Notes: generated by a model from the letters alone, not told the origin. A DNA stretch of 64,000 nucleotides from Nitrospinaceae bacterium (GCA_021604505.1 BQJC01000002.1:558001-622000); one strand, 5' to 3'. Shown: positions 1 through 64,000, counted from the stretch's first letter. Translations and numbers: made by a program.

Positions 1-309
1 CTTCAGGAAGGCGGGGTTGAAGATTTTTATAAAAAAATCCCCGTTGCCCTGCAAATGCGCGGTTCGTTTTGGGACACCCTGGACTTTATGGATAAAATGC
101 AAAACCGCCTGCAACTGGTTAATTTTTCCGATTTGCAAATGACGGTTGAAAACTCCCCTTCGGGAAACAGTAATGCGGAGTCTTCAGGTCAAAACCGTTC
201 CGGCGGTAATCTGCGGACCCATTTGGTTGCCAACACCTATGCGTATATCGATGGGGCGGAAAACAAAGCGGGACAGGGTTCGGCTAAATCAGCCAAAAAA
301 ACCAAGTAA
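1..309 (+). CDS. pilO: PilO, type IV pilus inner-membrane alignment protein (C-terminal part)
   Basis: The reading frame is open from base 1, so the 5' end lies outside the window. The visible 102 residues contain IPVALQMRGSFWDTLDFMDK followed by LQLVNFSDLQM, which matches the C-terminal ferredoxin-like domain of PilO (a short strand, a helix, then the 'IVNVSDI' strand). PilO pairs with PilN in the periplasm and connects the inner-membrane platform to the PilP lipoprotein and PilQ secretin. The tail after residue 60 is Ser/Asn/Lys-rich and low in complexity. The next gene encodes a PilP-type protein 19 bases downstream, as expected for a pilMNOPQ operon. Assignment rests on partial sequence plus order. 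Confidence 0.8.
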   Translation, partial: LQEGGVEDFYKKIPVALQMRGSFWDTLDFMDKMQNRLQLVNFSDLQMTVENSPSGNSNAESSGQNRSGGNLRTHLVANTYAYIDGAENKAGQGSAKSAKKTK

Positions 310-328
310 AAATGCAGGAGGTTTCTGA

Positions 329-1843
329 ATGAGGTTGGGTTTCATAGGCAAATTCGCAAACGTATTTTTAAATCCGGTGCTGGTGGCTTTAATATCTGGT
401 GTCATCGCATTTGGCGTCATGTCACCGGTTTTTGCTTTCGCCTCTTCTGACAAAGGAAAAAGCTTCCAGAAGGATCGAAGGAAGTCCCTGGACCGGGTGA
501 TTCATTTGGCCGGCATCGACCAAGCAGCCAATAAAATAGATTCCATGTTATTTGGGCAACGATTCGACCAGTCAGGATTGCCTTCGGAACAATTTATTTT
601 ATTACAGAACGTAATGAGCCGGGTTTTTGATGCAGAGGCCTGGTTAAAATCCATCCGCAATCGCATGTTGGCCAACTATAAACCCCATTATACCGGCGCC
701 GTTTTGAAATGGTATGAATCCCCCCTGGGGAAAAAAGTGGTCCGTGCAGAAATTCAGGATTTAGCTCAGGGAATGACGAAAGAAAAAGAGGCGTTTATAG
801 GGCAGCTCAAAATTTTTCCTCCTCAAGAAGACAGGTTGGAAATGGCAGAGCGGTTTGAAGAGGCGATTGGAATCACCAATTACACCATGGACACGGTCCT
901 GATGTTTGTCAAGGTATTGATTCCCTTTAACGGTCAGTTTCAAGGAAAATCCCCACGAACGATCAGCAACAATCTCCGCGAAGATCTGCAAGATTCGATG
1001 AGGGAGCAAATCCTGCAATCGATCTTATATAAATTCCGCCATTTGTCGGATAAAGAATTTTCGAAATACGTCAACTTTGTAACCTCTCAGGCTGGAAGGT
1101 GGTTTTTCAGATCCTATTTTCGTGGGTCCAGAGATGCAATGGGGCAAACGACCCTTAAACTGGAAAAATTACTCGACAGAATTGTTCGGGAGATGGAATC
1201 AGGAGATGGAGAATCTGAACTGTTAAAGGAAATTGCACCTCCCGGCCAGCGATTTATTTTTGTGAGGAAGCGCGATCCGTTTGTTCCCCTGGTGGATCCC
1301 AAAGAGGGTTTTATCCAGGTGGCTGAAAAGGACGATACGGAAATTGAATTCACGAAATTTTCTGATGAGCTGAAAAGGCTCCCACCGATTCCATTGGAAG
1401 TTTATAGAACCATCCAAAAGACGGACCCCAAGCTTTTCACACAGTTGGAATATTATGGAGGGTTCTTCAAGCAGGAAACAAAATTAGCTTCCTTACCCGA
1501 GGGGGAATATGTTGAGGCGGTCCATAAATATAAAGATCTCCTGGAAAAGGCCAACGATGCGAAACCCAGCCTTATTTTGACGCCTATCCAGACGAACTAT
1601 GAATCTCTAAAGCTGGTTGGCGTTATATGGAAAAACAAAGCCATCACCGCGTTGATCGAAACGGGAGACAATAAAGGGCATTCTGTTAACGAAGGTGACT
1701 TGTTGGGGCCAAACTTTGGAGTGGTTGAGTCGATCGATCAAAACAAAATGTCCATTTTGGAGCGATCCCGGGATTACCAAGGGAATATATTGTCGCAAAA
1801 AAAGGAACTCGAATTTATTCAAGAATCCCCGGAGGAGGGATGA
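329..1843 (+). CDS. PilP-type pilus assembly protein with an N-terminal DUF2059-like domain
   Basis: The ATG at 329 follows a strong AGGAGG site. Residues 1-40 hold a hydrophobic signal or anchor segment ending in FAFAS; there is no clear lipobox. Residues about 50-290 are helical and include YTGAVLKWYESPLGKKVVRA, typical of DUF2059 (the 'F..SPlGkK' signature). From about residue 312, FVRKRDPFVPL begins a PilP-like part that is completed only near the C-terminus by SLKLVGVIWKNKAITALIE, GDLLGPNFGVVESID and SRDYQGNI. Ordinary PilP proteins are about 170-180 residues; this one has 504, with an N-terminal domain and about 90 extra residues inside the PilP region. It sits exactly where pilP belongs, between pilO and pilQ, and would bridge PilN/PilO to the secretin. 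The PilP assignment is good; the function of the extra domain is unknown. Confidence 0.75.
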   Translation: MRLGFIGKFANVFLNPVLVALISGVIAFGVMSPVFAFASSDKGKSFQKDRRKSLDRVIHLAGIDQAANKIDSMLFGQRFDQSGLPSEQFILLQNVMSRVFDAEAWLKSIRNRMLANYKPHYTGAVLKWYESPLGKKVVRAEIQDLAQGMTKEKEAFIGQLKIFPPQEDRLEMAERFEEAIGITNYTMDTVLMFVKVLIPFNGQFQGKSPRTISNNLREDLQDSMREQILQSILYKFRHLSDKEFSKYVNFVTSQAGRWFFRSYFRGSRDAMGQTTLKLEKLLDRIVREMESGDGESELLKEIAPPGQRFIFVRKRDPFVPLVDPKEGFIQVAEKDDTEIEFTKFSDELKRLPPIPLEVYRTIQKTDPKLFTQLEYYGGFFKQETKLASLPEGEYVEAVHKYKDLLEKANDAKPSLILTPIQTNYESLKLVGVIWKNKAITALIETGDNKGHSVNEGDLLGPNFGVVESIDQNKMSILERSRDYQGNILSQKKELEFIQESPEEG

Positions 1844-1849
1844 GGAGAT

Positions 1850-3823
1850 ATGGTGATCAATAAATTATATCGAACACACTGGATTATTTTTACCCTTGCT
1901 GTATTGGTTCTTACCCGAACCGCCCCTCCGGCCTTTGGCTTGACAGGTGTGAAGGCGGGTGCGTCGAACAGCCAGAGCCAGCCTGCATCATCGGAAAAGA
2001 TTTTTCTGGCCCAGATGATAAACGATTTCGATCCGGATTCATCGGATCTGCAAATTGCCCAGGCGGTCCCCAACGAATCGGAAATCGTTCAATTGACCAC
2101 CGAGGAGGGAGCGTCAGGGGACGCGATCATCACGATTGATTCGAGCAAGACCATCCAATATACGGCCTTCAAACTCATGAATCCACTTCGCCTGGTGTTG
2201 GATTTCCCGAAAATGGGGAAGGGGTCCCTGACAGATAGAATTGAAGTCAACAAAGGCGTGGTGGAAAGCATCCGGACCCTGCAATTTGAAGAAGCCGGAG
2301 TTTTAAGGCTGGAAATCGCCTTGAATAAGGCGGCGGGTTACGACATTCAGAAACCTCTTAAAAACCAACTGGTGATCCATTTACAGGAAACGGCGACGCA
2401 GACACCTGCGCAAGCAGAAATGACTCCGGAAGAAAAAACTTCGTCGCAAACCAGGTCGCCGGCAGGCTCAGCGGTGGAGAGCAGCAAAGCTCAGCTGGCC
2501 GAAGTGACGGTCGATCCCTGTGAGTCCCTGTTAGGTGGAGAGAAGGAAAAAATTTCTCTGGATTTTCAGGATGCCAATGTCCGAAATCTTTTCAGAATAT
2601 TTTCTGAAATCAGCGGATTCAATCTGATTCTTTCACCTGAGGTCACCGGTGTCGTGAACATGCGTTTGCTGGATGTGCCCTGGAATGAGGCTTTCCAGAT
2701 TATTCTCACCAATGGCGGGTTGGGCAGACAGTGTCTCGGAAAAAATATTATCCGCGTGGCTTCCTTGCAAACTCTGGCCAAAGAAGAAAGCGACCAGGTT
2801 GCAGAGAATACCAGAAAACGCGATAAAGAACTCTCCGAGGAATTAGCGGCGGAACTGGTCACGGAGATTGTACGAATCAATTACGCCGATATCCAGGAAG
2901 TGGCGCAAAGCCTGGATACCATCAAAACCGAACGGGGAAAAGTGACCCTGGATGTCCGAACCAACACGCTGATCCTGACCGACATCAGAAACTATGTGAA
3001 CGACATGGTAAAACTGGTTAGTGTGCTCGATGTGCAAACCCCGCAGGTCATGATCGAAGCCCGGATCGTGGAAGTCAATAAAAATGTCAGTCAGCAGTTA
3101 GGGGTCCAATGGGGATTCAACGGCAACCTGGCAAAGGGCGGTGGAGACCGAGGGGTAAACCCATTCACCGGTCCCTCGGGAGCAAGTATTATCCCAGGAA
3201 AAACAGAACCTTTTTTAGTGGATTTACTTCCGGGGGGATCTGCTCTCGCCTCGGGCGCCACCTCAGGGTTTCTGTTGGGCCTCGGGGGAATTGCGGATGG
3301 AGTGGATCTCGATGTTCAGATAACGGCGTTAGAAAAGAAGGGCGATTTACGCCTGCTTTCCAGTCCCAGAGTCACGACCTTGGATAATAAAGAAGCCAGG
3401 ATCAAGAGTGGCCGGTCAATTCCTTTTCAAACCACTTCAGCAAACGAGGGGACCAAAACCGAGTTTATCGATGCCGAACTCAGCCTGACCGTCACACCCC
3501 ATATCACGTCAAACGACGATGTTTACATGGTGATCGATGCCACGAAAAACGCCGCCAATACAGCGGTACTGGTAGCTGGTTTCCCAGAGATCACCACCAA
3601 AGAAGCCCACACCGAGGTTCTGGTGGAAAACGGGGACACCACGGTTCTGGGGGGAATTTATGAAAGCGAAGTGAAAAGAAACAAGGAATCCGTTCCGTTT
3701 TTTTCAAAAATCCCCTTCCTCGGTGCATTATTCAGGAATCTGGATGACGAAGATCAAGTGGATGAGTTGCTGATCTTCATCACTCCAACGGTCCTGTCCA
3801 ATGAATATTCCAAAAAACTATGA
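1850..3823 (+). CDS. pilQ: PilQ, type IV pilus secretin
   Basis: This 657-residue protein has a signal peptide, an AMIN domain at about 80-165 (LMNPLRLVLDFP), an STN/N0 domain at about 230-300 (ISLDFQDANVRNLFRIFSEI), an N1 domain (TERGKVTLDVRTNTLILTDI) and the C-terminal secretin beta-barrel (LRLLSSPRVTTLDNKEA, GRSIPFQT, TVLGGIYES). It forms the outer-membrane pore through which the pilus exits. A single AMIN domain is present, fewer than in some PilQ proteins. A glycine/proline-rich stretch at about 420-480 is the usual loop before the barrel. GAGGAGAT precedes the ATG. The stop overlaps the aroB start as ATGA, so the genes are translationally coupled. Confidence 0.95.
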   Translation: MVINKLYRTHWIIFTLAVLVLTRTAPPAFGLTGVKAGASNSQSQPASSEKIFLAQMINDFDPDSSDLQIAQAVPNESEIVQLTTEEGASGDAIITIDSSKTIQYTAFKLMNPLRLVLDFPKMGKGSLTDRIEVNKGVVESIRTLQFEEAGVLRLEIALNKAAGYDIQKPLKNQLVIHLQETATQTPAQAEMTPEEKTSSQTRSPAGSAVESSKAQLAEVTVDPCESLLGGEKEKISLDFQDANVRNLFRIFSEISGFNLILSPEVTGVVNMRLLDVPWNEAFQIILTNGGLGRQCLGKNIIRVASLQTLAKEESDQVAENTRKRDKELSEELAAELVTEIVRINYADIQEVAQSLDTIKTERGKVTLDVRTNTLILTDIRNYVNDMVKLVSVLDVQTPQVMIEARIVEVNKNVSQQLGVQWGFNGNLAKGGGDRGVNPFTGPSGASIIPGKTEPFLVDLLPGGSALASGATSGFLLGLGGIADGVDLDVQITALEKKGDLRLLSSPRVTTLDNKEARIKSGRSIPFQTTSANEGTKTEFIDAELSLTVTPHITSNDDVYMVIDATKNAANTAVLVAGFPEITTKEAHTEVLVENGDTTVLGGIYESEVKRNKESVPFFSKIPFLGALFRNLDDEDQVDELLIFITPTVLSNEYSKKL

Positions 3824-4896
3824 AGGAATTGACGATCGACCTGGGAGACAGGAGCTATGACATACGGGTCGGGCGCCACTTTTTACAAAAGACAGGCGCC
3901 TGGGTCTTGGAGTTGATCCAACCCAGCCGCGCCGTTTTCATCACCCATCCCTCGATCAATGCTCTTTACGGCAAAGAGCTATCCTCAGGATTTTCCGAAG
4001 CAGGAATTCCTATCCATTTTATTGAAGTCCCTGAAGGTGAAAAATCCAAATCCCTCAACCAGGCGGAGAAAATCTACGACCGTCTCATGGAATGGAAATG
4101 CGACCGGCAAACCGTGCTGGTAGCCTTAGGAGGAGGGGTCATAGGCGATCTGACCGGGTTTATTGCGGCGACCTTTGTACGAGGCGTGCCATTCATACAG
4201 GTTCCAACGACCGTTCTCGCTCAGGTAGACAGCAGTGTAGGAGGCAAGACCGCCGTTAACCACCCGCGCGGAAAAAACATGATTGGCGCGTTTTATCAAC
4301 CCAGGCTCGTAGTGGCTGACCTGGAGACGCTCAAATCCCTCCCCGAAAAAGAATTTAAAGCTGGAATCGCTGAAATCATCAAACACGGCGTGATTGAAGA
4401 CCCGGATTTATTTGATTATCTGGAACGCCATTGTCAAAAGATTCTATCCCACGACACCGATGCTCTGGAGCACATCATTTCCACCTCCTGCGTCATCAAA
4501 GCGCGGGTGGTGGAAAAAGACGAGCGCGAGAGCCATTACCGCATGGTGCTCAACTTCGGACACACCGTCGGCCACGCCATTGAATCCTTGACCGGTTACT
4601 CGACCTTCATTCATGGAGAAGCCGTGGCGATGGGCATGGTGGTTGCGGCCCGCTTATCTCATGTCATGGGCCGTTGCTCCGCAGATGTTCCAAAGCGGAT
4701 CACCAGCCTCATCGAAAAATTTGGACTGCCCACACAACTCCCAGACCTCAAATCCGAGGACATCATTCAATCCATGTATTCCGACAAAAAAACCGCGCAC
4801 AAAAAAATCCGTTTCATTGTGGTCAAAGACATAGGCGCCGTCGAGATTGTGGACAGCGTTTCCGAATCTCACATAAAGCAGGCTTTAGAAAGTTAA
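3820..4896 (+). CDS. aroB: 3-dehydroquinate synthase
   Basis: The enzyme converts DAHP to 3-dehydroquinate, the second step of the shikimate pathway, using NAD+ and a divalent metal. At 358 residues it has family length. Family motifs are present: ALGGGVIGDLTGFIAATFVRG (NAD/phosphate region), QVPTTVLAQVDSSVGGKTA, and the metal ligands in NFGHTVGHAIE and IHGEAVAMGM. It overlaps pilQ by four bases. A pilQ-aro arrangement is known from other proteobacteria, where aroK and aroB follow pilQ; here aroK is absent. Confidence 0.96.
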   Translation: MKELTIDLGDRSYDIRVGRHFLQKTGAWVLELIQPSRAVFITHPSINALYGKELSSGFSEAGIPIHFIEVPEGEKSKSLNQAEKIYDRLMEWKCDRQTVLVALGGGVIGDLTGFIAATFVRGVPFIQVPTTVLAQVDSSVGGKTAVNHPRGKNMIGAFYQPRLVVADLETLKSLPEKEFKAGIAEIIKHGVIEDPDLFDYLERHCQKILSHDTDALEHIISTSCVIKARVVEKDERESHYRMVLNFGHTVGHAIESLTGYSTFIHGEAVAMGMVVAARLSHVMGRCSADVPKRITSLIEKFGLPTQLPDLKSEDIIQSMYSDKKTAHKKIRFIVVKDIGAVEIVDSVSESHIKQALES

Positions 4897-5080
4897 AGCA
4901 TTCAAACGGTAAGTTTTCTCATCCTTTTTTGTCACCCAGCGTATAAAAAATTAGACGCCCGAAGGCCAGTTCGGCCGCACGCATATTCTTAGTTTCCCAA
5001 CCAGCGAAGCCATAAACCCAAAAATTCAAAGGTAAATTCAGTGGGTATCAAAACCTGATTCAGAGATGGATGTTTTGCAG

Positions 5081-5101
5081 GTTTTGGCTTGGATATTGCT
5101 G
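5081..5101 (+). promoter_or_regulatory. Sigma-54-type promoter for the minor-pilin operon
   Basis: TTGGCTTGGATATTGCT at 5084-5100 fits the -24/-12 consensus: GG at 5086-5087 and GC at 5098-5099 separated by exactly ten bases. The predicted transcript would start near 5111, upstream of the FimT ATG at 5154. This argues against the longer frame that opens at 5070. Identified by eye; a second site of the same type precedes pilA. Confidence 0.6.
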
Positions 5102-5153
5102 GGTAAGACCTGAAGAATTTTGTAAAAAGCAGGTTATTTGGAGATATTCCGGA

Positions 5154-5768
5154 ATGCGAGGGAATAGCAAACGATTTTACAAGAGGTTCATTTTAGAACC
5201 TGTGACTGCTGATCAACACGGAAGCACGGTGATTGAAATAGTCACGGTCGTGGTCCTGTTCGGGATTTTGATGGCCGTGGCTGTCCCAAACTATTCCAAG
5301 TGGGCGGAAAACCGACAGCTCAATGCCGAGTCTCAGAAGCTGTATCTGAATCTCATGCTGGCGAGATCATCGGCAATAAAAAATAATAATGACGTGTTGT
5401 TTACCTTCAACGCCGGAGCCAATACTTACAAGATTCATGACGATACAGACAGTGATGGAGTCGAAGACTCCGGAGAAACAGTCAAATTAGTGGTCCAGGA
5501 CCCCAAGGTTCAATTCGGATTTGTCGGCAGCTCGATCATAGACATCGATGGAAATACGGACAACACTTCCGTGGCTTTGGTGGGAGGAGGCAGTGTCATT
5601 ACTTTTGATTCCAGCGGTCAGGCGAGCACGGGGGGATCGGCGTATTTGATCCATGCAAACGATGTCGGCGAATCGAATGACCGGCTAAGAACCGTGAGTA
5701 TTGTCGAGGCGACGGGTGCGGTCGATCTGTGGAAATACCAGCACGGCCAGAGCCCGCCATGGAGCTGA
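5154..5768 (+). CDS. FimT/GspH-type minor pilin
   Basis: This 204-residue prepilin has a 23-residue basic leader ending in G, then STVIEIVTVVVLFGILMAVA, a class III prepilin helix with the key Glu at +5 and Ser instead of Phe at +1. The ATG at 5154 is preceded by GGAGA at eight bases and lies downstream of the sigma-54-type promoter, so it is preferred over an in-frame ATG at 5070. The C-terminal half is the GspH/FimT beta-rich domain, with the acidic stretch DDTDSDGVEDSGET that may bind calcium. It is the first gene of a seven-gene minor-pilin operon and probably helps initiate pilus assembly. Confidence 0.85.
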   Translation: MRGNSKRFYKRFILEPVTADQHGSTVIEIVTVVVLFGILMAVAVPNYSKWAENRQLNAESQKLYLNLMLARSSAIKNNNDVLFTFNAGANTYKIHDDTDSDGVEDSGETVKLVVQDPKVQFGFVGSSIIDIDGNTDNTSVALVGGGSVITFDSSGQASTGGSAYLIHANDVGESNDRLRTVSIVEATGAVDLWKYQHGQSPPWS

Positions 5769-5822
5769 GAAATTTTGTGATTACCGCCCTTGTTTGAAGG
5801 GCATAGCCAAGGTGAATGTGCG

Positions 5823-6377
5823 ATGCGTTTTTTTAAAAACAAGCCAATGAAAAAAATTCCAAAATTCTTTCTGCGTCGTAAAAATGAAGCAGGATTCACC
5901 ATGCTGGAGGTCCTGGTCGGCATGGCGATTCTGTCCGTAGGAATTTTAGGATTACTTTCCTCGGCTCATAATTCCAGCCATTTTCAAAGGCACGCCAATG
6001 ACCTGACCCTGGCCACCATGCACGCGACCAACAAACTGGAAGAGATCAAAAGGGTGGGGACCAACGAGCCGACCGGAGGCGCTTTCGGCTTCGACTATCT
6101 CATCGATGATACCACCGGGGGGTTTTTAAACGGCTATTCCGCTCCGGACGACTGGACGCGGAGTTCTTCCGACACGGTGGATGGGATCACCAGAAACTGG
6201 GTGGTCAGTGTTTACCCCAGTTCGGCGCAGACAGCGGCCCAGAGTTTCCTGATTCCGGGCGCCATCCGGATGGTCGAAGCCGTGGTGACCACAAGCTGGA
6301 CCGATGAAAAGGGTGAGACAAAGACTGTGGAAATGGCAGGGATCCTTCACCGCAGACAATTCGTAGGCGCCAATTAA
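5823..6377 (+). CDS. PilV-type minor pilin (first copy)
   Basis: This 184-residue prepilin has the leader ...RRKNEAG followed by FTMLEVLVGMAILSVGILGL, a textbook PilV N-terminus, then HATNKLEEIKRVG. The ATG at 5823 has AAGGTG eight bases upstream; an in-frame TTG at 5790 lacks such a site. PilV belongs to the minor-pilin tip complex that primes pilus assembly. A second, diverged PilV lies at 10025-10519. Confidence 0.85.
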   Translation: MRFFKNKPMKKIPKFFLRRKNEAGFTMLEVLVGMAILSVGILGLLSSAHNSSHFQRHANDLTLATMHATNKLEEIKRVGTNEPTGGAFGFDYLIDDTTGGFLNGYSAPDDWTRSSSDTVDGITRNWVVSVYPSSAQTAAQSFLIPGAIRMVEAVVTTSWTDEKGETKTVEMAGILHRRQFVGAN

Positions 6378-6405
6378 ATTAATCATGCTCACTTGGGGTA
6401 TTTGA

Positions 6406-8232
6406 ATGTTTAAACCGGCTTACCTTAAAAATGAAAAGGGAAATACGGTCATCATTTTCCTGTTCATCATGGCAACGCTTGCCGCCCTTGCGGTGGGAGC
6501 TCTGCAAGTGACCACTTTGAACCTCGAATCCTCCCATGCCCACCGGAAGGGAAAGAAGGCGTTTTACGCGGCAGAGGTCGGTCTGGACCTTGCCATTAAC
6601 GACATCATGAGCAGTTTTGAAAATCTTTCAGTCTATACCAATACCGCATCAAACGGTGGCGACGGGGAGGGATATCTGACCGTTAATAATTACCGGGGTT
6701 ACGATGTAAAATACAGGATCACCAATCCCCAGAGCCGGTATTTGTACCAAACCGCTCAAGGAAACAATATTCTCTCCCATTACGCGTACAGCTACAATAT
6801 AGATGCCGAATCAATATCTCTCAGTGATAACTCCAAGGAAACCTTGCAGGAAACGATTCGTATTCTGGAAACGCCGCTGGTGCAATGGTTTATCTTTTAC
6901 GGGGGAAATGGTGGCAACGATTCCGATCTGGAGATCACTCCGGGGCCGGGCATGACCGCCTGGGGACGAATCCATTCCAATGGCGATATCTATCTGAGGG
7001 CCGGTTGCAGTGGTCAGTTAAATATCCAGAATTTCGATCCCAACGGGGGAACTCCGCTTCCTGCACCGCATTCCATAACAGCGGCAGGAATCATCAGAAA
7101 CTGGCACAAAGGCCAGAATGCCGTCGCCTGCACCCCGGCCAGAATCAAAACCACGAATTCAAGCCTGATCTGGGAGGACGATGTCCCGATCGACTTTTTC
7201 GTGGATCTTGAGAGTGAGGAATCCGGTTTTAACGATTTTGTGTTTGTAAACGAACCCATTATACAGGCTCCAAGCAACACTCAGTTCGTGCGCAATGGTT
7301 TTTATGATCAAAGGGCGGGTGATCCGCAACGATCCGATGTGGATGGTATCCGGATTCTTGGAACGGGCGGGCTCGGCACAGGGATAACAGTGCAAGTATC
7401 ACGTCCGGCTCCCAACACCGATGTCACCGCACTGGTGGTGGCCGGGGAGACCTCTGCAGGAACCCCCTATTCCGGACCCATGCCCATAATCCGGGAGACC
7501 ACAGGAAACCTCAATGACTGCCGGGAAGACGATGCGGTGGACACCACAGACATCGACCTTTATGCGTTGGAATTGTGGTACCAGGAATATCTGGCAGATC
7601 CCGCCAACGGCAGCGGGGCTTTGGCAGGATCGGGGTTTTTGGTTTATGCGTCGCGATCTCCCGATGCCACGTTTACCAATTCCGCCGACCCCATGCAGGC
7701 CATCCGTTTGATGCAAATCGGCGGCGGGTCCACTGCACAGTTGATGGATGAGACCACCTTCGCCAGCGACAATCCCATTTATATCGACAGCAATTTTAAT
7801 ACCGTAAGCACACAAGGAGCGGCGATCATCGGAGACGCTATCAACCTTTTGGGTCAGGACTGGGATGATTCCAAGACTTGCGGTGGCGGAATGCCCGATG
7901 CCGGGCCCAACGGAAGCACGCGAATTCAGGTTCGGGCGGCTTTGTTTGGCGGCTACACCCCCACCACGTCATTGGGCGGAACCTATGGTGGTGGACTGCA
8001 CAACTACATGCGCTACCACGAAAACTGGGACGATGTGATTGCGGATTTCAAAGGCAGTATGATCGGCCTTTGGGTGAGTCAGCAGGCGGTGGGCAACTGG
8101 TGTCAACATGGCGATTGTTATGAGCCTCCGGACCGGGAGTACGGGTGGGACACCCGTTTCGGTGATCCCGATTTCTGGCCGCCTTTCATCCCCTCTATTT
8201 TTGGTGTCGAGCGGGTGGGGTTTCTTGAATAA
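6406..8232 (+). CDS. PilX-type minor pilin, large (first copy)
   Basis: The N-terminus LKNEKG-NTVIIFLFIMATLAALAV followed by HRKGKKAFYAAEVGLDLAIN is that of a PilX protein (non-canonical prepilin helix followed by the 'A.yaAEaGl..a' helix). At 608 residues it is much longer than classical PilX (about 200). The extra mass is a beta-rich Gly/Asn/Asp-rich region with several Cys residues, suggesting an extracellular disulphide-bonded domain. It lacks the Glu at +5. The stop overlaps the start of the next gene (TAATG). Confidence 0.8.
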   Translation: MFKPAYLKNEKGNTVIIFLFIMATLAALAVGALQVTTLNLESSHAHRKGKKAFYAAEVGLDLAINDIMSSFENLSVYTNTASNGGDGEGYLTVNNYRGYDVKYRITNPQSRYLYQTAQGNNILSHYAYSYNIDAESISLSDNSKETLQETIRILETPLVQWFIFYGGNGGNDSDLEITPGPGMTAWGRIHSNGDIYLRAGCSGQLNIQNFDPNGGTPLPAPHSITAAGIIRNWHKGQNAVACTPARIKTTNSSLIWEDDVPIDFFVDLESEESGFNDFVFVNEPIIQAPSNTQFVRNGFYDQRAGDPQRSDVDGIRILGTGGLGTGITVQVSRPAPNTDVTALVVAGETSAGTPYSGPMPIIRETTGNLNDCREDDAVDTTDIDLYALELWYQEYLADPANGSGALAGSGFLVYASRSPDATFTNSADPMQAIRLMQIGGGSTAQLMDETTFASDNPIYIDSNFNTVSTQGAAIIGDAINLLGQDWDDSKTCGGGMPDAGPNGSTRIQVRAALFGGYTPTTSLGGTYGGGLHNYMRYHENWDDVIADFKGSMIGLWVSQQAVGNWCQHGDCYEPPDREYGWDTRFGDPDFWPPFIPSIFGVERVGFLE

Positions 8233-9995
8233 TGAATTTAACCTCGAGAGAACTAATGGTTTTATTACATAAAAAATTTAACCTGCTAAAAAATGAGAAT
8301 GGTTTCACCCTGGTTGAATTGCTGGTGGCCAGTCTCATTTCTGTTATTTTGATCGCTGTCATGGCAGGGATTTTTCAGTCGCAAAATAATACCTTTGTTC
8401 TTCAGAACCAGCTCAACAAAATGCAGGTGAACGGACGGTCCGCGACCGAATTTCTTTCCAGAGCGGTACAGAACGCAGGATATAACGTGTTCCGGGGAAC
8501 CCGGTTTCTCGCGGCTTCCGACCACTATCTCACCGCGGTGTTCGACCAGGACAATGATGGGATCATTCAAAACGATGAAGTGATGACATTTGCCGTCGGC
8601 AACAATTTCAGCACGGCAGATGAAACATTTAACATAGACCCTTTTTTTGATATGGATCAAGACGGTGCCGTCGCCGGAACGGAAACCGCGACCTATCCAA
8701 TCACAATGACGTTGACGGCTCCTCCCTACAATCTTTATAAAGTGATTCCCGACAACTCAGGAACAGGAATCACCCGCAATACCGTAGCCCGCGACCTGGA
8801 TAACCTGATCATTCGTTACTATGACAAAAACGGCGCTCTTTTGCCGGCGGGGATTGATGCCGATAACGATGGAGTTCCGGATTCCGGGGCTTACGTCCTT
8901 CCCCTGGCGGAACTCAACGATATCCGAAAAGTCGATATCGAGATTGTTGCCCGAACCCGGGATGAGGACCCAAGAACCAATTTTGCCGATTCAGGGACCT
9001 ACTTGGCTGCAAGTGTTGCCACCCAGGGAGGGGATTCATACTCCGACCGATATCACAGGGAAACGTTCACCGCACATACAGCTCCCAGAAATCTGGTCAT
9101 GGCGCCCTGGGGAAAAATGGAAATCGTTGCCGCGCCCACCCCGGTCACTTGTCCTGCGGCCACATCCAATATCACGGCAACCCTCGTCGATTCCAATGGG
9201 TCACCGGTGGCATCGGGCGTCAATATAAATTTCGCGGTGAATGGAGGGGGAAGCGCTGCATTATCCTCCACGGTGGATACCACCAATGCATTTGGAGAAG
9301 CCAACACCACCGTCACTTATGATTGGTCGTCCCCCAATGCGAGCATCACCATTTCTGCCAATGCACTGGTCAACGTTGGCGGCCAGGACAATCCCGTTTT
9401 CAATGCCACCTCTGTCAATTTTCAATCAGGGGCAGGGGTTTTAACGGATAACTTTGACGACGGAGACAGCGTGGGATGGACCGAAGTTGGAGTCACCAAT
9501 TGGAATGTGGCCGCAGGGCAATACAGGACGGCCTCCAACGGCAACGGGATTTCGCTCAACGGTTGCGATCCATGGCAGAATTATGAGATGCAATTGGAAA
9601 CACAAAGAAATGGATCGCTGGGAACCGGGGAATACACTGGAATGATTCTTCGCTATCGAAACCCCAACCAGTTTTATATGGCGCGGATTTTTTGTTCCCT
9701 GTGCACCGGCCCTCCGGGGGGGCATACTTACATCCTTCAGCTCGTAAACTTCAATAGCGGAGAAACCGTCCTCGCTTCCAGCGCTCCCATTATCTTCAAC
9801 AACAATACCCCCTACACCCTGAAAGCCAGTGCCGATGCGGATAATCTGAGCATGAAAATCTGGCAAACCGGAGACCCGGAACCGGGAGGGTGGACGATCA
9901 CCACAACGGATACGGATTACACTCAGGGGCAGGTTGGCTTGACCACCACAAAGAATGTGAGCGTGTTCGACGATGTAGCGGTCAATCCGCTTTAA
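8232..9995 (+). CDS. PilW-type minor pilin with Ig-like and lectin-like C-terminal domains
   Basis: The leader LLKNENG is followed by FTLVELLVASLISVILIAVM and NGRSATEFLSRAVQNAGYNV, a PilW N-terminus. Residues 100-230 contain three acidic loops (DQDNDGIIQNDE, DMDQDGAVAGTE, DADNDGVPDSG) that resemble calcium-binding EF-hand or thrombospondin type 3 loops. Residues about 297-390 look like a bacterial Ig-like (Big_1) domain (ITATLVDSNGSPVASGVNI). Residues about 405-585 look like a concanavalin-A-like sandwich (NFDDGDSVGWTEVGVTNW, GMILRYRNPNQFYMARI). At 587 residues it is about twice the usual PilW size. The extra domains suggest adhesion at the pilus tip. The start may instead be the ATG at 8256. 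Confidence 0.8.
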   Translation: MNLTSRELMVLLHKKFNLLKNENGFTLVELLVASLISVILIAVMAGIFQSQNNTFVLQNQLNKMQVNGRSATEFLSRAVQNAGYNVFRGTRFLAASDHYLTAVFDQDNDGIIQNDEVMTFAVGNNFSTADETFNIDPFFDMDQDGAVAGTETATYPITMTLTAPPYNLYKVIPDNSGTGITRNTVARDLDNLIIRYYDKNGALLPAGIDADNDGVPDSGAYVLPLAELNDIRKVDIEIVARTRDEDPRTNFADSGTYLAASVATQGGDSYSDRYHRETFTAHTAPRNLVMAPWGKMEIVAAPTPVTCPAATSNITATLVDSNGSPVASGVNINFAVNGGGSAALSSTVDTTNAFGEANTTVTYDWSSPNASITISANALVNVGGQDNPVFNATSVNFQSGAGVLTDNFDDGDSVGWTEVGVTNWNVAAGQYRTASNGNGISLNGCDPWQNYEMQLETQRNGSLGTGEYTGMILRYRNPNQFYMARIFCSLCTGPPGGHTYILQLVNFNSGETVLASSAPIIFNNNTPYTLKASADADNLSMKIWQTGDPEPGGWTITTTDTDYTQGQVGLTTTKNVSVFDDVAVNPL

Positions 9996-10024
9996 TCCTT
10001 TGCGCCTCAGGCTGGACGGGAACG

Positions 10025-10519
10025 ATGAATGTAGTGGCATCAAACTTCTGGGTAACAATTATGATCAAAAAATTAAAATCTGGATTTATCCTCAAAAATG
10101 AACGTGGGTTCAGTCTCATCGAAGCGCTTTTGGCCATGGCTCTTTTAGGCATCGGAATTTTTGTGGTCGGTGGGACGACCGGCACCATTATGGAAAAAAA
10201 TACCAGTAGCCGGAAGTCCTCCATCGCCATGACCCTTGCCCAGGACAAGATCGAATACATAAAAGGCGTCAGCCAGGCCTGGTTGCTGGATGGGGCGGAT
10301 GGATTGGATTCTCCAGACCTGGTTTCCGGGGTTTGGACCGCGAACACAGGAGGTGAAACGGTAGATTCCGAGGGCAATGCCGTGGCCGTCGGTTATGGCC
10401 GGTCCTGGACGATCACGGATATTGCGACGGAAAATTTTTTGTACGATGTTTCCATAACCATGACATGGCAGGAGGATGGGGCCAGGACTTTGCAACTCAA
10501 CACTCAGATCACCCAATAG
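10025..10519 (+). CDS. PilV-type minor pilin (second copy)
   Basis: LKNERG is followed by FSLIEALLAMALLGIGIFVV and ALAQDKIEYIKGVSQAW, which fits PilV. I use the ATG at 10025 (164 residues); an ATG at 10061 in the same frame would give a more typical short leader, so the start is open. An upstream GTG extension would overlap the previous gene and is unlikely. Its body is only loosely like the first PilV. Confidence 0.8.
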   Translation: MNVVASNFWVTIMIKKLKSGFILKNERGFSLIEALLAMALLGIGIFVVGGTTGTIMEKNTSSRKSSIAMTLAQDKIEYIKGVSQAWLLDGADGLDSPDLVSGVWTANTGGETVDSEGNAVAVGYGRSWTITDIATENFLYDVSITMTWQEDGARTLQLNTQITQ

Positions 10520-10528
10520 AAAGCCGCC

Positions 10529-11314
10529 ATGAATAACAAAAGAATTTTATTCACACATCTAAAAAACGAGCGTGGCCTGGGCACGGTTGAGGTTCTCGTT
10601 GCAAGCGTAATAGCATTAATAATTCTGGCGGCAACGGTCATTTTGTTTACCAGTAATCAAAGTAAATTGCAGGATGAAAATGACATCGCCAATATCCAGG
10701 CCAAGGGAAGGTTCGCCGTAGATAAGATTGAGGAAGAGATACGGATGGCCGGATTTGGATTGCCCCCCTTGCAGGGCTTGACGGCTATCAGTGCAAATTC
10801 GATCAGTTTTCGCTCCAATCTGAATGATGTGCGAACCACCACGCCTCCTTGTACGGCATGCCCAGGGACGATTGCGGGAAGTATCGGCGATACGACGCTC
10901 ACCGTGGTTGACGAAAGCGGATTCTCCAGTGGAGATAAGATCGTGATTTACGATCCCAATCTAAATCAATGGGAATTAAACACGGTCACAGGAACCGCGG
11001 CGGGCACTTTGAGCCTGGGGTCTGGTTTGACGAATGACTATATTTATGGAATCAACACCAACCTGGTTACGGTAAACAAATACAGCGATATCACAGTAGC
11101 CCTTTCGGGCGCAAATATCACCCGGACTGTCGACGGAACGGTGACGAACTTGATCAATGATGTCGATGCGACAAGCGGAATCGTTTTCAACTACTATGGC
11201 TTAACCGTGCCTTCTACCATTCAAAGGTTGGGTTTCACCTTAAATGCGATTGATCCGAATAATTCTGGAGCGGTTGTCGAATTTAAAACCGATGTCTCTT
11301 TGAGAAATTCTTGA
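10529..11314 (+). CDS. PilW-type minor pilin (second copy)
   Basis: LKNERG is followed by LGTVEVLVASVIALIILAAT, then ENDIANIQAKGRFAVDKIEEEIRMAGFG, the characteristic PilW helix. With 261 residues it has normal PilW length and lacks the Ig and lectin-like extensions of the first copy. Cys residues in PPCTACPG may form a disulphide. It has Glu at +5 and Leu at +1 of the mature helix. Confidence 0.82.
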   Translation: MNNKRILFTHLKNERGLGTVEVLVASVIALIILAATVILFTSNQSKLQDENDIANIQAKGRFAVDKIEEEIRMAGFGLPPLQGLTAISANSISFRSNLNDVRTTTPPCTACPGTIAGSIGDTTLTVVDESGFSSGDKIVIYDPNLNQWELNTVTGTAAGTLSLGSGLTNDYIYGINTNLVTVNKYSDITVALSGANITRTVDGTVTNLINDVDATSGIVFNYYGLTVPSTIQRLGFTLNAIDPNNSGAVVEFKTDVSLRNS

Positions 11315-11328
11315 TTGGGGTGAAAATC

Positions 11329-12636
11329 ATGCCTTGTTTAGTGTTTAAAATTAATAAAGGGGTCGCATCAAAATACCTCAAAAATGAATCAGGCTTTGCG
11401 TTTGCAGTGACCCTTCTATTGTTGACGGTTTTGGTTCTCCTCATTGCTGTTGGGAGTCAATGGGCCTCGCAGGATATCAAGCGGGCGAGTAAATATAAAA
11501 AAACAAGAGAGGTTTTTTATATCGCTGAAACGGGAATTCAACAAGCGGTTAATTTTTTTAATTATGATGGAGCTGGAAATAGCCCCGGCGCCGCTGAAAA
11601 CGGATTCGACGATGAACTGGATGGAACCACCTGGCCGTCCGGTTTTGCGAGTACTTCGTTTGGCGGCGGAACTTTTTCAGTGACTATCGATGACAACAAC
11701 GATAACGACAGCAACACGGATGACGACGTTGACCATACGGTAATACTGACTTCCCAGGCCACCAAAGGCGATCAAACCACTTCCATTGAGGCGATCGTCA
11801 ATCGGCCCACGTTTACCCCGGCCTCTGCAATCACCACCAAGGGCAACCTCGGCGGAAGCGGCTCGTTCACGGTTCAGGGGGCCTGTGGCAGCATCCACAC
11901 CAATAGCGGTTTTAATCAATCCGGTGTCAGTGGCACGGTAACGCAGGGAACCACCGCTTCCGGATCCTGCTCCGGGGCCACCTGTACCGCCTCGGGGGCG
12001 GCCGAACACCCGATTCCCATCGTCAATCCTGCCGATTACAAGGTCTACGCAAAGTATGTGCTAAAAAGTGACGGGACCATTCTTGATCAAACCACAGGGA
12101 ATGTTTATACCAATTCGGGCTCCAATTGGACTCACACAACCACAGGGGACGGCAACGCTATTTTCGGGGACATCTCCCGACCCGGTGGTCTGTGGAAAAT
12201 GAATGGCACGGATATTGACCAGGGCATTTTCTACGTGGAAGGGGATATCAATGTATTGGGGACTCCCGATCCGTTTCAGGTGACTATTTTTGCCGATGGC
12301 TATATCGATTTTGGTGGCAATGGGGATGTGGTGAATTACCAGGGAGGCCCCTCTCCGGACATCGACCAGCTTTTTCTAGTGGCGGGAACCGACCTCGAAT
12401 TTTCCGGGACACCCTCCAATCAAATTGAGGGAATGTTATATGCCGGAGAACAGATGAGCATCTCGGGAACCGTCGATATCAATGGATTCATCGTTTCCGC
12501 AAATATTGCAGACGTTGAAAATAAAGTCAGTCCGGAAAGCAGCATTTCAGGAAGCTTGAGCGTTACCTATAACTGTAACGGGGTCACTCCTTTCTTTAGC
12601 GACCATGTCATTGTCCTGTCCTGGCAGGAGCAGTGA
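11329..12636 (+). CDS. PilX-type minor pilin (second copy)
   Basis: LKNESG is followed by FAFAVTLLLLTVLVLLIAVG and KKTREVFYIAETGIQQAVNFF, a PilX-type N-terminus. The ATG at 11329 has GGGGTGAA four bases upstream, while an in-frame TTG at 11311 overlaps the previous stop. The 435-residue product has a beta-rich Gly/Ser/Thr-rich exported body with LFLVAGTDLEFSGTPSNQIE near the end, typical of PilX-like proteins with a beta-helical bactofilin-like tail. It is the last gene of the minor-pilin operon. No PilY1 follows. Confidence 0.78.
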   Translation: MPCLVFKINKGVASKYLKNESGFAFAVTLLLLTVLVLLIAVGSQWASQDIKRASKYKKTREVFYIAETGIQQAVNFFNYDGAGNSPGAAENGFDDELDGTTWPSGFASTSFGGGTFSVTIDDNNDNDSNTDDDVDHTVILTSQATKGDQTTSIEAIVNRPTFTPASAITTKGNLGGSGSFTVQGACGSIHTNSGFNQSGVSGTVTQGTTASGSCSGATCTASGAAEHPIPIVNPADYKVYAKYVLKSDGTILDQTTGNVYTNSGSNWTHTTTGDGNAIFGDISRPGGLWKMNGTDIDQGIFYVEGDINVLGTPDPFQVTIFADGYIDFGGNGDVVNYQGGPSPDIDQLFLVAGTDLEFSGTPSNQIEGMLYAGEQMSISGTVDINGFIVSANIADVENKVSPESSISGSLSVTYNCNGVTPFFSDHVIVLSWQEQ

Positions 12637-12897
12637 ATAGGTTAATACAACGTTTCGTCTTTAAAGTCGCCTCGCTCAATGCCAATCAGTAAAGGGTGAC
12701 AGCGACGCATTGCATTTGCCCCCCCTCTAAATATTTTTTGCCTTCCCTTACTCTTGTAATACTCCGCGCGAAGATTTAAAATATGAACTGCACATGGAGT
12801 CCTCCGGAATTTGGACACCGTAGAAATATTTCAAACAATCGACGGATCACAGTCGATTGACCCTCCAATAAAATTCCCCAACATAAAGGAAACCGGC

Positions 12898-14385
12898 ATG
12901 GCCGCCAAGGTTTATAAAAATTACATTGATGGAGAGTGGAAAGCATCCTCAACCGGAGAAACCTTTGAGAACATCAACCCAGCGAATAAAAAAGAGGTCG
13001 TGGGCCGGTTTCAGCAATCGACGTCCAAAGATGTGAATGAAGCGGTTTCCGCCGCCCGCAAAGCCCTTCCCCATTGGAAACAAGTGCCTGCCCCAAAGCG
13101 AGGAGAAATCCTGTTCCGGGCGTCAGAAATTCTCGTCCAGCGAAAAGAGGCGCTGGCCCAGGACATGACCCGGGAAATGGGCAAGGTCATCAAGGAAACC
13201 AGGGGCGATGTCCAGGAAGCCATCGACATGGGTTACTACGCCGCCGGAGAGGGGCGAAGACTTTTCGGAGAAACGGTTCCTTCAGAATTGAACGATAAAT
13301 TTTGTATGTCGGTGCGCATGCCGGTTGGGGTGATCGCCGCCATCACTCCCTGGAATTTTCCGCTCGCCATTCCTTCCTGGAAACTATTTCCCGCACTCGT
13401 TGCCGGCAATACCGTGGTCATCAAACCGGCCAGCGACACCCCCCTTTCGGTTTATCATTTTGTGAAAATTTTAGAAGAGGCGGGACTCCCTCCCGGAGTG
13501 GTTAATTATGTCACCGGATCGGGAGCGGTGGCAGGCGCTTCTCTCCTCGATCATCCCAAAGTGGACCTGGTGTCGTTCACCGGTTCCACCGATACCGGCA
13601 GTCAGGTGGCCCAGCACTGCGCCAAACAGATGAAACAGTATTCTCTCGAAATGGGCGGCAAGAACGCGATCCTGGTCATGGACGACGCCAACTTGAACCT
13701 GGCTGTGGAAGGGGTCATCTGGGGAGCGTTTGGTACCACCGGGCAGCGGTGCACGGCTTGCAGCCGGGTGATCGTTCATAAAAAGGTACTTAAAAAATTC
13801 ACCAACCTGCTTGTCAAACGAACAAAAGAGCTCAAGCTGGGTGACGGATTGAACGAAAAAACCGAAGTCGGTCCCGTGGTCAATGAGAGTCAGCGGAAGA
13901 AAATTCACAGCTATTCAAAAATCGGTGTTGATGAAGGAGCCAGGCTGGTCATCGGCGGCGACGTCCATCGAAACGGAAATTGCAAAAATGGATTTTTTTA
14001 CAAGCCGACTATTTTTGCCGATGTGTCCCCAAAAATGCGCATCGCCCAGGAGGAAATTTTTGGCCCCGTGTTGAGCGTCATTTCCTGTCGGAGCCTCGAT
14101 CATGGAGTCCAGATCATCAACGATTCGGCGTTCGGGTTGTCCTCCGCCATTTATACGCAGGACGTGAACCGGGCTTTTAAAGCCATTGAAACTCTGGACA
14201 CCGGAATCACCTATATCAATTCCTCGACGATCGGCGCGGAAATCCAGCTTCCCTTCGGCGGCACCAAGGGGACGGGCAACGGTCATCGCGAAGCCGGCAC
14301 TGCCGCTCTGGAAATCTTTACGGAATGGAAGTCGGTCTACGTGGATTACAGCGGCAGATTGCAAAAAGCCCAAATTGACGATTAA
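12898..14385 (+). CDS. NAD(P)+-dependent aldehyde dehydrogenase
   Basis: This 495-residue ALDH-superfamily enzyme oxidises an aldehyde to the acid. Visible motifs are [20 protein letters not shown] (cofactor-binding fold), [19 protein letters not shown], the general base in [12 protein letters not shown], the catalytic Cys in GQRCTACSR, and [10 protein letters not shown]. It resembles the alpha-ketoglutarate/aminoadipate/succinate semialdehyde dehydrogenase group, but the substrate cannot be read from sequence. The ATG at 12898 has AAGGA seven bases upstream; the frame could be extended to a TTG at 12811 but that has no site. It stands alone, separated by about 260 bases from the pilin operon. 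Confidence 0.93.
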
Positions 14386-14508
14386 TCCCCTTCCTTCGAT
14401 TCCATGGTTTAAGGAAGATCCTGGCCAATGTGAAAACGTTTTTAATGATGAGATTAAAATTTCTCCTAAACCTTCGAATGTGAGACTGAACTGGAAAGGC
14501 GGACCTTT

Positions 14509-15282
14509 GTGAAAGTTTGTGTGTTGTCCAGCGGTAGCAGTGGTAATTCGGTTTATATTGAAACCGAACATCAAAAGATTTTGCTGGACGCCGGGTTGAG
14601 TGAAAAAAAACTCAGCGCCCGGCTCGCAAGTATCGATCGCAAAGCCGGAGATCTGGATGCGGTGTTTGTGACTCATGAGCACTCCGATCATGTGAAAGGG
14701 GTCGGGCCTTTGGTTAGGAAACACAATGTGCCTTTGTATGCGACCGAAGGGACCTATAGGAAAATCCAGAACAGGGTAGGCCGTATTCCCGTTTGGAATC
14801 CCATTCGTTCAGAAGAGCCTGTGGCCATCGGTGAAATGGTGGTGGAACCGTATGCCACGCCTCACGATGCGGAAGAGTCCGTTGCGTTTATCATTCGGCA
14901 TGGAGACACCAAAATCGGTCACGCCACGGACCTGGGAAAAGTGACGCCGTTTGTTCACAAAAAATTACAGAAATCGACAGCTCTTCTGGTGGAAGCCAAC
15001 CACGATGTTGATATGTTAAACGCCGGTCCCTATTCCTGGCCTTTGAAGCAAAGGATCAAAAGCGATGTCGGCCACCTTTCCAACGAGGCCTGCGGAGAAT
15101 TGTTGGCTCAGGCCAATCACGATGGGCTTCGATGGGTGGTGTTGATGCACCTGAGCGAAACCAACAACCTTCCAGAAATCGCTGCACTCACGGCGAAACA
15201 GGCTTTGGGGGAGATGTCCCCCCATTTGCAAATGGTATTGGCCAGGCAAAACCAAACCACCGAACTGATCAGCATCGACTGA
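14509..15282 (+). CDS. Metallo-beta-lactamase-fold hydrolase, WalJ/YycJ type
   Basis: MKVCVLSSGSSGNSVYIET, LLDAGLS, the metal-binding THEHSDH, HATDLGKV, ANHDVDML and VLMHLSETNN are the complete signature of the YycJ/WalJ family (257 residues, usual length). These proteins are two-metal hydrolases with nuclease-like features, linked in Firmicutes to DNA repair and cell-wall signalling; the role here is not shown by sequence. The start is a GTG at 14509 preceded by a GGCGG-type site. It may share a transcript with the next gene. Confidence 0.85.
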   Translation: MKVCVLSSGSSGNSVYIETEHQKILLDAGLSEKKLSARLASIDRKAGDLDAVFVTHEHSDHVKGVGPLVRKHNVPLYATEGTYRKIQNRVGRIPVWNPIRSEEPVAIGEMVVEPYATPHDAEESVAFIIRHGDTKIGHATDLGKVTPFVHKKLQKSTALLVEANHDVDMLNAGPYSWPLKQRIKSDVGHLSNEACGELLAQANHDGLRWVVLMHLSETNNLPEIAALTAKQALGEMSPHLQMVLARQNQTTELISID

Positions 15283-15311
15283 CCTCCAATCACAATTGAT
15301 GCCCGCTTCGT

Positions 15312-16658
15312 ATGGAATTCATGCAAGATAAAATCCTCGGATGCTGGTTCGGCATGGCGGTAGGCGACGCCATGGGAATGGCGGTCAAAGGTTTGAAGCC
15401 GGAAACCGTCAAACAGTGTTTCGGAACAATGGACGATTTTAAAGACGTCCGTAAGTTCATCGGCAAAGGCGTCAAGCAATACCGCATGAAAGGTTTGTAT
15501 GGTGTGCAGACCCAAATGGCGCTGGCGGTGTGTGACAGCCTGCTTAAAAATAAAAAAGCCGACGTTTCGGGAATTTCCAGTGTGTTTTTAGAGCTCGCGG
15601 CGAATGAAACTGAGGGTTATTTTGGTGTGTTTCGTCACGCGGAGAATTTTTTTCGAAAAGCGGTAGCGTCTCTTCCCGGGCGGGAACCACTTTTGCCGGC
15701 AGAACAAAATCATGCCGGGTGCCATTACCCGTCTCTGGCCATCCCAATTGCTTTATTCAATCAGAAAGTATCGGAGGAGATGGTGCGGCAATGCATGGAC
15801 ACTTGTCTCCTGATGAGCCGCAACCCGATGGAAGTGATCGGCTCGGTTTTGACAGGTCATTGGGTGACCTGTTTTCTTTCCGTGAAAATGGATGGCAGGG
15901 ACGAGGGCCTTTCAGAAAAGGAAGCGCTGCAGATTCTGGACCAGGGGATAGAGATATGCGGTCAGGCCGAGTCGGTCTTAAAAGAGCGCTATCCTGAAAC
16001 AGGGAAAGAATTTGGCGATGAAATATTTCAAGCTTTGCGGTTGACCTTGCAGGGGCTGAGGGAAAAACTTCATTTAGAAGAAGGACCTCTGTTCGACTGG
16101 ATTTGTAAAAATGCTTCGGGTGTCTTTAAAAACCCGATAACGCATCCCGCCCAGGGGTATGTGTTGACCCTCATTCCTTTAGCCTTGCTGACGGTATTAA
16201 AGAGTGAAAATGATTTTATTTCCATTTTGGTGCGTGCCCTCAATATGGGAAAAGAAGCGCCTCTGCTGGGAACACTGGTTGGAGCCTGGGCGGGCGCATT
16301 ATTTGGATTTGAAAAAATCCCCCAGCATCTAAAGTCCGGTCTGGTCAACTCCAGAGAGATCAAAGCGAGAGGCGAGGCGCTGTTTATGCGTCGCCCCTCC
16401 AAAAGTCTCAAGAATCTGCTTGAAATGGAATTGGCGTTGACCAATAAGGAACGCGACGAAAGAAAAAGGCATTTGCCAAAACGGACCCATAAGCCTTTGC
16501 GCAAGGTTTCCCCGGCGGCTGATTTTCAAGACGATGACCTGGATGAACCTGAAATGCCCAGGAAAGAAGATGCGGCCAAATGGAGAAAATTTCAAAAAGA
16601 TAAAACCCGAATGAAACGGGACCGCAGACGAAATCTGGAACCGGGCCAGGATTCTTGA
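15312..16658 (+). CDS. ADP-ribosylglycohydrolase-family protein, probably inactive
   Basis: KILGCWFGMAVGDAMGMAVK is the first ADP-ribosylglycohydrolase (DraG/ARH) motif, and the helical body with LGTLVGAWAGALFG corresponds to the final metal-binding segment. In active enzymes the first metal motif contains SDDT and the last one GxDxDT; here the equivalents read GVQTQMAL and MGKEAPLLGT, with no Asp in either. The protein therefore probably lacks the binuclear Mg site and may only bind a nucleotide or protein. Residues about 365-448 form a very basic, charged tail. The start could also be the ATG at 15321. It follows the WalJ-like gene by 29 bases. Confidence 0.75.
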   Translation: MEFMQDKILGCWFGMAVGDAMGMAVKGLKPETVKQCFGTMDDFKDVRKFIGKGVKQYRMKGLYGVQTQMALAVCDSLLKNKKADVSGISSVFLELAANETEGYFGVFRHAENFFRKAVASLPGREPLLPAEQNHAGCHYPSLAIPIALFNQKVSEEMVRQCMDTCLLMSRNPMEVIGSVLTGHWVTCFLSVKMDGRDEGLSEKEALQILDQGIEICGQAESVLKERYPETGKEFGDEIFQALRLTLQGLREKLHLEEGPLFDWICKNASGVFKNPITHPAQGYVLTLIPLALLTVLKSENDFISILVRALNMGKEAPLLGTLVGAWAGALFGFEKIPQHLKSGLVNSREIKARGEALFMRRPSKSLKNLLEMELALTNKERDERKRHLPKRTHKPLRKVSPAADFQDDDLDEPEMPRKEDAAKWRKFQKDKTRMKRDRRRNLEPGQDS

Positions 16659-16872
16659 AGAATATAAACCCTGGGCGGCAAATTCACCGTCAAGAGGTCA
16701 AGAATAACAAGGGGTTTTGCAACGGTTTTGGCAATTAAGCCTTAGCCCAAACGTCTGAAGGGGTTATAATGGATTAAGTGGATTTTAAAATTAGTTAAAA
16801 AAATTCAATGGGTTAGATGGGGTCGAGTGAAGTCGGCAGGCCCTTCGAGTCATTTTTTTAAAGGAGACACTC

Positions 16873-17364
16873 GTGAAAGCGGTCAAAGCGTTTGTTACGG
16901 TTTTGTTGGTTTTTTTTCTGGTTGGCCAAGCGTCGGCGGGCGAAAATAAGAACCTTGTCATCGGCAAAAATTTAAAGGTAGGGATGTCTGTGGAGCAAGT
17001 CATTGCCTTACTGGGTATTCCAAACAAGTTTCTGGTGAATCGCGGCACGGAACCTTTGACGGACACGGTGGTCATCGAGTATCCCCAACACGGGGTGGTG
17101 ATTTATATCATGAGTAAAAAGAACAGCGTCGATGCCGTTGAAGTGCTCCCCTCTTTCAAGGGATCGTTTGCGGAAGGAATCCAGATTGGCGCGAAGTTTA
17201 ACGATTTGATCGCAAAATACGGAGTGCCCAAATCCATGAACGCTCAAATCGCCCGCTATCCTGAGCGAGGCATGTTTTTTCAGTTGGAAAAGGAGGCGCT
17301 CGTTTCCGCCAAGATTTTTACCAAAAACAGCCAGATCCTGGACCGTCAGCTCATCGACCGGTAG
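16873..17364 (+). CDS. Exported protein with two SmpA/BamE-like repeats
   Basis: AAGGAG lies six bases before the GTG at 16873. Residues 1-22 are a signal peptide (VTVLLVFFLVGQASA). Residues 32-65 (KVGMSVEQVIALLGIPNKFL) and 105-140 (QIGAKFNDLIAKYGVPKSM) are two copies of the 'G.s...v...lG.P' unit found in SmpA/OmlA/BamE-like periplasmic proteins. It is predicted to be periplasmic (163 residues). It lacks a lipobox, so it is not a classical BamE. Function unknown. Confidence 0.65.
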   Translation: MKAVKAFVTVLLVFFLVGQASAGENKNLVIGKNLKVGMSVEQVIALLGIPNKFLVNRGTEPLTDTVVIEYPQHGVVIYIMSKKNSVDAVEVLPSFKGSFAEGIQIGAKFNDLIAKYGVPKSMNAQIARYPERGMFFQLEKEALVSAKIFTKNSQILDRQLIDR

Positions 17365-17448
17365 TGGTTTGTACGCAAGAAAAGTGGCGCAATAGACGGA
17401 AAGTAGTGGAGGAACCCACGGACAAGGAAGCCTTTTCCCCCAAAGCTT

Positions 17449-18765
17449 TTATCGAAATTGCAAGCTGGGGGTCAGGCTGTTCCAGGCCCTGCAGTTCGGG
17501 CAATGGCTCGACCATTCCTCAAAGGAAGTTTGGCATTCCTCGCAAATCACATCGAACAATGATTCTTTCGCGGTATTGAAAGCCGACTGCGAAGCTTTTT
17601 CCATTTGAGAGAGATCTTGCTTTTGCTGGTAGGCATGCGCCAACAAGACCGAATGCAGCACTGATTTTTCCGGCTGGATGGTTTCCAGCGTTTGAATGGC
17701 TTCCTCCAACTCCCCTTTTTCCATATAGAGCATCCCCAGCAAAAGGACCAAGGTGTTCTTCGCAGAGTTGTTGGAGGAATGGATCGCTTCCTGGTAAATT
17801 TTAACCAGACCTTTCGCATCGTCCGATTCCAGCAGGGCCTTTTGAATGCGAAGCAGACAAACAGCGGAGTGCGTGAAGGTCAACCCGGACTGCCAGGTTT
17901 TGATCGCGTTTTTCTTGCTTCCGGACTTTAGAAACGCATCCCCAAGCGTGATATAGGCGGGCAGACATTTTTCGCTGACTCTGAGAGCTTTTTTGAACTC
18001 GGAAATGGCTGAAGGGATTTGGCCCTTTTCCCAATAGACCAGACCGTTTTTGTAAATGATTTGGCTGAGCATTTGCTGCTCTTTGTTCTGTTCCTTTTTA
18101 TCCCGGGTCAGGGTGATGATCCGTTTCTGGATTTCGGACGCATTTTTCCAATCTTCCTTTTTCAAATAGGAATCCCTGATTCTCGATAAAATCACCGGAG
18201 AGTCCGGTTCTGTTTTACGGATTTTCTCCAGTGTTTGAATTTCTTGTGCCGACAAACCCGAATTGGAATAGTCCTCGGCCAGGCTGTCGAGGACCTTCAC
18301 GTTTGACGGATTCATTTGCGCGGCCTTCAAGTGCAATTGCAAGGCTCGATCGCCGTGTCCTTGCAGACGCTCAATCTTCCCTGCGCCGTTCAAAGCCCCC
18401 ACATGGTTTGGAAACTCTTCAAGGATTTTATCAAACAGACTTTTGGCTTTTGCAAGGTTTCCGCCTGAAAGGGCGTTTTCTGCTTTTTCAAACTGATCGG
18501 CGCACCAGAGGTCTCTTTTTTGATGCTGCTTTTCCCTGAGGCGAACTTTCATGTGACTCCAGGAGGATTTCACTTTTAAGATCCAACTCAGAAAAAGAGC
18601 GATGAGGACACCTGCCAGAATAAATCCAAAAAGCAGGAGCACCATGGGCATTTGCAGGGCAAAGGACTGCGTCAGATAAACTTCGACTTCATGCGGGTTG
18701 AGGAAAGCGATGTATACCGAGAGCAGAGAAAAGATGATCAGGAGTGCAATATTTTTCAGGGTCAC
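17449..18765 (-). CDS. LapA-LapB fusion: membrane-anchored TPR protein with C-terminal zinc ribbon
   Basis: Residues 1-70 contain two membrane helices with LNPHEVEVYLTQSFALQMPM between them, which is the LapA/DUF1049 pattern. Residues 90-400 are TPR repeats (GNLAKAKSLFDKILEEFPNH, GQIPSAISEFKKALRVSEKC). The end carries CEECQTSFEEWSSHCPNCRAW, the rubredoxin-like metal site of LapB (YciM). In Escherichia coli LapA and LapB are separate neighbouring genes and control lipopolysaccharide synthesis through LpxC turnover; here the two are one 438-residue protein. It starts at a GTG with no obvious ribosome-binding site. It is the last gene of the minus-strand group beginning with nadD. Confidence 0.82.
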   Translation of the reverse strand: MTLKNIALLIIFSLLSVYIAFLNPHEVEVYLTQSFALQMPMVLLLFGFILAGVLIALFLSWILKVKSSWSHMKVRLREKQHQKRDLWCADQFEKAENALSGGNLAKAKSLFDKILEEFPNHVGALNGAGKIERLQGHGDRALQLHLKAAQMNPSNVKVLDSLAEDYSNSGLSAQEIQTLEKIRKTEPDSPVILSRIRDSYLKKEDWKNASEIQKRIITLTRDKKEQNKEQQMLSQIIYKNGLVYWEKGQIPSAISEFKKALRVSEKCLPAYITLGDAFLKSGSKKNAIKTWQSGLTFTHSAVCLLRIQKALLESDDAKGLVKIYQEAIHSSNNSAKNTLVLLLGMLYMEKGELEEAIQTLETIQPEKSVLHSVLLAHAYQQKQDLSQMEKASQSAFNTAKESLFDVICEECQTSFEEWSSHCPNCRAWNSLTPSLQFR

Positions 18766-18997
18766 GTTAGTTTTCGCCGTAAAAATGAATTTTTAACTGA
18801 AATGAAAGATCAATTCTATTGTCCGAGAGACGGGATTATACCACGCTTTCAAGAGAGTTTTTTCAGGGAATCGCTGGAAAAAATTTTGCAGGGCATCTTC
18901 TGGAACCCGTGGGCATCCCTTGGAAGGTGATCAACGCGGTGTCCTGGGTTTAAAATATCCAACCGTTGATTTCCAATTTAGGAGTTCCGAAGACGGG

Positions 18998-19396
18998 TCA
19001 AAGGTTTCCTTCAAAATCCCCTTCTTCAAAATTTTGTGTTTGAGTTTCCGGTTCGCGTTCAATTTTGCTCATACATTCCACGCAAAACTTTGCGAAAGGC
19101 ATCACTTCAAGACGGGCTTCCGGAATGGGCTGATCACAGGTGGAGCAGATTCCGTATTCCCCTTTATTGATTTTTTCGATGGCTTCGTCAACCTGTTTCA
19201 GTTTTTGCCAGTCCTGCTCTCCCAGACTTGTCAGCAATTCGTTGGTATAGGCTTGAGCGGCTCCGTCCGTTATGTCGGGAAGCGGTTCCGGTGTTTCTTC
19301 CTGGCTGACTTTGAAGTTTTTTTCTACATCTCCCAACAGGTTTTTTCTGATTTCTTTCAGCAGGGATAGATAAGAATGTAATTTATCTGAGTTCAT
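18998..19396 (-). CDS. DksA/TraR-family zinc-finger transcription factor
   Basis: This 132-residue protein has a coiled-coil N-terminal half with DITDGA, matching the DxxDxA tip motif that DksA inserts into the RNA polymerase secondary channel. It is followed by GEYGICSTCDQPIPEARLEV and FCVECMSKIE, a four-Cys zinc finger. DksA with ppGpp reprogrammes transcription of rRNA and amino-acid genes. It lies between rsfS and lapAB on the minus strand. An upstream AGGAG is somewhat far (about 13 bases) from the ATG. Confidence 0.88.
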   Translation of the reverse strand: MNSDKLHSYLSLLKEIRKNLLGDVEKNFKVSQEETPEPLPDITDGAAQAYTNELLTSLGEQDWQKLKQVDEAIEKINKGEYGICSTCDQPIPEARLEVMPFAKFCVECMSKIEREPETQTQNFEEGDFEGNL

Positions 19397-19424
19397 TTAT
19401 GCAGGTGCTCCTGAAAAAAATGTT

Positions 19425-19778
19425 TCATTGGCCAACAGCTTTTATGACGGGAACATCTCCCCACAAACGCTCAAGGTCATAGTGGTTTCGCGCGTCCTTA
19501 TGAAACACATGGACGAAGATATCTCCCAAATCCACAACCACCCAATTCCCTGCAGAGTAGCCCTCCACCGCGGACAATTTATAATCGGTCTTATAAATTT
19601 TTTCCCGAATGGAGTCCGTGATCGCCTGCACCTGCGCTTTGGAATTCCCACTGCAGATCATAAAAAAATCCGTCAGGTCCGAGCGGTTACGCAAATCCAG
19701 AATCAGGATGTCGTCGGCTTTTTTTTCTGCTGCAGCGTCCACTACAACGCGTTGCAGACTGTTCAAAGGCTCTTTCAT
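19425..19778 (-). CDS. rsfS: Ribosomal silencing factor RsfS
   Basis: This 117-residue protein fits RsfS/Iojap: VVDAAAEKKADDILILDLR, DLTDFFMICSGNSKAQVQAI, GNWVVVDLGDIFVHVFH and YDLERLWGD. RsfS binds ribosomal protein uL14 and blocks subunit joining under starvation. I set the start at the ATG at 19778; another ATG at 19787 is possible, and longer versions would overlap nadD. The nadD-rsfS pair is common across bacteria. Confidence 0.93.
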   Translation of the reverse strand: MKEPLNSLQRVVVDAAAEKKADDILILDLRNRSDLTDFFMICSGNSKAQVQAITDSIREKIYKTDYKLSAVEGYSAGNWVVVDLGDIFVHVFHKDARNHYDLERLWGDVPVIKAVGQ

Positions 19779-19788
19779 GCAACCCATG

Positions 19789-20484
19789 TCAGGGGTGGGA
19801 ATTAGATCGGTAAAGTTGATTTTCAATAATATAATTTTCGACTTCGGGTGGCAACATATTTTTAATTTCCTCACCGCCGCGAATCCTTTCTCTTATTTGG
19901 CTTGAAGAAACTGCGACCGGCGGGAGGTCAAAAAAACTGAGGGTGGTTTTTTTTTCAAGATGGTTATATCTCAGCATGTCCCCCTCCCGTATTCCCGGTG
20001 CATACGGTGTGGAAGAATCGATGAAAATTTTTGTCAATGTTTCCTCGACTTTCTCTGAAGCATATCCCGGACGAGCCGCAACGATGACGTGGCACAGTTC
20101 CAATAGCCGGTGAACGGCTTTCCAGGTATTAAATCCTTCAAAAGCATCCATTCCCACAATGAGATAAAACTCGGTTTCGGGTCTTTTTCTGAGTAGAGCG
20201 GTCAGGGTATCGATAGTGAACGACACTTTTTTTCTTACAAGCTCGATCGCAGAGATCGAAAAAAAGGGTTGAGAGGCAGTGGCCAAACGAAGCATGGCCA
20301 AACGATGGTTCGACGCGGTGGGCCTCTTGTTCAATTTGTGGGGGGAAATATACGCCGGAATGAAAAGAATGCCGTCCAGGTGGAACCTTTCTCGAACCTG
20401 GATTGCCAGCCCTATATGGCCGTTATGAACCGGATCGAAGGACCCGCCCAGGATTCCCACTCGCCTTTTGCTTGCAGCCACCAT
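19789..20484 (-). CDS. nadD: Nicotinate-nucleotide adenylyltransferase
   Basis: GILGGSFDPVHNGHIGLA contains the nucleotidyltransferase HxGH signature. PAYISPHKLNK, YLIVGMDAFEGFNTWK and PPVAVSSSQIRERI are the other NadD motifs. It adenylates nicotinate mononucleotide to deamido-NAD in the final common steps of NAD synthesis. The ATG at 20484 has GCGGGA upstream; a TTG six codons earlier is possible but less likely. With nadB at 26321 the window holds two NAD-synthesis genes that are not in one operon. Confidence 0.95.
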   Translation of the reverse strand: MVAASKRRVGILGGSFDPVHNGHIGLAIQVRERFHLDGILFIPAYISPHKLNKRPTASNHRLAMLRLATASQPFFSISAIELVRKKVSFTIDTLTALLRKRPETEFYLIVGMDAFEGFNTWKAVHRLLELCHVIVAARPGYASEKVEETLTKIFIDSSTPYAPGIREGDMLRYNHLEKKTTLSFFDLPPVAVSSSQIRERIRGGEEIKNMLPPEVENYIIENQLYRSNSHP

Positions 20485-20696
20485 AAGGAATATCCCGCTC
20501 AAAATACTTGTAAGGGACCTTCATTTATAAATGAAATCCGGGCGCATTGGAAGGGCTATCGAACCCGGTCGTTTGAAACCGTTGCAACCTTCCCATAGTC
20601 ATAAAAAAACAAGGATTTTCAATGAGATGGACACTAAATCCTCAAATAAACCGCACATTTATTTGGCAAAAAAAGGCAATTTTTTGTCCCTTTTAA

Positions 20697-20711
20697 TGAC
20701 AAATTTTGTCA
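20697..20711. promoter_or_regulatory. Inverted repeat upstream of the pilA sigma-54-type promoter (candidate activator site)
   Basis: TGACAAATTTTGTCA has perfect 7-base arms around one central base. It lies about 105 bases upstream of the -24 element of the pilA promoter, a usual distance for an enhancer-binding protein of sigma-54. PilR is the known activator of pilA in proteobacteria and recognises TGTC-containing sites; an additional TTTTTGTCCC lies just upstream at 20681-20690. No pilRS genes are in the window. Confidence 0.4.
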
Positions 20712-20813
20712 ATTATGTGTTCTTCGAGCACTTGCATATTCTCAGGATAAAAACGTTATGAAAATAAACCATTAAAATACGGTTGTTTATTAAATAATTC
20801 ACTTTTCCCGGCT

Positions 20814-20832
20814 TTTGGCATCCTGTTTGCAG
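20814..20832 (+). promoter_or_regulatory. Sigma-54-type promoter of pilA
   Basis: TTGGCATCCTGTTTGCA at 20815-20831 has GG at 20817-20818 and GC at 20829-20830 with exactly ten bases between, close to consensus. The predicted start near 20842 gives a leader of about 75 bases before the pilA ATG at 20917. Sigma-54 control of pilA is well established in Pseudomonas and Myxococcus, which supports the reading. The rest of the 432-base gap between nadD and pilA is AT-rich and holds no gene I can support. Confidence 0.7.
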
Positions 20833-20916
20833 AATTTATGGGAAATAACGAATTCAGTGGGTTTCATTCCCTTGGGTTATAAACGGGTTGATTAACAAAT
20901 GCAAAGGAGAGTACTA

Positions 20917-21300
20917 ATGTTGTCCAAACTTAATGCCGCAAAGAATCAAAAGGGTTTCACTTTGATCGAATTGTTGATCGTTATCGCCATCATCGGTATT
21001 TTGGCGGCCATCGCAATTCCTCAGTTCACCCAGTATAAGAATCGTGCATCCAACTCTGCATCTCAAGCGGACCTGCACAATCTGTTTTTAGCGTGTAAAG
21101 CTTTCTGGGGAGATTTCGACGGTGGCCAAAACTGCACCCTGGCGGTTGCAACCCAGGCTTCCTATGGTTTTCAGTCCTCTCCGAATGTGGCGATTACTAT
21201 TAATACCGATACTGAAAATGCCTTTGAGGCAGATGCCACCCACTCGGTGACCACCGATACGTACCGCATCAACTCGGCGGGCAACATTTCACTTCAGTAG
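20917..21300 (+). CDS. pilA: Major type IV pilin PilA
   Basis: AAAGGAGAG sits five bases before the ATG at 20917. The leader MLSKLNAAKNQKG is short and basic, and the mature protein begins FTLIELLIVIAIIGILAAIA with the canonical +1 Phe and +5 Glu. It has 127 residues before processing, a short pilin of the deltaproteobacterial or Geobacter-like type, although the C-terminal domain is a little longer than that of Geobacter. Two Cys residues (CKAFW, CTLAV) may form a disulphide. It is a single-gene transcription unit, bounded by a sigma-54-type promoter and a strong terminator. Confidence 0.92.
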   Translation: MLSKLNAAKNQKGFTLIELLIVIAIIGILAAIAIPQFTQYKNRASNSASQADLHNLFLACKAFWGDFDGGQNCTLAVATQASYGFQSSPNVAITINTDTENAFEADATHSVTTDTYRINSAGNISLQ

Positions 21301-21320
21301 TCAGTAAGGCTAACTTGTCT

Positions 21321-21366
21321 TTCCCCGTTTCGCCCTTTTGAGGCGGAGCGGGGAATCGCTTTTTTT
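21321..21366 (+). terminator. Rho-independent terminator after pilA
   Basis: TTCCCCGTTTCGCC and GGCGGAGCGGGGAA pair (with G-T wobbles) around a short loop at about 21335-21340, and the run TTTTTTT follows at 21360-21366. It starts 20 bases after the pilA stop. The next reading frame opens within this hairpin, which makes that opening an unlikely translation start. Confidence 0.85.
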
Positions 21367-23587
21367 AGAAAATTTTTTCACCCATGCCAATTCTTTCCCG
21401 CAACTATTTCGCAATTTTTTTTTAACTATTGCACCCTGGTTTTTCTATCTAGCCACCGTTTCTCCTACCATCAATCACCGGGATTCTCCGGAATTTGTCG
21501 TCAGTGCATTCACCCTTGGGGTCAGTCATCCCGCAGGTTTTCCCACATATAATTTACTCGCCAAAGCGTTCACCTTTTTTCCTTTCGGATCGATAGCCTT
21601 TAAGGTCAATCTATTTTCGGCGTTTTTCGCCTGCATGACACTGGTGGTTCTCTATGCGACGGCGATACGATTCCTTAGCCTGCTTTACCCGGAAGAAGAC
21701 CGGACCCGCTTTTCGGGGCCTGCGATGTTATCTGCAGGATTGTTGGCATTTTCGGGGCCTTTCTGGTTTCATTCCCTGGTGGCGGAGGTGTACACCCTGC
21801 ATTCGTTTTTCATCAGCCTGGTTCTGTTATTGCTTCTGCTGTGGCGGGAGAAAGACGATGTTCGCTATTTGTATTCTGCCGCCTTGGTTTATGGGTTGAG
21901 TTCGGGAAACCATGCCACCATGGCATTCCTTTTGCCGGCGATTCTTCTCTTATATTTCTGCTGGGCCCGTGTCGACGTGGGCAGGCATCTTGTGGCGACC
22001 GTGCTATTTTTTCTGATTGGACTGTCCGTTTACGGCTATCTACCGCTCAGGTCCCTTGCCGAGCCTTCAATGGATTGGGGCAACCCGGAAACCCTGAAAG
22101 GGTTTTTATATCATGTGACGGACAGAAAGGATGCGGCAACTCATTTTTCTCATTTTCGTGATGCTGGGGCGGGTTCTGACTCTGTGTCCTTATGGATGTC
22201 AGCCACTTTTGTCTTTAGCAAGGTATGGCGGGTGGTCTATAACTTTTTATCCGATGTGTGGATAAACTTGACTCCTATAACGGCTATAGGATTTTTGGCC
22301 GGCGCCGCATTTTGCTGGAAACGGAATCGCCGGTTCTTTTGGTTTGCGTTCCTCATTGTGGCGGTCAACATCGCTTTTTTTGTGAACTGGAGGGGAGAAA
22401 GTTATTTTCCATCCTATATTATCGCTGGCCTGTTTACCGCAGTGGCGCTATTTGCCGTCTTTATTAAGGGCCGGGAGTCAGGAGATGGGAAAGGAGAAAA
22501 CGATTCCGTCACAATAGCACCCGCGATCGATTGGAGAAGGCTGGCTTTTATTGGAATGGCGTGCGTGATTCCATTCAATGCGGTCAGCAATTATCAGAAA
22601 GCCGACCGGTCCGGATTATATTTTGGCGAAACGTTGTTAAAGCGCATGTCCCTTTCATTGGAAGACCGGAGTTTGTTTCTTACCGGGATGTCGTGGTTCA
22701 ACTTTTATTATCACAACGACGTCATGCGGCTTCGCGACGATGTGACGGCCATCAGGGCCTGGGATTTTATGGATCCGGATGTTCCTTCCTTACTCACTCC
22801 GCGCCGCTATCCGGATCTGAATTTGCCGGAACCTGCTGAGCACCGTTTTGATTCACGCGCGGAATCTCTGAAATACATTCGCGATCTCTTTCAGCGCAAC
22901 GAAACTCACCGCCCGATATTGATGGACCAGAACCTGACGTTTTTTGAGCAATTCCCGCTTGAGGAAGATTTTGAACCCTACAGGAATCTGCTTTTAAAGT
23001 ATCGCGGCAATTTTTCCAGGGGTATCGGAGAACCGGTTCCCGCCGAAGTCTTTAAAGAATTCAAGGATTGGATGGAAGAAGAATTACGAAAACCCGGAAT
23101 TTTTCAAACACAATGGATCGTTAAGGTTTCGTTTTACATTCCTTCTTTTGCAGAACATTACCACCAGACCGGAAGGTATGAGGACGAACGGGAAATTTTA
23201 AAATTGATGCGTGATTTTCTGGGACAGCAGGGCGCCGATTGGTGGTTCAAGCAAATCGAAAGTCTGCGTCTGGATGGAAAAATAAAACGCGCCTGGGAAG
23301 AGCTTGCCATTATGAAAAAGAAGTTCCCGAACCAATTTGAAACGCACTTCATGGAAGGTTTGCTCCTCCATACAGAGGGAGATTGGAAGGGTTCAATACG
23401 CCATCTCAAGCAGGCAGTGGCGCTCAATCCAAATGCGTTTAAACCGCGCCTGGAATTAGGAAAGGTCTTGCAAATGATGGGGCAGGCTGAACAAGCGGCC
23501 AAAGCATGGGTTGCGGCCAGGCAGAATATACGCACATTGCGAGATTGGAATGAAATGCAGGAAGTGCGGCAGGCATTGACGAGTTAA
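21338..23587 (+). CDS. DUF2723 GT-C-like membrane protein with C-terminal TPR
   Basis: This polytopic protein begins LTIAPWFFYLATVSPTINHRD, then SPEFVVSAFTLGVSHPAGFPTYNLL, the DUF2723 signature of GT-C-fold glycosyltransferases (the D-x-x-E pair lies in the first periplasmic loop). About ten membrane helices follow to residue 385, then a soluble part ending in TPR units (GDWKGSIRHLKQAVALNPNA). The frame opens at a TTG inside the pilA terminator, so the given start is unlikely. An ATG at 21384 lies one frame away and would be joined by one extra base in a run of nine T at 21415-21423. It probably transfers a sugar from a polyprenyl carrier; its position after pilA suggests pilin or envelope glycosylation. 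Confidence 0.75.
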   Translation: MRRSGESLFLENFFTHANSFPQLFRNFFLTIAPWFFYLATVSPTINHRDSPEFVVSAFTLGVSHPAGFPTYNLLAKAFTFFPFGSIAFKVNLFSAFFACMTLVVLYATAIRFLSLLYPEEDRTRFSGPAMLSAGLLAFSGPFWFHSLVAEVYTLHSFFISLVLLLLLLWREKDDVRYLYSAALVYGLSSGNHATMAFLLPAILLLYFCWARVDVGRHLVATVLFFLIGLSVYGYLPLRSLAEPSMDWGNPETLKGFLYHVTDRKDAATHFSHFRDAGAGSDSVSLWMSATFVFSKVWRVVYNFLSDVWINLTPITAIGFLAGAAFCWKRNRRFFWFAFLIVAVNIAFFVNWRGESYFPSYIIAGLFTAVALFAVFIKGRESGDGKGENDSVTIAPAIDWRRLAFIGMACVIPFNAVSNYQKADRSGLYFGETLLKRMSLSLEDRSLFLTGMSWFNFYYHNDVMRLRDDVTAIRAWDFMDPDVPSLLTPRRYPDLNLPEPAEHRFDSRAESLKYIRDLFQRNETHRPILMDQNLTFFEQFPLEEDFEPYRNLLLKYRGNFSRGIGEPVPAEVFKEFKDWMEEELRKPGIFQTQWIVKVSFYIPSFAEHYHQTGRYEDEREILKLMRDFLGQQGADWWFKQIESLRLDGKIKRAWEELAIMKKKFPNQFETHFMEGLLLHTEGDWKGSIRHLKQAVALNPNAFKPRLELGKVLQMMGQAEQAAKAWVAARQNIRTLRDWNEMQEVRQALTS

Positions 23588-23604
23588 AGGGTTAGGAAAT
23601 TTCA

Positions 23605-25326
23605 ATGACAATTCCATCCGACAGTTTAAAACAGAAACACCGCCAGGGGATTTATCTGATTCTTCTGCTTTGTGTGGTGGCTTACTTCAACACCCTGGGC
23701 AATGGGTTTTTAAATTTTGACGACCACAATGAACGGATTCTTAAAAATCCTTTTCTGACCGATCCCTGGCAGTGGAGTCATTTGTCCACCGCTTTCACCC
23801 AGGCCACCGCAGGCTATTATGATCCCATCTATGTTTTGTCTTATGTTCTGGATTACCAACTATGGGGCTGGAATCCTGCGGGATTTCATCTCCACAACCT
23901 GCTCCTTCACGCAGTCAATTCAATTTTAATATTCCTGCTTTTGTCCCGGTTGACGGGCAGGTTCCCCCTGGCTTTGCTGGCCGGAGTATTTTTTGCTGTT
24001 CACCCGATTCATGTGGAGTCGGTTTCCTGGGCCACCAGCCGCAAGGACACACTGTCACTTCTTTTTGCCCTTTGTTCCATGCTCGTTTATTTTCGTGGTG
24101 TCTCCGGCAGTCACAAAAAGTATTTTTTAGGTGCGGCAGGTTCGATTGTTTTGCTGATACTGGGTATGATGACAAAGCCCACGGTAATTGTGGTCCCGAT
24201 TGTTATCTTGCTGACGGAACTATTTTTGCGTCATTCACCGATTCAATGGAAACGGGTTTTAATTTATCAAACGGTGAGTCTTTCACTGCTTGCGGGGTTT
24301 ATGATTCTGACCCTACCCATGACCCTGGGCGTGGGGTGGAACCCGGAAGTGCGGTTTCCCTTGTTCACCCATGCCGTTTTGTTTCTCCAACTGTATGGGT
24401 ACTACTTGAAACTTATTTTTCTGCCCCTGAATTTAAGCGCATTTTACTTGATACCCATTCATGACACGGCGGAAATGCTGGTGACCTTTGTCTACGTTCC
24501 GGTTTTTATTGTTCTGGCAGGGTGGATTATTTTCAGCATCCGTCAGGCAATCAGGGATACGTCGGAAAACCCCCGTTACCGCCCCATAGTTTGGGGAGTC
24601 GCGCTGTTTTTGATCGGTCTTTCGCCTTTCACCAATATCATTCCGCACTCGATCTATATGGCCGACCGTTACGAATACCTGGCATCGATCGGGTTTTGTA
24701 CCGCGTTGGCGGCGGTATTGTTGGAAATTCCCTGGAAAAAAGTTCGCGTTGTTTTCGTCGCACTTTTGATCGTATTTTATTCAGCCCTGTGTATGGACCG
24801 GATTCCGGTCTGGAAGGACAGCCCGACCCTGTGGGCGGATATAAATCAGAAACGCAATATCACCGCCTTCGATCACCATCGAATCATGGGCGGAGCGTAC
24901 GCTTTTGATGGGAAATGGCAAAACGCGGTTGAGGAATACGAAAAAGCGGGAGTGGAGAAACTTAACGACCCGGAAGAACGGATGAGGGTCGCCAGCATTT
25001 ATTCCACGATCGGGAATCATGACCGTGCAGAGCAAGTGGTGAGTCATACTCTTTTGCAGACCCCGGATTATATTCCGGCGATGAACCGGCTCATCACACT
25101 GCATATCAGCGCCAGGGACTACCGAAAAGCCGAGGAATACTTAAAAAAATTCAGCCACAAGTTTACGGAACGTGAAAACCAGCTTTTTGGAAAATTGATA
25201 CGGTATGCTCAAAAAAGCGATATCAAAAACGCTACAGAGGTTTATCGTGATCTGCAAAACTCAATTCGGAGCAGAATAAATCATGTTCAAAAACAAAACC
25301 GTGTCGGTGGTCGTTCCGGCGCATAA
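23605..25326 (+). CDS. GT-C-like membrane protein with TPR tail (DUF1736/TMTC-like)
   Basis: TAGGAAA precedes the ATG at 23605. The first loop carries NGFLNFDDHNERILKNPFL, the acidic pair typical of GT-C enzymes, and LLHAVNSILIFLLLSRLTG and AVHPIHVESVSWATSRKDTL are characteristic of bacterial TMTC-like O-mannosyltransferase homologues. About eleven membrane helices run to residue 400, then TPR repeats (GKWQNAVEEYEKAGVEKL). It has 573 residues. It probably forms a unit with the previous DUF2723 gene and the following GT2 gene, which it overlaps by 44 bases. Confidence 0.75.
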   Translation: MTIPSDSLKQKHRQGIYLILLLCVVAYFNTLGNGFLNFDDHNERILKNPFLTDPWQWSHLSTAFTQATAGYYDPIYVLSYVLDYQLWGWNPAGFHLHNLLLHAVNSILIFLLLSRLTGRFPLALLAGVFFAVHPIHVESVSWATSRKDTLSLLFALCSMLVYFRGVSGSHKKYFLGAAGSIVLLILGMMTKPTVIVVPIVILLTELFLRHSPIQWKRVLIYQTVSLSLLAGFMILTLPMTLGVGWNPEVRFPLFTHAVLFLQLYGYYLKLIFLPLNLSAFYLIPIHDTAEMLVTFVYVPVFIVLAGWIIFSIRQAIRDTSENPRYRPIVWGVALFLIGLSPFTNIIPHSIYMADRYEYLASIGFCTALAAVLLEIPWKKVRVVFVALLIVFYSALCMDRIPVWKDSPTLWADINQKRNITAFDHHRIMGGAYAFDGKWQNAVEEYEKAGVEKLNDPEERMRVASIYSTIGNHDRAEQVVSHTLLQTPDYIPAMNRLITLHISARDYRKAEEYLKKFSHKFTERENQLFGKLIRYAQKSDIKNATEVYRDLQNSIRSRINHVQKQNRVGGRSGA

Positions 25327-26233
25327 CGAAGAAAAACTGATCCACCAGGTTTTGCAGACATTTCCCGACTGGGTGGATAAGGTGATTGTGGTCGACGATT
25401 GCAGTGCCGATTCCACTTCGGACGTGGTCCGCCGCCACATGAAAGAAGACCCGCGCGTGAGCCTGATCAAACACACTGAGAACAAAGGAGTGGGAGGGGC
25501 GATCGCTTCCGGCTACAAGGCCAGTCTGGAAATGCAATGCGACATTGCCGTGGTCATGGCCGGGGACGCTCAGATGGACCCCAACGATATGGAAAGCGTC
25601 GTTCTACCCGTTGCTGAGGACCGGGCGGATTATTCCAAGGGCAACCGGCTGTTCACCGGTCAAGCCTGGGACATCATTCCCCGGCACCGGTACATAGGCA
25701 ATGCGGCCTTGTCCCTGATGACAAAAATCGCCAGCGGCTATTGGCATGTTGCCGATTCCCAATGTGGTTTCACCGCCATTTCCAAAGGGGCGCTGGAATC
25801 CATTGCGGTGGATAAGATTTATCCCCGCTACGGCATGCCCAACGATTTACTTGTGAAACTCAATATTGCCGAGCAAAGAGTGTGCGACGTGCCGGTGCGG
25901 CCCGTATACAATATCGGAGAAGTTTCCGGCATTCGCATTTCCAGGGTGATCACCCGCATCTCCGGCCTTTTAGTCCGCTGTTTTTTCCAGCGCCTGCTGG
26001 AAAAGTACGTGATTCGGGATTTTCATCCCCTGGTCTTTTTCTACACCTTCGGACTGATTTCCTTTCCCTTGGGCTTCGCCACAGGCATGTGGCTCATGGC
26101 CCACCGTTTATTTGCCGGACCCGTCTCGGCGACCAGCGCCCTGTTTGCGGCGTTACTGGTCATTTCCGGCCTGCAATTTCTGTTATTTGCCATGTGGTTT
26201 GATATGGAGAATAACCAGCATCTCAAGGGATGA
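25283..26233 (+). CDS. Family 2 glycosyltransferase, polyprenyl-phosphate sugar synthase type
   Basis: VSVVVPAHNEEKLIHQVLQT, VIVVDDCSADSTSD, NKGVGGAIASGYKASLE and VVMAGDAQMDPNDME give the GT2 fold with its nucleotide-binding DD and DAQMD metal motif. Two C-terminal membrane helices (residues about 245-305) are found in dolichyl/undecaprenyl-phosphate mannose or glucose synthases. Such enzymes make the lipid-linked sugar donors used by GT-C enzymes such as the two encoded upstream. The start overlaps the previous gene by 44 bases in another frame; GGAGC lies about ten bases before it. Confidence 0.85.
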   Translation: MFKNKTVSVVVPAHNEEKLIHQVLQTFPDWVDKVIVVDDCSADSTSDVVRRHMKEDPRVSLIKHTENKGVGGAIASGYKASLEMQCDIAVVMAGDAQMDPNDMESVVLPVAEDRADYSKGNRLFTGQAWDIIPRHRYIGNAALSLMTKIASGYWHVADSQCGFTAISKGALESIAVDKIYPRYGMPNDLLVKLNIAEQRVCDVPVRPVYNIGEVSGIRISRVITRISGLLVRCFFQRLLEKYVIRDFHPLVFFYTFGLISFPLGFATGMWLMAHRLFAGPVSATSALFAALLVISGLQFLLFAMWFDMENNQHLKG

Positions 26234-26285
26234 GCCTATCCCTGGAGAGTATAAACGGGGTATTTGTCGTAACTTAGGCATCTTG

Positions 26286-26320
26286 TTGAAAATTAAGGGC
26301 TAAAAAGATATAATAAGCCC
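26286..26320 (+). promoter_or_regulatory. Sigma-70-type promoter directly before nadB (leaderless transcript likely)
   Basis: TTGAAA at 26286-26291 and TATAAT at 26309-26314 are separated by exactly 17 bases. Only six bases lie between the -10 box and the nadB ATG at 26321, so transcription would begin at or beside the start codon. No ribosome-binding site is present between them, which fits a leaderless message. Confidence 0.6.
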
Positions 26321-27979
26321 ATGAAAATTTATAAGGATTTTCTGGTCATCGGCAGTGGAGTTGCAGGACTCACATATGCCCTCAAAGTTTCAGAATTTGG
26401 CTCCGTAGGCATTATCACTAAGGACGCGTTGGAGGAGTCTGCCACCAAATACGCCCAGGGAGGCATTGCCTCCGTCATGACCGACGACGACTCCTGCGAC
26501 CTTCACGCTCAGGACACCATTGAGGCGGGACGCGGATTGTGTCAGGAAGATGTGGTTCGCATCATTTGTAAGGAAGGTCCTGCACGGGTCCGGGAGCTGA
26601 TTGGGTTGGGAGCGCAGTTTGACCGTGTGCAGGGGAAAGGTTTTGATCTCAGCCGGGAAGGCGGCCATTCCAAACGCCGCATCCTGCATGCCACCGATCT
26701 CACCGGCTGGGAAATCGAACGCACGCTGATCGCCGCCGTTCATGAAAAACCCAACATCGAAATTTTTTCCCACCACATGGCCATCGATCTCATCACTCGC
26801 GCCAGAATGGACGCATCGGTAACCCCTGGAAGCCCTGAAGACGAATCTTTGGGGTCCTATGTACTCGATGCGAAAGACAACCAGGTCAAAACGTTTTTAT
26901 CCAAGGTGACTCTGCTTGCTTCCGGAGGGGCGGGAAAAGTGTATTTGTATACTTCCAACCCGGACACGGCGACAGGCGACGGTGTGGCCATCGCTTACCG
27001 GGCGGGGGTGAAAATCGCCAATATGGAATTTTTCCAGTTTCATCCCACCTGTCTGTTTCACCCGCAGGCCAAAGCGTTTTTAATTTCAGAGACCGTGCGC
27101 GGAGAGGGCGGCCTTTTGCGCCGGGGGAACGGGCAAACGTTCATGGAAAAATATCATCCGCTGGGGTGCCTGGCTCCCAGGGATGTCGTAGCGCGGGCCA
27201 TCGATTTTGAAATGAAACAAAGCGGTGAGGACTGTGTCTATTTAGACGTGACTCACATCGAAGGCTATCGAAGCCGCGAGCGGTTTCCGAATATTTATAA
27301 AACCTGTCTTGATTTCGGGTTCGACATGTCCAAAGAACCGATTCCTGTGGTTCCTGCGGCCCATTATATGTGCGGCGGAGTGGTGGTCGATGTCAACGGG
27401 CAAACCAATATCCGCGGCCTTCTGGCCAGTGGAGAGGTTTGCTACTCTGGGCTGCACGGCGCCAACCGGCTGGCGTCCAATTCATTGCTGGAAGGGCTGG
27501 TGATTTCTCACCGCGGAACCTCCAAAGCGATTTCTTTGTTGACCCGGCCCGGGTCTCTGGAAAAACTGCAAAAAGACATTCCCCAATGGGACAGCGGCAA
27601 CGCGGTGGACAGTGACGAATCGGTTGTCGTGTCCCACAATTGGGACGAGATACGAAGGCTCATGTGGAACTACGTGGGCATTGTTCGCTCCGACAAGCGC
27701 CTGCAACGGGCCAAACGCAGAATCAACCTGCTTCTGGATGAAATTCAGGAATATTACTGGAGCTTTAAAATCACCAAGGACACCCTTGAGTTGAGAAATA
27801 TTGCCATCACCGCACATTTGATCATTCAATCGGCCCTCCAGAGGAAAGAGAGCCGGGGGCTTCATTACAATCTGGACTTTCCCCAGAAAGACGATGAGAA
27901 CTGGAAACAGGATACCGTGTTGCAAGATACCACTCCCCGTCCCATAACCCAAAACCGGTTGAGAACCCCCTCCCAATGA
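26321..27979 (+). CDS. nadB: L-aspartate oxidase
   Basis: NadB oxidises L-aspartate to iminoaspartate for quinolinate synthesis, the first step of de novo NAD synthesis. The 552 residues have family length. FAD motifs are IGSGVAGLTYALK and ANRLASNSLLEGLV; KYAQGGIASVMTDDDS is the NadB signature, and EFFQFHPTCLF and ETVRGEGGLLRR belong to the active-site region shared with succinate dehydrogenase flavoproteins. The start overlaps the end of a good promoter. The stop overlaps the ftsK start by four bases. Confidence 0.94.
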   Translation: MKIYKDFLVIGSGVAGLTYALKVSEFGSVGIITKDALEESATKYAQGGIASVMTDDDSCDLHAQDTIEAGRGLCQEDVVRIICKEGPARVRELIGLGAQFDRVQGKGFDLSREGGHSKRRILHATDLTGWEIERTLIAAVHEKPNIEIFSHHMAIDLITRARMDASVTPGSPEDESLGSYVLDAKDNQVKTFLSKVTLLASGGAGKVYLYTSNPDTATGDGVAIAYRAGVKIANMEFFQFHPTCLFHPQAKAFLISETVRGEGGLLRRGNGQTFMEKYHPLGCLAPRDVVARAIDFEMKQSGEDCVYLDVTHIEGYRSRERFPNIYKTCLDFGFDMSKEPIPVVPAAHYMCGGVVVDVNGQTNIRGLLASGEVCYSGLHGANRLASNSLLEGLVISHRGTSKAISLLTRPGSLEKLQKDIPQWDSGNAVDSDESVVVSHNWDEIRRLMWNYVGIVRSDKRLQRAKRRINLLLDEIQEYYWSFKITKDTLELRNIAITAHLIIQSALQRKESRGLHYNLDFPQKDDENWKQDTVLQDTTPRPITQNRLRTPSQ

Positions 27980-30333
27980 ATGACAAAAACTTTTCAGGGT
28001 TGTTAAGGGATTTTTTCGGGATTCTGTTTGTTGCGCTGACGTTATTTTCCTTTCTTTCCCTGATCACTTATTCCCCCGGTGATCCCTCGCTCAACAACGC
28101 CGTCTCCGGCAAAAATAAAGTCGTCAACCTGGGCGGCCTGGTGGGGGCTTATATCTCCGATTCCCTGGTGCAGATGTTTGGCACCGGCGCTTTTTTCTTT
28201 CCCATTTTAACCTTAATACTCGGGTGGGCGTTTATTCGCGGCAAACAATTTGTGCATTGGCCCTGGGTGCTGTGTTCGGGGGTTTTATTCCTCATCAGTT
28301 TGTGTGCGCTGAGTGCGGCCTTGCTGGATGCGGATCTCTACTTTGGGAAAAAAGTTCAAAGCGGAGGTATGGCGGGGTCGCTATTGGGGTCGTTTTTGGT
28401 TCACTGGTTGAACAAGGGCGGCGCGGTGCTGACGCTCGCGACCTTTATGTTCCTGGCCCTTTTGGGAATGACGGGGATATCCGCCAACAGCCTCATTGAT
28501 GGCGTGCGAGACGCCGTTGCCGGTCTCTTCCGGTCGATGTTTAGTGCAGCGGGATCCGTCCGGGAAAGTTTCCATGAGTGGCGGGAGCAAATAAAAAATG
28601 ACCGCCTTCAAAGAGAAGAAAATGAGGAGGAGGAGGAAGAAGAAGAGCTGGTTGCCGAACCCATCATCATCGGTTCCACACCACCGCCCCTCATCATCCA
28701 ACCCGTGAAAAAGAATAATAAAAAAGTAGAAGAGGAGTTTGAAGAGGAAGAGGAGGATGAAGAAGAGTTCTATGTGGATGAAGAAGAATTGTTACCGGAT
28801 GAGGAAAGTGAGGAGTATTGCGTTCCTCCGGCATCCCTGTTGGAAGATGCTCCCGAACATGAAGATCCGGAAGAATTGCGGGAAGAAATTCTCGCCAACA
28901 GCGCCATTTTAGAACAGAAGCTGGCGGATTTCGGCATTCAGGGCCGGGTGGTGCAGGTCCTTCCGGGTCCCGTGATCACGCTGTTTGAATACGAACCGGC
29001 GCCGGGGATCAAAGTCAGCCGGATTTTGGGTCTGTCGGACGACCTCGCTCTGGCGATGCGCGCTACCAGTCTTCGAATTTTAGCGCCGGTGCCGGGGAAA
29101 CCGGTGGTGGGTATCGAAATTCCCAACACGAAAAAAGAGACGGTTTATTTCAAAGAGATCATCAATTGCGACGATTTTATGGAATCGGAATCGGTCCTTC
29201 CCCTTGCCATCGGCAAGGACAATATCGGTCAGCCTGTGGTTCAGGACCTGGCGACGATTCCGCATTTGTTGATGGCCGGATCGACGGGGTCGGGAAAGAG
29301 CGTCGGCATGAACGCCATGATATGCAGTATCCTGTTGAACGCGTCTCCCGATGAAGTGAAGATGATCATGATCGATCCAAAAATGCTGGAGTTGTCCATC
29401 TACGACGGCCTCCCGCACCTGATCGCACCCGTGGTCACCAACCCGAAAAAGGCGGCGGGTGCCCTGCAATGGGCGGTAGCCGAAATGGAAGCCCGCTACA
29501 AGATGATGGCCGAAGCGGGCGTTCGAAACATCAAGGGGTTCAACGAGCACGTGGAAGTTCTTGAGGAAGAGTACGATGAGAAAATTCTTGCGGCGGAGAA
29601 ATTGCGTCTTAAAAACTCCAAGGTTGAAGATGACGACGAGGAAGAGGATGACGATGACATCCCCGAACCACCAATGAAACTTCCTTATATAGTGATCCTC
29701 ATCGATGAGTTGGCGGATTTGATGATGGTCGCCGGCAAGGGAGTGGAGGAGTGTCTGACTCGATTGGCGCAAATGGCAAGAGCCGCAGGCATTCATTTGA
29801 TCGTTGCCACCCAGCGGCCTTCGGTGGATGTTTTAACGGGTATCATCAAGGCCAATTTTCCTGCGCGTATTGCCTACAAGGTCATTTCAAGAGTGGACTC
29901 GCGCACGATCTTAGACAGCATGGGAGCGGATAAGCTTCTCGGAAAGGGGGATATGTTGTTTCTCCCGCCAGGCACGTCCCGATTGCGGAGGATTCACGGA
30001 TGTATGGTGAGCGACGATGAAATCAACCGGATCGTCGATTATATAAAGAAACAACAATCTCCGGATTATGAGGAAAATATTTTCGACTCGGTTGCTCTCG
30101 AGGAAGAAGAGGCTGAGGAAGAGGAGGAGTTCGATGAAAAATATGATGAGGCCGTGGCGCTGGTCGCGAAAGAAAGACAGGCATCGATTTCCTATATCCA
30201 GAGAAGAATGCGTATCGGCTACAACCGCGCGGCTAGAATTGTCGAATGCATGGAAAGAGAGGGTGTGGTGGGGCCGTCAGATGGATCCCGGCCGCGCGAG
30301 GTCTATGTCAAACCTATATTATTGGAAGACTAA
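27976..30333 (+). CDS. ftsK: FtsK/SpoIIIE-family DNA translocase
   Basis: Four N-terminal membrane helices (residues about 15-170) anchor the protein at the division septum. The linker (about 205-300) is extremely acidic with long Glu runs. The motor has the alpha domain (ALRATSL-type region, GKPVVGIEIPN), the Walker A GSTGSGKSVGMN, the Walker B VILIDELADLMM and VATQRPSVDVLTGIIKANFP. The C-terminal winged-helix gamma domain (ISYIQRRMRIGYNRAARIVE) reads polar sequences to steer chromosome translocation. Odd points are an acidic insertion (EDDDEEEDDDDIPEPP) between the motor motifs and a second Glu-rich run before gamma. It overlaps nadB by four bases. Confidence 0.94.
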   Translation: MNDKNFSGLLRDFFGILFVALTLFSFLSLITYSPGDPSLNNAVSGKNKVVNLGGLVGAYISDSLVQMFGTGAFFFPILTLILGWAFIRGKQFVHWPWVLCSGVLFLISLCALSAALLDADLYFGKKVQSGGMAGSLLGSFLVHWLNKGGAVLTLATFMFLALLGMTGISANSLIDGVRDAVAGLFRSMFSAAGSVRESFHEWREQIKNDRLQREENEEEEEEEELVAEPIIIGSTPPPLIIQPVKKNNKKVEEEFEEEEEDEEEFYVDEEELLPDEESEEYCVPPASLLEDAPEHEDPEELREEILANSAILEQKLADFGIQGRVVQVLPGPVITLFEYEPAPGIKVSRILGLSDDLALAMRATSLRILAPVPGKPVVGIEIPNTKKETVYFKEIINCDDFMESESVLPLAIGKDNIGQPVVQDLATIPHLLMAGSTGSGKSVGMNAMICSILLNASPDEVKMIMIDPKMLELSIYDGLPHLIAPVVTNPKKAAGALQWAVAEMEARYKMMAEAGVRNIKGFNEHVEVLEEEYDEKILAAEKLRLKNSKVEDDDEEEDDDDIPEPPMKLPYIVILIDELADLMMVAGKGVEECLTRLAQMARAAGIHLIVATQRPSVDVLTGIIKANFPARIAYKVISRVDSRTILDSMGADKLLGKGDMLFLPPGTSRLRRIHGCMVSDDEINRIVDYIKKQQSPDYEENIFDSVALEEEEAEEEEEFDEKYDEAVALVAKERQASISYIQRRMRIGYNRAARIVECMEREGVVGPSDGSRPREVYVKPILLED

Positions 30334-30334
30334 A

Positions 30335-31213
30335 ATGACTCACTACCGGGCTGTCGCAGCGTTTTTTCTTCTCTTTGCGGTGCTGGTGTCCGCAACGGCC
30401 GAGGCTGGAATGTACTCGTGGACGGATGACAAGGGCGCCATTCATTTTACAGACGATGTCCATAAAATCCCGGAAGAATACCGCCAGGGGGACAAGCGTT
30501 TCAAAAAATACCGGTCCGCCCGTCCGCCTTCCTCTCTCCCCCTGTTGGAGAAGCCGGTGCCATCCTCGTATTCGCCAGGAATCTCCGGGGCTCGGGAATA
30601 TGTGGTTCCGATGATTTCAACAGACAGTGGAAATTTTTTGGTGGAAGTCACTTTTAATAATCGCGTTAAAGCCAACTTAATGGTGGATACCGGCGCTTCA
30701 CTGGTGACGATTTCAGGCAGGCTGGCAAAGAAACTGGGATATCGATTTGGTTCCAAAGCGCCGCAGATTCCATTTACAACTGCCGGAGGCGTCGTGTGGA
30801 TGCCGATGCTGGCTTTGGACAATGTGAAAATCGGAGGCGCCGGAGTGGACCTGGTGGAAGCCAGCGTCAACGACCATTTGGGCGAAATTGACGGACTTTT
30901 GGGTATGAGTTTTCTCGGGGATTTCCGCATGGAAATGGACAAGTCGCGTTCGCAAATGATATTAAGACCCATCGGGAATCCCAGCGATCGCCAATGGGCC
31001 GGAAAACCGGGCCTCTGGTGGGAGACGCGTTTTTCAGGGTATGTCCGGAAAATTAAGGACTTTCAGGCCGAGGCAAAAACCATGCAACAGTCGGGACATC
31101 CCATGGCGGGAAATATCGAAAGAATGGTCGGTTTTTATGAAGACCTTCACAGCAAGCTGGACCAGGTTGCTTCCCGGGCAGGGGTTCCCATGCTCCATCG
31201 TTCTTATCCCTAG
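30335..31213 (+). CDS. Exported retropepsin-like aspartic protease with N-terminal DUF4124
   Basis: The ATG at 30335 follows the ftsK stop by one base. Residues 1-24 are a signal peptide (FFLLFAVLVSATAEA). Residues 25-60 (GMYSWTDDKGAIHFTDD) are a DUF4124 domain. Residues about 95-210 contain NLMVDTGASLVTISGRLAKK, the D-T-G-A catalytic triad of clan AA retropepsin-like proteases (TIGR02281-like), then EIDGLLGMSFLGDF. The C-terminal 70 residues are helical. A single Asp per chain suggests it works as a dimer in the periplasm. The substrate is unknown. Confidence 0.82.
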   Translation: MTHYRAVAAFFLLFAVLVSATAEAGMYSWTDDKGAIHFTDDVHKIPEEYRQGDKRFKKYRSARPPSSLPLLEKPVPSSYSPGISGAREYVVPMISTDSGNFLVEVTFNNRVKANLMVDTGASLVTISGRLAKKLGYRFGSKAPQIPFTTAGGVVWMPMLALDNVKIGGAGVDLVEASVNDHLGEIDGLLGMSFLGDFRMEMDKSRSQMILRPIGNPSDRQWAGKPGLWWETRFSGYVRKIKDFQAEAKTMQQSGHPMAGNIERMVGFYEDLHSKLDQVASRAGVPMLHRSYP

Positions 31214-31221
31214 CAGTCACA

Positions 31222-32016
31222 TTGCAAACCGAATTTTCTCCTTCAAAAAACGCATCCGGACGGGCGGAATCCCCCGTTCTTTTCATTTTAATGGGGGCGA
31301 GCAATCTGGCGCGGGGTTATACCGCATTGGTGAACTGTCTCGCTCGTTGTCTGCACCCTCGCCCCATTGAGGTACTGCACGCAATGGGTCCGGGCCGCGG
31401 GTATTGTAGAGAAGGCGGGGTGTTCCACATTGTTTATCCTCCGATTGGCATCAGCGGACTCCTAAGCGCCGCTGGCGAACGCGCAACAAATGCTTCCAGA
31501 GTCATCGCCCTGATCACCGATATCGGTAACGATATTATGTACAATGTCCCGGCATCAGAAATCATTTTCTGCCTGGACGGTATGCTGAACGATCTGAATA
31601 GAATGGGTGCAAAAATTTTTGTCAATCCGATTCCCCTGGTCATCGAAGAGGATGTATCCGAGTTGCAGTTTAGAATCCTTCGCCGGGTATTTTTTCCGCA
31701 AAGTCCCGTCGATTATTCCGGCGCGGCGGACGCCGTGCGCGAAATCAATCAATTTTTGCAGGAATCGGCAGGCGAACGCATCCATCTTTTACCCAGTGCA
31801 AAAGATTTCTGCGGTGCCGATAAAATCCATTATAGTATGCTTCGAAGTCACAAAGCCTGGTCCAACGTGGCGGAGGCGTTGCTCCGCGAGCTGTCGTTGG
31901 AGAAAGCGGGTGAAGTGAGCCCTTTTTCTGCCTGGTGCGCTTTATTCGCCAATATGGGGCGCGTGTTTTTTTGCGACATGATCCCTGTCCGGAAAAAAAA
32001 TCCAGGCACTTTTTAG
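31222..32016 (+). CDS. SGNH/GDSL-hydrolase-like protein
   Basis: ILMGASNLARGYTALV (block I with Ser), ITDIGNDIMYN (GxND-like block III) and DKIHYSMLRSH (Asp-x-x-His block V) give the pattern of an SGNH esterase, but the spacing and core differ from standard families, so I do not assign a substrate. The frame opens at a TTG at 31222 with no ribosome-binding site. The first strand VLFILMGAS must be translated, so the start cannot lie beyond about 31275. It has 264 residues. The next gene, plsC-like, starts 11 bases later. Confidence 0.55.
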   Translation: MQTEFSPSKNASGRAESPVLFILMGASNLARGYTALVNCLARCLHPRPIEVLHAMGPGRGYCREGGVFHIVYPPIGISGLLSAAGERATNASRVIALITDIGNDIMYNVPASEIIFCLDGMLNDLNRMGAKIFVNPIPLVIEEDVSELQFRILRRVFFPQSPVDYSGAADAVREINQFLQESAGERIHLLPSAKDFCGADKIHYSMLRSHKAWSNVAEALLRELSLEKAGEVSPFSAWCALFANMGRVFFCDMIPVRKKNPGTF

Positions 32017-32026
32017 GATTTTTGTA

Positions 32027-32785
32027 ATGGGTACTCTGCTTGCGGTCGCACGGACGGCGGCAATTTTTTTAGTCTATTTGGGGTTCGCGGTCATTGGAGG
32101 CGTGCTGGCGTTGTCCCGGTTTTTATCGACAAAACGCCGCCACCAACTCATTTCCGGTTTCACCAGGCAGTGGGCGCGTTGCTCCTGTTTCATTTTTAAT
32201 ATACGGGTCCGAGTTGTCGGAGCATTGAAGGATTCTCCGGGTTCTCTCATCGTGGCCAATCATATAGGCACGCCAGATATTTTTGTGCTGGGAAGTTGTT
32301 TTTCAGGTTTTTTCGTGTCGAAAGCGGAAATTTCCCGATGGCCCCTGATTCGCTTATTAGCCCATATTGGCAAAACTATATTCGCCGAACGAAGTAAGCG
32401 GCATCAGGTGAAAGAAATCGTCAGGCAAATGCACGAGCGGCTGGAGGGAGGATCTTCCGTTATCTTATTCCCGGAAGGAGGGGCCACCGACGGCCAACAG
32501 GTCATAGACTTTAAACCGTCTCCCTTCGAAGCCGCGGTTCTGGCCAAAAGTCCCGTGGTTCCCGTCACGATCATTTACCACGATCCGAACAAGCCATCCA
32601 TTGCCTGTTGGAATCAAATCCCCTTCCTGGAGCATATGTTACGTCTATTGAAAAATCCGCGGTTGGATGCTACCGTTTATCTCCATGAACCCATTGCAGG
32701 GGAAGCGGACCGCAGAAAACTGGCCCAAGCCAGTTGCCGCGTCATCCGGGAAATGCATCGCGAGAAAACGTTGCCTGGAAAATGA
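32027..32785 (+). CDS. plsC: 1-acyl-sn-glycerol-3-phosphate acyltransferase
   Basis: The active-site H(x4)D is in ANHIGTPDIFVLG and the acceptor-binding motif is in LFPEGGATDG, followed by VVPVTIIYHDP. These are the blocks of the PlsC/LPLAT family (252 residues). One N-terminal membrane helix (residues 8-30) anchors it in the inner membrane, where it acylates lysophosphatidic acid. AGGA precedes the ATG. Other LPLAT acyl acceptors cannot be excluded. Confidence 0.85.
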   Translation: MGTLLAVARTAAIFLVYLGFAVIGGVLALSRFLSTKRRHQLISGFTRQWARCSCFIFNIRVRVVGALKDSPGSLIVANHIGTPDIFVLGSCFSGFFVSKAEISRWPLIRLLAHIGKTIFAERSKRHQVKEIVRQMHERLEGGSSVILFPEGGATDGQQVIDFKPSPFEAAVLAKSPVVPVTIIYHDPNKPSIACWNQIPFLEHMLRLLKNPRLDATVYLHEPIAGEADRRKLAQASCRVIREMHREKTLPGK

Positions 32786-32844
32786 AAATACAGAAGAAGT
32801 TCAAATAGGCTGTCCTAATAAGAAATTCATTCACGGTGGAGAAA

Positions 32845-33351
32845 ATGATTCATCCCTTTAAAGAAAAGAAACCTGAAATCGATCCTTCGGCGATGATAAT
32901 GGAAAGCGCCCAAATCATCGGTGATGTGACTATTGGAGAAGAAAGCAGTGTCTGGTTCAACGCGGTGATCCGGGGCGACGTCAATCATATTCGCATCGGC
33001 AAGTACACGAATATCCAGGACGGCTGTGTGCTGCACGTGGCCAGAAAAACCCTTCCTTTGATCGTTGGCGACGAAGTGACCGTTGGGCACAACGTCACGC
33101 TTCACGCTTGCACCATTGGATCTCAATGTCTGATCGGCATGGGAGCCATCGTCATGGACGGTGTGGAGGTGGGAGAAAACTCGATCGTTGGAGCAGGAGC
33201 GTTAGTCACCCCTGGAACCAATATTCCACCCCGCAGTCTGGTGACCGGCTCGCCGGCCCGGGTGAAACGCGAGTTGACCGAAGAAGAAATCCGAGGCATT
33301 CGCGAATCCGCCGCCAACTATGTCGGTGACATAGAAAATTATTTAGACTGA
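32845..33351 (+). CDS. Gamma-carbonic-anhydrase-like hexapeptide-repeat protein
   Basis: Left-handed beta-helix repeats run through the protein (VIRGDVNHIRIGKYTNIQDG). The three zinc-ligand His positions of the gamma-class family appear in CVLHV and VGHNVTLH. At 168 residues it belongs to the YrdA/PaaY/CaiE-like group, of which some members are active carbonic anhydrases and some are not. The ATG at 32845 follows GGTGGAG closely; a GTG at 32836 in frame is possible. It lies eight bases upstream of the MTAP-type gene. Confidence 0.85.
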   Translation: MIHPFKEKKPEIDPSAMIMESAQIIGDVTIGEESSVWFNAVIRGDVNHIRIGKYTNIQDGCVLHVARKTLPLIVGDEVTVGHNVTLHACTIGSQCLIGMGAIVMDGVEVGENSIVGAGALVTPGTNIPPRSLVTGSPARVKRELTEEEIRGIRESAANYVGDIENYLD

Positions 33352-33358
33352 CTAAAGA

Positions 33359-34234
33359 ATGAAAGTAACATTGGCGGTCATAGGCGGGAGTGGCGCGTAT
33401 CATTTACTTGTAGATAAATTGTTGGGCGAGGAAAAAGAATGCGCGGTTTTGAAAACTCCGTTCGGAGACAGTGCTCCCATTCATCGCTTTGCGTTTGACG
33501 ATACGGAGTTTTTATTTTTGTCTCGGCATGGGGAGAAAGACTATTCGCTCACCGCGCCCTTTGTCAATTACCGCGCCAACCTTTACGCTCTTAAAGAATG
33601 CGGCGTCGAGCGCATCATCGCGTGGTCCGGTCCCGGAATTATCAATACGGCATTTAAACCGGGAGAGTTTGTGGTTCCTAACGATCTGATCGATGAAACG
33701 AGAAACCGCGAAGCCACTTTTTTTAAAGACAAAGGCATCGGCTTCATTCGCCAGAACCAACCCTTTTGTCCTGAGATTCGTCATGTCTTGCACGAATCGG
33801 TGCATCGCTCAGGAATTGCGCATCATGAAGAGGCGGTGTATGCCTGCACAGAGGGCCCCAGATTGGAATCCCCGGCGGAGATTCGGAAACTTCGAATTCT
33901 GGGTGCCGACCTGGTAGGCATGACTCTGATTCCGGAAACCTTTCTCGCCAGAGAACTTGAGATGTGTTATGCGCCGGTGTGCTACCTGACCAATTATGCA
34001 GAAGGGGTGGTTCCCAGGAAATTTCAGAAGGGACAACTTTTTGAGGGAATGCAAACAAAAGAGGAGCGCGTGTCGGTGGAGGAATCGATCCGCCGGTTTC
34101 CGGTTTTGCTGCTTGGAAGTTTTCAAGCCTTGAAAGAAATGCACCGGGCCTGCAATTGTAAAGAGGCTCTCAGGCGCTACAAGGATAAAGGAATGATCGG
34201 TGACGATTGGCACGAGTGGATCGGTTCTCCTTAG
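33359..34234 (+). CDS. MTAP/PNP-family nucleoside phosphorylase
   Basis: AVIGGSGAYHLL (phosphate-binding loop), LSRHGEKDYSLTAPFVNYRAN, ACTEGPRLESPAEIRKL and VGMTLIPETFLARELEMCYA are diagnostic of the methylthioadenosine or methylthioinosine phosphorylase group (291 residues). It would split 5'-methylthioadenosine, a by-product of polyamine and autoinducer synthesis, with phosphate. The SGPGIINTAFKPGEF segment differs from the usual MTAP 'saVGSL...kPGd', so the preferred base is uncertain. Confidence 0.82.
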   Translation: MKVTLAVIGGSGAYHLLVDKLLGEEKECAVLKTPFGDSAPIHRFAFDDTEFLFLSRHGEKDYSLTAPFVNYRANLYALKECGVERIIAWSGPGIINTAFKPGEFVVPNDLIDETRNREATFFKDKGIGFIRQNQPFCPEIRHVLHESVHRSGIAHHEEAVYACTEGPRLESPAEIRKLRILGADLVGMTLIPETFLARELEMCYAPVCYLTNYAEGVVPRKFQKGQLFEGMQTKEERVSVEESIRRFPVLLLGSFQALKEMHRACNCKEALRRYKDKGMIGDDWHEWIGSP

Positions 34235-34256
34235 TGGAGGTGAAAATCGGCTCCCA

Positions 34257-34568
34257 TCATTCAGCCGGGTAAACTCCTCTCCAGGCTTCGAATCCACCGG
34301 TCATGCTGTAGACCTCCCTGAACCCCTGTTCTGCAAAGTACGCGGCTGCCCCTTGACTGGATATGCCGTGATAGCAACACACAACCAGAGGCTTTTCCTT
34401 GTCGGTGTTTTCAGTGAACTCTTTAACCGTATCGTCGTTCACCGGGACAGCGGAGGGGATGTGTCCGCTGGAATAAGATCCAGGATCGCGAATGTCCACG
34501 ATGTGGGCGCTTTTTTGATCCACCATTTCCTTGACCTTATGGATATCTATTTCTTGAAAGGGCGGCAT
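34257..34568 (-). CDS. Single-domain rhodanese, GlpE-like
   Basis: This 103-residue protein has HIVDIRDPGSYSSGHIPSAV, the active-site loop VVCCYHGISSQGAA with the catalytic Cys, and YSMTGGFEAWRG. This is the GlpE-type rhodanese arrangement (CYHGxSS). It transfers sulfane sulphur from thiosulfate or persulfides. GGAGAA lies three bases before the ATG. It converges on the MTAP-type gene with 22 bases between the stops. Confidence 0.88.
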   Translation of the reverse strand: MPPFQEIDIHKVKEMVDQKSAHIVDIRDPGSYSSGHIPSAVPVNDDTVKEFTENTDKEKPLVVCCYHGISSQGAAAYFAEQGFREVYSMTGGFEAWRGVYPAE

Positions 34569-34639
34569 GGCTTCTCCATAATGATTCGTCGGTAAATTAT
34601 TCCATTAAGATATCATAACTTTCGCCCGGAAGCTGAAAA

Positions 34640-35350
34640 ATGGCCCACCCGAACCTAGCAGAATTGGAAAACGCGGTAAAATCGGCTCGAGAACACCAGG
34701 ACTTAAAAGCAGAGGTTTCAGCCTTAAGACAATTGGGTTCTTTGTACCAGCGAAACCGGCAGTTCACCAAAGCCGCGTCCTGTCTTTTGAAAGCCATAAC
34801 GATTGTCGAAAAGACAGGAAACGATCAAGATCTGGCGGTGGTTGAGGCTCATCTGGGGTGTGTTTACTGGGAGATGGCACAGTTGAAAAAGGCCATGACC
34901 TGTTTTCAGAAAGCATTGAAAGTTCAAAAACAAAATCAGAGTGCAAGCGGTCAGATGGGCCTATTGACTCTTTTGGGAATTTCCCATTGGCGAAAATGCC
35001 AATGGGAAGAAGGTCTTTCCTTTTTCAAAGAAGCGCTGAGTTTACGAAAAACCCAGGACCTAAAAGCCGGAAAACCCTCAGAGGCTGAAGAAGAATTCTC
35101 CGTTCTTTCCGAAGCTTTGGAACGGGGAGTCACCACTCTGCAAAATCGCATCCGTTTAGGTCGAGAGCAAAATGATCCTTTAAAAATTCTGCAACCCATT
35201 TTCTCCATGATCCCTCTTTATCTGTTCACGGGAAGAAGAAAGGGGGTTGACTCTCTTCTAAAAGAAGCAGGCACTCTGGCAGAGCAGTTGCAGAAAAAAG
35301 ATGTTCTGGATGCAATCCCTCGGTTGAGAGAATTGAGCGAGAATTATTGA
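34640..35350 (+). CDS. TPR protein, cytoplasmic
   Basis: This 236-residue protein has no signal peptide and is composed of helical TPR units: LKAEVSALRQLGSLYQRNRQ, KAASCLLKAITIVEKTGND, AHLGCVYWEMAQLKKAMTCF and GISHWRKCQWEEGLSFFKEA. GGAAG lies before the ATG. A scaffolding or interaction role is likely; no partner is evident. It is divergent from the rhodanese gene, with 71 bases between the two starts. Confidence 0.75.
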   Translation: MAHPNLAELENAVKSAREHQDLKAEVSALRQLGSLYQRNRQFTKAASCLLKAITIVEKTGNDQDLAVVEAHLGCVYWEMAQLKKAMTCFQKALKVQKQNQSASGQMGLLTLLGISHWRKCQWEEGLSFFKEALSLRKTQDLKAGKPSEAEEEFSVLSEALERGVTTLQNRIRLGREQNDPLKILQPIFSMIPLYLFTGRRKGVDSLLKEAGTLAEQLQKKDVLDAIPRLRELSENY

Positions 35351-35416
35351 TGGCTTTTTGTGATCCTTGATAATAAAACAAGAATCTTTACACCGAAAAC
35401 TATATAATCTATCCCA

Positions 35417-36346
35417 ATGGCTAATCCCTCTTCAAAAAAAGCAATCTATGCCGCCATGGCAGGAAATTCGCTGATTGCAGTGACCAAGTTTTTTGCCGCC
35501 GCTACTACCGGTAGTTCAGCCATGTTTTCAGAAGCCATTCACTCAGTGGTCGATACCGGAAATCAGGTTCTGCTTCTTTACGGAATCAAGCAGTCCGCCC
35601 GCCCGGCGGATCGCAGTCATCCCTTTGGCTATGGAAGTGAGCTGTATTTTTGGACATTTGTGGTGGCCATTCTAATTTTTGGGTTGGGATCGGGAATCTC
35701 CATTTACGAAGGGGTTTCAAAAATACAAGCGCCGCATCCAATAACGAATCCGACCATAAACTATATCGTCCTCGGATTTGCCATTATTTTTGAGGGCGCC
35801 GCTTGGTACGTTGCGTTTAAAGAATTTCAAAAATCCAAAGGTTCCCTCGGATTGATCACTGCGGTTCGCCGGAGCAAAGACCCGACAATTTTTACGGTGT
35901 TGTTCGAAGATACCGCGGCTCTGCTTGGTTTGCTGGTTGCAATGGTGGGAATCTATTTAAGTTATACTTTAAACCTTCCGGTTCTCGATGGGGTGGCTTC
36001 CATTCTTATAGGCGTAATTTTGGCAACAACTGCGGCCCTGCTCGCTTATGAGTGTAAAGGACTTCTCACCGGGGAGGCGGCCAGCGAAGAGGTCGTTTCG
36101 AGAATCAAGTGGATCATTGCCGAAAATCAAACGGTCTTGCATGTGAACGAAGTTCTCACCTTGCATTTGGGGCCCCATGATATTCTGTTAAATGTCAGCC
36201 TGGATTTTAAAGACGGTTTGACTTCCAGCCAAGTGGAGGAAGCCATTTCCAATTTCGAGTCGCGTATCAAAGGAGAGTTCCCGGAGATCACCCGGGTTTT
36301 CATTGAAGCGCAAAGCTGGAGGGCTCATCAGGCCGACGCCAAATAA
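35417..36346 (+). CDS. Cation diffusion facilitator (CDF) family transporter
   Basis: Five to six membrane helices are visible. TM2 has AMFSEAIHSVVDTGNQVLLL, with the His and Asp of the metal site; a loop has DRSHPFGYGSELYFW; TM5 begins VLFEDTAALLGLLVAMVG with its Asp. The cytoplasmic C-terminal domain (VNEVLTLHLGPHDILLNVSL) is the usual metal-sensing dimerisation fold. These are proton-coupled exporters of Zn, Fe or similar divalent cations; specificity is not readable. A TATAAT at 35403-35408 lies only eight bases before the ATG and no ribosome-binding site is seen. Confidence 0.88.
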   Translation: MANPSSKKAIYAAMAGNSLIAVTKFFAAATTGSSAMFSEAIHSVVDTGNQVLLLYGIKQSARPADRSHPFGYGSELYFWTFVVAILIFGLGSGISIYEGVSKIQAPHPITNPTINYIVLGFAIIFEGAAWYVAFKEFQKSKGSLGLITAVRRSKDPTIFTVLFEDTAALLGLLVAMVGIYLSYTLNLPVLDGVASILIGVILATTAALLAYECKGLLTGEAASEEVVSRIKWIIAENQTVLHVNEVLTLHLGPHDILLNVSLDFKDGLTSSQVEEAISNFESRIKGEFPEITRVFIEAQSWRAHQADAK

Positions 36347-36385
36347 TGCCTGTTTAGACGTCCGTGTTTTAACCCGGAAAAGCGG

Positions 36386-36784
36386 TCAGTTTTTGCTGGG
36401 AATTTCTTTTTTTTCGAAAATTTCCCGGATGGCACTTCCGATAGTTTTAAAATCCAGGGGTTTGGGAATGAACGTGACTTCCTCATCCTTTAGCGGCATA
36501 TCGAAATTTGCGGCGTCGTAGGGATTGGTGAGCATGATCACCGGGATGTCCTTATAGGCCTGGTGCTTTCTAACGCTTTTTATGAATTCCATTCCATTCA
36601 TTTCCAATCGGGACCAATTGGAAATGATGAGGCCAAAATTTCCCCGGTCCAGATAATCGAACATGCAATTTGCGTTGACTGCCAGTTCGATATAATCAAA
36701 CCCGTTGTTCTTCAATCCGGTCAAAACCCGAAGACTGGAAAATGTGCCGTCATCCACGATTAAAATTTTAACGTCCGTGATCAT
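36386..36784 (-). CDS. Stand-alone CheY-like pseudo-receiver
   Basis: The ATG at 36784 has GGAGTG five bases upstream; a longer frame is unlikely. The fold is that of a receiver: VKILIVDDGTF (acidic pair), LIISNWSRLEMNGMEFIKSV, IPVIMLTNPYDAANF and VTFIPKP with the conserved Lys. The phospho-acceptor Asp that should follow LIIS is Asn here (SNW in place of SDW). The 132-residue protein therefore probably cannot be phosphorylated in the normal way and may act constitutively or by binding. No kinase is adjacent. Confidence 0.82.
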   Translation of the reverse strand: MITDVKILIVDDGTFSSLRVLTGLKNNGFDYIELAVNANCMFDYLDRGNFGLIISNWSRLEMNGMEFIKSVRKHQAYKDIPVIMLTNPYDAANFDMPLKDEEVTFIPKPLDFKTIGSAIREIFEKKEIPSKN

Positions 36785-36812
36785 TTTTTCACTCCGGAAA
36801 AATATTCCATAT

Positions 36813-36944
36813 ATGGAAAGGATGACGGAAACCACCCACCTGGAAATACCGGAGGAGGAGACTTTCCTCAAACCTGGTGAGCGGGTTCCGCCAAAAAAAC
36901 ATGACTGGTTCAATCGTAGGATTAGGATGCCTGTGTATTGTTAA
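36813..36944 (+). CDS. Possible 43-residue small protein
   Basis: An ORF divergent from the pseudo-receiver reads MERMTETTHLEIPEEETFLK and then a basic segment ending RRIRMPVYC. It has a plausible acidic-then-basic composition, and a GGAAAGG abuts a second in-frame ATG at 36822. There is no recognisable domain and its start would lie very close to the opposing gene's start. The remainder of the gap up to 37036 shows nothing else I can support. Confidence 0.25.
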   Translation: MERMTETTHLEIPEEETFLKPGERVPPKKHDWFNRRIRMPVYC

Positions 36945-37036
36945 GATTCAGTGAAGGGCGGGTCACATTCTTTTTAAACCTCCAGCGCCGGGGAAGCGGG
37001 GCGTGGGTTTATAGGGATGTGGCCGCAGAGGGGAAA

Positions 37037-37077
37037 TAAAAAACCGGGAGCTGGCGGACCACAACTCCCGGTATAAA
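37037..37077 (-). terminator. Rho-independent terminator after the two-haem protein gene
   Basis: Read on the minus strand, ACCGGGAG and CTCCCGGT form an 8-base GC-rich stem and are followed by TTTTTTATTT. It lies about 60 bases beyond the stop of the gene at 37138-38247. Confidence 0.8.
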
Positions 37078-37137
37078 TACGATGCAAAATAACAAGCTTT
37101 TTGCTCAACGGATGAAATTCTATTGACGATCCTGATC

Positions 37138-38247
37138 CTACTTCACATCCAGAGTGACCACAATTCCTCCCATGACATCGTTGAGTTCAAAGTCCTGCTT
37201 CGGGCTTGCGGGGTCCGCGTTATGGCAATTCACGCAACCCTGGGTAACGGCGAAATCCGGATAGACGGCCCGGAAATAGCGTTTTCGTCCTACTTTGGTT
37301 AATCCGATGTAAGGCCGAATAGGATGAACCTCGACGGTTTCCAGACCCGTGTGTTCGAATTCATTGGCGGGTCCGTTTTTAGGGTTGATCGGCCAACGGC
37401 TGATCAGTCGAAAGAAGACGCCGGGTTTTCTTTTTTCAACCACCTGAGAAGCGTTCAATAAAAATTGGGCGGGTAGTGGAAGGCCGTTATCGTTCCACCA
37501 GTTTGTTGAGGGCTGGATGATATTCTGGTTTTTCAATCGATCGACAATGTATTTGGAATAGACCTCCCTGTCGGACTCCAGAATAGAGTGCACGTAGTCC
37601 GAGATGATCTCCGGTGGAAATTGATGCTTTCCGAGTTCAGGATGCTTTTCCTGTTTTCCCAGGGGAAGATTGATGAGAATCCCGCCCATGACATCGCCAA
37701 GCTTGAAATCTTTCCTGGGGCTGTCCGGGTGATTGTTGTGACAGGCAACGCAGGATTCTGACGTGGCGATATCGGGATAAATGGTCTGATAAACCCATCG
37801 CCTACCTTCTTGTACGATCCAGGAAAAAGGTTCTTCTGGGTTGCGAACAACTGCTTGCAGGCCGATTTTTTCATTTTCCGATTTCGGGCCATTTGTTTTG
37901 TTGATAGGCCACAGGCTCGTCAAATAATATCTCATCCCGATTCCACGAGCATTAGAGATTTCCGCCGATTTCAAAAGAAACTGTGCCGGAAGGAGAAGCG
38001 TGTTTTCTTCTTTCCAGTTTTCGCTGGCGCTTAGCAGCCCTTTTTTGCTCAAACGGGCTACGATGTCATGAGCGTAAATTCTTCTGTCCGCTTCTATGAC
38101 GGCATGGATATAATTGGCGGCGGTTCGAGGTGAAAGGCCAGGAGATTTTTCAAAAGAATCAGCGAATACCGGATTGTAGATGGAGAAAAAGCAGACGATG
38201 AGGAATTTGAAAAGTAAGAATTGTCGGCGGGATTTATGAGTATGCAT
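37138..38247 (-). CDS. Exported c-type cytochrome with two Tll0287-like (DUF3365) haem domains
   Basis: GGGAGGTG lies five bases before the ATG at 38247. Residues 1-29 are a signal peptide. Two similar halves follow; each has a helix starting with Y(I/V)H-A/S-(V/I)-(I/L)-E-(A/S)-DR, a LLLPAQFLL or LPLPAQFLL segment, WPIN followed by a Gly-Pro pair, and one haem-binding CxxCH: SCVACHNNHPDSP (residues 166-170) and GCVNCHNADPASP (about residue 338). Both halves end DVMGGI. The pattern matches DUF3365/Tll0287-like domains, which bind haem c in the periplasm and are often coupled to redox sensing. A tandem duplication without any signalling domain is less usual. It stands as a single transcription unit. 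Confidence 0.85.
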   Translation of the reverse strand: MHTHKSRRQFLLFKFLIVCFFSIYNPVFADSFEKSPGLSPRTAANYIHAVIEADRRIYAHDIVARLSKKGLLSASENWKEENTLLLPAQFLLKSAEISNARGIGMRYYLTSLWPINKTNGPKSENEKIGLQAVVRNPEEPFSWIVQEGRRWVYQTIYPDIATSESCVACHNNHPDSPRKDFKLGDVMGGILINLPLGKQEKHPELGKHQFPPEIISDYVHSILESDREVYSKYIVDRLKNQNIIQPSTNWWNDNGLPLPAQFLLNASQVVEKRKPGVFFRLISRWPINPKNGPANEFEHTGLETVEVHPIRPYIGLTKVGRKRYFRAVYPDFAVTQGCVNCHNADPASPKQDFELNDVMGGIVVTLDVK

Positions 38248-38543
38248 TGCAACACCTCCCGTTATCGGTCGAGATTTGGATATTTTCTTGATTTTCAATA
38301 ATATAAAAAATATAGGTCTCTAACACCCGCCCTGCAAGCGATTCTCAGGAGAATTTGCCAAAAGGAGACTGATTGCTGAGAAAGCAAAAAGAATCCCATA
38401 GGCCAAAAAATGACAACGAGGGAAGGAACTCAAGGGAGGAGGGTAAAACTTTCTAAGACCTTAACGATCTGTGGACACTTAATTTTTTACCCGGTTCAAA
38501 GAAAGAGGGGGGTTATTGGATTTAGAGTTTCCGAAATGACGAT

Positions 38544-38927
38544 CTATAACTTCAGATTCTCTGGACGATGGGTTTCGATGATTATCTTTTCTTCGGTGAC
38601 GGATTCAAGGACCCGGATTCCCGGTTCAATGTAAAAACGTTCTCCGCGAATTTCCCTTCCATCTGAAAAACGGATGACCGTGGACACGGTATCTCCACTA
38701 TCGCTATGGAACTTGACGACCACCTCCGTACCCACCTCCACTCCATGAAGTCTGATTTTCCGTCCAGTCTTTTCAGTCAAAAGGTCAATGGTAGAAATCG
38801 GCTGGCCGCTGTTATTGGTTATGATCACTTCCACATTGGGTTTTGTATTTGCGACAAACCAAAGCAGTCCCAATCCGATAGAAACCGCCAGTGAAACGAT
38901 TAAAAGATATTTACGAGCAGGCTTCAT
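38544..38927 (-). CDS. Small membrane-anchored exported protein of unknown function
   Basis: This 127-residue protein has one N-terminal hydrophobic helix (residues 8-26, LLIVSLAVSIGLGLLWFVA) and a soluble beta-rich domain outside (VEVIITNNSGQPISTIDLLT, VVVKFHSDSGDTVSTVIRF). I do not recognise a family. The fold may be a small beta-sandwich. It stands alone between the two-haem gene and a small plus-strand gene. Confidence 0.6.
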   Translation of the reverse strand: MKPARKYLLIVSLAVSIGLGLLWFVANTKPNVEVIITNNSGQPISTIDLLTEKTGRKIRLHGVEVGTEVVVKFHSDSGDTVSTVIRFSDGREIRGERFYIEPGIRVLESVTEEKIIIETHRPENLKL

Positions 38928-39101
38928 TGCCGTTGATCCTTATGATGAGAGTTAGAAACATTCTATTCCGGAATCCCCTGGACAAGCGGTTTTAACGACC
39001 GGGTTTTAGCGGGGGATTTATCTTAACATTTTTTCATTTCGCTATTGCGGATCAAAATCTAAGGGAGGTGGTTTTGGATTCTGGTTTTTATTGCATGATT
39101 C

Positions 39102-39227
39102 ATGGCAGGGGAGTTATTAAATAGGTTTCAAAATTACAAACAGTTATACGAAGCTGGCGGTGTTGGGTCGATGGGTGCGGGTGAGTGGTGGAAAATATTG
39201 CTTGAAAAAATTGGAATAAAACTATAA
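39102..39227 (+). CDS. Possible 41-residue small protein
   Basis: ATG at 39102 to TAA at 39225 encodes MAGELLNRFQNYKQLYEAGG and then a Trp-Trp amphipathic end (GEWWKILLEKIGIKL). A perfect-looking AAGGGAGGTGG is present at 39061-39071 but is 31 bases upstream, nearer to a 16-codon TTG frame. There is no database-type evidence; included because the composition looks coding and the 361-base gap between 38928 and 39288 otherwise holds nothing. Confidence 0.22.
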   Translation: MAGELLNRFQNYKQLYEAGGVGSMGAGEWWKILLEKIGIKL

Positions 39228-39288
39228 AAAAGTTTATCTTAACTAAGGATTTTCATCTCTTGTGCGACCCTTTCAAGCGGAGGTGATT

Positions 39289-39498
39289 GTGAACCGTAAA
39301 ATCAAAAGTTCAAATCCATTTTTCGCCGCCTTCAAAGCCAAAACTCCTGACCAAAAAAATTTGGATGAAAGGGAAATAAAAAAGCCAGATTTTTTTGACA
39401 GTGATTTGCACGGAGGCAATGGAATCATGATGGCTGAGATTTATGGGAGTGATTTTCAGAAAGTCTGGAGAAAAACCCGAAAAAAATGGTGGGCCTAG
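39289..39498 (+). CDS. Small hypothetical protein (69 residues)
   Basis: GGAGG lies five bases before a GTG at 39289, a better start than the in-frame GTG at 39262. The product is highly charged and soluble (KIKSSNPFFAAFKAKTPDQK, then KPDFFDSDLHGGNGIMMAEI and a Trp-rich basic end). I recognise no family. It converges on the ggt gene. Confidence 0.45.
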   Translation: MNRKIKSSNPFFAAFKAKTPDQKNLDEREIKKPDFFDSDLHGGNGIMMAEIYGSDFQKVWRKTRKKWWA

Positions 39499-39557
39499 AC
39501 TCGTCATTTTCCCCGCGTCCAATTAAAATCTTTTCCCATCCAATGCCGGCAAACAGG

Positions 39558-41306
39558 TCAATAGCCCCTGGCCAATCCTCCTGCACTGCGCGGATCGGAA
39601 GCTCCGTAAAACCCTTTTTTAGTTCGCAGAATCGATTGGGTGGATCCGAAAGGTTTGGTTTCCACCACCAGGTGACCTTTCTCCGCAAGGGACAGGAGTG
39701 TTTCCGATTTCAACCCGGGCTCAACCTCCAGCCAGTCCGGGAGCCATTGATGATGAATGCGCGGTGCCTGGGTCGCCGGAACGACATTCATTCTGTGATC
39801 CAGCACGTTCAGGATCAACTGCAATGTGGTGGTGATGATTCGGCTTCCTCCAGGACTGCCAGTCGCCAGGACGGGTGCTCCCCCTTTAAAGATCAGGGTG
39901 GGGGTCATGGAACTCAGGGGCCGTTTTCCAGGTTCAATCGCATTGGCTTCCCCGCCGATCAATCCATAAGCATTTGGGACACCCGGTTTTGAGGAAAAGT
40001 CATCCATCTCGTTGTTTAAAAGAATTCCAGTTCCCGCCGCAACAATTCCCGTTCCGTAACTGAAATTCAAAGTATAGGTGTTGCTGACTGCGTTTCCAGC
40101 GCCATCCATCACCGAGAAGTGTGTGGTTTCAGGGCTCTCTTCATAAGTCGAGGGCTCGCCCGGTAGAATTTCCTTTGCGGGACGCGTCCTGTCGGATTGA
40201 ATCAATTGACGCAAATTGTCCGCATAGGTTTTTGAGGTGAGTCCTTTAACAGGAACCTTCCAGAATTCAGGATCGCCCAGATGGTGACTGCGGTCCGCGT
40301 ACGCGAGTTTCATGGATTCGGTTAATAGATGAAGGGTCTCCCCACTGCCTGCCCCAAGGGAGCGGATGGGATAGTCTTCCAGAATATTCAACATCTGAAT
40401 CAAATGGATGCCTCCGGAGCTGGGAGGGGGCATGGAAACGATTTCAAATCCCCGGTAAGTCCCGCGCACCGGTTGCCGTCGAACTGCCCGGTAATTTTTT
40501 AAATCGTTAAGAGTGATCAATCCTCCATGGTTTTTCATGTCCTCGGCCAGCTTTTCAGCAATGGCGCCTCGATAAAAAGCTTTGGGACCTTCGCGTGCAA
40601 TTTCTTTTAAAGACCAGGCCAAATCGTTTTGCAGCAATAAATCCCCCGGTGCGTAAGACGAGCCATCCGGCTTGAAAAATATTTTTGCCGTTTCCGGCCA
40701 GCGAAGCAAAGATTCACTGTGCTTCTTGAGGTTGTCGGAAAGAGCGGCGGTAACAAGAAGCCCCTTTTCAGCCAGACGAATCGCGGGAGCCATGACATCT
40801 TTGAGAGGCAGAGTGCCGTATTTTTTGAGGGCATAAGAAAGGCCGGCCACGGTACCCGGAACGCCAACGGAGAGATGCGTGAAACGGGAACGCTCGGTGA
40901 CCGGGGTGCCCTGGTTGTCCAGATACATATCGCGAGTTGCCAGATGGGGAGCCATTTCACGGTAGTCTATGGCGACAATTTCGCCTGTTTTGGCAATATG
41001 CGCGATCATGAAACCGCCTCCGCCGAGGTTCCCCGCCTGCGGAAGAGTGACCGCTAAAGTAAATCCGATGGCGACGGCCGCGTCTATGGCATTCCCTCCC
41101 TGTTTGAGGATATCGACCCCGACTTGCGTGGCGATGGATTCCTGAGTTGCGACCATGCCCTTTTTAGAAAAAGCAGCAGCGGTTGTAGGCTTTGGCGGCA
41201 GGACCTCCTTTCCCCGAACGCAAGCCGTCAGGGCAAGGAGAAAAAACGCATGCGCTAAAAGAACCGAGAGAAAGGGTCTTGCCTTAATAGGAATAAAAAG
41301 AATCAT
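39558..41306 (-). CDS. ggt: Gamma-glutamyltranspeptidase
   Basis: The N-terminal segment LLALTACVRG contains a lipobox, so the enzyme may be a lipoprotein. KKGMVATQESIATQVGVDIL and NAIDAAVAIGFTLAVTLP are family motifs. The autocleavage and nucleophile Thr lies in SPETTHFSVMDGAGNAVS, followed by the GSPGGSRIITT oxyanion region. At 582 residues it has the usual size for a precursor cleaved to large and small subunits. It hydrolyses or transfers the gamma-glutamyl group of glutathione outside the cytoplasm. Confidence 0.93.
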   Translation of the reverse strand: MILFIPIKARPFLSVLLAHAFFLLALTACVRGKEVLPPKPTTAAAFSKKGMVATQESIATQVGVDILKQGGNAIDAAVAIGFTLAVTLPQAGNLGGGGFMIAHIAKTGEIVAIDYREMAPHLATRDMYLDNQGTPVTERSRFTHLSVGVPGTVAGLSYALKKYGTLPLKDVMAPAIRLAEKGLLVTAALSDNLKKHSESLLRWPETAKIFFKPDGSSYAPGDLLLQNDLAWSLKEIAREGPKAFYRGAIAEKLAEDMKNHGGLITLNDLKNYRAVRRQPVRGTYRGFEIVSMPPPSSGGIHLIQMLNILEDYPIRSLGAGSGETLHLLTESMKLAYADRSHHLGDPEFWKVPVKGLTSKTYADNLRQLIQSDRTRPAKEILPGEPSTYEESPETTHFSVMDGAGNAVSNTYTLNFSYGTGIVAAGTGILLNNEMDDFSSKPGVPNAYGLIGGEANAIEPGKRPLSSMTPTLIFKGGAPVLATGSPGGSRIITTTLQLILNVLDHRMNVVPATQAPRIHHQWLPDWLEVEPGLKSETLLSLAEKGHLVVETKPFGSTQSILRTKKGFYGASDPRSAGGLARGY

Positions 41307-41501
41307 CGAATTGCCAAAAGATGAAGAGATGCCGAGTCGAATTGAAGTTGAAATTAAGGATATCGAGGGCGTAGTTATTTACTTCGATTGAATGATCGCT
41401 TGGTTTGAGAAGCAGGTCAAGGGGGATTTTAGGAAGACGGTCCTATTGCAGGTTGGTAATGAGTGATGTCAGCTAACAGGTTTGCAAAAAATACACGTAA
41501 C

Positions 41502-42554
41502 TCATTCCAGGATATTTAAATTGGATTTATCCAGGTATTCTTCAGCTTTTTTAAGCCGCATCCACTGGCCAATTTGTCCACCTAGATTGGTCATCATATG
41601 GATGGTTTGGGGGTCGGGTTGAAACTGTTGACGTGTAAAAATTTCAATCACGCCTAAAAATTGTTCCTTATAAAAAATGGGACAACCGAATCCAGTTTTC
41701 ATGCCTAAGGTTTCGGCGAAGGGTGCTCCAGGAAAATGGGTGTCGGAACGTACATCAGGGATCCAAGAGGGTATTAATGCTTCCCACACCCGCCCAGGCA
41801 ACCCCGTGCCTTTTTTAAATCTACTTTCAAGCGGGGCGCTTTTAAACTCCTTTAAAGCCCCGTTTTGATTCAAGCCGGAGGAATTCCAAATACATCGGAA
41901 ATTGAGGTTTTCTGATCCAGGAATTTTTTCCCAATAAAAACTTATTTCCCATTCCTTAAATTCGCCAACAACCTGCAGGATTCTGGGAAACGTTTTTTCC
42001 AAGGACGGGCCGTCCAAAAAGATGCGAGTCAATTCATACTGCAGTTGTTTTTGAGCTTCGGCCTTCTTTCGTTCTGAGATATCGCTAAAGGTAACCACCG
42101 CACCAACTAGTTTTTCACCTTCCTGAATGGGTCGGCTGACATACTCGACGGGAAAGCAGGTGCCGTCTTTTCTCCAGAATACTTCTTCAGATTCTCGATG
42201 TACCATGCCATCTCTGAAGGCGGCATAGATAGGGCAGTCCTCACGGGGATAGGGAGATCCATCCGGTTTGGAGTGATGGATCAGAGCGTGTTGAGGTTTA
42301 CCGAGTAGTTCTCCCCTTGTGTATCCCAACATTTTTTCAGCCGCGCGATTGGCAAATGTTGTATTTCCATTCAAGTCCAGACCGAAAATCCCCTCTCCAG
42401 CAGAATCCAGGATCAGTTGATTTCTTCGATTGGCCTGTTGCAGTTCATCTTCGGCTTTTTCTCTTTCCCGAGCCAACTTCTGGTTTTCTTTAACCAGACC
42501 GACGGCTTGTTGGAATATGTCGGCTTCTTGTTGGCTCTCAGTTTCCTGTATCAT
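41502..42554 (-). CDS. PAS-GAF sensor protein without an output domain
   Basis: A coiled coil (residues 1-45) leads into a PAS domain (about 45-165: LILDSAGEGIFGLDLNGNTT, MLGYTRGELLGKP, VGAVVTFSDISERKKAEAQK), then a GAF domain (about 185-330: GTGLPGRVWEALIPSWIPDV, GFGCPIFYKEQFLGVIEIFT). The chain ends there, at residue 350, with no kinase, cyclase or GGDEF part. The end (KAEEYLDKSNLNILE) resembles the beginning of a linker to a further domain, so this may be a shortened version of a hybrid kinase. No second fragment was seen downstream. Confidence 0.8.
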   Translation of the reverse strand: MIQETESQQEADIFQQAVGLVKENQKLAREREKAEDELQQANRRNQLILDSAGEGIFGLDLNGNTTFANRAAEKMLGYTRGELLGKPQHALIHHSKPDGSPYPREDCPIYAAFRDGMVHRESEEVFWRKDGTCFPVEYVSRPIQEGEKLVGAVVTFSDISERKKAEAQKQLQYELTRIFLDGPSLEKTFPRILQVVGEFKEWEISFYWEKIPGSENLNFRCIWNSSGLNQNGALKEFKSAPLESRFKKGTGLPGRVWEALIPSWIPDVRSDTHFPGAPFAETLGMKTGFGCPIFYKEQFLGVIEIFTRQQFQPDPQTIHMMTNLGGQIGQWMRLKKAEEYLDKSNLNILE

Positions 42555-42857
42555 TATCTAAACCGAATTAGAAGTTTTTTGGAGGGTTATTTTCCTTAGT
42601 TTTACCGATGGGTTTTTGAATGTAGAGCAAAAACCCTGCCAAATTAGGTTAAAACAGGTAAAATGGGAAAAGACAATGAGTTTGCCTGTCAAGCTGATTT
42701 TTTATTCAGAAATAGTTTATAGATTCACATACACTTCAATAAAATAATGCACATTTTGTTCATAGAGCCAAAACAACCTGATTTACGAGAGAACAAAAGA
42801 GAGCGGGTTCCAGAGAAGGTTTGTTGGCAAAACTCAGTTCCCCAAAGGAAGTTTTCA

Positions 42858-43247
42858 ATGAATTATCAGAGAAAAATGAAAAAAGCATTTCTTACCCTGG
42901 TTTTTATTGCGAGCATTTTGAGTTGTGCGAAGGATAATGAAGGTCCCCTGATAATGCCCGTCGGGGCAGAACCTTCAGCAAAATTGCACAATGATTCGGG
43001 GATCTCGCACTACCAGTCAAAACGCTACCAAGACGCCTTGCTGCAATTCATGCAAGCCTACGCCGCCGATAAAACCACAGGCGAAATTCATTTCAATATC
43101 GCGTTGGCTTACCATAAGCGGGGCAACTCCAAAAAAGCAGAGGAACATTTTAAACTGGCCAGGAAGTACGCAAACGGGAATAACATGATTTTAGAGTCCC
43201 AGCTTTTGGCGGTCACCCTGAACCGGGAAAAGCAAGGAGGCGGATAA
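42858..43247 (+). CDS. Small TPR lipoprotein
   Basis: AAAGGAAG lies six bases before the ATG at 42858. The signal peptide ends in SILSCAK, a lipobox, so Cys becomes the lipidated N-terminus. The mature part has two TPR units (SGISHYQSKRYQDALLQFMQ and IHFNIALAYHKRGNSKKAEE). It has 129 residues. No partner is evident. It is the first of three short plus-strand genes. Confidence 0.75.
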   Translation: MNYQRKMKKAFLTLVFIASILSCAKDNEGPLIMPVGAEPSAKLHNDSGISHYQSKRYQDALLQFMQAYAADKTTGEIHFNIALAYHKRGNSKKAEEHFKLARKYANGNNMILESQLLAVTLNREKQGGG

Positions 43248-43267
43248 AAGTTCTCACAAAAACTCCG

Positions 43268-43489
43268 ATGAAAGAAATAAAAATGAAAAGAGGGTTCCTC
43301 CGGCTGGGAATCGTTTTTCTGGGAGTGCTGAGTATTGGGCTCAGCATCCCCTTTCTTAAAATTCATCATTTCAGTGCGTTCAATTCCGGTGTTTCGAGCA
43401 TCATCGCATTGATTGCCCTTATCTGGGGAGTTTATGAAATCATCGCCTGGGTCGCGGAAGGGTTTGACGACAGGAACGGAACAAGATAG
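43268..43489 (+). CDS. Small two-helix membrane protein
   Basis: This 73-residue protein has two hydrophobic helices (LGIVFLGVLSIGLSIPFL and IIALIALIWGVYEIIAWVAE) joined by a short polar loop. No family recognised. It lies 20 bases after the TPR lipoprotein gene. The start may be the ATG at 43283. Confidence 0.55.
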   Translation: MKEIKMKRGFLRLGIVFLGVLSIGLSIPFLKIHHFSAFNSGVSSIIALIALIWGVYEIIAWVAEGFDDRNGTR

Positions 43490-43499
43490 GGAATTTGAG

Positions 43500-43766
43500 A
43501 TGACGACAGAAGAGGTGTTTGAAGAATATGGAGACGTGCCCTTGTTTTTCTCACATTACTACAATTTTATCTTCGTTTATAAAAGCGCCCGTTTGGACAA
43601 TGGCGATCAAATATTTTTGCATCAGGGCGGCAACATGGAAAAAGTGTCGGCCCTGGTTGTGGACGTAGAAGAACCGCTCACCCTCAACGATAAAGCGGAT
43701 GAGGACTACGCCTGTATCAAGAATGCAAAAAATCAGGTGATGTGGATGGATGAACAACCCGATTAA
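43500..43766 (+). CDS. Small hypothetical cytoplasmic protein
   Basis: This 88-residue acidic protein begins MTTEEVFEEYGDVPLFFSHY and contains VYKSARLDNGDQIFLHQGGN. It is of compact alpha/beta character without a recognised family. It starts ten bases after the previous stop and probably shares its transcript. It converges on the TPR gene at 43787. Confidence 0.5.
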   Translation: MTTEEVFEEYGDVPLFFSHYYNFIFVYKSARLDNGDQIFLHQGGNMEKVSALVVDVEEPLTLNDKADEDYACIKNAKNQVMWMDEQPD

Positions 43767-43786
43767 AACAACCAGTTTGAGATCAA

Positions 43787-45403
43787 TCAGGGCCTCTTTT
43801 GCAGATATTCCCTCGCTTCTGCCAACTCCGGCAAAGCCGGGTCAGCCTCAGCCCAAATGGTCAGGAACTTTGAATAGTGCCGGACAGCTTGCGGTCGGTC
43901 GCCACTGCCGGCGGCGCTGCGTGCCGCGCCTAACAAAGACCGCGCCCGATTGGGATGGCGCAAAAGGGACGTCGCGAACTGTAGTTGAGCGTCCTTTGGC
44001 TTCCCCGCCCTCAAAAGAATTTCACCCGACAACTCAAAAGTGGGTTTGATGATGCGCGGTGGACCTGAAGGCGCTGGAAGCGCTTCTTCGATGGCTGTGG
44101 CTTTTTTCATCAGATCGATGGCGTTTTGATAATCTTTTTTTGATGCCGCCATCACCGCCCGAATTTCCAGGGCCCAGATATCAAGTTGTTCCGGCCGTTC
44201 GAAAAAATTTCCCTTGATCCCCTGGCTGCGGATCGCTTGCAGATTTTTAAGATGGGAAGCCGCGTCGCCTTTTCCCAGCATCGCCGTCGCAAACCCGCGA
44301 ATGAACAGGAGGCTGGCCTGAAAGTGGCCTTTTAGGTTCCATCCGGAAGGTTCGGCGAGGGCCTCAGCCAATTCCCAACGTTCCCTTTCAAACACTGAAG
44401 CGCCGGCCATCCGTTCATAGTATTTCCCCGTCCGGCGGTTGGTTTTTGAATCCGCGTCCCCACCGCCTGCCGCCCGCATGTCCTCCAACTTGAGTTTAAA
44501 AATGGCATCCGCCTTTTGGTAGCGTCCTTGTTGCAGGTACGCATAATGGAGCCATTGCAGGCTGTGATAATCGCGTTTGCCCCTGGGAAGTCCACTGCGT
44601 TTCACCCAGTCTACAGACGTTTGCCAGCCGGCCTCGTTTGAAGCCGCAGCTTCCGGCCACATGCCAAGCTGCACAAAAATATGCGCCGGCATATGTTGGG
44701 CGTGGTGCGATTCCGGGGCTATTTTTGCATAGCGCCGCGCGGCGGGCAGCCCGAGAATCGCCAGATCCGGATGGTCGAAAGCGTGAATGGTGTAATGCGC
44801 CGCGCACGGGTGGTCGGGGCTTTTGCGAAACACCTCCAATCCGATGGCGCCCGCCTCAACCTGAAGGCGCAACTTATGGTCGGAATTTCGGGAGACGCCC
44901 AAAAGGGACAAGGCGTAAAAACAGGCGGCCTCCAGATCTTCAGAATATTTGCGATAGATTTTTTGCATGGCATCCGAATAGGCCTGATCGCGGAGCAGTT
45001 TATCGCCCTCGCCATAGAGAAGCCGGACAGCATCCACGAACGCCCGTTCCCGGTCCGTCACATTTTGAGTGTCTTGGATTTTCGCCAGAGCCGCTTTTCC
45101 CGCCTGAGTATCCTGTCTTTCCCAGAGGGGTTTGTTGTGTGCCATGGCTTCGCCCCAATAACCCATGACGAAATCAGGATCGACCTGAGTGGATTGTTGG
45201 AATGCTTCCAGGGCTTCCTCATACCAGAAGGAATGCAGCGCGGCAACGCCTCTGAGGAAATGTTCTTGTACTTTCTTGTTGGAAATTGAAGTCGGAAAAT
45301 CGACCGTTCCCAGTTTTGAAGATGCCTGGGATGCGTTCACAACAACTGCGGTGATAAAAAAGACAATGAGCCCGATGCATGGAATTCGGTGTAATGACAT
45401 CAT
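43787..45403 (-). CDS. Exported TPR-repeat protein
   Basis: Residues 1-28 are a signal peptide (GLIVFFITAVVVNASQASS). The 538-residue chain is made of TPR-like helices: FWYEEALEAFQQSTQVDPDF, GYWGEAMAHNKPLWERQDTQ and, near the end, LLRAGKPKDAQLQFATSLLR. It includes HAQHMPAHIFVQLGMWPEAA, seen in a widespread family of uncharacterised TPR proteins. It is the last chromosomal gene before the island region; its start lies about 230 bases from the left attachment-site copy. Confidence 0.75.
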   Translation of the reverse strand: MMSLHRIPCIGLIVFFITAVVVNASQASSKLGTVDFPTSISNKKVQEHFLRGVAALHSFWYEEALEAFQQSTQVDPDFVMGYWGEAMAHNKPLWERQDTQAGKAALAKIQDTQNVTDRERAFVDAVRLLYGEGDKLLRDQAYSDAMQKIYRKYSEDLEAACFYALSLLGVSRNSDHKLRLQVEAGAIGLEVFRKSPDHPCAAHYTIHAFDHPDLAILGLPAARRYAKIAPESHHAQHMPAHIFVQLGMWPEAAASNEAGWQTSVDWVKRSGLPRGKRDYHSLQWLHYAYLQQGRYQKADAIFKLKLEDMRAAGGGDADSKTNRRTGKYYERMAGASVFERERWELAEALAEPSGWNLKGHFQASLLFIRGFATAMLGKGDAASHLKNLQAIRSQGIKGNFFERPEQLDIWALEIRAVMAASKKDYQNAIDLMKKATAIEEALPAPSGPPRIIKPTFELSGEILLRAGKPKDAQLQFATSLLRHPNRARSLLGAARSAAGSGDRPQAVRHYSKFLTIWAEADPALPELAEAREYLQKRP

Positions 45404-45632
45404 TAAAAACCTCTATTTTTTGTTTGCGGCATCCGTGAATCCGGTTTCTATGGTTAGGAACTCGGGTTCGAGAAAAATTTCAAACAAAATACAAAAAACC
45501 AGATTTATTGTTAGGAACCCATCGTACGTCCATGAAGCGTCCAGTGTTTCGCAGGTGGCGGTTTGGCAAAAAAGTTCGAACCAAAATCAAGAAATTCTGC
45601 GCGACGTGAGCGAACTCGCCCCACGCGGAGTG

Positions 45633-45677
45633 GTGGAGCTGGGGGGATTCGAACCCCCGACCTCTTGAGTGCGATTC
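45633..45677 (-). repeat. Partial tRNA-Ala copy: outer attachment-site remnant (left end of island 1)
   Basis: These 45 bases are identical to the 3' half of the tRNA-Ala gene (61160-61204), from the anticodon loop to the discriminator base plus one base. The rest of the tRNA is absent, so it is not a functional gene. Such 3'-end duplications in direct orientation are left when tyrosine-recombinase elements integrate into a tRNA gene. It marks the far left boundary of the accessory block. The surrounding gap (45404-46169) holds no gene; long minus-strand frames across this repeat are artefacts of the tRNA sequence. Confidence 0.88.
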
Positions 45678-45784
45678 CGAATCCAAAGAAACCGCCTAAG
45701 TAGGGTTTAGTCCTATCTAGTTGTGTTTGTTCTGTAAAACTGGCCTTCCTCAGACTACCATTTCCCGTTTGTTCCTGTCTGTTC

Positions 45785-45807
45785 ACTATACAGTCAACTA
45801 TACAGTC
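45785..45807 (+). repeat. Paired 11-bp repeat near the left end of island 1 (candidate arm sites)
   Basis: ACTATACAGTC occurs twice, at 45785-45795 and 45797-45807, about 108 bases inside the left attachment-site copy. A similar pair (TTTGGCTACAG twice) occupies the matching position in island 2. The second copies of both pairs end ACAGTCG. Short tandem repeats at this distance from the core are typical arm-type binding sites of tyrosine integrases. Confidence 0.5.
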
Positions 45808-46169
45808 GAAAATCAAAAGGCATGCTTTCGTCTGAGAGTTTCGTCCGGCCTCTCCCCCCTGGTTGACGATCATGTAATCGTCCCAAGGAATTGAGAAAAA
45901 ATCCGATATCCCTTTTTAAACTCAAATCTAAGTACCAGAACTTGACCCCCCTTTTTGGTTCCAGGCCACACTCAGTATTCAATTCTAAGAGTTTGTAAAA
46001 AAGAATAAACCGAAAATCCCGTTTTTATTTTCAATAAGTTATCAGGTATTGACATTAATCCTTGGCGGGCTTAATTTTTATTGAAATCCTGTTTGCCATT
46101 TAATGCGGTTTTCAATCGTCTTATCTTTGTTTACAGAGATGGGAGTTTTAAAATTATTTTTTTCAATTA

Positions 46170-49100
46170 ATGCATTATTCAATCAAGTTTTTTCTTAAAA
46201 GTCACATAAATTCCTCCTTCAAGGTGCCAGAAGGGAGCCGTCCCGTATGGCTATCCCAACGCATTTGGAATAATCATCCTTCAAGGTCGTTAAAGGTAAA
46301 ACGCCTTCAGTGGATCGTCATCCTTTTATGCTTGCCATTCCTTTTGGGAGTGGACACCCGAGAGCATGAGGCACCTGCCCGTCTGGTCTATTTCATTCCA
46401 AAGATCGTCAAGATAGAACAAGGCGGTTCCGCCGAAAAGGCCTTGAAAATTTATGAGGCCTGGAAAAATAAACCGGGTGGACCGGGACCCATCACAGAAA
46501 AAAAAATGATTGAAATTTATAAGGCGGCGGGAGAAGGAAGCACGGCGTTTAAGACACTGGCCCACCTCATCCAGGAGAATAAGATATCCAACCAGCACAG
46601 CGTTGAAATGGCGAAACACAGGGAACGTTGGATCGAAGAGATCGTTCTTAAAATTGGAGAGGATAACGGTTGGCAAATCGGACGGTCCGATTCAGGAAAT
46701 ACTTCAAGCGGGATGAAAAGCGATCTGGATCAAACGTTTTATGTTTTTGAACGCAGTTCCGATGGCAAATCTTTTGTCCGCAATGAAAAGCGCGATAATG
46801 AATTTATCGAGCTTTTCAAACAGAGATGGGAACAAAAACATCCGGGCATTTCCCTGGAGGCTCTGGACATCGCCTCCATTGAGGGACGCAACCGTTTCCC
46901 GGACCCCAGGGACACCACCATCGAGTTTTCCAAAAAGTTTCGCCGCACCATCGAGGCATTGAGAAATACACCGGGGGCCTATACTTATCCAGGCGCCGTG
47001 AAACAGCAAATGCAGCTTCGGGCTTTAAACGAAATCATCATGCAAAACCCCCGTGCCTATCAACTTTATGGTCCCTCGGGTGAAAGCCCGGAATGGAAAA
47101 AACTTCCTTTTAACTCGGAGGAAGCCATAAGAACGATGTTTGGAATCGAACCGGAACTGATGCCCGGCCATGCTTACGGCGCCGCTATGGCGAATCACCT
47201 GGAAATGCAGCGCTATATGAAAGCCAAAAAGTTTGAAAGCAAATACCACCTTAGAATCTGGGAGGATTCTCTGTTTGTTCTGTGGCTTGCTGAAAAGGGA
47301 CTGCAAAAAGAACACAAACTGGAATATTTTGATCTGGATCCCGATGAGAGAAAAATCCTGAATGAAGAGATCCTGGGGCGGCTATTTCCTGAGGACTCCG
47401 GCAAAAGAAGGCTGCATGAGATCGCTCTGGATATTTCCGCGGATTTACGATTGCTGCATAAAAACAAACCGGAGAAAATTTCAAGTTTTTCGGGGCAATC
47501 AGATGATGTCCTAAAAAACAGCAAGGTTCAGGAGCAGCTGATATTCAAAGAATTGGCCCAGGAGATGTTCGGGGATGATTTCGATCCCGATAATCCCTCA
47601 AGAAAACATATTGAAATGGCCATTCAGGAGCATCGCAAGCTGGCAAGCGAATTCGGTCTTGAATCGGTCTATAAAAGTTCGAAAGAGGCTCTTAAGCTGT
47701 TACTTGATCCCGGTGAAATCGATCCTTTTAATTTGGACCAATACCGCCACCTCACAACCTATGAAAACGATCCGAAATGGCCCGACATCAAAAAAAATAT
47801 AAAAGAGGCCGCCCATCTGACCTTCCTTTATTCACTTTATGATTTGGGAATCGTAAAGAGCGCTTCTCTCCTGAAACGATTGCGGCAGGATTTCCCCGGC
47901 AGCGATTTAAAGCTTCTGGGACTGTGGTTTCAGGGACGGCTGCAAGGGGTGGAGGGAGTTTTGCGATCTCCGGAATTGTATAAGCATCTTTATGGTGAAT
48001 ACCTTCGGGGAAGGCTGGTACAGCTGGATGACGGTGTACAGCGTCATATTCTTTCAGAAATCGGGTTTAAAAATGTTGAGAAGGCTAAACGCGTCAGGGG
48101 TTTTCTGGAGACCCGCCATCTGGAATGGAGTCTTGGAAAATTTGTCGGCAACAGAGTCTACGATCCCGGCAATATAGACGCCCTGGCCCAGATCGTCCGT
48201 GCCTATGTTGAAAGCAAGGGCGACATGAAACGGGTTGAAGTGGTTACCCTGGATGAAATCGTAATGGCCATACCGGTGTTTGGTCAGATTGTCTCCGCCT
48301 CCAGAGCGGACATCCCGGGACTTATTCTTATGGGAGCTGGAATGGCCTCCCCGGTGGGCGGGGGAGTTCTTCTTGTTTACAGTGTGGGACAGGCGGGGTA
48401 CGCCATTTTTGAACTGGAATATGCCCGGCCCGCTTCGGGAAATATCGTGAGCGCGGTCTACCGGGGGTTTGCAGGCCCCGAAATCGCTTTTTATGATGAT
48501 GCCCCGGAATTCACCTTGAGCGATCAGGAAGAGCTTACAAAGCTGGAAACCAAACTAAATGAGGAAGCGAAAAGAATTTTAAAAACGACTTATACCCCGG
48601 ATCGGCGTTTAAGGGAGTGGGGAGACCTTGACGAACAAAAAAGAAAAGAAAAAGCGGAATATGACCGGGTGGCCGGTCAGATTCAGCCTAAGATCAACCT
48701 GTTGCTAAAAAAGAAAAAGATCTGGGAAGATTTCCGGGATCCTTCAGCTTATGGAGGATTCTTTACCGGGGCCGGGGCGCAGTTGGAGTTGAAGCTCTTC
48801 GAAAACTACCTTCTCAAGGAGGTTGAGCCGATCATCAGTTTTTCCCCCGCAGGCATCGTCGATTTTCGCGCTGATTTTGACCCTGTTAAAGATAAAAAAA
48901 AATTGAAAGAACTTGAAGAAGAAATAAAGAATGCCTCAGGGGTAGAGGAGATGTTAAGAGCGGCGGCGGAATATCAGGAGTTGAACCTTCAAAAAGCGCA
49001 ATACGAAAGAGCCCAGCGCTATTTAAAGCGGGCGTTAAAACGTGCGGACAGTACGGAAGGCATGACCAAAATCGAAGCAAAATTATTGTCACCCGAGCTG

Positions 49101-51140
49101 ATGTTCAAGCTCAAGCGGGACAGCCTGTATCCGTGGCTGACGGAAAAGGGATTCACCAACCCGGATGCCTTTATCGATCAGTGGCTGAAAGACAATGATG
49201 AGAAAGAAATCGTGTCGCAACTGGTTCGCAAAGGGTTGATGCGGGCGAAAATCCCCGTGGGGACGAGTGAATTCGGAGCCAGCCAACAGCCCATCATGCC
49301 AGAGTCTCTCCCATCCAACACCCTGGAGCAGCTAAAAGAGCAGGTCTACCATGATTTCATGAAGAGCGCGAACCTCTACCAAGAATTTCAAAAAAGAGAA
49401 AAACTACGGAAGAAGAAAAGCGAAATAGAAATCCAAAACCGAATCAACGCCTATCAGGCCGAAGCGGCGGGAATTTTTGCTCAGCAAATTAATAAAAAAC
49501 CCGAGCTGCGAAATCAAATGGCGGAAATTTTAACGGCCATGCGTTGGGTGGCTGTAAAACGGAATCCACCAAAGATCGATGCGACGGTCTATCATATTTC
49601 CGACAAGGAAAGAACATCTGGACATTCAGAAAACCCGAAAAAGGAAATTCATGAATTTAAGGTCAGCGTAAAAATCCAGGCCGATCCCAAGTTATACACC
49701 CCTCCGTATCATACCGAAGTGCATTTTTTAAATAAATCGGATGCCAAGAGAGCCGTGAGTACAAAAAGGATAAAAAGGATGGCACTGGGAGAGGATCTGG
49801 TCGAACTCCTCAAGCGAACCCTTGAAAAAAAGGCCACCAATTTAAAAGACGATGAGGTGCTTATCACGCTGGTCAGCGTATTTGCTTCCGGGATGCCGGA
49901 TTTGAAAAACGCTATTCCCGAAACCATAGAGGAACTGCCAATAACCAGGGTTTCCCTGAACGGAAAACAGTTTTATCTAATGGGACAATCTCTAGGATTT
50001 GAAAGATTGATCCCTAAGAAGGAAAAACCCAAAACAATCGGAAACTTCGTTTTGAGCCATAAATCCCAACCGGTCCAGGAGTATGTTCAAAAAGTAAGGG
50101 CGGCTTTGCCGGCGGCTTCTTTGGAAGAAAATATTCCAGGGTTAACCCAGTTCATCGTTTCTAATATCAAAAAGAAAAAACCGAAAAAGGCGCACCGTTC
50201 GGCGGTGTCTATTGAGCCAAAAGTCGAAAGGGTAGGGATCAATGCCGAAAAAGCGAAGAAACGGTATGCCGCCGCTAAAAGACTGGATCGAAAACCTTAC
50301 ATGGCTTATGCAGCAAGAAACTATATCGGAAGAGTGAGTAAAAATTATCTGATACGGGCGAATTGCAACGGTCAAGTCAACTACATGTTTGTAGTCAATC
50401 CTCATTTAAGGGAAAGAAGAACGTTTGGAACGAAATTCTGTCTGGGCTTGCCCAATGGCAAGCATAACGTGGCCGTTTCCCTGATTACCGAAGATGGGGA
50501 AACTTTTTCAGATTCCTTTTCAATTCAAGTCGAGATAAAAAATGGATTCAAGCTCACACAATTGCGGGAAAAATTGGGCAGAGCCAGGCAAAAAGTGGCC
50601 GAGTTCGATCCTAAAGGGTTCAGGTATATGTACGCCCAAGGGGAACTGGGCAATTTAATTGGCAGTAATGTTCGCTACACCCGGGCCTTGATAGACCAAG
50701 GTCAGGGCACCGCAAAAGACATTTTGCCCTTGATCAGGGAAAGGGTTCGATGGGCGGAAAAATACCTGCAAATCAAAACAGATCCGCAGCGAAAAATAAC
50801 CCCGGAGCGACTGCGGGGAAGCTACTTTAAAAACCTAAAGGGGGCCATCAAAATGCTAGCAAAGGTCGGGGGACCTGAAGCTTTGGCGCTTGCCAAAGAG
50901 TTGCTTCCTAAAGCACAATCCGTATCCAAGACTCCTTCTGGAATGACAGGCACCTATCGCGACATGGTGCATTTATTCATTGGGGCGGCCAATGATGTTG
51001 CAAGCGCCCGAGGCTACCTGGAAAAAAATCTTAACCTGTGGAGAACTGGCGGTATCGGCGGGGGCACTCCCCAACCCCTGACGGAAGATCAGAAAAACAG
51101 AAAACGGCAGGATTGGCCCCGGCAAATGACCCTTCCATGA
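46170..51140 (+). CDS. Giant exported protein of island 1 (1656 residues), unknown function
   Basis: A hydrophobic segment (LQWIVILLCLPFLLGV, residues about 47-62) follows a basic stretch and probably directs export; the start may also be a GTG at 46224. The bulk is helical and charged. Residues about 705-755 are strikingly apolar and Gly-rich (DIPGLILMGAGMASPVGGGV then LLVYSVGQAGYAIFELEYA), a candidate membrane-inserting hairpin. Residues about 830-1000 look like coiled coil. Residues about 1395-1465 (YLIRANCNGQVNYMFVVNPH, KHNVAVSLITEDGETFSDSF) look like an Ig-type beta domain, and the C-terminus is helical and ends Pro/Arg-rich. I recognise no family. An exported ankyrin protein follows seven bases later. 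An envelope toxin or surface protein is possible, but not shown. Confidence 0.7.
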   Translation: MHYSIKFFLKSHINSSFKVPEGSRPVWLSQRIWNNHPSRSLKVKRLQWIVILLCLPFLLGVDTREHEAPARLVYFIPKIVKIEQGGSAEKALKIYEAWKNKPGGPGPITEKKMIEIYKAAGEGSTAFKTLAHLIQENKISNQHSVEMAKHRERWIEEIVLKIGEDNGWQIGRSDSGNTSSGMKSDLDQTFYVFERSSDGKSFVRNEKRDNEFIELFKQRWEQKHPGISLEALDIASIEGRNRFPDPRDTTIEFSKKFRRTIEALRNTPGAYTYPGAVKQQMQLRALNEIIMQNPRAYQLYGPSGESPEWKKLPFNSEEAIRTMFGIEPELMPGHAYGAAMANHLEMQRYMKAKKFESKYHLRIWEDSLFVLWLAEKGLQKEHKLEYFDLDPDERKILNEEILGRLFPEDSGKRRLHEIALDISADLRLLHKNKPEKISSFSGQSDDVLKNSKVQEQLIFKELAQEMFGDDFDPDNPSRKHIEMAIQEHRKLASEFGLESVYKSSKEALKLLLDPGEIDPFNLDQYRHLTTYENDPKWPDIKKNIKEAAHLTFLYSLYDLGIVKSASLLKRLRQDFPGSDLKLLGLWFQGRLQGVEGVLRSPELYKHLYGEYLRGRLVQLDDGVQRHILSEIGFKNVEKAKRVRGFLETRHLEWSLGKFVGNRVYDPGNIDALAQIVRAYVESKGDMKRVEVVTLDEIVMAIPVFGQIVSASRADIPGLILMGAGMASPVGGGVLLVYSVGQAGYAIFELEYARPASGNIVSAVYRGFAGPEIAFYDDAPEFTLSDQEELTKLETKLNEEAKRILKTTYTPDRRLREWGDLDEQKRKEKAEYDRVAGQIQPKINLLLKKKKIWEDFRDPSAYGGFFTGAGAQLELKLFENYLLKEVEPIISFSPAGIVDFRADFDPVKDKKKLKELEEEIKNASGVEEMLRAAAEYQELNLQKAQYERAQRYLKRALKRADSTEGMTKIEAKLLSPELMFKLKRDSLYPWLTEKGFTNPDAFIDQWLKDNDEKEIVSQLVRKGLMRAKIPVGTSEFGASQQPIMPESLPSNTLEQLKEQVYHDFMKSANLYQEFQKREKLRKKKSEIEIQNRINAYQAEAAGIFAQQINKKPELRNQMAEILTAMRWVAVKRNPPKIDATVYHISDKERTSGHSENPKKEIHEFKVSVKIQADPKLYTPPYHTEVHFLNKSDAKRAVSTKRIKRMALGEDLVELLKRTLEKKATNLKDDEVLITLVSVFASGMPDLKNAIPETIEELPITRVSLNGKQFYLMGQSLGFERLIPKKEKPKTIGNFVLSHKSQPVQEYVQKVRAALPAASLEENIPGLTQFIVSNIKKKKPKKAHRSAVSIEPKVERVGINAEKAKKRYAAAKRLDRKPYMAYAARNYIGRVSKNYLIRANCNGQVNYMFVVNPHLRERRTFGTKFCLGLPNGKHNVAVSLITEDGETFSDSFSIQVEIKNGFKLTQLREKLGRARQKVAEFDPKGFRYMYAQGELGNLIGSNVRYTRALIDQGQGTAKDILPLIRERVRWAEKYLQIKTDPQRKITPERLRGSYFKNLKGAIKMLAKVGGPEALALAKELLPKAQSVSKTPSGMTGTYRDMVHLFIGAANDVASARGYLEKNLNLWRTGGIGGGTPQPLTEDQKNRKRQDWPRQMTLP

Positions 51141-51147
51141 GATTGTT

Positions 51148-52857
51148 ATGAAAATTCATTCTCGTTTTATTCTTTTGGTTTGTATTTCATGGGTTGTTTC
51201 GGCAGCCTTTATCCCTATTTATAACCCTACACTTTCAGCACAGGAAAAATCCCCAAACTGCGATCCGTCGCTCGCCAAACTGGGGAAAAGGATTCAAATT
51301 TATGAAGTCATAAGGGGGAAACTGCCTGAGAAATTGTCCGACCTATACATTCACCAATTCGTAAAGGAGTTTGGGGATTTTCAATGTATGCCATCTGAAG
51401 ACCCGATCGAATTGCAGGAAGAAATAGAGGAGAACTCCCACTTCGAACTTTTGCCCGACCCGAAACCCGGTGACCGGGAACCCGTTCTGGTCACAAAATC
51501 TACCGTAGGGACGCCCAGGCGGGCTTTCCTCAGAAATGGGGAAATAATCAATTGGGGCGAAGAAGAAGCTCCTCCTTCCGCCCAAATAATTGAAAGACCT
51601 CGGCCTCAGGAATTATCAAACCTGGACCGGGAACTTCTTGATGCGGTCAAAAAAGGGGATTTAGATCGAGTCAGGCAGGCAATCAGTGATGGCGCGAATG
51701 CGAATGCTCAGGGTAAAGACGGTTCGAACCCCCTCGGAAAGGCGGCCAGTGGGGGGTATCTTGAGATTGTCAAGACTCTGATTCAGGCTGGGGCCGATGC
51801 CAATTGGGAAGCGCCCCGCGGGCAGACCGCTTTGAATGTGGCTGCTGGTATGGGGAACAGTGATGTATTGCAAGCCTTGATCGAAGCGGGAGCGGATGTG
51901 AATCAGAAAATAAAAAGCAATGAAGCCCCCAAACGCTATCAGGGGGCAACCCCCATTTTTATAGCAGCCGAGTTCGACAGATCCGAGACCCTGCGGGTTT
52001 TGATCGATTCAGGGTCAAACGTAAATGCAGTCAATAAATTGGGAATGACCCCTCTTTTGATGGCCTCCCTTTCGGACAATTTGCGTGCTTTGCTAACCTT
52101 GATTGAGGCAGGAGCGGATGTGAATGCAAAAACAACCGGTGTTGTTGAACCCTCCGGTCCCCCGAAGGACAGCACCGCGCTGATGGGAGCTGCTATAAAT
52201 GGAAACCTCAGAACCGTACAGGTTTTGCTTCTCGCCGGAGCCGAAGTTGATGCAGAAAATGGAGACGGGAAGACTGCATTGCAATACGCCTCTGAAAAAG
52301 ATCGTACAGAGATAGTTCGGCTACTTCAGCAACCTTTAAAAGCCAAAAATCTTGCAAAACAATCCATGGAACAGGACCTGGTTGATATTCTGGAAAGCGA
52401 AGAAACGGAACTATTGAAAGGTCTCCTCAGACTCGGTCTGAACCCAAATATTCGAGACAAAAATGGAAAATTTATTTTGATCAAGGCAATGGAACATTCT
52501 TCTTTGGATACTATAAAGGCTTTGGTCGAAGCGGGGGCGAATGTGAATGTTCTGGACCCAAAGTATGGAGCCACTCCGCTGATGTTTGCGGCCGCGGAAG
52601 GTCGAAATGACATCGTAAAACTCCTTATTCAATCCGGAGCAGAAATCAATGTAAAAAGCGGGGTAGGATTTGAAGATGAGGGCGGTTGGACCGCCTTGAT
52701 GGCTGCCGCGATGGAGGGTCATGCCCAGGTGGTCGCTGAACTGCTTTCGGGAGGAGCCGATCCAAAAGCAGTAAATAGCTCTGGGAAAACAGCCCTGGAT
52801 ATCGCTAAAAAAGAGAACAACCCCGACGTCGTCCGCTTGCTGGAAAAAAGTTTATAA
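51148..52857 (+). CDS. Exported ankyrin-repeat protein
   Basis: A signal peptide (residues 1-31, VCISWVVSAAFIPIYNPTLS) is followed by an N-terminal domain (about 35-140) with LAKLGKRIQIYEVIRGKLPE, similar to the flanking segment of pseudopilin-like proteins. From residue 155 to the end there are about ten ankyrin repeats (SNPLGKAASGGYLEIVKTLI, TALNVAAGMGNSDVLQALIE, ATPLMFAAAEGRNDIVKLLI). The 569-residue protein is predicted to be periplasmic. The seven-base spacing from the giant gene means the two are cotranscribed. Periplasmic ankyrin proteins can act as immunity proteins to envelope-acting effectors; that reading is inference here. Confidence 0.85.
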   Translation: MKIHSRFILLVCISWVVSAAFIPIYNPTLSAQEKSPNCDPSLAKLGKRIQIYEVIRGKLPEKLSDLYIHQFVKEFGDFQCMPSEDPIELQEEIEENSHFELLPDPKPGDREPVLVTKSTVGTPRRAFLRNGEIINWGEEEAPPSAQIIERPRPQELSNLDRELLDAVKKGDLDRVRQAISDGANANAQGKDGSNPLGKAASGGYLEIVKTLIQAGADANWEAPRGQTALNVAAGMGNSDVLQALIEAGADVNQKIKSNEAPKRYQGATPIFIAAEFDRSETLRVLIDSGSNVNAVNKLGMTPLLMASLSDNLRALLTLIEAGADVNAKTTGVVEPSGPPKDSTALMGAAINGNLRTVQVLLLAGAEVDAENGDGKTALQYASEKDRTEIVRLLQQPLKAKNLAKQSMEQDLVDILESEETELLKGLLRLGLNPNIRDKNGKFILIKAMEHSSLDTIKALVEAGANVNVLDPKYGATPLMFAAAEGRNDIVKLLIQSGAEINVKSGVGFEDEGGWTALMAAAMEGHAQVVAELLSGGADPKAVNSSGKTALDIAKKENNPDVVRLLEKSL

Positions 52858-52934
52858 TCGGGATTGGAATCAGGAGCTTGTTTCAAGCGCTGCAATTCGA
52901 GATTTTAAAATTCATGGCCCGGTGTTGATGTCAA

Positions 52935-53702
52935 TCAGTAGCAAAGGGCGGGGGGGCCACGCCAATCATTTTTCCCGCATAAATTTCTGATTTCCCTGCA
53001 AACCTCTTCTTTTGTTCCTTCGGTTATTTTTCTCAGATCCGGGTAAGAAGTCCTGTAAATATCTTTTCCTCTTTCGTATTTTGATTTTTGAAAGGAATTG
53101 CTCCAACCCCAGAGCGCGAATTTTCGAAGCCGCTCCACCTTTCTCTGGCCCGCAATTAAAACAAAATTAGTGATAATGTGATCGTAAAGAGCAAATCTCC
53201 TGAATCCGAAGCCCGATGAGTACAACACACAACCATCAACCATCGTTTCGGCTTTATCCACTGGCAACGAAACATCGCCATCGGTGGAATCGGAAATGAA
53301 TGATTTCCCAAAATACTCCGGAAAAATCTCCCATTCCCTTACTTTTTTTGCGGCGCCGGAAACCCAGTACCGTTCGGAAATTGACCGGACTTTCGGACGC
53401 GTTTTCCTGGCCTCGGCAGTTACCTCTACATTTCCTCGGGGAAGGAAATGGCTTAAAATCATCCTTTTTCCAGGAGGAACTTCCACTTCTTCCACTGGGT
53501 GATCGCGCAGGCCAGATGGATCTTCCAATATCCTCGAAGCGCTGATGGTTAAAGTGGCATTGGTATTGTTATGAATGACCAGTGTTCCTTTTCTTGGATC
53601 TGTCATTTCACCCGTATCTTGTCCGGCCTCTGAATAATTTCCTGAACCAAACACTACCAAGTAAAAAATAATGAATGGGAGATGGATAAAAATTTTTTTC
53701 AC
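52935..53702 (-). CDS. Exported protein of island 1, unknown function
   Basis: AGGAGGG lies six bases before a GTG at 53702, giving a 255-residue product. It has a signal peptide (IFIHLPFIIFYLVVFGSG) and a beta-rich body beginning KGTLVIHNNTNATLTISASR, a domain like those of small secreted beta-sandwich proteins. The second half has LYDHIITNFVLIAGQRKVER and conserved-looking Cys pairs (CREIRNLCGK). No family recognised. Its stop faces the ankyrin gene. Confidence 0.6.
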   Translation of the reverse strand: MKKIFIHLPFIIFYLVVFGSGNYSEAGQDTGEMTDPRKGTLVIHNNTNATLTISASRILEDPSGLRDHPVEEVEVPPGKRMILSHFLPRGNVEVTAEARKTRPKVRSISERYWVSGAAKKVREWEIFPEYFGKSFISDSTDGDVSLPVDKAETMVDGCVLYSSGFGFRRFALYDHIITNFVLIAGQRKVERLRKFALWGWSNSFQKSKYERGKDIYRTSYPDLRKITEGTKEEVCREIRNLCGKNDWRGPPALCY

Positions 53703-53791
53703 GGCTCTCCCTCCTGTTATTATTTTGCTTGCCAATCATCAAATTAATGGCAGGACTCATTCACTTTTTCCATCTGAAAATGTAATCTTAT

Positions 53792-54841
53792 TTAAAATTC
53801 CGGAAGATCAATCTCCACTTTACCGTTCACAACAATTTTTGACGGTAAAATATCAACTCTTTCAACATGGTCAGGTGCACGATTTTTCTTGTAAAAGGAA
53901 GTGTGATGTCTTAGATGGAAAGTTTCCGTATTGATAATAAACAATCCTTGCCCATCTGTCCCCGCAATTAAGTAGGGCCCTTTATTTTTGAGGACAGTGG
54001 GATAAAACCATTTGTAATCTTTGTAATAAAGAATGTAGTATTCGCCCGTTTTGGTGTCGTGGACATCAATACCCAGATGTTCGCGGGCAAAATAAATCCT
54101 GTCTCCAATTTTTAACTTTTTAATAATCTCATCATATTCATCCGTTACCGGGTTTTTGTACTTTTTGATGGATAATTCCCCGTCTTCTATATTCCCATTA
54201 TTTTTTTTCCAAATGTAGACCGCATAATGGGGGTCTTTTAGATCAAGATCACTTTCGTCCATATATCCTTCTTCAAATTTAATTATTTCCAAAAACTTTT
54301 TTTCGTTGGAAAGGTTTTTATTGGTGAAATTTTCACTTCTGAACACGCCCGGAATGGGATACGCTTGCTCATTATGAGGAAATTCCATCCCCAATTGCAT
54401 GACCTCAAGGTATTTGGGGCAAAATAAATTCAAACTCCTGTAAGAACTTCCGCTTCCGCCCCCTGCAGTCTGGAAAAAAACATCCTCATGGTCGTTTCCT
54501 TTTAATAAAACCGCTCCAACTTTCAAAAATCCCTCCATACCGATTGAAAAGGTTAAGGTGATTGGATGGTTTTTAAAAGTTAAGCTGTAATCTCCAAAGC
54601 CGGGATCAGGCCCCTTGCGTTCGAATACAGCGATTCTGTTTATTTCTCCATTTTTCATGCTGACTTCAATCTTGACTTGCTTTTCCTTCCTCCAATCTTC
54701 TTCACCTCCGGGGTGGGGATGAAATTTAATTTGATTTTTTGTGGATGACGAGGTGTTTTTCTTCTCCTCTGCTTTAGCCTCGTCCCCAATCATTATTAAA
54801 AGCGAAATCAAAATCAATAAGGAGCAGGTTTTCTTAAACAT
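53792..54841 (-). CDS. Exported protein of island 1, unknown function (349 residues)
   Basis: A signal peptide (LLILISLLIMIGDEAKA) precedes a beta-rich, charged, lysine/asparagine-rich body with VKIEVSMKNGEINRIAVFER, IGDRIYFAREHLGIDVHDTK and GPYLIAGTDGQGLFIINTET. No family recognised. AAGGGGGG lies before the ATG. The gene is more A/T-rich than the core genes. It lies 89 bases upstream of the next minus-strand gene and may share its transcript. The 332 bases between this gene and the next plus-strand gene are AT-rich and show no gene. Confidence 0.6.
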   Translation of the reverse strand: MFKKTCSLLILISLLIMIGDEAKAEEKKNTSSSTKNQIKFHPHPGGEEDWRKEKQVKIEVSMKNGEINRIAVFERKGPDPGFGDYSLTFKNHPITLTFSIGMEGFLKVGAVLLKGNDHEDVFFQTAGGGSGSSYRSLNLFCPKYLEVMQLGMEFPHNEQAYPIPGVFRSENFTNKNLSNEKKFLEIIKFEEGYMDESDLDLKDPHYAVYIWKKNNGNIEDGELSIKKYKNPVTDEYDEIIKKLKIGDRIYFAREHLGIDVHDTKTGEYYILYYKDYKWFYPTVLKNKGPYLIAGTDGQGLFIINTETFHLRHHTSFYKKNRAPDHVERVDILPSKIVVNGKVEIDLPEF

Positions 54842-55173
54842 AGGTTCTACCCCCCCTTCTGAAATTCAAGACACTTCACCTGAACCAAATGGCCTTGATT
54901 AGAAGCCATTTGGAACTATCCGAATTTCATGTTCTTTTTAAATATATATACGAGGAAATATATTCCTTTAACTATTACTGTCAAATTGGACTATTCCGCA
55001 TGGAGAAATATTCTATTCCTCCATGAAACCATAATTATAATTTGGTCAGCATCCTAGGTACCGTACCTGACTAAAGTTTAGAATTCGGTTAAAATTAAGT
55101 TTTTCAGAGGTGATGATTTTGCAATGAGAGGAGGAGGTCGATTTCTGGATTTGGAATAGGGGATGAAAGGAAA

Positions 55174-55578
55174 ATGATTTTTAGACGGATGATCGGAACT
55201 GCCGTTATTTTGATTTGGTTCATCACATTGGGGTTCGTTTGTGGGCCCCTGCGCTGGGAGTTTGCCCATACTTATCGAAACTTGATAAACGGGTTCGAAG
55301 ATTCTTTGCCCGTGCTCACTACCGTCCTGGGATTACCGGTATTAGGAATTGGGGATCAAACGTTTATGTCAATCTTTGTGGTAGTCGTGCTCGGAGGGAT
55401 TACATGGTTGGGTCCGGCAACCCTGCTTGTTGGGGTATGGCGTTTTCCGAATCGGGAAAAGTTTTCTGACTGGTTACTGTTTGGGGGTTCCCTCTACGTT
55501 GCGATTATCCTTCTGTTTACAATCTTGCTGGCAGTCAGTTTTTGGCTTCCATTCAGCCTTTTGTGGTCAGGGGGTTGA
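55174..55578 (+). CDS. Small membrane protein of island 1
   Basis: AAAGGA lies just before the ATG. The 134-residue product has about three membrane helices: GTAVILIWFITLGFVCGPL, MSIFVVVVLGGITWLGPATL and LYVAIILLFTILLAVSFWLP. No family recognised. It lies about 110 bases inside the right boundary of island 1. Confidence 0.6.
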   Translation: MIFRRMIGTAVILIWFITLGFVCGPLRWEFAHTYRNLINGFEDSLPVLTTVLGLPVLGIGDQTFMSIFVVVVLGGITWLGPATLLVGVWRFPNREKFSDWLLFGGSLYVAIILLFTILLAVSFWLPFSLLWSGG

Positions 55579-55687
55579 CCTGCTCACCGAAAACCGGTCC
55601 AGTTCATAAGTTGAGTCAATGTTGCCCTTTTGCTGACTTAATACAAAAAAGGGCGAAGTTTGAGGACCTAACCGCTTGATTTTAAAA

Positions 55688-55726
55688 TGGAGCTGGGGGG
55701 ATTCGAACCCCCGACCTCTTGAGTGC
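55688..55726 (-). repeat. Partial tRNA-Ala copy: attachment-site junction between islands 1 and 2
   Basis: These 39 bases are identical to the tRNA-Ala 3' end (61161-61199) and to the left repeat at 45634-45672, in the same orientation; identity stops in the anticodon loop. It is the junction left after two successive insertions at the same tRNA. The 55579-56355 gap around it contains this repeat, the paired repeat at 55891 and one doubtful small ORF, but no clear gene. Confidence 0.88.
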
Positions 55727-55890
55727 CATTTTAGTGGGCTAAATTCACCATTTTTCAAAAGTCAATTTTCAGCCGCCTTATAAAGCATTTATTTAAAACA
55801 ATTTAGGCGTCTTTTGAGCCACTATCTTTTTCTTGCCTTTTCAGACCTCTTTCCCCTATTTTCCGGTATTTTCCCCTCAATTCTGAGAAT

Positions 55891-55912
55891 TTTGGCTACA
55901 GTTTGGCTACAG
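55891..55912 (+). repeat. Perfect tandem 11-bp repeat inside the left end of island 2 (candidate arm sites)
   Basis: TTTGGCTACAG occurs twice without a gap, 165 bases from the attachment-site copy. A related pair (ATTGGCTACAA, TTTAGCTACAC) lies near the other end of the island at 60894-60915 in the same orientation. Confidence 0.55.
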
Positions 55913-56179
55913 TCGTGTTGGGAGCCAAGTGAAACTTCCTTCTAAATAACCCTAACCTCCGTTGCTCTTACTGTGCCATGTTTAGGGCATTTTAAGATGA
56001 CCATGGTGCTACCTATCCATAAAATGGTACGCAATGAAACCGATTAACCCTAGAGACGTTTTTCCACCTTAATTTGCATGTATTTCATAAACATCCACCC
56101 AAAATAAGGAATAAAACCATTTTATTTTTGCTCTTAAAAAAGACATTGGAAAACTATTCTATTCTCAAGCCATACTTGA

Positions 56180-56284
56180 ATGAAAGGAGCAAATTTTCAA
56201 GAAATAGTAACCGTCATATGGCAAATCTCGGTTAATGGGATTAATAGAGTTAAAATTAATATCGCAACAAGATTAGGAAATTAA
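56180..56284 (+). CDS. Doubtful 34-residue ORF before the radical SAM gene
   Basis: ATG at 56180 to TAA at 56282 encodes MKGANFQEIVTVIWQISVNG and INRVKINIATRLGN. It lies 71 bases upstream of the radical SAM gene in the same direction. Small peptides before SPASM-type radical SAM genes are sometimes modification substrates. However, no ribosome-binding site precedes this ATG (AAAGGAG lies just inside the ORF), and the sequence has no known precursor motif. Confidence 0.2.
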   Translation: MKGANFQEIVTVIWQISVNGINRVKINIATRLGN

Positions 56285-56355
56285 AGTGAAAGAACTCCTA
56301 GGGAAGTTCTAAAGTTCCATGAGCAAATAGATCTAAACCAATCTTCTTTTGATTA

Positions 56356-57438
56356 ATGGTTCGGGTTACAAGGAAAATGTTAAGAAACCCAAATTCTCTT
56401 CCCCTTGTTTTCTGGGAGACCACAACAGCTTGCAACCTCGAATGTGTGCACTGCCGACGACTGGAAGTCGCCCAGGAACCGTCACGGGAGGATCTCTCTC
56501 TCAAGGAAGTTTTTCATTTCATTGAAGGGCTTGCAGATCATTTCGAGCCTTCCCCGATTCTTGTTCTTAGCGGTGGAGAACCTTTAGTCCGCCCAGATAT
56601 TTGGGATATTATAAGGTTTGCCGAAAATAAAAACGTCCCGTTGGCCTTAGCAACGAATGGAACATTGATAGATGCCCCCATTGCAAAGAAAATCGCTTCC
56701 TCAGGAATTAAACGGGTTTCCATCAGCTTGGACGGAGCCTGTCCAGACACACATGACAGTTTTCGGAAAATGTTGGGATCTTTTGAAAAGGCCATTAGTG
56801 GCATTTCCCACCTCCGTTCTTTAAATGTTCCGTTTCAAATCAATACAACGCTGACCCGGCATAATTTAGGTGAACTTGAAGCGATTTACCGGTTTTGTCT
56901 CGAACTGGGTGCCGACAGCCTGCATTTTTTCATGCTGGTTCCTGTGGGTTGCGGAATGGAGATTAAGGAAGAATATCAATTGAGTGCCGAAGAATATGAG
57001 GAGAGTCTTCTAAGAATTCATCAGTTTTCCCGTGAAGGAAAGATCCACATACGACCGATTTGCGCACCCCATTATTTTAGAATCCTAGCGCAAAATAAGG
57101 CTCCCTTGCCGCGAAGAAATAATATCCCCAACATGAACCAATTGACCAAGGGCTGTCTCGCCGGGACAGGTATCTGTTTTGTTTCGCATAAAGGAGAAGT
57201 CTTTCCTTGTGGGTACCTTCCAATGATTTGTGGAAATATCAGAGAACAAAGCCTTAAAGATATCTGGGAAAACTCCACAGTTTTTGATTCATTGCGTGAT
57301 GCGAACCTTTTAGAAGGCAAATGTGGGTTGTGCCAATTTAAGAGAATTTGTTCCGGTTGCCGGGCGCGGGCTTTTGAGGAAACTGGAAACTATCTTGAAG
57401 AGGAACCGAATTGTCTTTACGAACCGAAACCTGGCTGA
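56356..57438 (+). CDS. Radical SAM-SPASM enzyme of the AhbD/NirJ group
   Basis: This 360-residue enzyme has the radical SAM cluster motif in TTTACNLECVHCRR (CxxxCxxC, residues about 27-34), ILVLSGGEPLVRPDIWDIIR, LATNGTLI and SISLDG. The C-terminal SPASM-type part is KGCLAGTGICFVSHKGEVFP, CGYLP, CGNIREQSLKDIWENS, then GKCGLCQFKRICSGCRARAF and EEPNC. This layout is that of haem-pathway enzymes: AhbC/AhbD (alternative haem synthesis) and NirJ (haem d1). The same architecture also serves peptide-modifying enzymes. No other haem genes are near, so a haem role is doubtful; the two following genes are unknown. The start may be the ATG at 56377. Confidence 0.8.
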   Translation: MVRVTRKMLRNPNSLPLVFWETTTACNLECVHCRRLEVAQEPSREDLSLKEVFHFIEGLADHFEPSPILVLSGGEPLVRPDIWDIIRFAENKNVPLALATNGTLIDAPIAKKIASSGIKRVSISLDGACPDTHDSFRKMLGSFEKAISGISHLRSLNVPFQINTTLTRHNLGELEAIYRFCLELGADSLHFFMLVPVGCGMEIKEEYQLSAEEYEESLLRIHQFSREGKIHIRPICAPHYFRILAQNKAPLPRRNNIPNMNQLTKGCLAGTGICFVSHKGEVFPCGYLPMICGNIREQSLKDIWENSTVFDSLRDANLLEGKCGLCQFKRICSGCRARAFEETGNYLEEEPNCLYEPKPG

Positions 57439-57441
57439 TTT

Positions 57442-58416
57442 GTGGCTGGAATCATAGCCGACATTAATATTTCTAAGATTTTCATGGAACAACTAACTAA
57501 ACTTCCCGAACGGCTTAACTTTGACGGCAAAGTAAACCTTTACTGTCTGCATGAAGTATTCAGACATATCGCGTCAATTGTTTCTCATCGGATGCGTGAG
57601 GAACATCAGATTGATATTTCTATTCCTTCGGGATTGTGGGGGGGAGCCTATCTGGTGGCCGATGAGGAAGGAACAGTCATATCACGAGTCATTCGTTTTT
57701 ACAGCATTGTTAACCTGCCGCAGAACAGTCCTCTTGACAAGGAAGAAAACTTTGAACGTTTAATGGTAATTTATTACCAAACATGCCAAAGCATTTTCAA
57801 ACATTACGGGCTGATATTTGAAAATCCACAATGGGGAGAACCCATTCCCTACACCAATAGAATTAAACCCACCACCTCACTGCAAATGTGGGAAACCAGT
57901 AATACCGAGATAAGTTTCCTACGCGCTTTCTTCGTCTGGAACACCGCGACGTGGGAAGAGTCTCTCATCTTTGACACCCTCCGCAATATAAAGCAACTTA
58001 AGGAATTACTCGATCTCAACCAGCGGCCTCCTAATAAAGTAAAGGAAGAACTCCGGTTCGCTTTGCAGGATATCCTCATTGTCTATTACACCTTGCGGGA
58101 CGCATTGACACCGGATTTCATGGAACACGCCGAGCCATTTATGAAGGAATTACTCGGACATTTCAAGGTGGGTTTGCATGATAACGACCTTATCCATGAT
58201 CTGTTTTACAGAGCCTATTCTAGTGCCTTTATTTACGGATTCGAAGAGGCGCTCCTGGGACCTTATAATCGACATAACCTGGATATTCACAAAGTCGAAG
58301 ATTGGCCGGTGGAAAAAATTAACTGGATCCCGGAGGAACTTAAAAAAAAGCTCATTCCCCCGCTCAAGGCTACCTTCTCGGGGTTCGAGGCCAATCTGAA
58401 AAAGGAGGCTTTTTAG
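57442..58416 (+). CDS. Unknown helical protein following the radical SAM gene
   Basis: The frame starts at a GTG four bases after the radical SAM stop; the ATG at 57484 is an alternative. The 324-residue product is soluble and helical, with LYCLHEVFRHIASIVSHRMR, IFKHYGLIFENPQWGEPIPY, a central helical pair and RAYSSAFIYGFEEALLGPYN. There is no signal peptide, metal motif or known fold I can identify. The tight spacing indicates that it works with the radical SAM enzyme, for example as a partner or substrate-handling protein; this is inference. Confidence 0.65.
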   Translation: MAGIIADINISKIFMEQLTKLPERLNFDGKVNLYCLHEVFRHIASIVSHRMREEHQIDISIPSGLWGGAYLVADEEGTVISRVIRFYSIVNLPQNSPLDKEENFERLMVIYYQTCQSIFKHYGLIFENPQWGEPIPYTNRIKPTTSLQMWETSNTEISFLRAFFVWNTATWEESLIFDTLRNIKQLKELLDLNQRPPNKVKEELRFALQDILIVYYTLRDALTPDFMEHAEPFMKELLGHFKVGLHDNDLIHDLFYRAYSSAFIYGFEEALLGPYNRHNLDIHKVEDWPVEKINWIPEELKKKLIPPLKATFSGFEANLKKEAF

Positions 58417-58584
58417 AATAGTAACTAAACCCCTGGCATCCAGATGTGCGCTGAAAGCAAATATAATTAGGATGGATTTTTTTGCTTAGAAGATAGCTTT
58501 TTGTTGTGCCCGGCTAGACGAAATATCCCTTTGCTCGAATGGGAATGGGAGCCCAATTAAATTTTCCGGCAATCAGGTTTCCTC

Positions 58585-60456
58585 ATGTTTAAAGAAGAAG
58601 AACTTATCGCTTCCCTCACTCGACCGAAGAGCATTCGGTTCAACGCTAATCATGCAGAAGTTTTGGCAATCAAAAATCAGTTTGCCGACTTCCAAAAAAC
58701 AACAATTGACGGCAGAACCTTTTGGTTCCTCAACGACCAGCCAAATGTCCTCAATACAAGGATTCAGGTCTATCCGACGGGACACATGGTGTTTTATAAC
58801 TCCGAGGGAAAGCGTTTTCTATTCACCGACCCGGAGGGGCATCCCCTGCACGAATGCGAATGGAAAAGAGAAGAAGGTTCAGGAAAAATCAAGCTGGTTT
58901 TAGTCCGCATGCAACTCGATTGCGGGCAATGGTTTGGCATCAAACCGGAAGCGAAAACATTTTCCACTTTTCTGGACTTAAAAGATCAACCAGGATCAGC
59001 AAACATCACCTTGGACGAGCTGAGAAGCAAAGTAGCTCAAGCCTGGGATATCCCCTTTTCCGATGTAAAACATTTTTACAGAGATGAGAATTTTGTTCCC
59101 TTGGGGGTAGGGGAGTTTGACATTAACCTTTCCAAAGACGGGCTCTATGTATTGGTGGACGGCACGTTCGACCAGACGATTTTCATCAGCTACATGCCGA
59201 AGGTGAAGTTGGACCCACTGGATGTCATTCCGGTGGTGGAACTCTTTCAATCGGCTCCCCCTGGCGCGGGCGGTGCCGGTTTTGAGCTCTTTTGGGGCTT
59301 ATATGACGATCAATCTCGAGAAACCAAGCCGGAACCCTTAAGGTTTCGGGGTCTGCCGGTTTACCCAACGAAAAAGGCGTTTGAGATATTTACTGCCTAT
59401 TTTACCCCCACCGCTCCTGAGGGTGAGGACCTCATGGAGATTTTCATGGATCACCACCGCGCCTACCAGATTACCTGGGGCCTTAGACCAGATCCTCCCT
59501 GGCGATATTTTAGCGATGAGAACTCCGTTTGCTTGACGGTACAAGATCATTTTCCCTTTAAAGCCACAGGCTTGAATGACCCCGTAGCTCTGCCTTTTAT
59601 CAATTGCTCCCGGGGAGGAAAGGCGCCTTGCCAACGAGATCTTGTGGTTAAAGATGACTCAATCTTGTTAGTGGATGGCAACGAAGTGTGCCGGGAAATT
59701 CCTTTATTGCCCCTGTGGAAAATTTCTCCACAGCCCGAGACCAAAATTCAACCACCCCTTTATCCCTTCAATTGGAGATGGTTTTTTAAAGGATGCACTC
59801 CGAAAGTTGATCCGGTCAAGGCCATTCTTACCGTGCCCTTCTACCCCGAGGGAAAATCCGAAATCGAGGAGTTATCCCTTCAACCGATGGTTATAGATCA
59901 GATTTTTTATTACATGGAAATGTTTCCTGATATGCCGAACTGCTTGGAAAAGGTCGACCGGGTCCTTATCCACAATTTCGATACGGTAATTTCTGGCTGC
60001 ATCGATTGTACACATAAACGTGAATATAAAGTCTTATTTAACGATCCTGAGTTTGCCCAAAAAAACGCACAACTATTATGGGATTATGCTGCTTCTCGAA
60101 ACCAACTTGAGGAACTCAGAGAAGTTTCTTTTCTTGCGGAAAAAGAAAACGTGGAGTCGGCATACAACGAAGAATATGGGATGATCTTTCGATGGATTCC
60201 TTTCAAGCATTATCGCGACCCCGCAACCTTGGAAAATATTGTAATCTCAATAACGCAGGCTTTAGGCCTAAACGGACTATTATTTCTTGTAGGCCCCCGG
60301 CAGTTGACAGAGTTGTTTGCACACCATTCATTAGAATGTATTTATGGTGATCCCGTCGATAATATGCCCTTTTTGTTCCAGCACCGGAAAATGTATCCTG
60401 AAACTCAGGTAAACCCCGATGTAACAGTATTTTTTGCTCAAAAAGTTATCTCTTGA
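58585..60456 (+). CDS. Unknown 623-residue protein of the radical SAM unit
   Basis: This soluble protein without a signal peptide seems to have several parts. A beta-rich N-terminal part (GRTFWFLNDQPNVLNTRIQV, YPTGHMVFYNSEGKRFLFTD) is followed by a middle part with QSAPPGAGGAGFELFWGLYD. The C-terminal 170 residues (VDRVLIHNFDTVISGCIDCT, NIVISITQALGLNGLLFLVG) end in alpha/beta segments that faintly recall a Rossmann or methyltransferase-like fold. Its last part has CIDCTHK but no clear SAM-binding glycine motif. I recognise no family. It lies 168 bases after the previous gene, in the same direction. That gap shows no gene. Confidence 0.65.
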   Translation: MFKEEELIASLTRPKSIRFNANHAEVLAIKNQFADFQKTTIDGRTFWFLNDQPNVLNTRIQVYPTGHMVFYNSEGKRFLFTDPEGHPLHECEWKREEGSGKIKLVLVRMQLDCGQWFGIKPEAKTFSTFLDLKDQPGSANITLDELRSKVAQAWDIPFSDVKHFYRDENFVPLGVGEFDINLSKDGLYVLVDGTFDQTIFISYMPKVKLDPLDVIPVVELFQSAPPGAGGAGFELFWGLYDDQSRETKPEPLRFRGLPVYPTKKAFEIFTAYFTPTAPEGEDLMEIFMDHHRAYQITWGLRPDPPWRYFSDENSVCLTVQDHFPFKATGLNDPVALPFINCSRGGKAPCQRDLVVKDDSILLVDGNEVCREIPLLPLWKISPQPETKIQPPLYPFNWRWFFKGCTPKVDPVKAILTVPFYPEGKSEIEELSLQPMVIDQIFYYMEMFPDMPNCLEKVDRVLIHNFDTVISGCIDCTHKREYKVLFNDPEFAQKNAQLLWDYAASRNQLEELREVSFLAEKENVESAYNEEYGMIFRWIPFKHYRDPATLENIVISITQALGLNGLLFLVGPRQLTELFAHHSLECIYGDPVDNMPFLFQHRKMYPETQVNPDVTVFFAQKVIS

Positions 60457-60557
60457 AATTTATTCCAAAATTAAAGCATTCAAACTGTTCCGGTCAAATA
60501 TTCCCGCATACCGCGTAAACTCTGGGGCCTGGTCGCAAATAAAGTCTTGCTTAATCA

Positions 60558-60800
60558 ATGCAAATTTTCAGGAAAAATTTAGCTGTTAGATTAGAAGGGA
60601 GTTTTCGGCTTACCAGCCTTTGCCGTCGAGAGGGCATTCCCTCCAACCTGTACTACCGCTGGAGCCAAGATTTTCTGGAAGCAGGTAAAAAGCGTCTCAT
60701 GGAAGACACCGCCCACGAGGAAAACTCTCAAGAAGTCACCGATATTAAAAAAATGAGACCGAGCAATTAAAACAACAACGTCATGCGAGTATGCTTAGAG
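60558..60800 (+). pseudogene. Fragment of an IS3-type transposase OrfA (helix-turn-helix)
   Basis: FRLTSLCRREGIPSNLYYRW and FLEAGKKRLMEDTAHEENSQ are the helix-turn-helix of IS3-family OrfA. The frame stops at 60770 after a run of seven A (60749-60755). One base shift there continues into ETEQLKQQRHASM, the expected coiled-coil start, so the gene has a frameshift. No OrfB and no IS ends were seen. This is a decayed insertion sequence inside island 2, not a source of integrase for the island. Confidence 0.75.
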
Positions 60801-60893
60801 GCCCGATGACGACTAAAACTTCCTCATAAAAAATAATCCCGAAAACAAAAAAAGTCAGTCCGAATAGGCACGACATCTTTAGGGCTCAATTCG

Positions 60894-60915
60894 ATTGGCT
60901 ACAATTTAGCTACAC
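60894..60915 (+). repeat. Paired repeat inside the right end of island 2 (candidate arm sites)
   Basis: ATTGGCTACAA and TTTAGCTACAC are adjacent 11-base units with the core GCTACA, matching the perfect pair at 55891-55912 in sequence, period and orientation. They are 245 bases from the tRNA-Ala 3' end. With the left pair they frame island 2 symmetrically. Confidence 0.5.
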
Positions 60916-61121
60916 TGCATCGAAATGGGAGGTTTTTGAAGACTATAAACCTTTTCAATTTAAGGAGTTCGATAAGCAAAAGGTTTTTGACTCCTTGAAT
61001 GTTTTTAAAGCAGTCAGAAAAAAGAAGATTCCAAAACCTAGATAACTCTTTTTAAAGTAATGGCTAAGCGTACTCACCTTTTCTAAGTGATTGCTTGAAT
61101 CCTTTGCCAAACAACAAAAAG

Positions 61122-61152
61122 GGTTTAAGGCAAAATGCCCTAAACCCTTATG
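61122..61152 (-). terminator. Rho-independent terminator downstream of tRNA-Ala
   Basis: On the minus strand AAGGGTTTAGGGC, a short loop and GCCTTAAACCCTT form a strong stem, then TTTTTGTTGTTT. It lies about 10 bases beyond the tRNA 3' end. It sits on the island side of the attachment site, so the present terminator arrived with island 2 or its end. Confidence 0.75.
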
Positions 61153-61160
61153 AATAAAAG

Positions 61161-61233
61161 TGGAGCTGGGGGGATTCGAACCCCCGACCTCTTGAGTGCG
61201 ATTCAAGCGCGCTCCCAACTGCGCCACAGCCCC
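61161..61233 (-). tRNA. tRNA-Ala (anticodon CGC)
   Basis: Read on the minus strand the gene begins GGGGCTGTGGCGCAGTTGGG and ends CCCCCCAGCTCCA, with no encoded CCA. The acceptor stem GGGGCTG/CAGCTCC contains the G3-U70 pair that is the alanine identity element. The D stem GCGC/GCGC, the anticodon stem CTTGA/TCAAG around the loop ATCGCAC (anticodon CGC, reading GCG codons) and the T arm GGGGG-TTCGAAT-CCCCC are intact. It is the full-length copy and the integration target of both islands. Confidence 0.95.
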
Positions 61234-61601
61234 AGCGTAACAGGGGGTCTGAATATCATAGCATTCTCCCTGCTGTCTTATACTGAAGAGTGTTCGTGGG
61301 CGTCCTGAAAAGGGAAATTTTTCCTGTTTCAGCGCGTGTTAAACTTCAACATTATTGAGAATGCAAGGCGAGCGGGTTTTTAATAGCTGATTTTTCAAAA
61401 AACGCTTTATTTTCAACGGGTTGCCTGTTAAGATGGATTCGATTCCAAATGCCATTGTGCGGATATTCGAAGGTCCCTTAACCGAATAAGCCGAACGATT
61501 TCAAGGGGTGCCCACTCCATGGAATGGCTGCAGGTTTTAGTTTTTACCGCACTCAAGCAAACCTTATTTCTCCTGGGGATCGAGTGGCGGGGTCTGCAGG
61601 C

Positions 61602-61631
61602 TTGACAACCAGGGTCACAATAAAGTATATG
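61602..61631 (+). promoter_or_regulatory. Sigma-70-type promoter for rpsT
   Basis: A perfect TTGACA at 61602-61607 is followed 18 bases later by TATATG at 61626-61631 (or GTATAT with a 17-base spacer). This would place the start near 61640, about 100 bases before the rpsT start. The rest of the 61234-61741 gap holds no gene I can support. Confidence 0.55.
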
Positions 61632-61741
61632 ATTCAGTTCCCACTACGGTTTTCCCAGGCCTGTTGGCTGGGGCAGGTTCGCCAAACTTTTGGCAGAAAG
61701 TATTAAAATCCGCTTTAATTAATTTTAGAAAGGAAGAATCA

Positions 61742-62014
61742 TTGGCCAATCATAAGTCTGCAATCAAACGCAACCGTCAAAACGAGAAAAGATACGCCAG
61801 AAACAAGGTCTACCGCACGCAACTTAAATCGGCTACCAAAAAGGTTCTCGCCGAAGTGGAAGCAAAGGATAAGGGCGAAGCGGAAAAGGAATTGAAAGAT
61901 GCCATAAAAACAATTTCCAAAGTAGCCAGTAAAGGGGTCATTCACAAACGCACGGCATCCCGGAAGATCTCCGGTCTTTCTAAAAAAGTGAATCAACTGT
62001 CCGCCTCTGCTTGA
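61742..62014 (+). CDS. rpsT: Ribosomal protein bS20
   Basis: This 90-residue basic protein begins at a TTG (61742) with AGGAAG five bases upstream and reads LANHKSAIKRNRQNEKRYAR, then KSATKKVLAEVEAKDKG and GVIHKRTASRKISGLSKKVN, the complete bS20 sequence pattern. It binds 16S rRNA in the small subunit. A TTG start is also known for rpsT in Escherichia coli. A sigma-70-type promoter lies upstream. It converges on holA. Confidence 0.96.
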   Translation: MANHKSAIKRNRQNEKRYARNKVYRTQLKSATKKVLAEVEAKDKGEAEKELKDAIKTISKVASKGVIHKRTASRKISGLSKKVNQLSASA

Positions 62015-62058
62015 AAAGAGAGGCTGAAGTTTCGGTTCCACCTTAGCGGCTCCCACCC

Positions 62059-63132
62059 TCAATTGCTACCGGAGCAGAGTTTTAATATCAGTGAATCCAG
62101 AATTCCCTGAGGGGTTTGACCGGATGTTTTCAATTCGCGGTCCGCTTGTGCCAGATTTTTAAAATTCTGCGTCAATTCCTGCCGGCTGAAATTTTTAGTA
62201 TGGTTCAGCGCTTTCTCCACTAAAAAGGGCTTTGCCCCCATCTCCTGTGCGATTTTAAACGCTGGAAGTTTTTGCGTCTGATAACTCTTGACCTCCCAGA
62301 TGACCCGGAATTGCCAGACAATAGTGCCTAAAATTTTAATGGGGTCCTCTCCGTGGTCGAGCTGATTGTGGAGCAACTGGAAAGCTTTTTCCGCGTTTCG
62401 CGCTTTTAAGGCCTCGGTCAGCGCGAAGGGGTTTTGTAATTTGATATCGCCCACCACCGCCAGAACATCCTGATCGGAAACGGACCGCTCTTTTCCGGCG
62501 AAGGTCACAACTTTTTCCAGTTCAGATGCCAGGATTCCCGGTTTCGGGCCCGTTCGTTCCACCATCTGCCGCGCCGCATCCTGGGAGAGGTTGTAGCCAA
62601 GGGATCGGGCCCGCTGTTTGATCCAGGGAATGAGAGACGATTCTTTAGGAGCCTCGCAGGATACCGCTCCCTGAATTTTGGTGAGACCCTTGAAAATATT
62701 TTTTTTCCGGTCGGCTTTGTTGGCAGTCAGAATCAGACAAGTTCCGGGGATGGGGTCTTTGATATATCCCAAAAGCAATTCTGTTTGCTTTGGAAGTAGA
62801 GTGACCTCATGAAGACCTTTTACCACCACCACTTTAGTTCCGCCCAGGAAAGGCAAGGTTTTGACCGCTGAGAGCCAGTCATTCACGGAACTGCTTTTTG
62901 CCTCGAACGATTCGAGATTGAACTCTCGGTTTTCTGGAGTGAGCAGCTTTTGCAGCAGGGTTTGGATGATCTCGGTGTGAAAAAACTTTTCCTCACCGTA
63001 CAGGAAATAAAGGCAGCCCATCTTCCCTTGTTCGATCTGCTGAAACGCTTCGTCGGGGGTCAAAACGGTAAAGAAGTTAAAATTGGTCGATGACGATGCT
63101 TGCCAGGCGGTTCCCCAGTTCGGCATAAGCAT
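62059..63132 (-). CDS. holA: DNA polymerase III subunit delta
   Basis: CLYFLYGEEKFFHTEIIQTL, FLGGTKVVVVKGLHEVTLLP, CLILTANKADRKKNIFKGLT and a C-terminal helical bundle (PFALTEALKARNAEKAFQLL, FKNLAQADRELKTSGQTPQG) are those of HolA, the clamp-loader subunit that opens the sliding clamp. It overlaps lptE by 56 bases if the ATG at 63132 is used; no better internal ATG exists, and a TTG at 63063 is possible. The leuS-lptE-holA order is common in proteobacteria. Confidence 0.9.
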   Translation of the reverse strand: MLMPNWGTAWQASSSTNFNFFTVLTPDEAFQQIEQGKMGCLYFLYGEEKFFHTEIIQTLLQKLLTPENREFNLESFEAKSSSVNDWLSAVKTLPFLGGTKVVVVKGLHEVTLLPKQTELLLGYIKDPIPGTCLILTANKADRKKNIFKGLTKIQGAVSCEAPKESSLIPWIKQRARSLGYNLSQDAARQMVERTGPKPGILASELEKVVTFAGKERSVSDQDVLAVVGDIKLQNPFALTEALKARNAEKAFQLLHNQLDHGEDPIKILGTIVWQFRVIWEVKSYQTQKLPAFKIAQEMGAKPFLVEKALNHTKNFSRQELTQNFKNLAQADRELKTSGQTPQGILDSLILKLCSGSN

Positions 63133-63601
63133 CCTGGAGAGCGTCCTGCCGGGCGGCTTCGGAATTGATCACGTCGGCGTTGGTTCGAAAATCCCATTTG
63201 GTGGTGAAATTTTGTTTCAGGAAGCGCTTTTTTTTCACCCGATCGATCACGTCGATGCTCACCCCCAGTTGAACGTAATATTCCTGTGCCACATCCTCGG
63301 TGGTGAAGGACACCGCCTGCAGGGCGTAGCTGTTTAATATCCCCTTCATCACGAGATCTGCTTGTTTTGTGCTCACCACTTTCAGACGGCCATCGTTGAT
63401 AAAGGATTCCCGTATGACATTGGTCATGTCCCGGTGAATATCCGGTTCCGAGGATGTGTTACCGAATACCGGAATGGAGATGCTTTTCAGATGCGGTGGA
63501 AGTGAAGAGCCGGTGCCGACCAGATGATATCCGCAACCGGCCACTAACAGAAAGGCGGTAAAGAAACCCAGCCATTTAAATCGGGTTTTCATTTTCCTCA
63601 T
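63077..63601 (-). CDS. lptE: LPS-assembly lipoprotein LptE
   Basis: LLVAGCGYHLVGTGSSLPPH carries the lipobox and the G-Y-H/R-L motif at the mature N-terminus. KSISIPVFGNTSSEPDIHRD, GILNSYALQAVSFTTEDVAQ and EAARQDALQDAYAELGNRLA match LptE (174 residues). It plugs the LptD barrel and assists LPS insertion into the outer membrane. Its start overlaps the leuS stop as ATGA; an ATG three codons further in has a closer AGGA. Confidence 0.88.
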   Translation of the reverse strand: MRKMKTRFKWLGFFTAFLLVAGCGYHLVGTGSSLPPHLKSISIPVFGNTSSEPDIHRDMTNVIRESFINDGRLKVVSTKQADLVMKGILNSYALQAVSFTTEDVAQEYYVQLGVSIDVIDRVKKKRFLKQNFTTKWDFRTNADVINSEAARQDALQDAYAELGNRLASIVIDQF

Positions 63602-64000
63602 TGTGCAACGATGTTGATCAGTTTTTTAGGAACCACAATGATCTTCTTTATCTCTTTTCCATGCGTCAGTTCCTGGATCTTCGGGTCTTTAAGCGAATGA
63701 GACTTTAATTCCTCATCGCTCATTTCAATGGGAACCGTGATTTTATGTCTCACTTTACCATTGACCTGAATCACGATCAATACTTCCTCAGCCTGGATAA
63801 GCGCTTCTTCATAAACCGGCCAAACGGTTTTCCCGACGCTTTGACTGTAACCGATAAGGGACCCGATTTCCTCCGCAATATGCGGAGCGAATGGCGACAG
63901 CATCAATACCAGAGTGTCGATCGCTTCCCGGACGACGCTTTTGCCGTCAGCCTCCTGTTTTCCGGAGGCACTCCACCATTCCCGAAAAAGATACAGGTGA
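63598..64000 (-). CDS. leuS: Leucyl-tRNA synthetase (C-terminal part)
   Basis: The frame is open to the right edge of the window. The visible 133 residues hold the anticodon-binding end (LVLMLSPFAPHIAEEIGSLI) and the C-terminal domain (EVLIVIQVNGKVRHKITVPI, GKEIKKIIVVPKKLINIVAQ), both diagnostic of LeuRS. It charges tRNA-Leu. The stop overlaps the lptE start by four bases. Confidence 0.95.
   Translation of the reverse strand, partial: HLYLFREWWSASGKQEADGKSVVREAIDTLVLMLSPFAPHIAEEIGSLIGYSQSVGKTVWPVYEEALIQAEEVLIVIQVNGKVRHKITVPIEMSDEELKSHSLKDPKIQELTHGKEIKKIIVVPKKLINIVAQ

Follow-up and report, generated by a model that had tools for sequence, protein, structure and literature searches.

Three genes on a tRNA-Ala islet

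The locus lies in the genome of a marine nitrite-oxidising bacterium of the Nitrospinaceae (G000; 3.64 Mb in 14 contigs), within a stretch of 64,000 nucleotides (G000:C2:558001-622000) that we call the window. Three genes on the same strand encode a radical SAM/SPASM enzyme and two further proteins, P324 and P623. They are intact reading frames at the positions given in the earlier note (56356-60456), listed as 360, 324 and 623 residues. Compared codon by codon with homologues, each of them shows purifying selection (pN 0.17-0.19, with synonymous sites near saturation). The earlier placing of the second gene four bases after the enzyme gene has to be revised: the GTG start that it implies is unsupported by homologues, which begin at or near the methionine at residue 15 of the listed frame. 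The likely start of P324 is therefore the ATG at 57484, which gives a protein of 310 residues and a gap of 45 nt after the enzyme gene instead of 3-4 nt. The gap between P324 and P623 is 168 nt.

Table 1. Features of the tandem islets and of the three genes (positions in the window)
Feature	Position	Strand	Remarks
Islet A far boundary	45633-45677	+	45-nt exact copy of tRNA-Ala 3' end
Islet A	45678-55687		Upstream of islet B, in tandem
Islet B left boundary, att-like	55688-55726	+	39-nt exact copy of tRNA-Ala 3' end
Islet B	55727-61160		5.4 kb; holds all three genes
Tandem 11-bp pair TTTGGCTACA	55891-55911	+	Near left end of islet B
Radical SAM/SPASM enzyme	56356-57438	+	360 aa; intact ORF; AhbD clade
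P324	57484-58416 (listed from GTG 57442)	+	Intact ORF; extra paralogue of Nitrospinales core family
P623	58585-60456	+	623 aa; intact ORF; extra paralogue of Nitrospinota family
Transposase helix-turn-helix remnant	60558-60770	+	PF01527, 24.0 bits, just under cut-off of 24.1
Second tandem 11-bp pair ATTGGCTACA / TTTAGCTACA	60894-60914	+	Near right end of islet B; matches first pair
Intact tRNA-Ala (CGC)	61160-61233	-	3' end (61161-61199 on + strand) is islet B right boundary

The three genes sit on a mobile islet that has inserted at the 3' end of a tRNA-Ala gene, and their description as island-borne is borne out by the exact tRNA-Ala 3'-end repeats on either side of them (Table 1), for which shuffled sequences give an expectation of 0 chance matches. 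The neighbouring islet A encodes a protein of 1656 residues and an ankyrin protein, and has three small genes besides. The G+C content is about 40-47% around islet B and about 45-53% across most of the window. In genome G057 the same tRNA-Ala gene stands beside rpsT and holA, no islet is present, and the next gene is, judging from its sequence, radC-like; in four congeners an intact tRNA-Ala was not found at the corresponding place, two of these stretches ending soon after rpsT. Islet B has no integrase gene, and the transposase remnant sits on its right side. The paired 11-bp repeats at its two ends might be integrase arm-type sites; this is suggestive only, as the motif, with at most one mismatch, occurs at six sites in the window against 3.6 expected and is thus not rare. 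Among the small ORFs listed for islet B, none was recognised as a precursor peptide.

The radical SAM enzyme and its probable haem role

The enzyme carries the Pfam domains PF04055 and PF13186, both over cut-off, and aligns with the radical SAM CxxxCxxC motif and with the auxiliary-cluster cysteines of SPASM proteins. Its best NCBIfam match, over the full length, is TIGR04545 (AhbD; 412.2 bits, E = 1.9e-123), which ranks first among 84 families with a lead of 85 bits over the second. The curated equivalog cut-off of this model, 500 bits, is missed by the window copy and by its homologues in G023 (contig C130) and G048 (contig C113), the three scoring 412-420 bits; the homologues outside the order score 496 (G001), 508 (G002) and 511 bits (G003). 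The matches to the haem d1 families are far below their cut-offs (NirJ2, NirJ1 and NirJ, 300, 191 and 180 bits against 500, 650 and 515, respectively), and the AhbD score is far above that of any peptide maturase family. In a tree of 15 proteins, all from Nitrospinota, the window, G023 and G048 copies join the proteins of G002 and G003 that pass the AhbD model and the copy of G001 (97/97 at the fork), in a clade that stands apart from a core NirJ2-like paralogue and from AhbC. Of the two families named earlier in calling the enzyme AhbD/NirJ-like, AhbD is the closer. The enzyme is most likely of the AhbD type, i.e. a predicted oxygen-independent coproheme decarboxylase/haem b synthase that falls outside the strict AhbD model. 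The core NirJ2-like paralogue encoded by the host has a PCP_red tail.

The G023 and G048 homologues, 71-72% identical to the window enzyme, have visible neighbours other than P324 and P623. The upstream gene is hypothetical in both genomes, with a similar tail; in G023 a porin-like gene is nearby and the contig ends 121 bp away, with the downstream side out of view, while in G048 the neighbours are a c554-like multihaem cytochrome gene and a porin-like gene. The homologues from outside the order (53-56% identity) adjoin AhbC/NirJ1-type genes in G002 and G003, and hemB in G001. Of the haem-operon homologues of all three that would have counted against the earlier reading, those of the enzyme were found, beside ahbC or hemB, but not those of its two partners. 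A search of plasmids gave relatives of the enzyme that are only about 36% identical and of the TIGR04053 type.

No haem biosynthesis gene was found adjacent to the three genes in the window, in agreement with the earlier note. We profiled AhbC, HemF, HemN and the ChdC/Cld family. No Nitrospinales genome searched, the host among them, yielded AhbC, and the siroheme route is therefore incomplete; G001, like the host, has a copy of the enzyme and lacks AhbC. In all nine Nitrospinota genomes tested, host included, HemF is absent and no HemN scores above cut-off. The host and most Nitrospinales encode a strong Chlor_dismutase-family protein (a family that covers ChdC and chlorite dismutase alike), which in the host is fused to a PCP_red domain. 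As read from these profiles, the gene set fits a coproporphyrin-dependent route that would have coproheme as its last intermediate. AhbD turns coproheme into haem b without oxygen, and its gene can colocalise with hemY, hemH and hemQ (PMC10548856). Moreover, Haloferax volcanii has both ChdC and AhbD, and deletion of ahbD impairs its anaerobic growth only (PMC5746218), which provides a precedent for a ChdC-type host that also has an enzyme of the AhbD type. Searches of the literature for Nitrospina and radical SAM, and for haem biosynthesis and oxygen minimum zones in Nitrospinae, returned nothing relevant.

P324 and P623, two families of marine nitrite oxidisers

The partner genes had been described as unrecognised. 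This stands as far as family databases are concerned, since neither P324 nor P623 reaches the cut-off of any Pfam or NCBIfam family, and their homologues likewise have no convincing match; but both proteins are paralogues of families near-universal in the order and found elsewhere in the host. Most Nitrospinales genomes encode two P324-family proteins, and 63 of the 77 genomes of the phylum have at least one; the P623 family has one copy in most Nitrospinales and occurs in 55 of the 77. The host carries core sets of both besides the islet copies. P324 and P623 are thus core genes of marine nitrite oxidisers, present on the islet as an extra, divergent pair of paralogous copies. In the trees, these islet copies cluster with those of contig C32 of G023 and of L009, in separate and fully supported clades; the extra P324 clade nests inside the radiation of core copy 1, and the extra P623 clade lies beside the copy of G001, a genome outside the order. 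L009 is labelled a gammaproteobacterial MAG, and we suspect a mis-binned contig. The view outside Nitrospinota is that of one pattern scan, which recovered few known copies; relatives of P324 or P623 were not found in viral contigs.

On C32 and in L009, P324 and P623 lie next to each other with a rubrerythrin-like gene after them, and the radical SAM enzyme of the islet is not seen. The L009 contig starts just before P324, its upstream side being out of view, and on C32 the pair is preceded by a gene for a 698-aa radical SAM-like protein different from the islet enzyme. Co-occurrence therefore extends to the P324-P623 pair, in these two other loci, but not to the trio, which was found in this genome only.

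A TPR gene adjoins the core P623 genes or lies close to them, joined in many genomes by a TIGR03975 or PhpK-like B12 radical SAM gene. In G000, G025, G023 and G057 the core gene adjoins both a TIGR03975-family protein (607 bits against a cut-off of 282 in G000) and a PhpK-like B12 enzyme; the TIGR03975 enzyme is two genes away in the host and a divergent neighbour in G025 and G057. P623 of G001 comes after a further radical SAM gene, and at the core locus of G047 neither a TIGR03975 nor a PhpK-like enzyme was found in the stretch read. By chance, a radical SAM gene would fall within two genes on either side in about 5% of cases (computed from 47 radical SAM matches), which favours a true association of P623, but the figure is post hoc and the loci are non-independent. 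Taken across genomes, the neighbours make it likely that P623 relatives keep a recurring radical SAM neighbourhood.

Profile searches and structure prediction gave a lead for P623 and nothing for P324, the models, each predicted from 3-4 sequences, being poor. Residues 455-620 or so of P623 resemble a divergent class-I SAM methyltransferase: the matches of the model (mean pLDDT 37, i.e. low confidence) in Foldseek are almost all class-I methyltransferases (best E = 4e-4, probability 1.00), and the same region gives sub-threshold matches, to CheR only, in the PDB profile search as well as weak methyltransferase hints in Pfam. A conserved segment, LxPxGxLFLVGP, is consistent with these matches. 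In an alignment judged by eye, one aspartate fits the post-I acid; the glycine-rich motif I is absent at its expected place, where a conserved VLIHxFDxxxxGC is found, and catalysis is therefore uncertain. The first 450 residues match nothing in the searches run. P623 would thus likeliest end in a divergent class-I methyltransferase-like domain, as predicted from the model. As to P324, described earlier as a helical protein, its C-terminal half is indeed helical in the model (mean pLDDT 56, low confidence), but two beta hairpins come before it. Foldseek returned nothing significant for this model (best E = 0.08, OsmC-like), and no relative was found by the PDB profile search.

One unit or cargo, and comparison with known systems

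The enzyme has other visible neighbours in two genomes and the pair occurs without it in two loci, so the three-gene unit proposed in the earlier note did not replicate. Since P324 and P623 are spare copies of near-universal families, the three genes look more like cargo than like one machine. We therefore favour, with a probability of roughly 0.6, the co-acquisition of an AhbD-type haem enzyme together with paralogues of two lineage-specific families. On this reading, a 5.4-kb islet at the 3' end of tRNA-Ala carries this enzyme and the extra copies of P324 and P623. The enzyme would decarboxylate two propionates of coproheme to yield haem b, with SAM in place of O2 or H2O2, and may serve to back up the ChdC-like protein, whose gene lies elsewhere in the host genome, and so permit haem synthesis at low oxygen. 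P324 and P623 would not be needed for this reaction; the likeliest role for the two would be to work as a pair alongside radical SAM or SAM chemistry. Against this explanation count the AhbD scores below cut-off of the enzyme and its two Nitrospinaceae homologues, the lack of an adjacent haem gene, and the presence of the three genes on one short islet, all under selection, which is compatible with a joint function.

Such a joint function could be a single pathway, in which the enzyme modifies a tetrapyrrole or small molecule, P623 methylates it and P324 binds or scaffolds. The arrangement of the genes (same strand, close together, one islet, all under purifying selection) and the methyltransferase-like C-terminus of P623 speak for it, as does the tetrapyrrole-linked PCP_red domain, fused to the ChdC-like and core NirJ2-like proteins of the host and found near the extra P623 in L009. 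However, the trio was found in no other genome, the enzyme occurs apart from the pair elsewhere, and P623 lacks motif I at the expected place; we hold this pathway to be unlikely, albeit the best placed of the alternatives. Next in order, and unlikely too, comes the proposal that P623, often with P324, serves many kinds of radical SAM enzyme across Nitrospinota as a general partner, the islet then pairing it with a haem-type enzyme to yield an undescribed methylated tetrapyrrole or other modified product. The partner enzymes would be of AhbD-like, RiPP C-methyltransferase and PhpK-like B12 types, with two unclassified. Less probable again is a role for P324 and P623 in assisting radical SAM RiPP maturation, with a modified peptide as the product of the islet. 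The TIGR03975 and PhpK-like neighbours of core P623, the radical SAM gene ahead of P623 in G001 and the one ahead of the extra pair in G023 would suit this proposal, but the AhbD score of the enzyme far exceeds that for any peptide maturase, no recognisable precursor gene was found among the small ORFs listed for the islet, and no TIGR03975 or PhpK-like enzyme was seen in the part read of some core loci, G047 among them.

A defence function, also raised earlier, finds some favour in the small tRNA-linked islet, in the weak viperin similarity of the enzyme and in the ankyrin protein of islet A, which matches a padloc candidate model. Yet padloc gives only a generic radical SAM similarity for the enzyme (pVip, 66 bits, against 412 bits for AhbD) and no match for P324 or P623, which moreover are near-universal in the order, unlike defence genes, and were not met among viral contigs. 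On the padloc scores we rejected an anti-phage cassette, which we consider highly improbable.

The supposed three-gene pathway is thus replaced by testable statements. A tRNA-Ala islet can carry an enzyme of apparent AhbD type, and oxygen-independent haem synthesis is at issue in nitrite oxidisers apparently devoid of HemF and HemN; in addition, two families kept by nearly all Nitrospinales match no family library searched.

Compared with AhbD, the enzyme shares the best-scoring family, the CxxxCxxC and SPASM cysteines and a clade with passing Nitrospinota proteins, whereas it differs by its shortfall in score (412 against 500 bits) and its place on a mobile islet. The usual context of ahbA, ahbB and ahbC, or of hemY, hemH and hemQ, is not adjacent in the window, and AhbC is absent from the genome. 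The haem d1 proteins NirJ, NirJ1 and NirJ2 have a related radical SAM/SPASM fold, but their cut-offs are far from reached. Class-I SAM methyltransferases resemble the P623 C-terminus in the Foldseek, CheR and Pfam comparisons, and differ from P623 in possessing motif I, its 450 N-terminal residues and low-confidence model (pLDDT 37) setting it further apart. Finally, loci of RiPP C-methyltransferases (TIGR03975) have in common with this system that core P623 lies near such enzymes, whereas the islet itself has neither a B12-dependent radical SAM gene nor a recognised precursor.

Neighbours of the extra gene pair and the tandem islet

At two of the loci compared, L080 and L009 (a contig labelled as a gammaproteobacterial MAG), the extra P324-P623 pair is followed by a rubrerythrin-like gene (L080:9912-10460; L009:3286-3801), which the window islet lacks. 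Another islet lies in tandem in the window and is delimited by copies of the tRNA-Ala 3' end; its contents are tabulated together with fusions of the tetrapyrrole-linked domain PCP_red.

PCP_red fusion proteins and contents of the tandem islet
Feature	Location	Profile result
PCP_red fused to ChdC/Cld-family protein	L127:6575-7540 (contig C1 of the window's genome, G000)	
PCP_red fused to NirJ2-like radical SAM protein (order-wide)	L112:9330-10673	
PCP_red fused to universal stress protein	L009:3855-5546	
1656-aa protein	tandem islet, window 45633-55726	Pfam: no match
569-aa ankyrin protein	tandem islet, window 45633-55726	padloc PDC-M72A, 214 bits
Three small genes	tandem islet, window 45633-55726	

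Neighbours of the core genes

Near core P324 copy 1 (L068:9851-10795 and equivalents in L074, L077, L081 and L085) lies an M16 peptidase/lipoprotein pair, accompanied at most of these loci by an ilvD-like gene that adjoins a DUF4080 B12 radical SAM gene. In the stretch L070:3452-11162 (contig C3 of G000) and in L084, L073 and L082, close to core P623 are a large TPR gene, a PhpK-like B12 radical SAM gene and a gene whose product passes TIGR03975, the model for RiPP radical SAM C-methyltransferases. In L070 and L084, the TPR and TIGR03975 genes flank a conserved ORF of 107-109 aa containing several cysteines.
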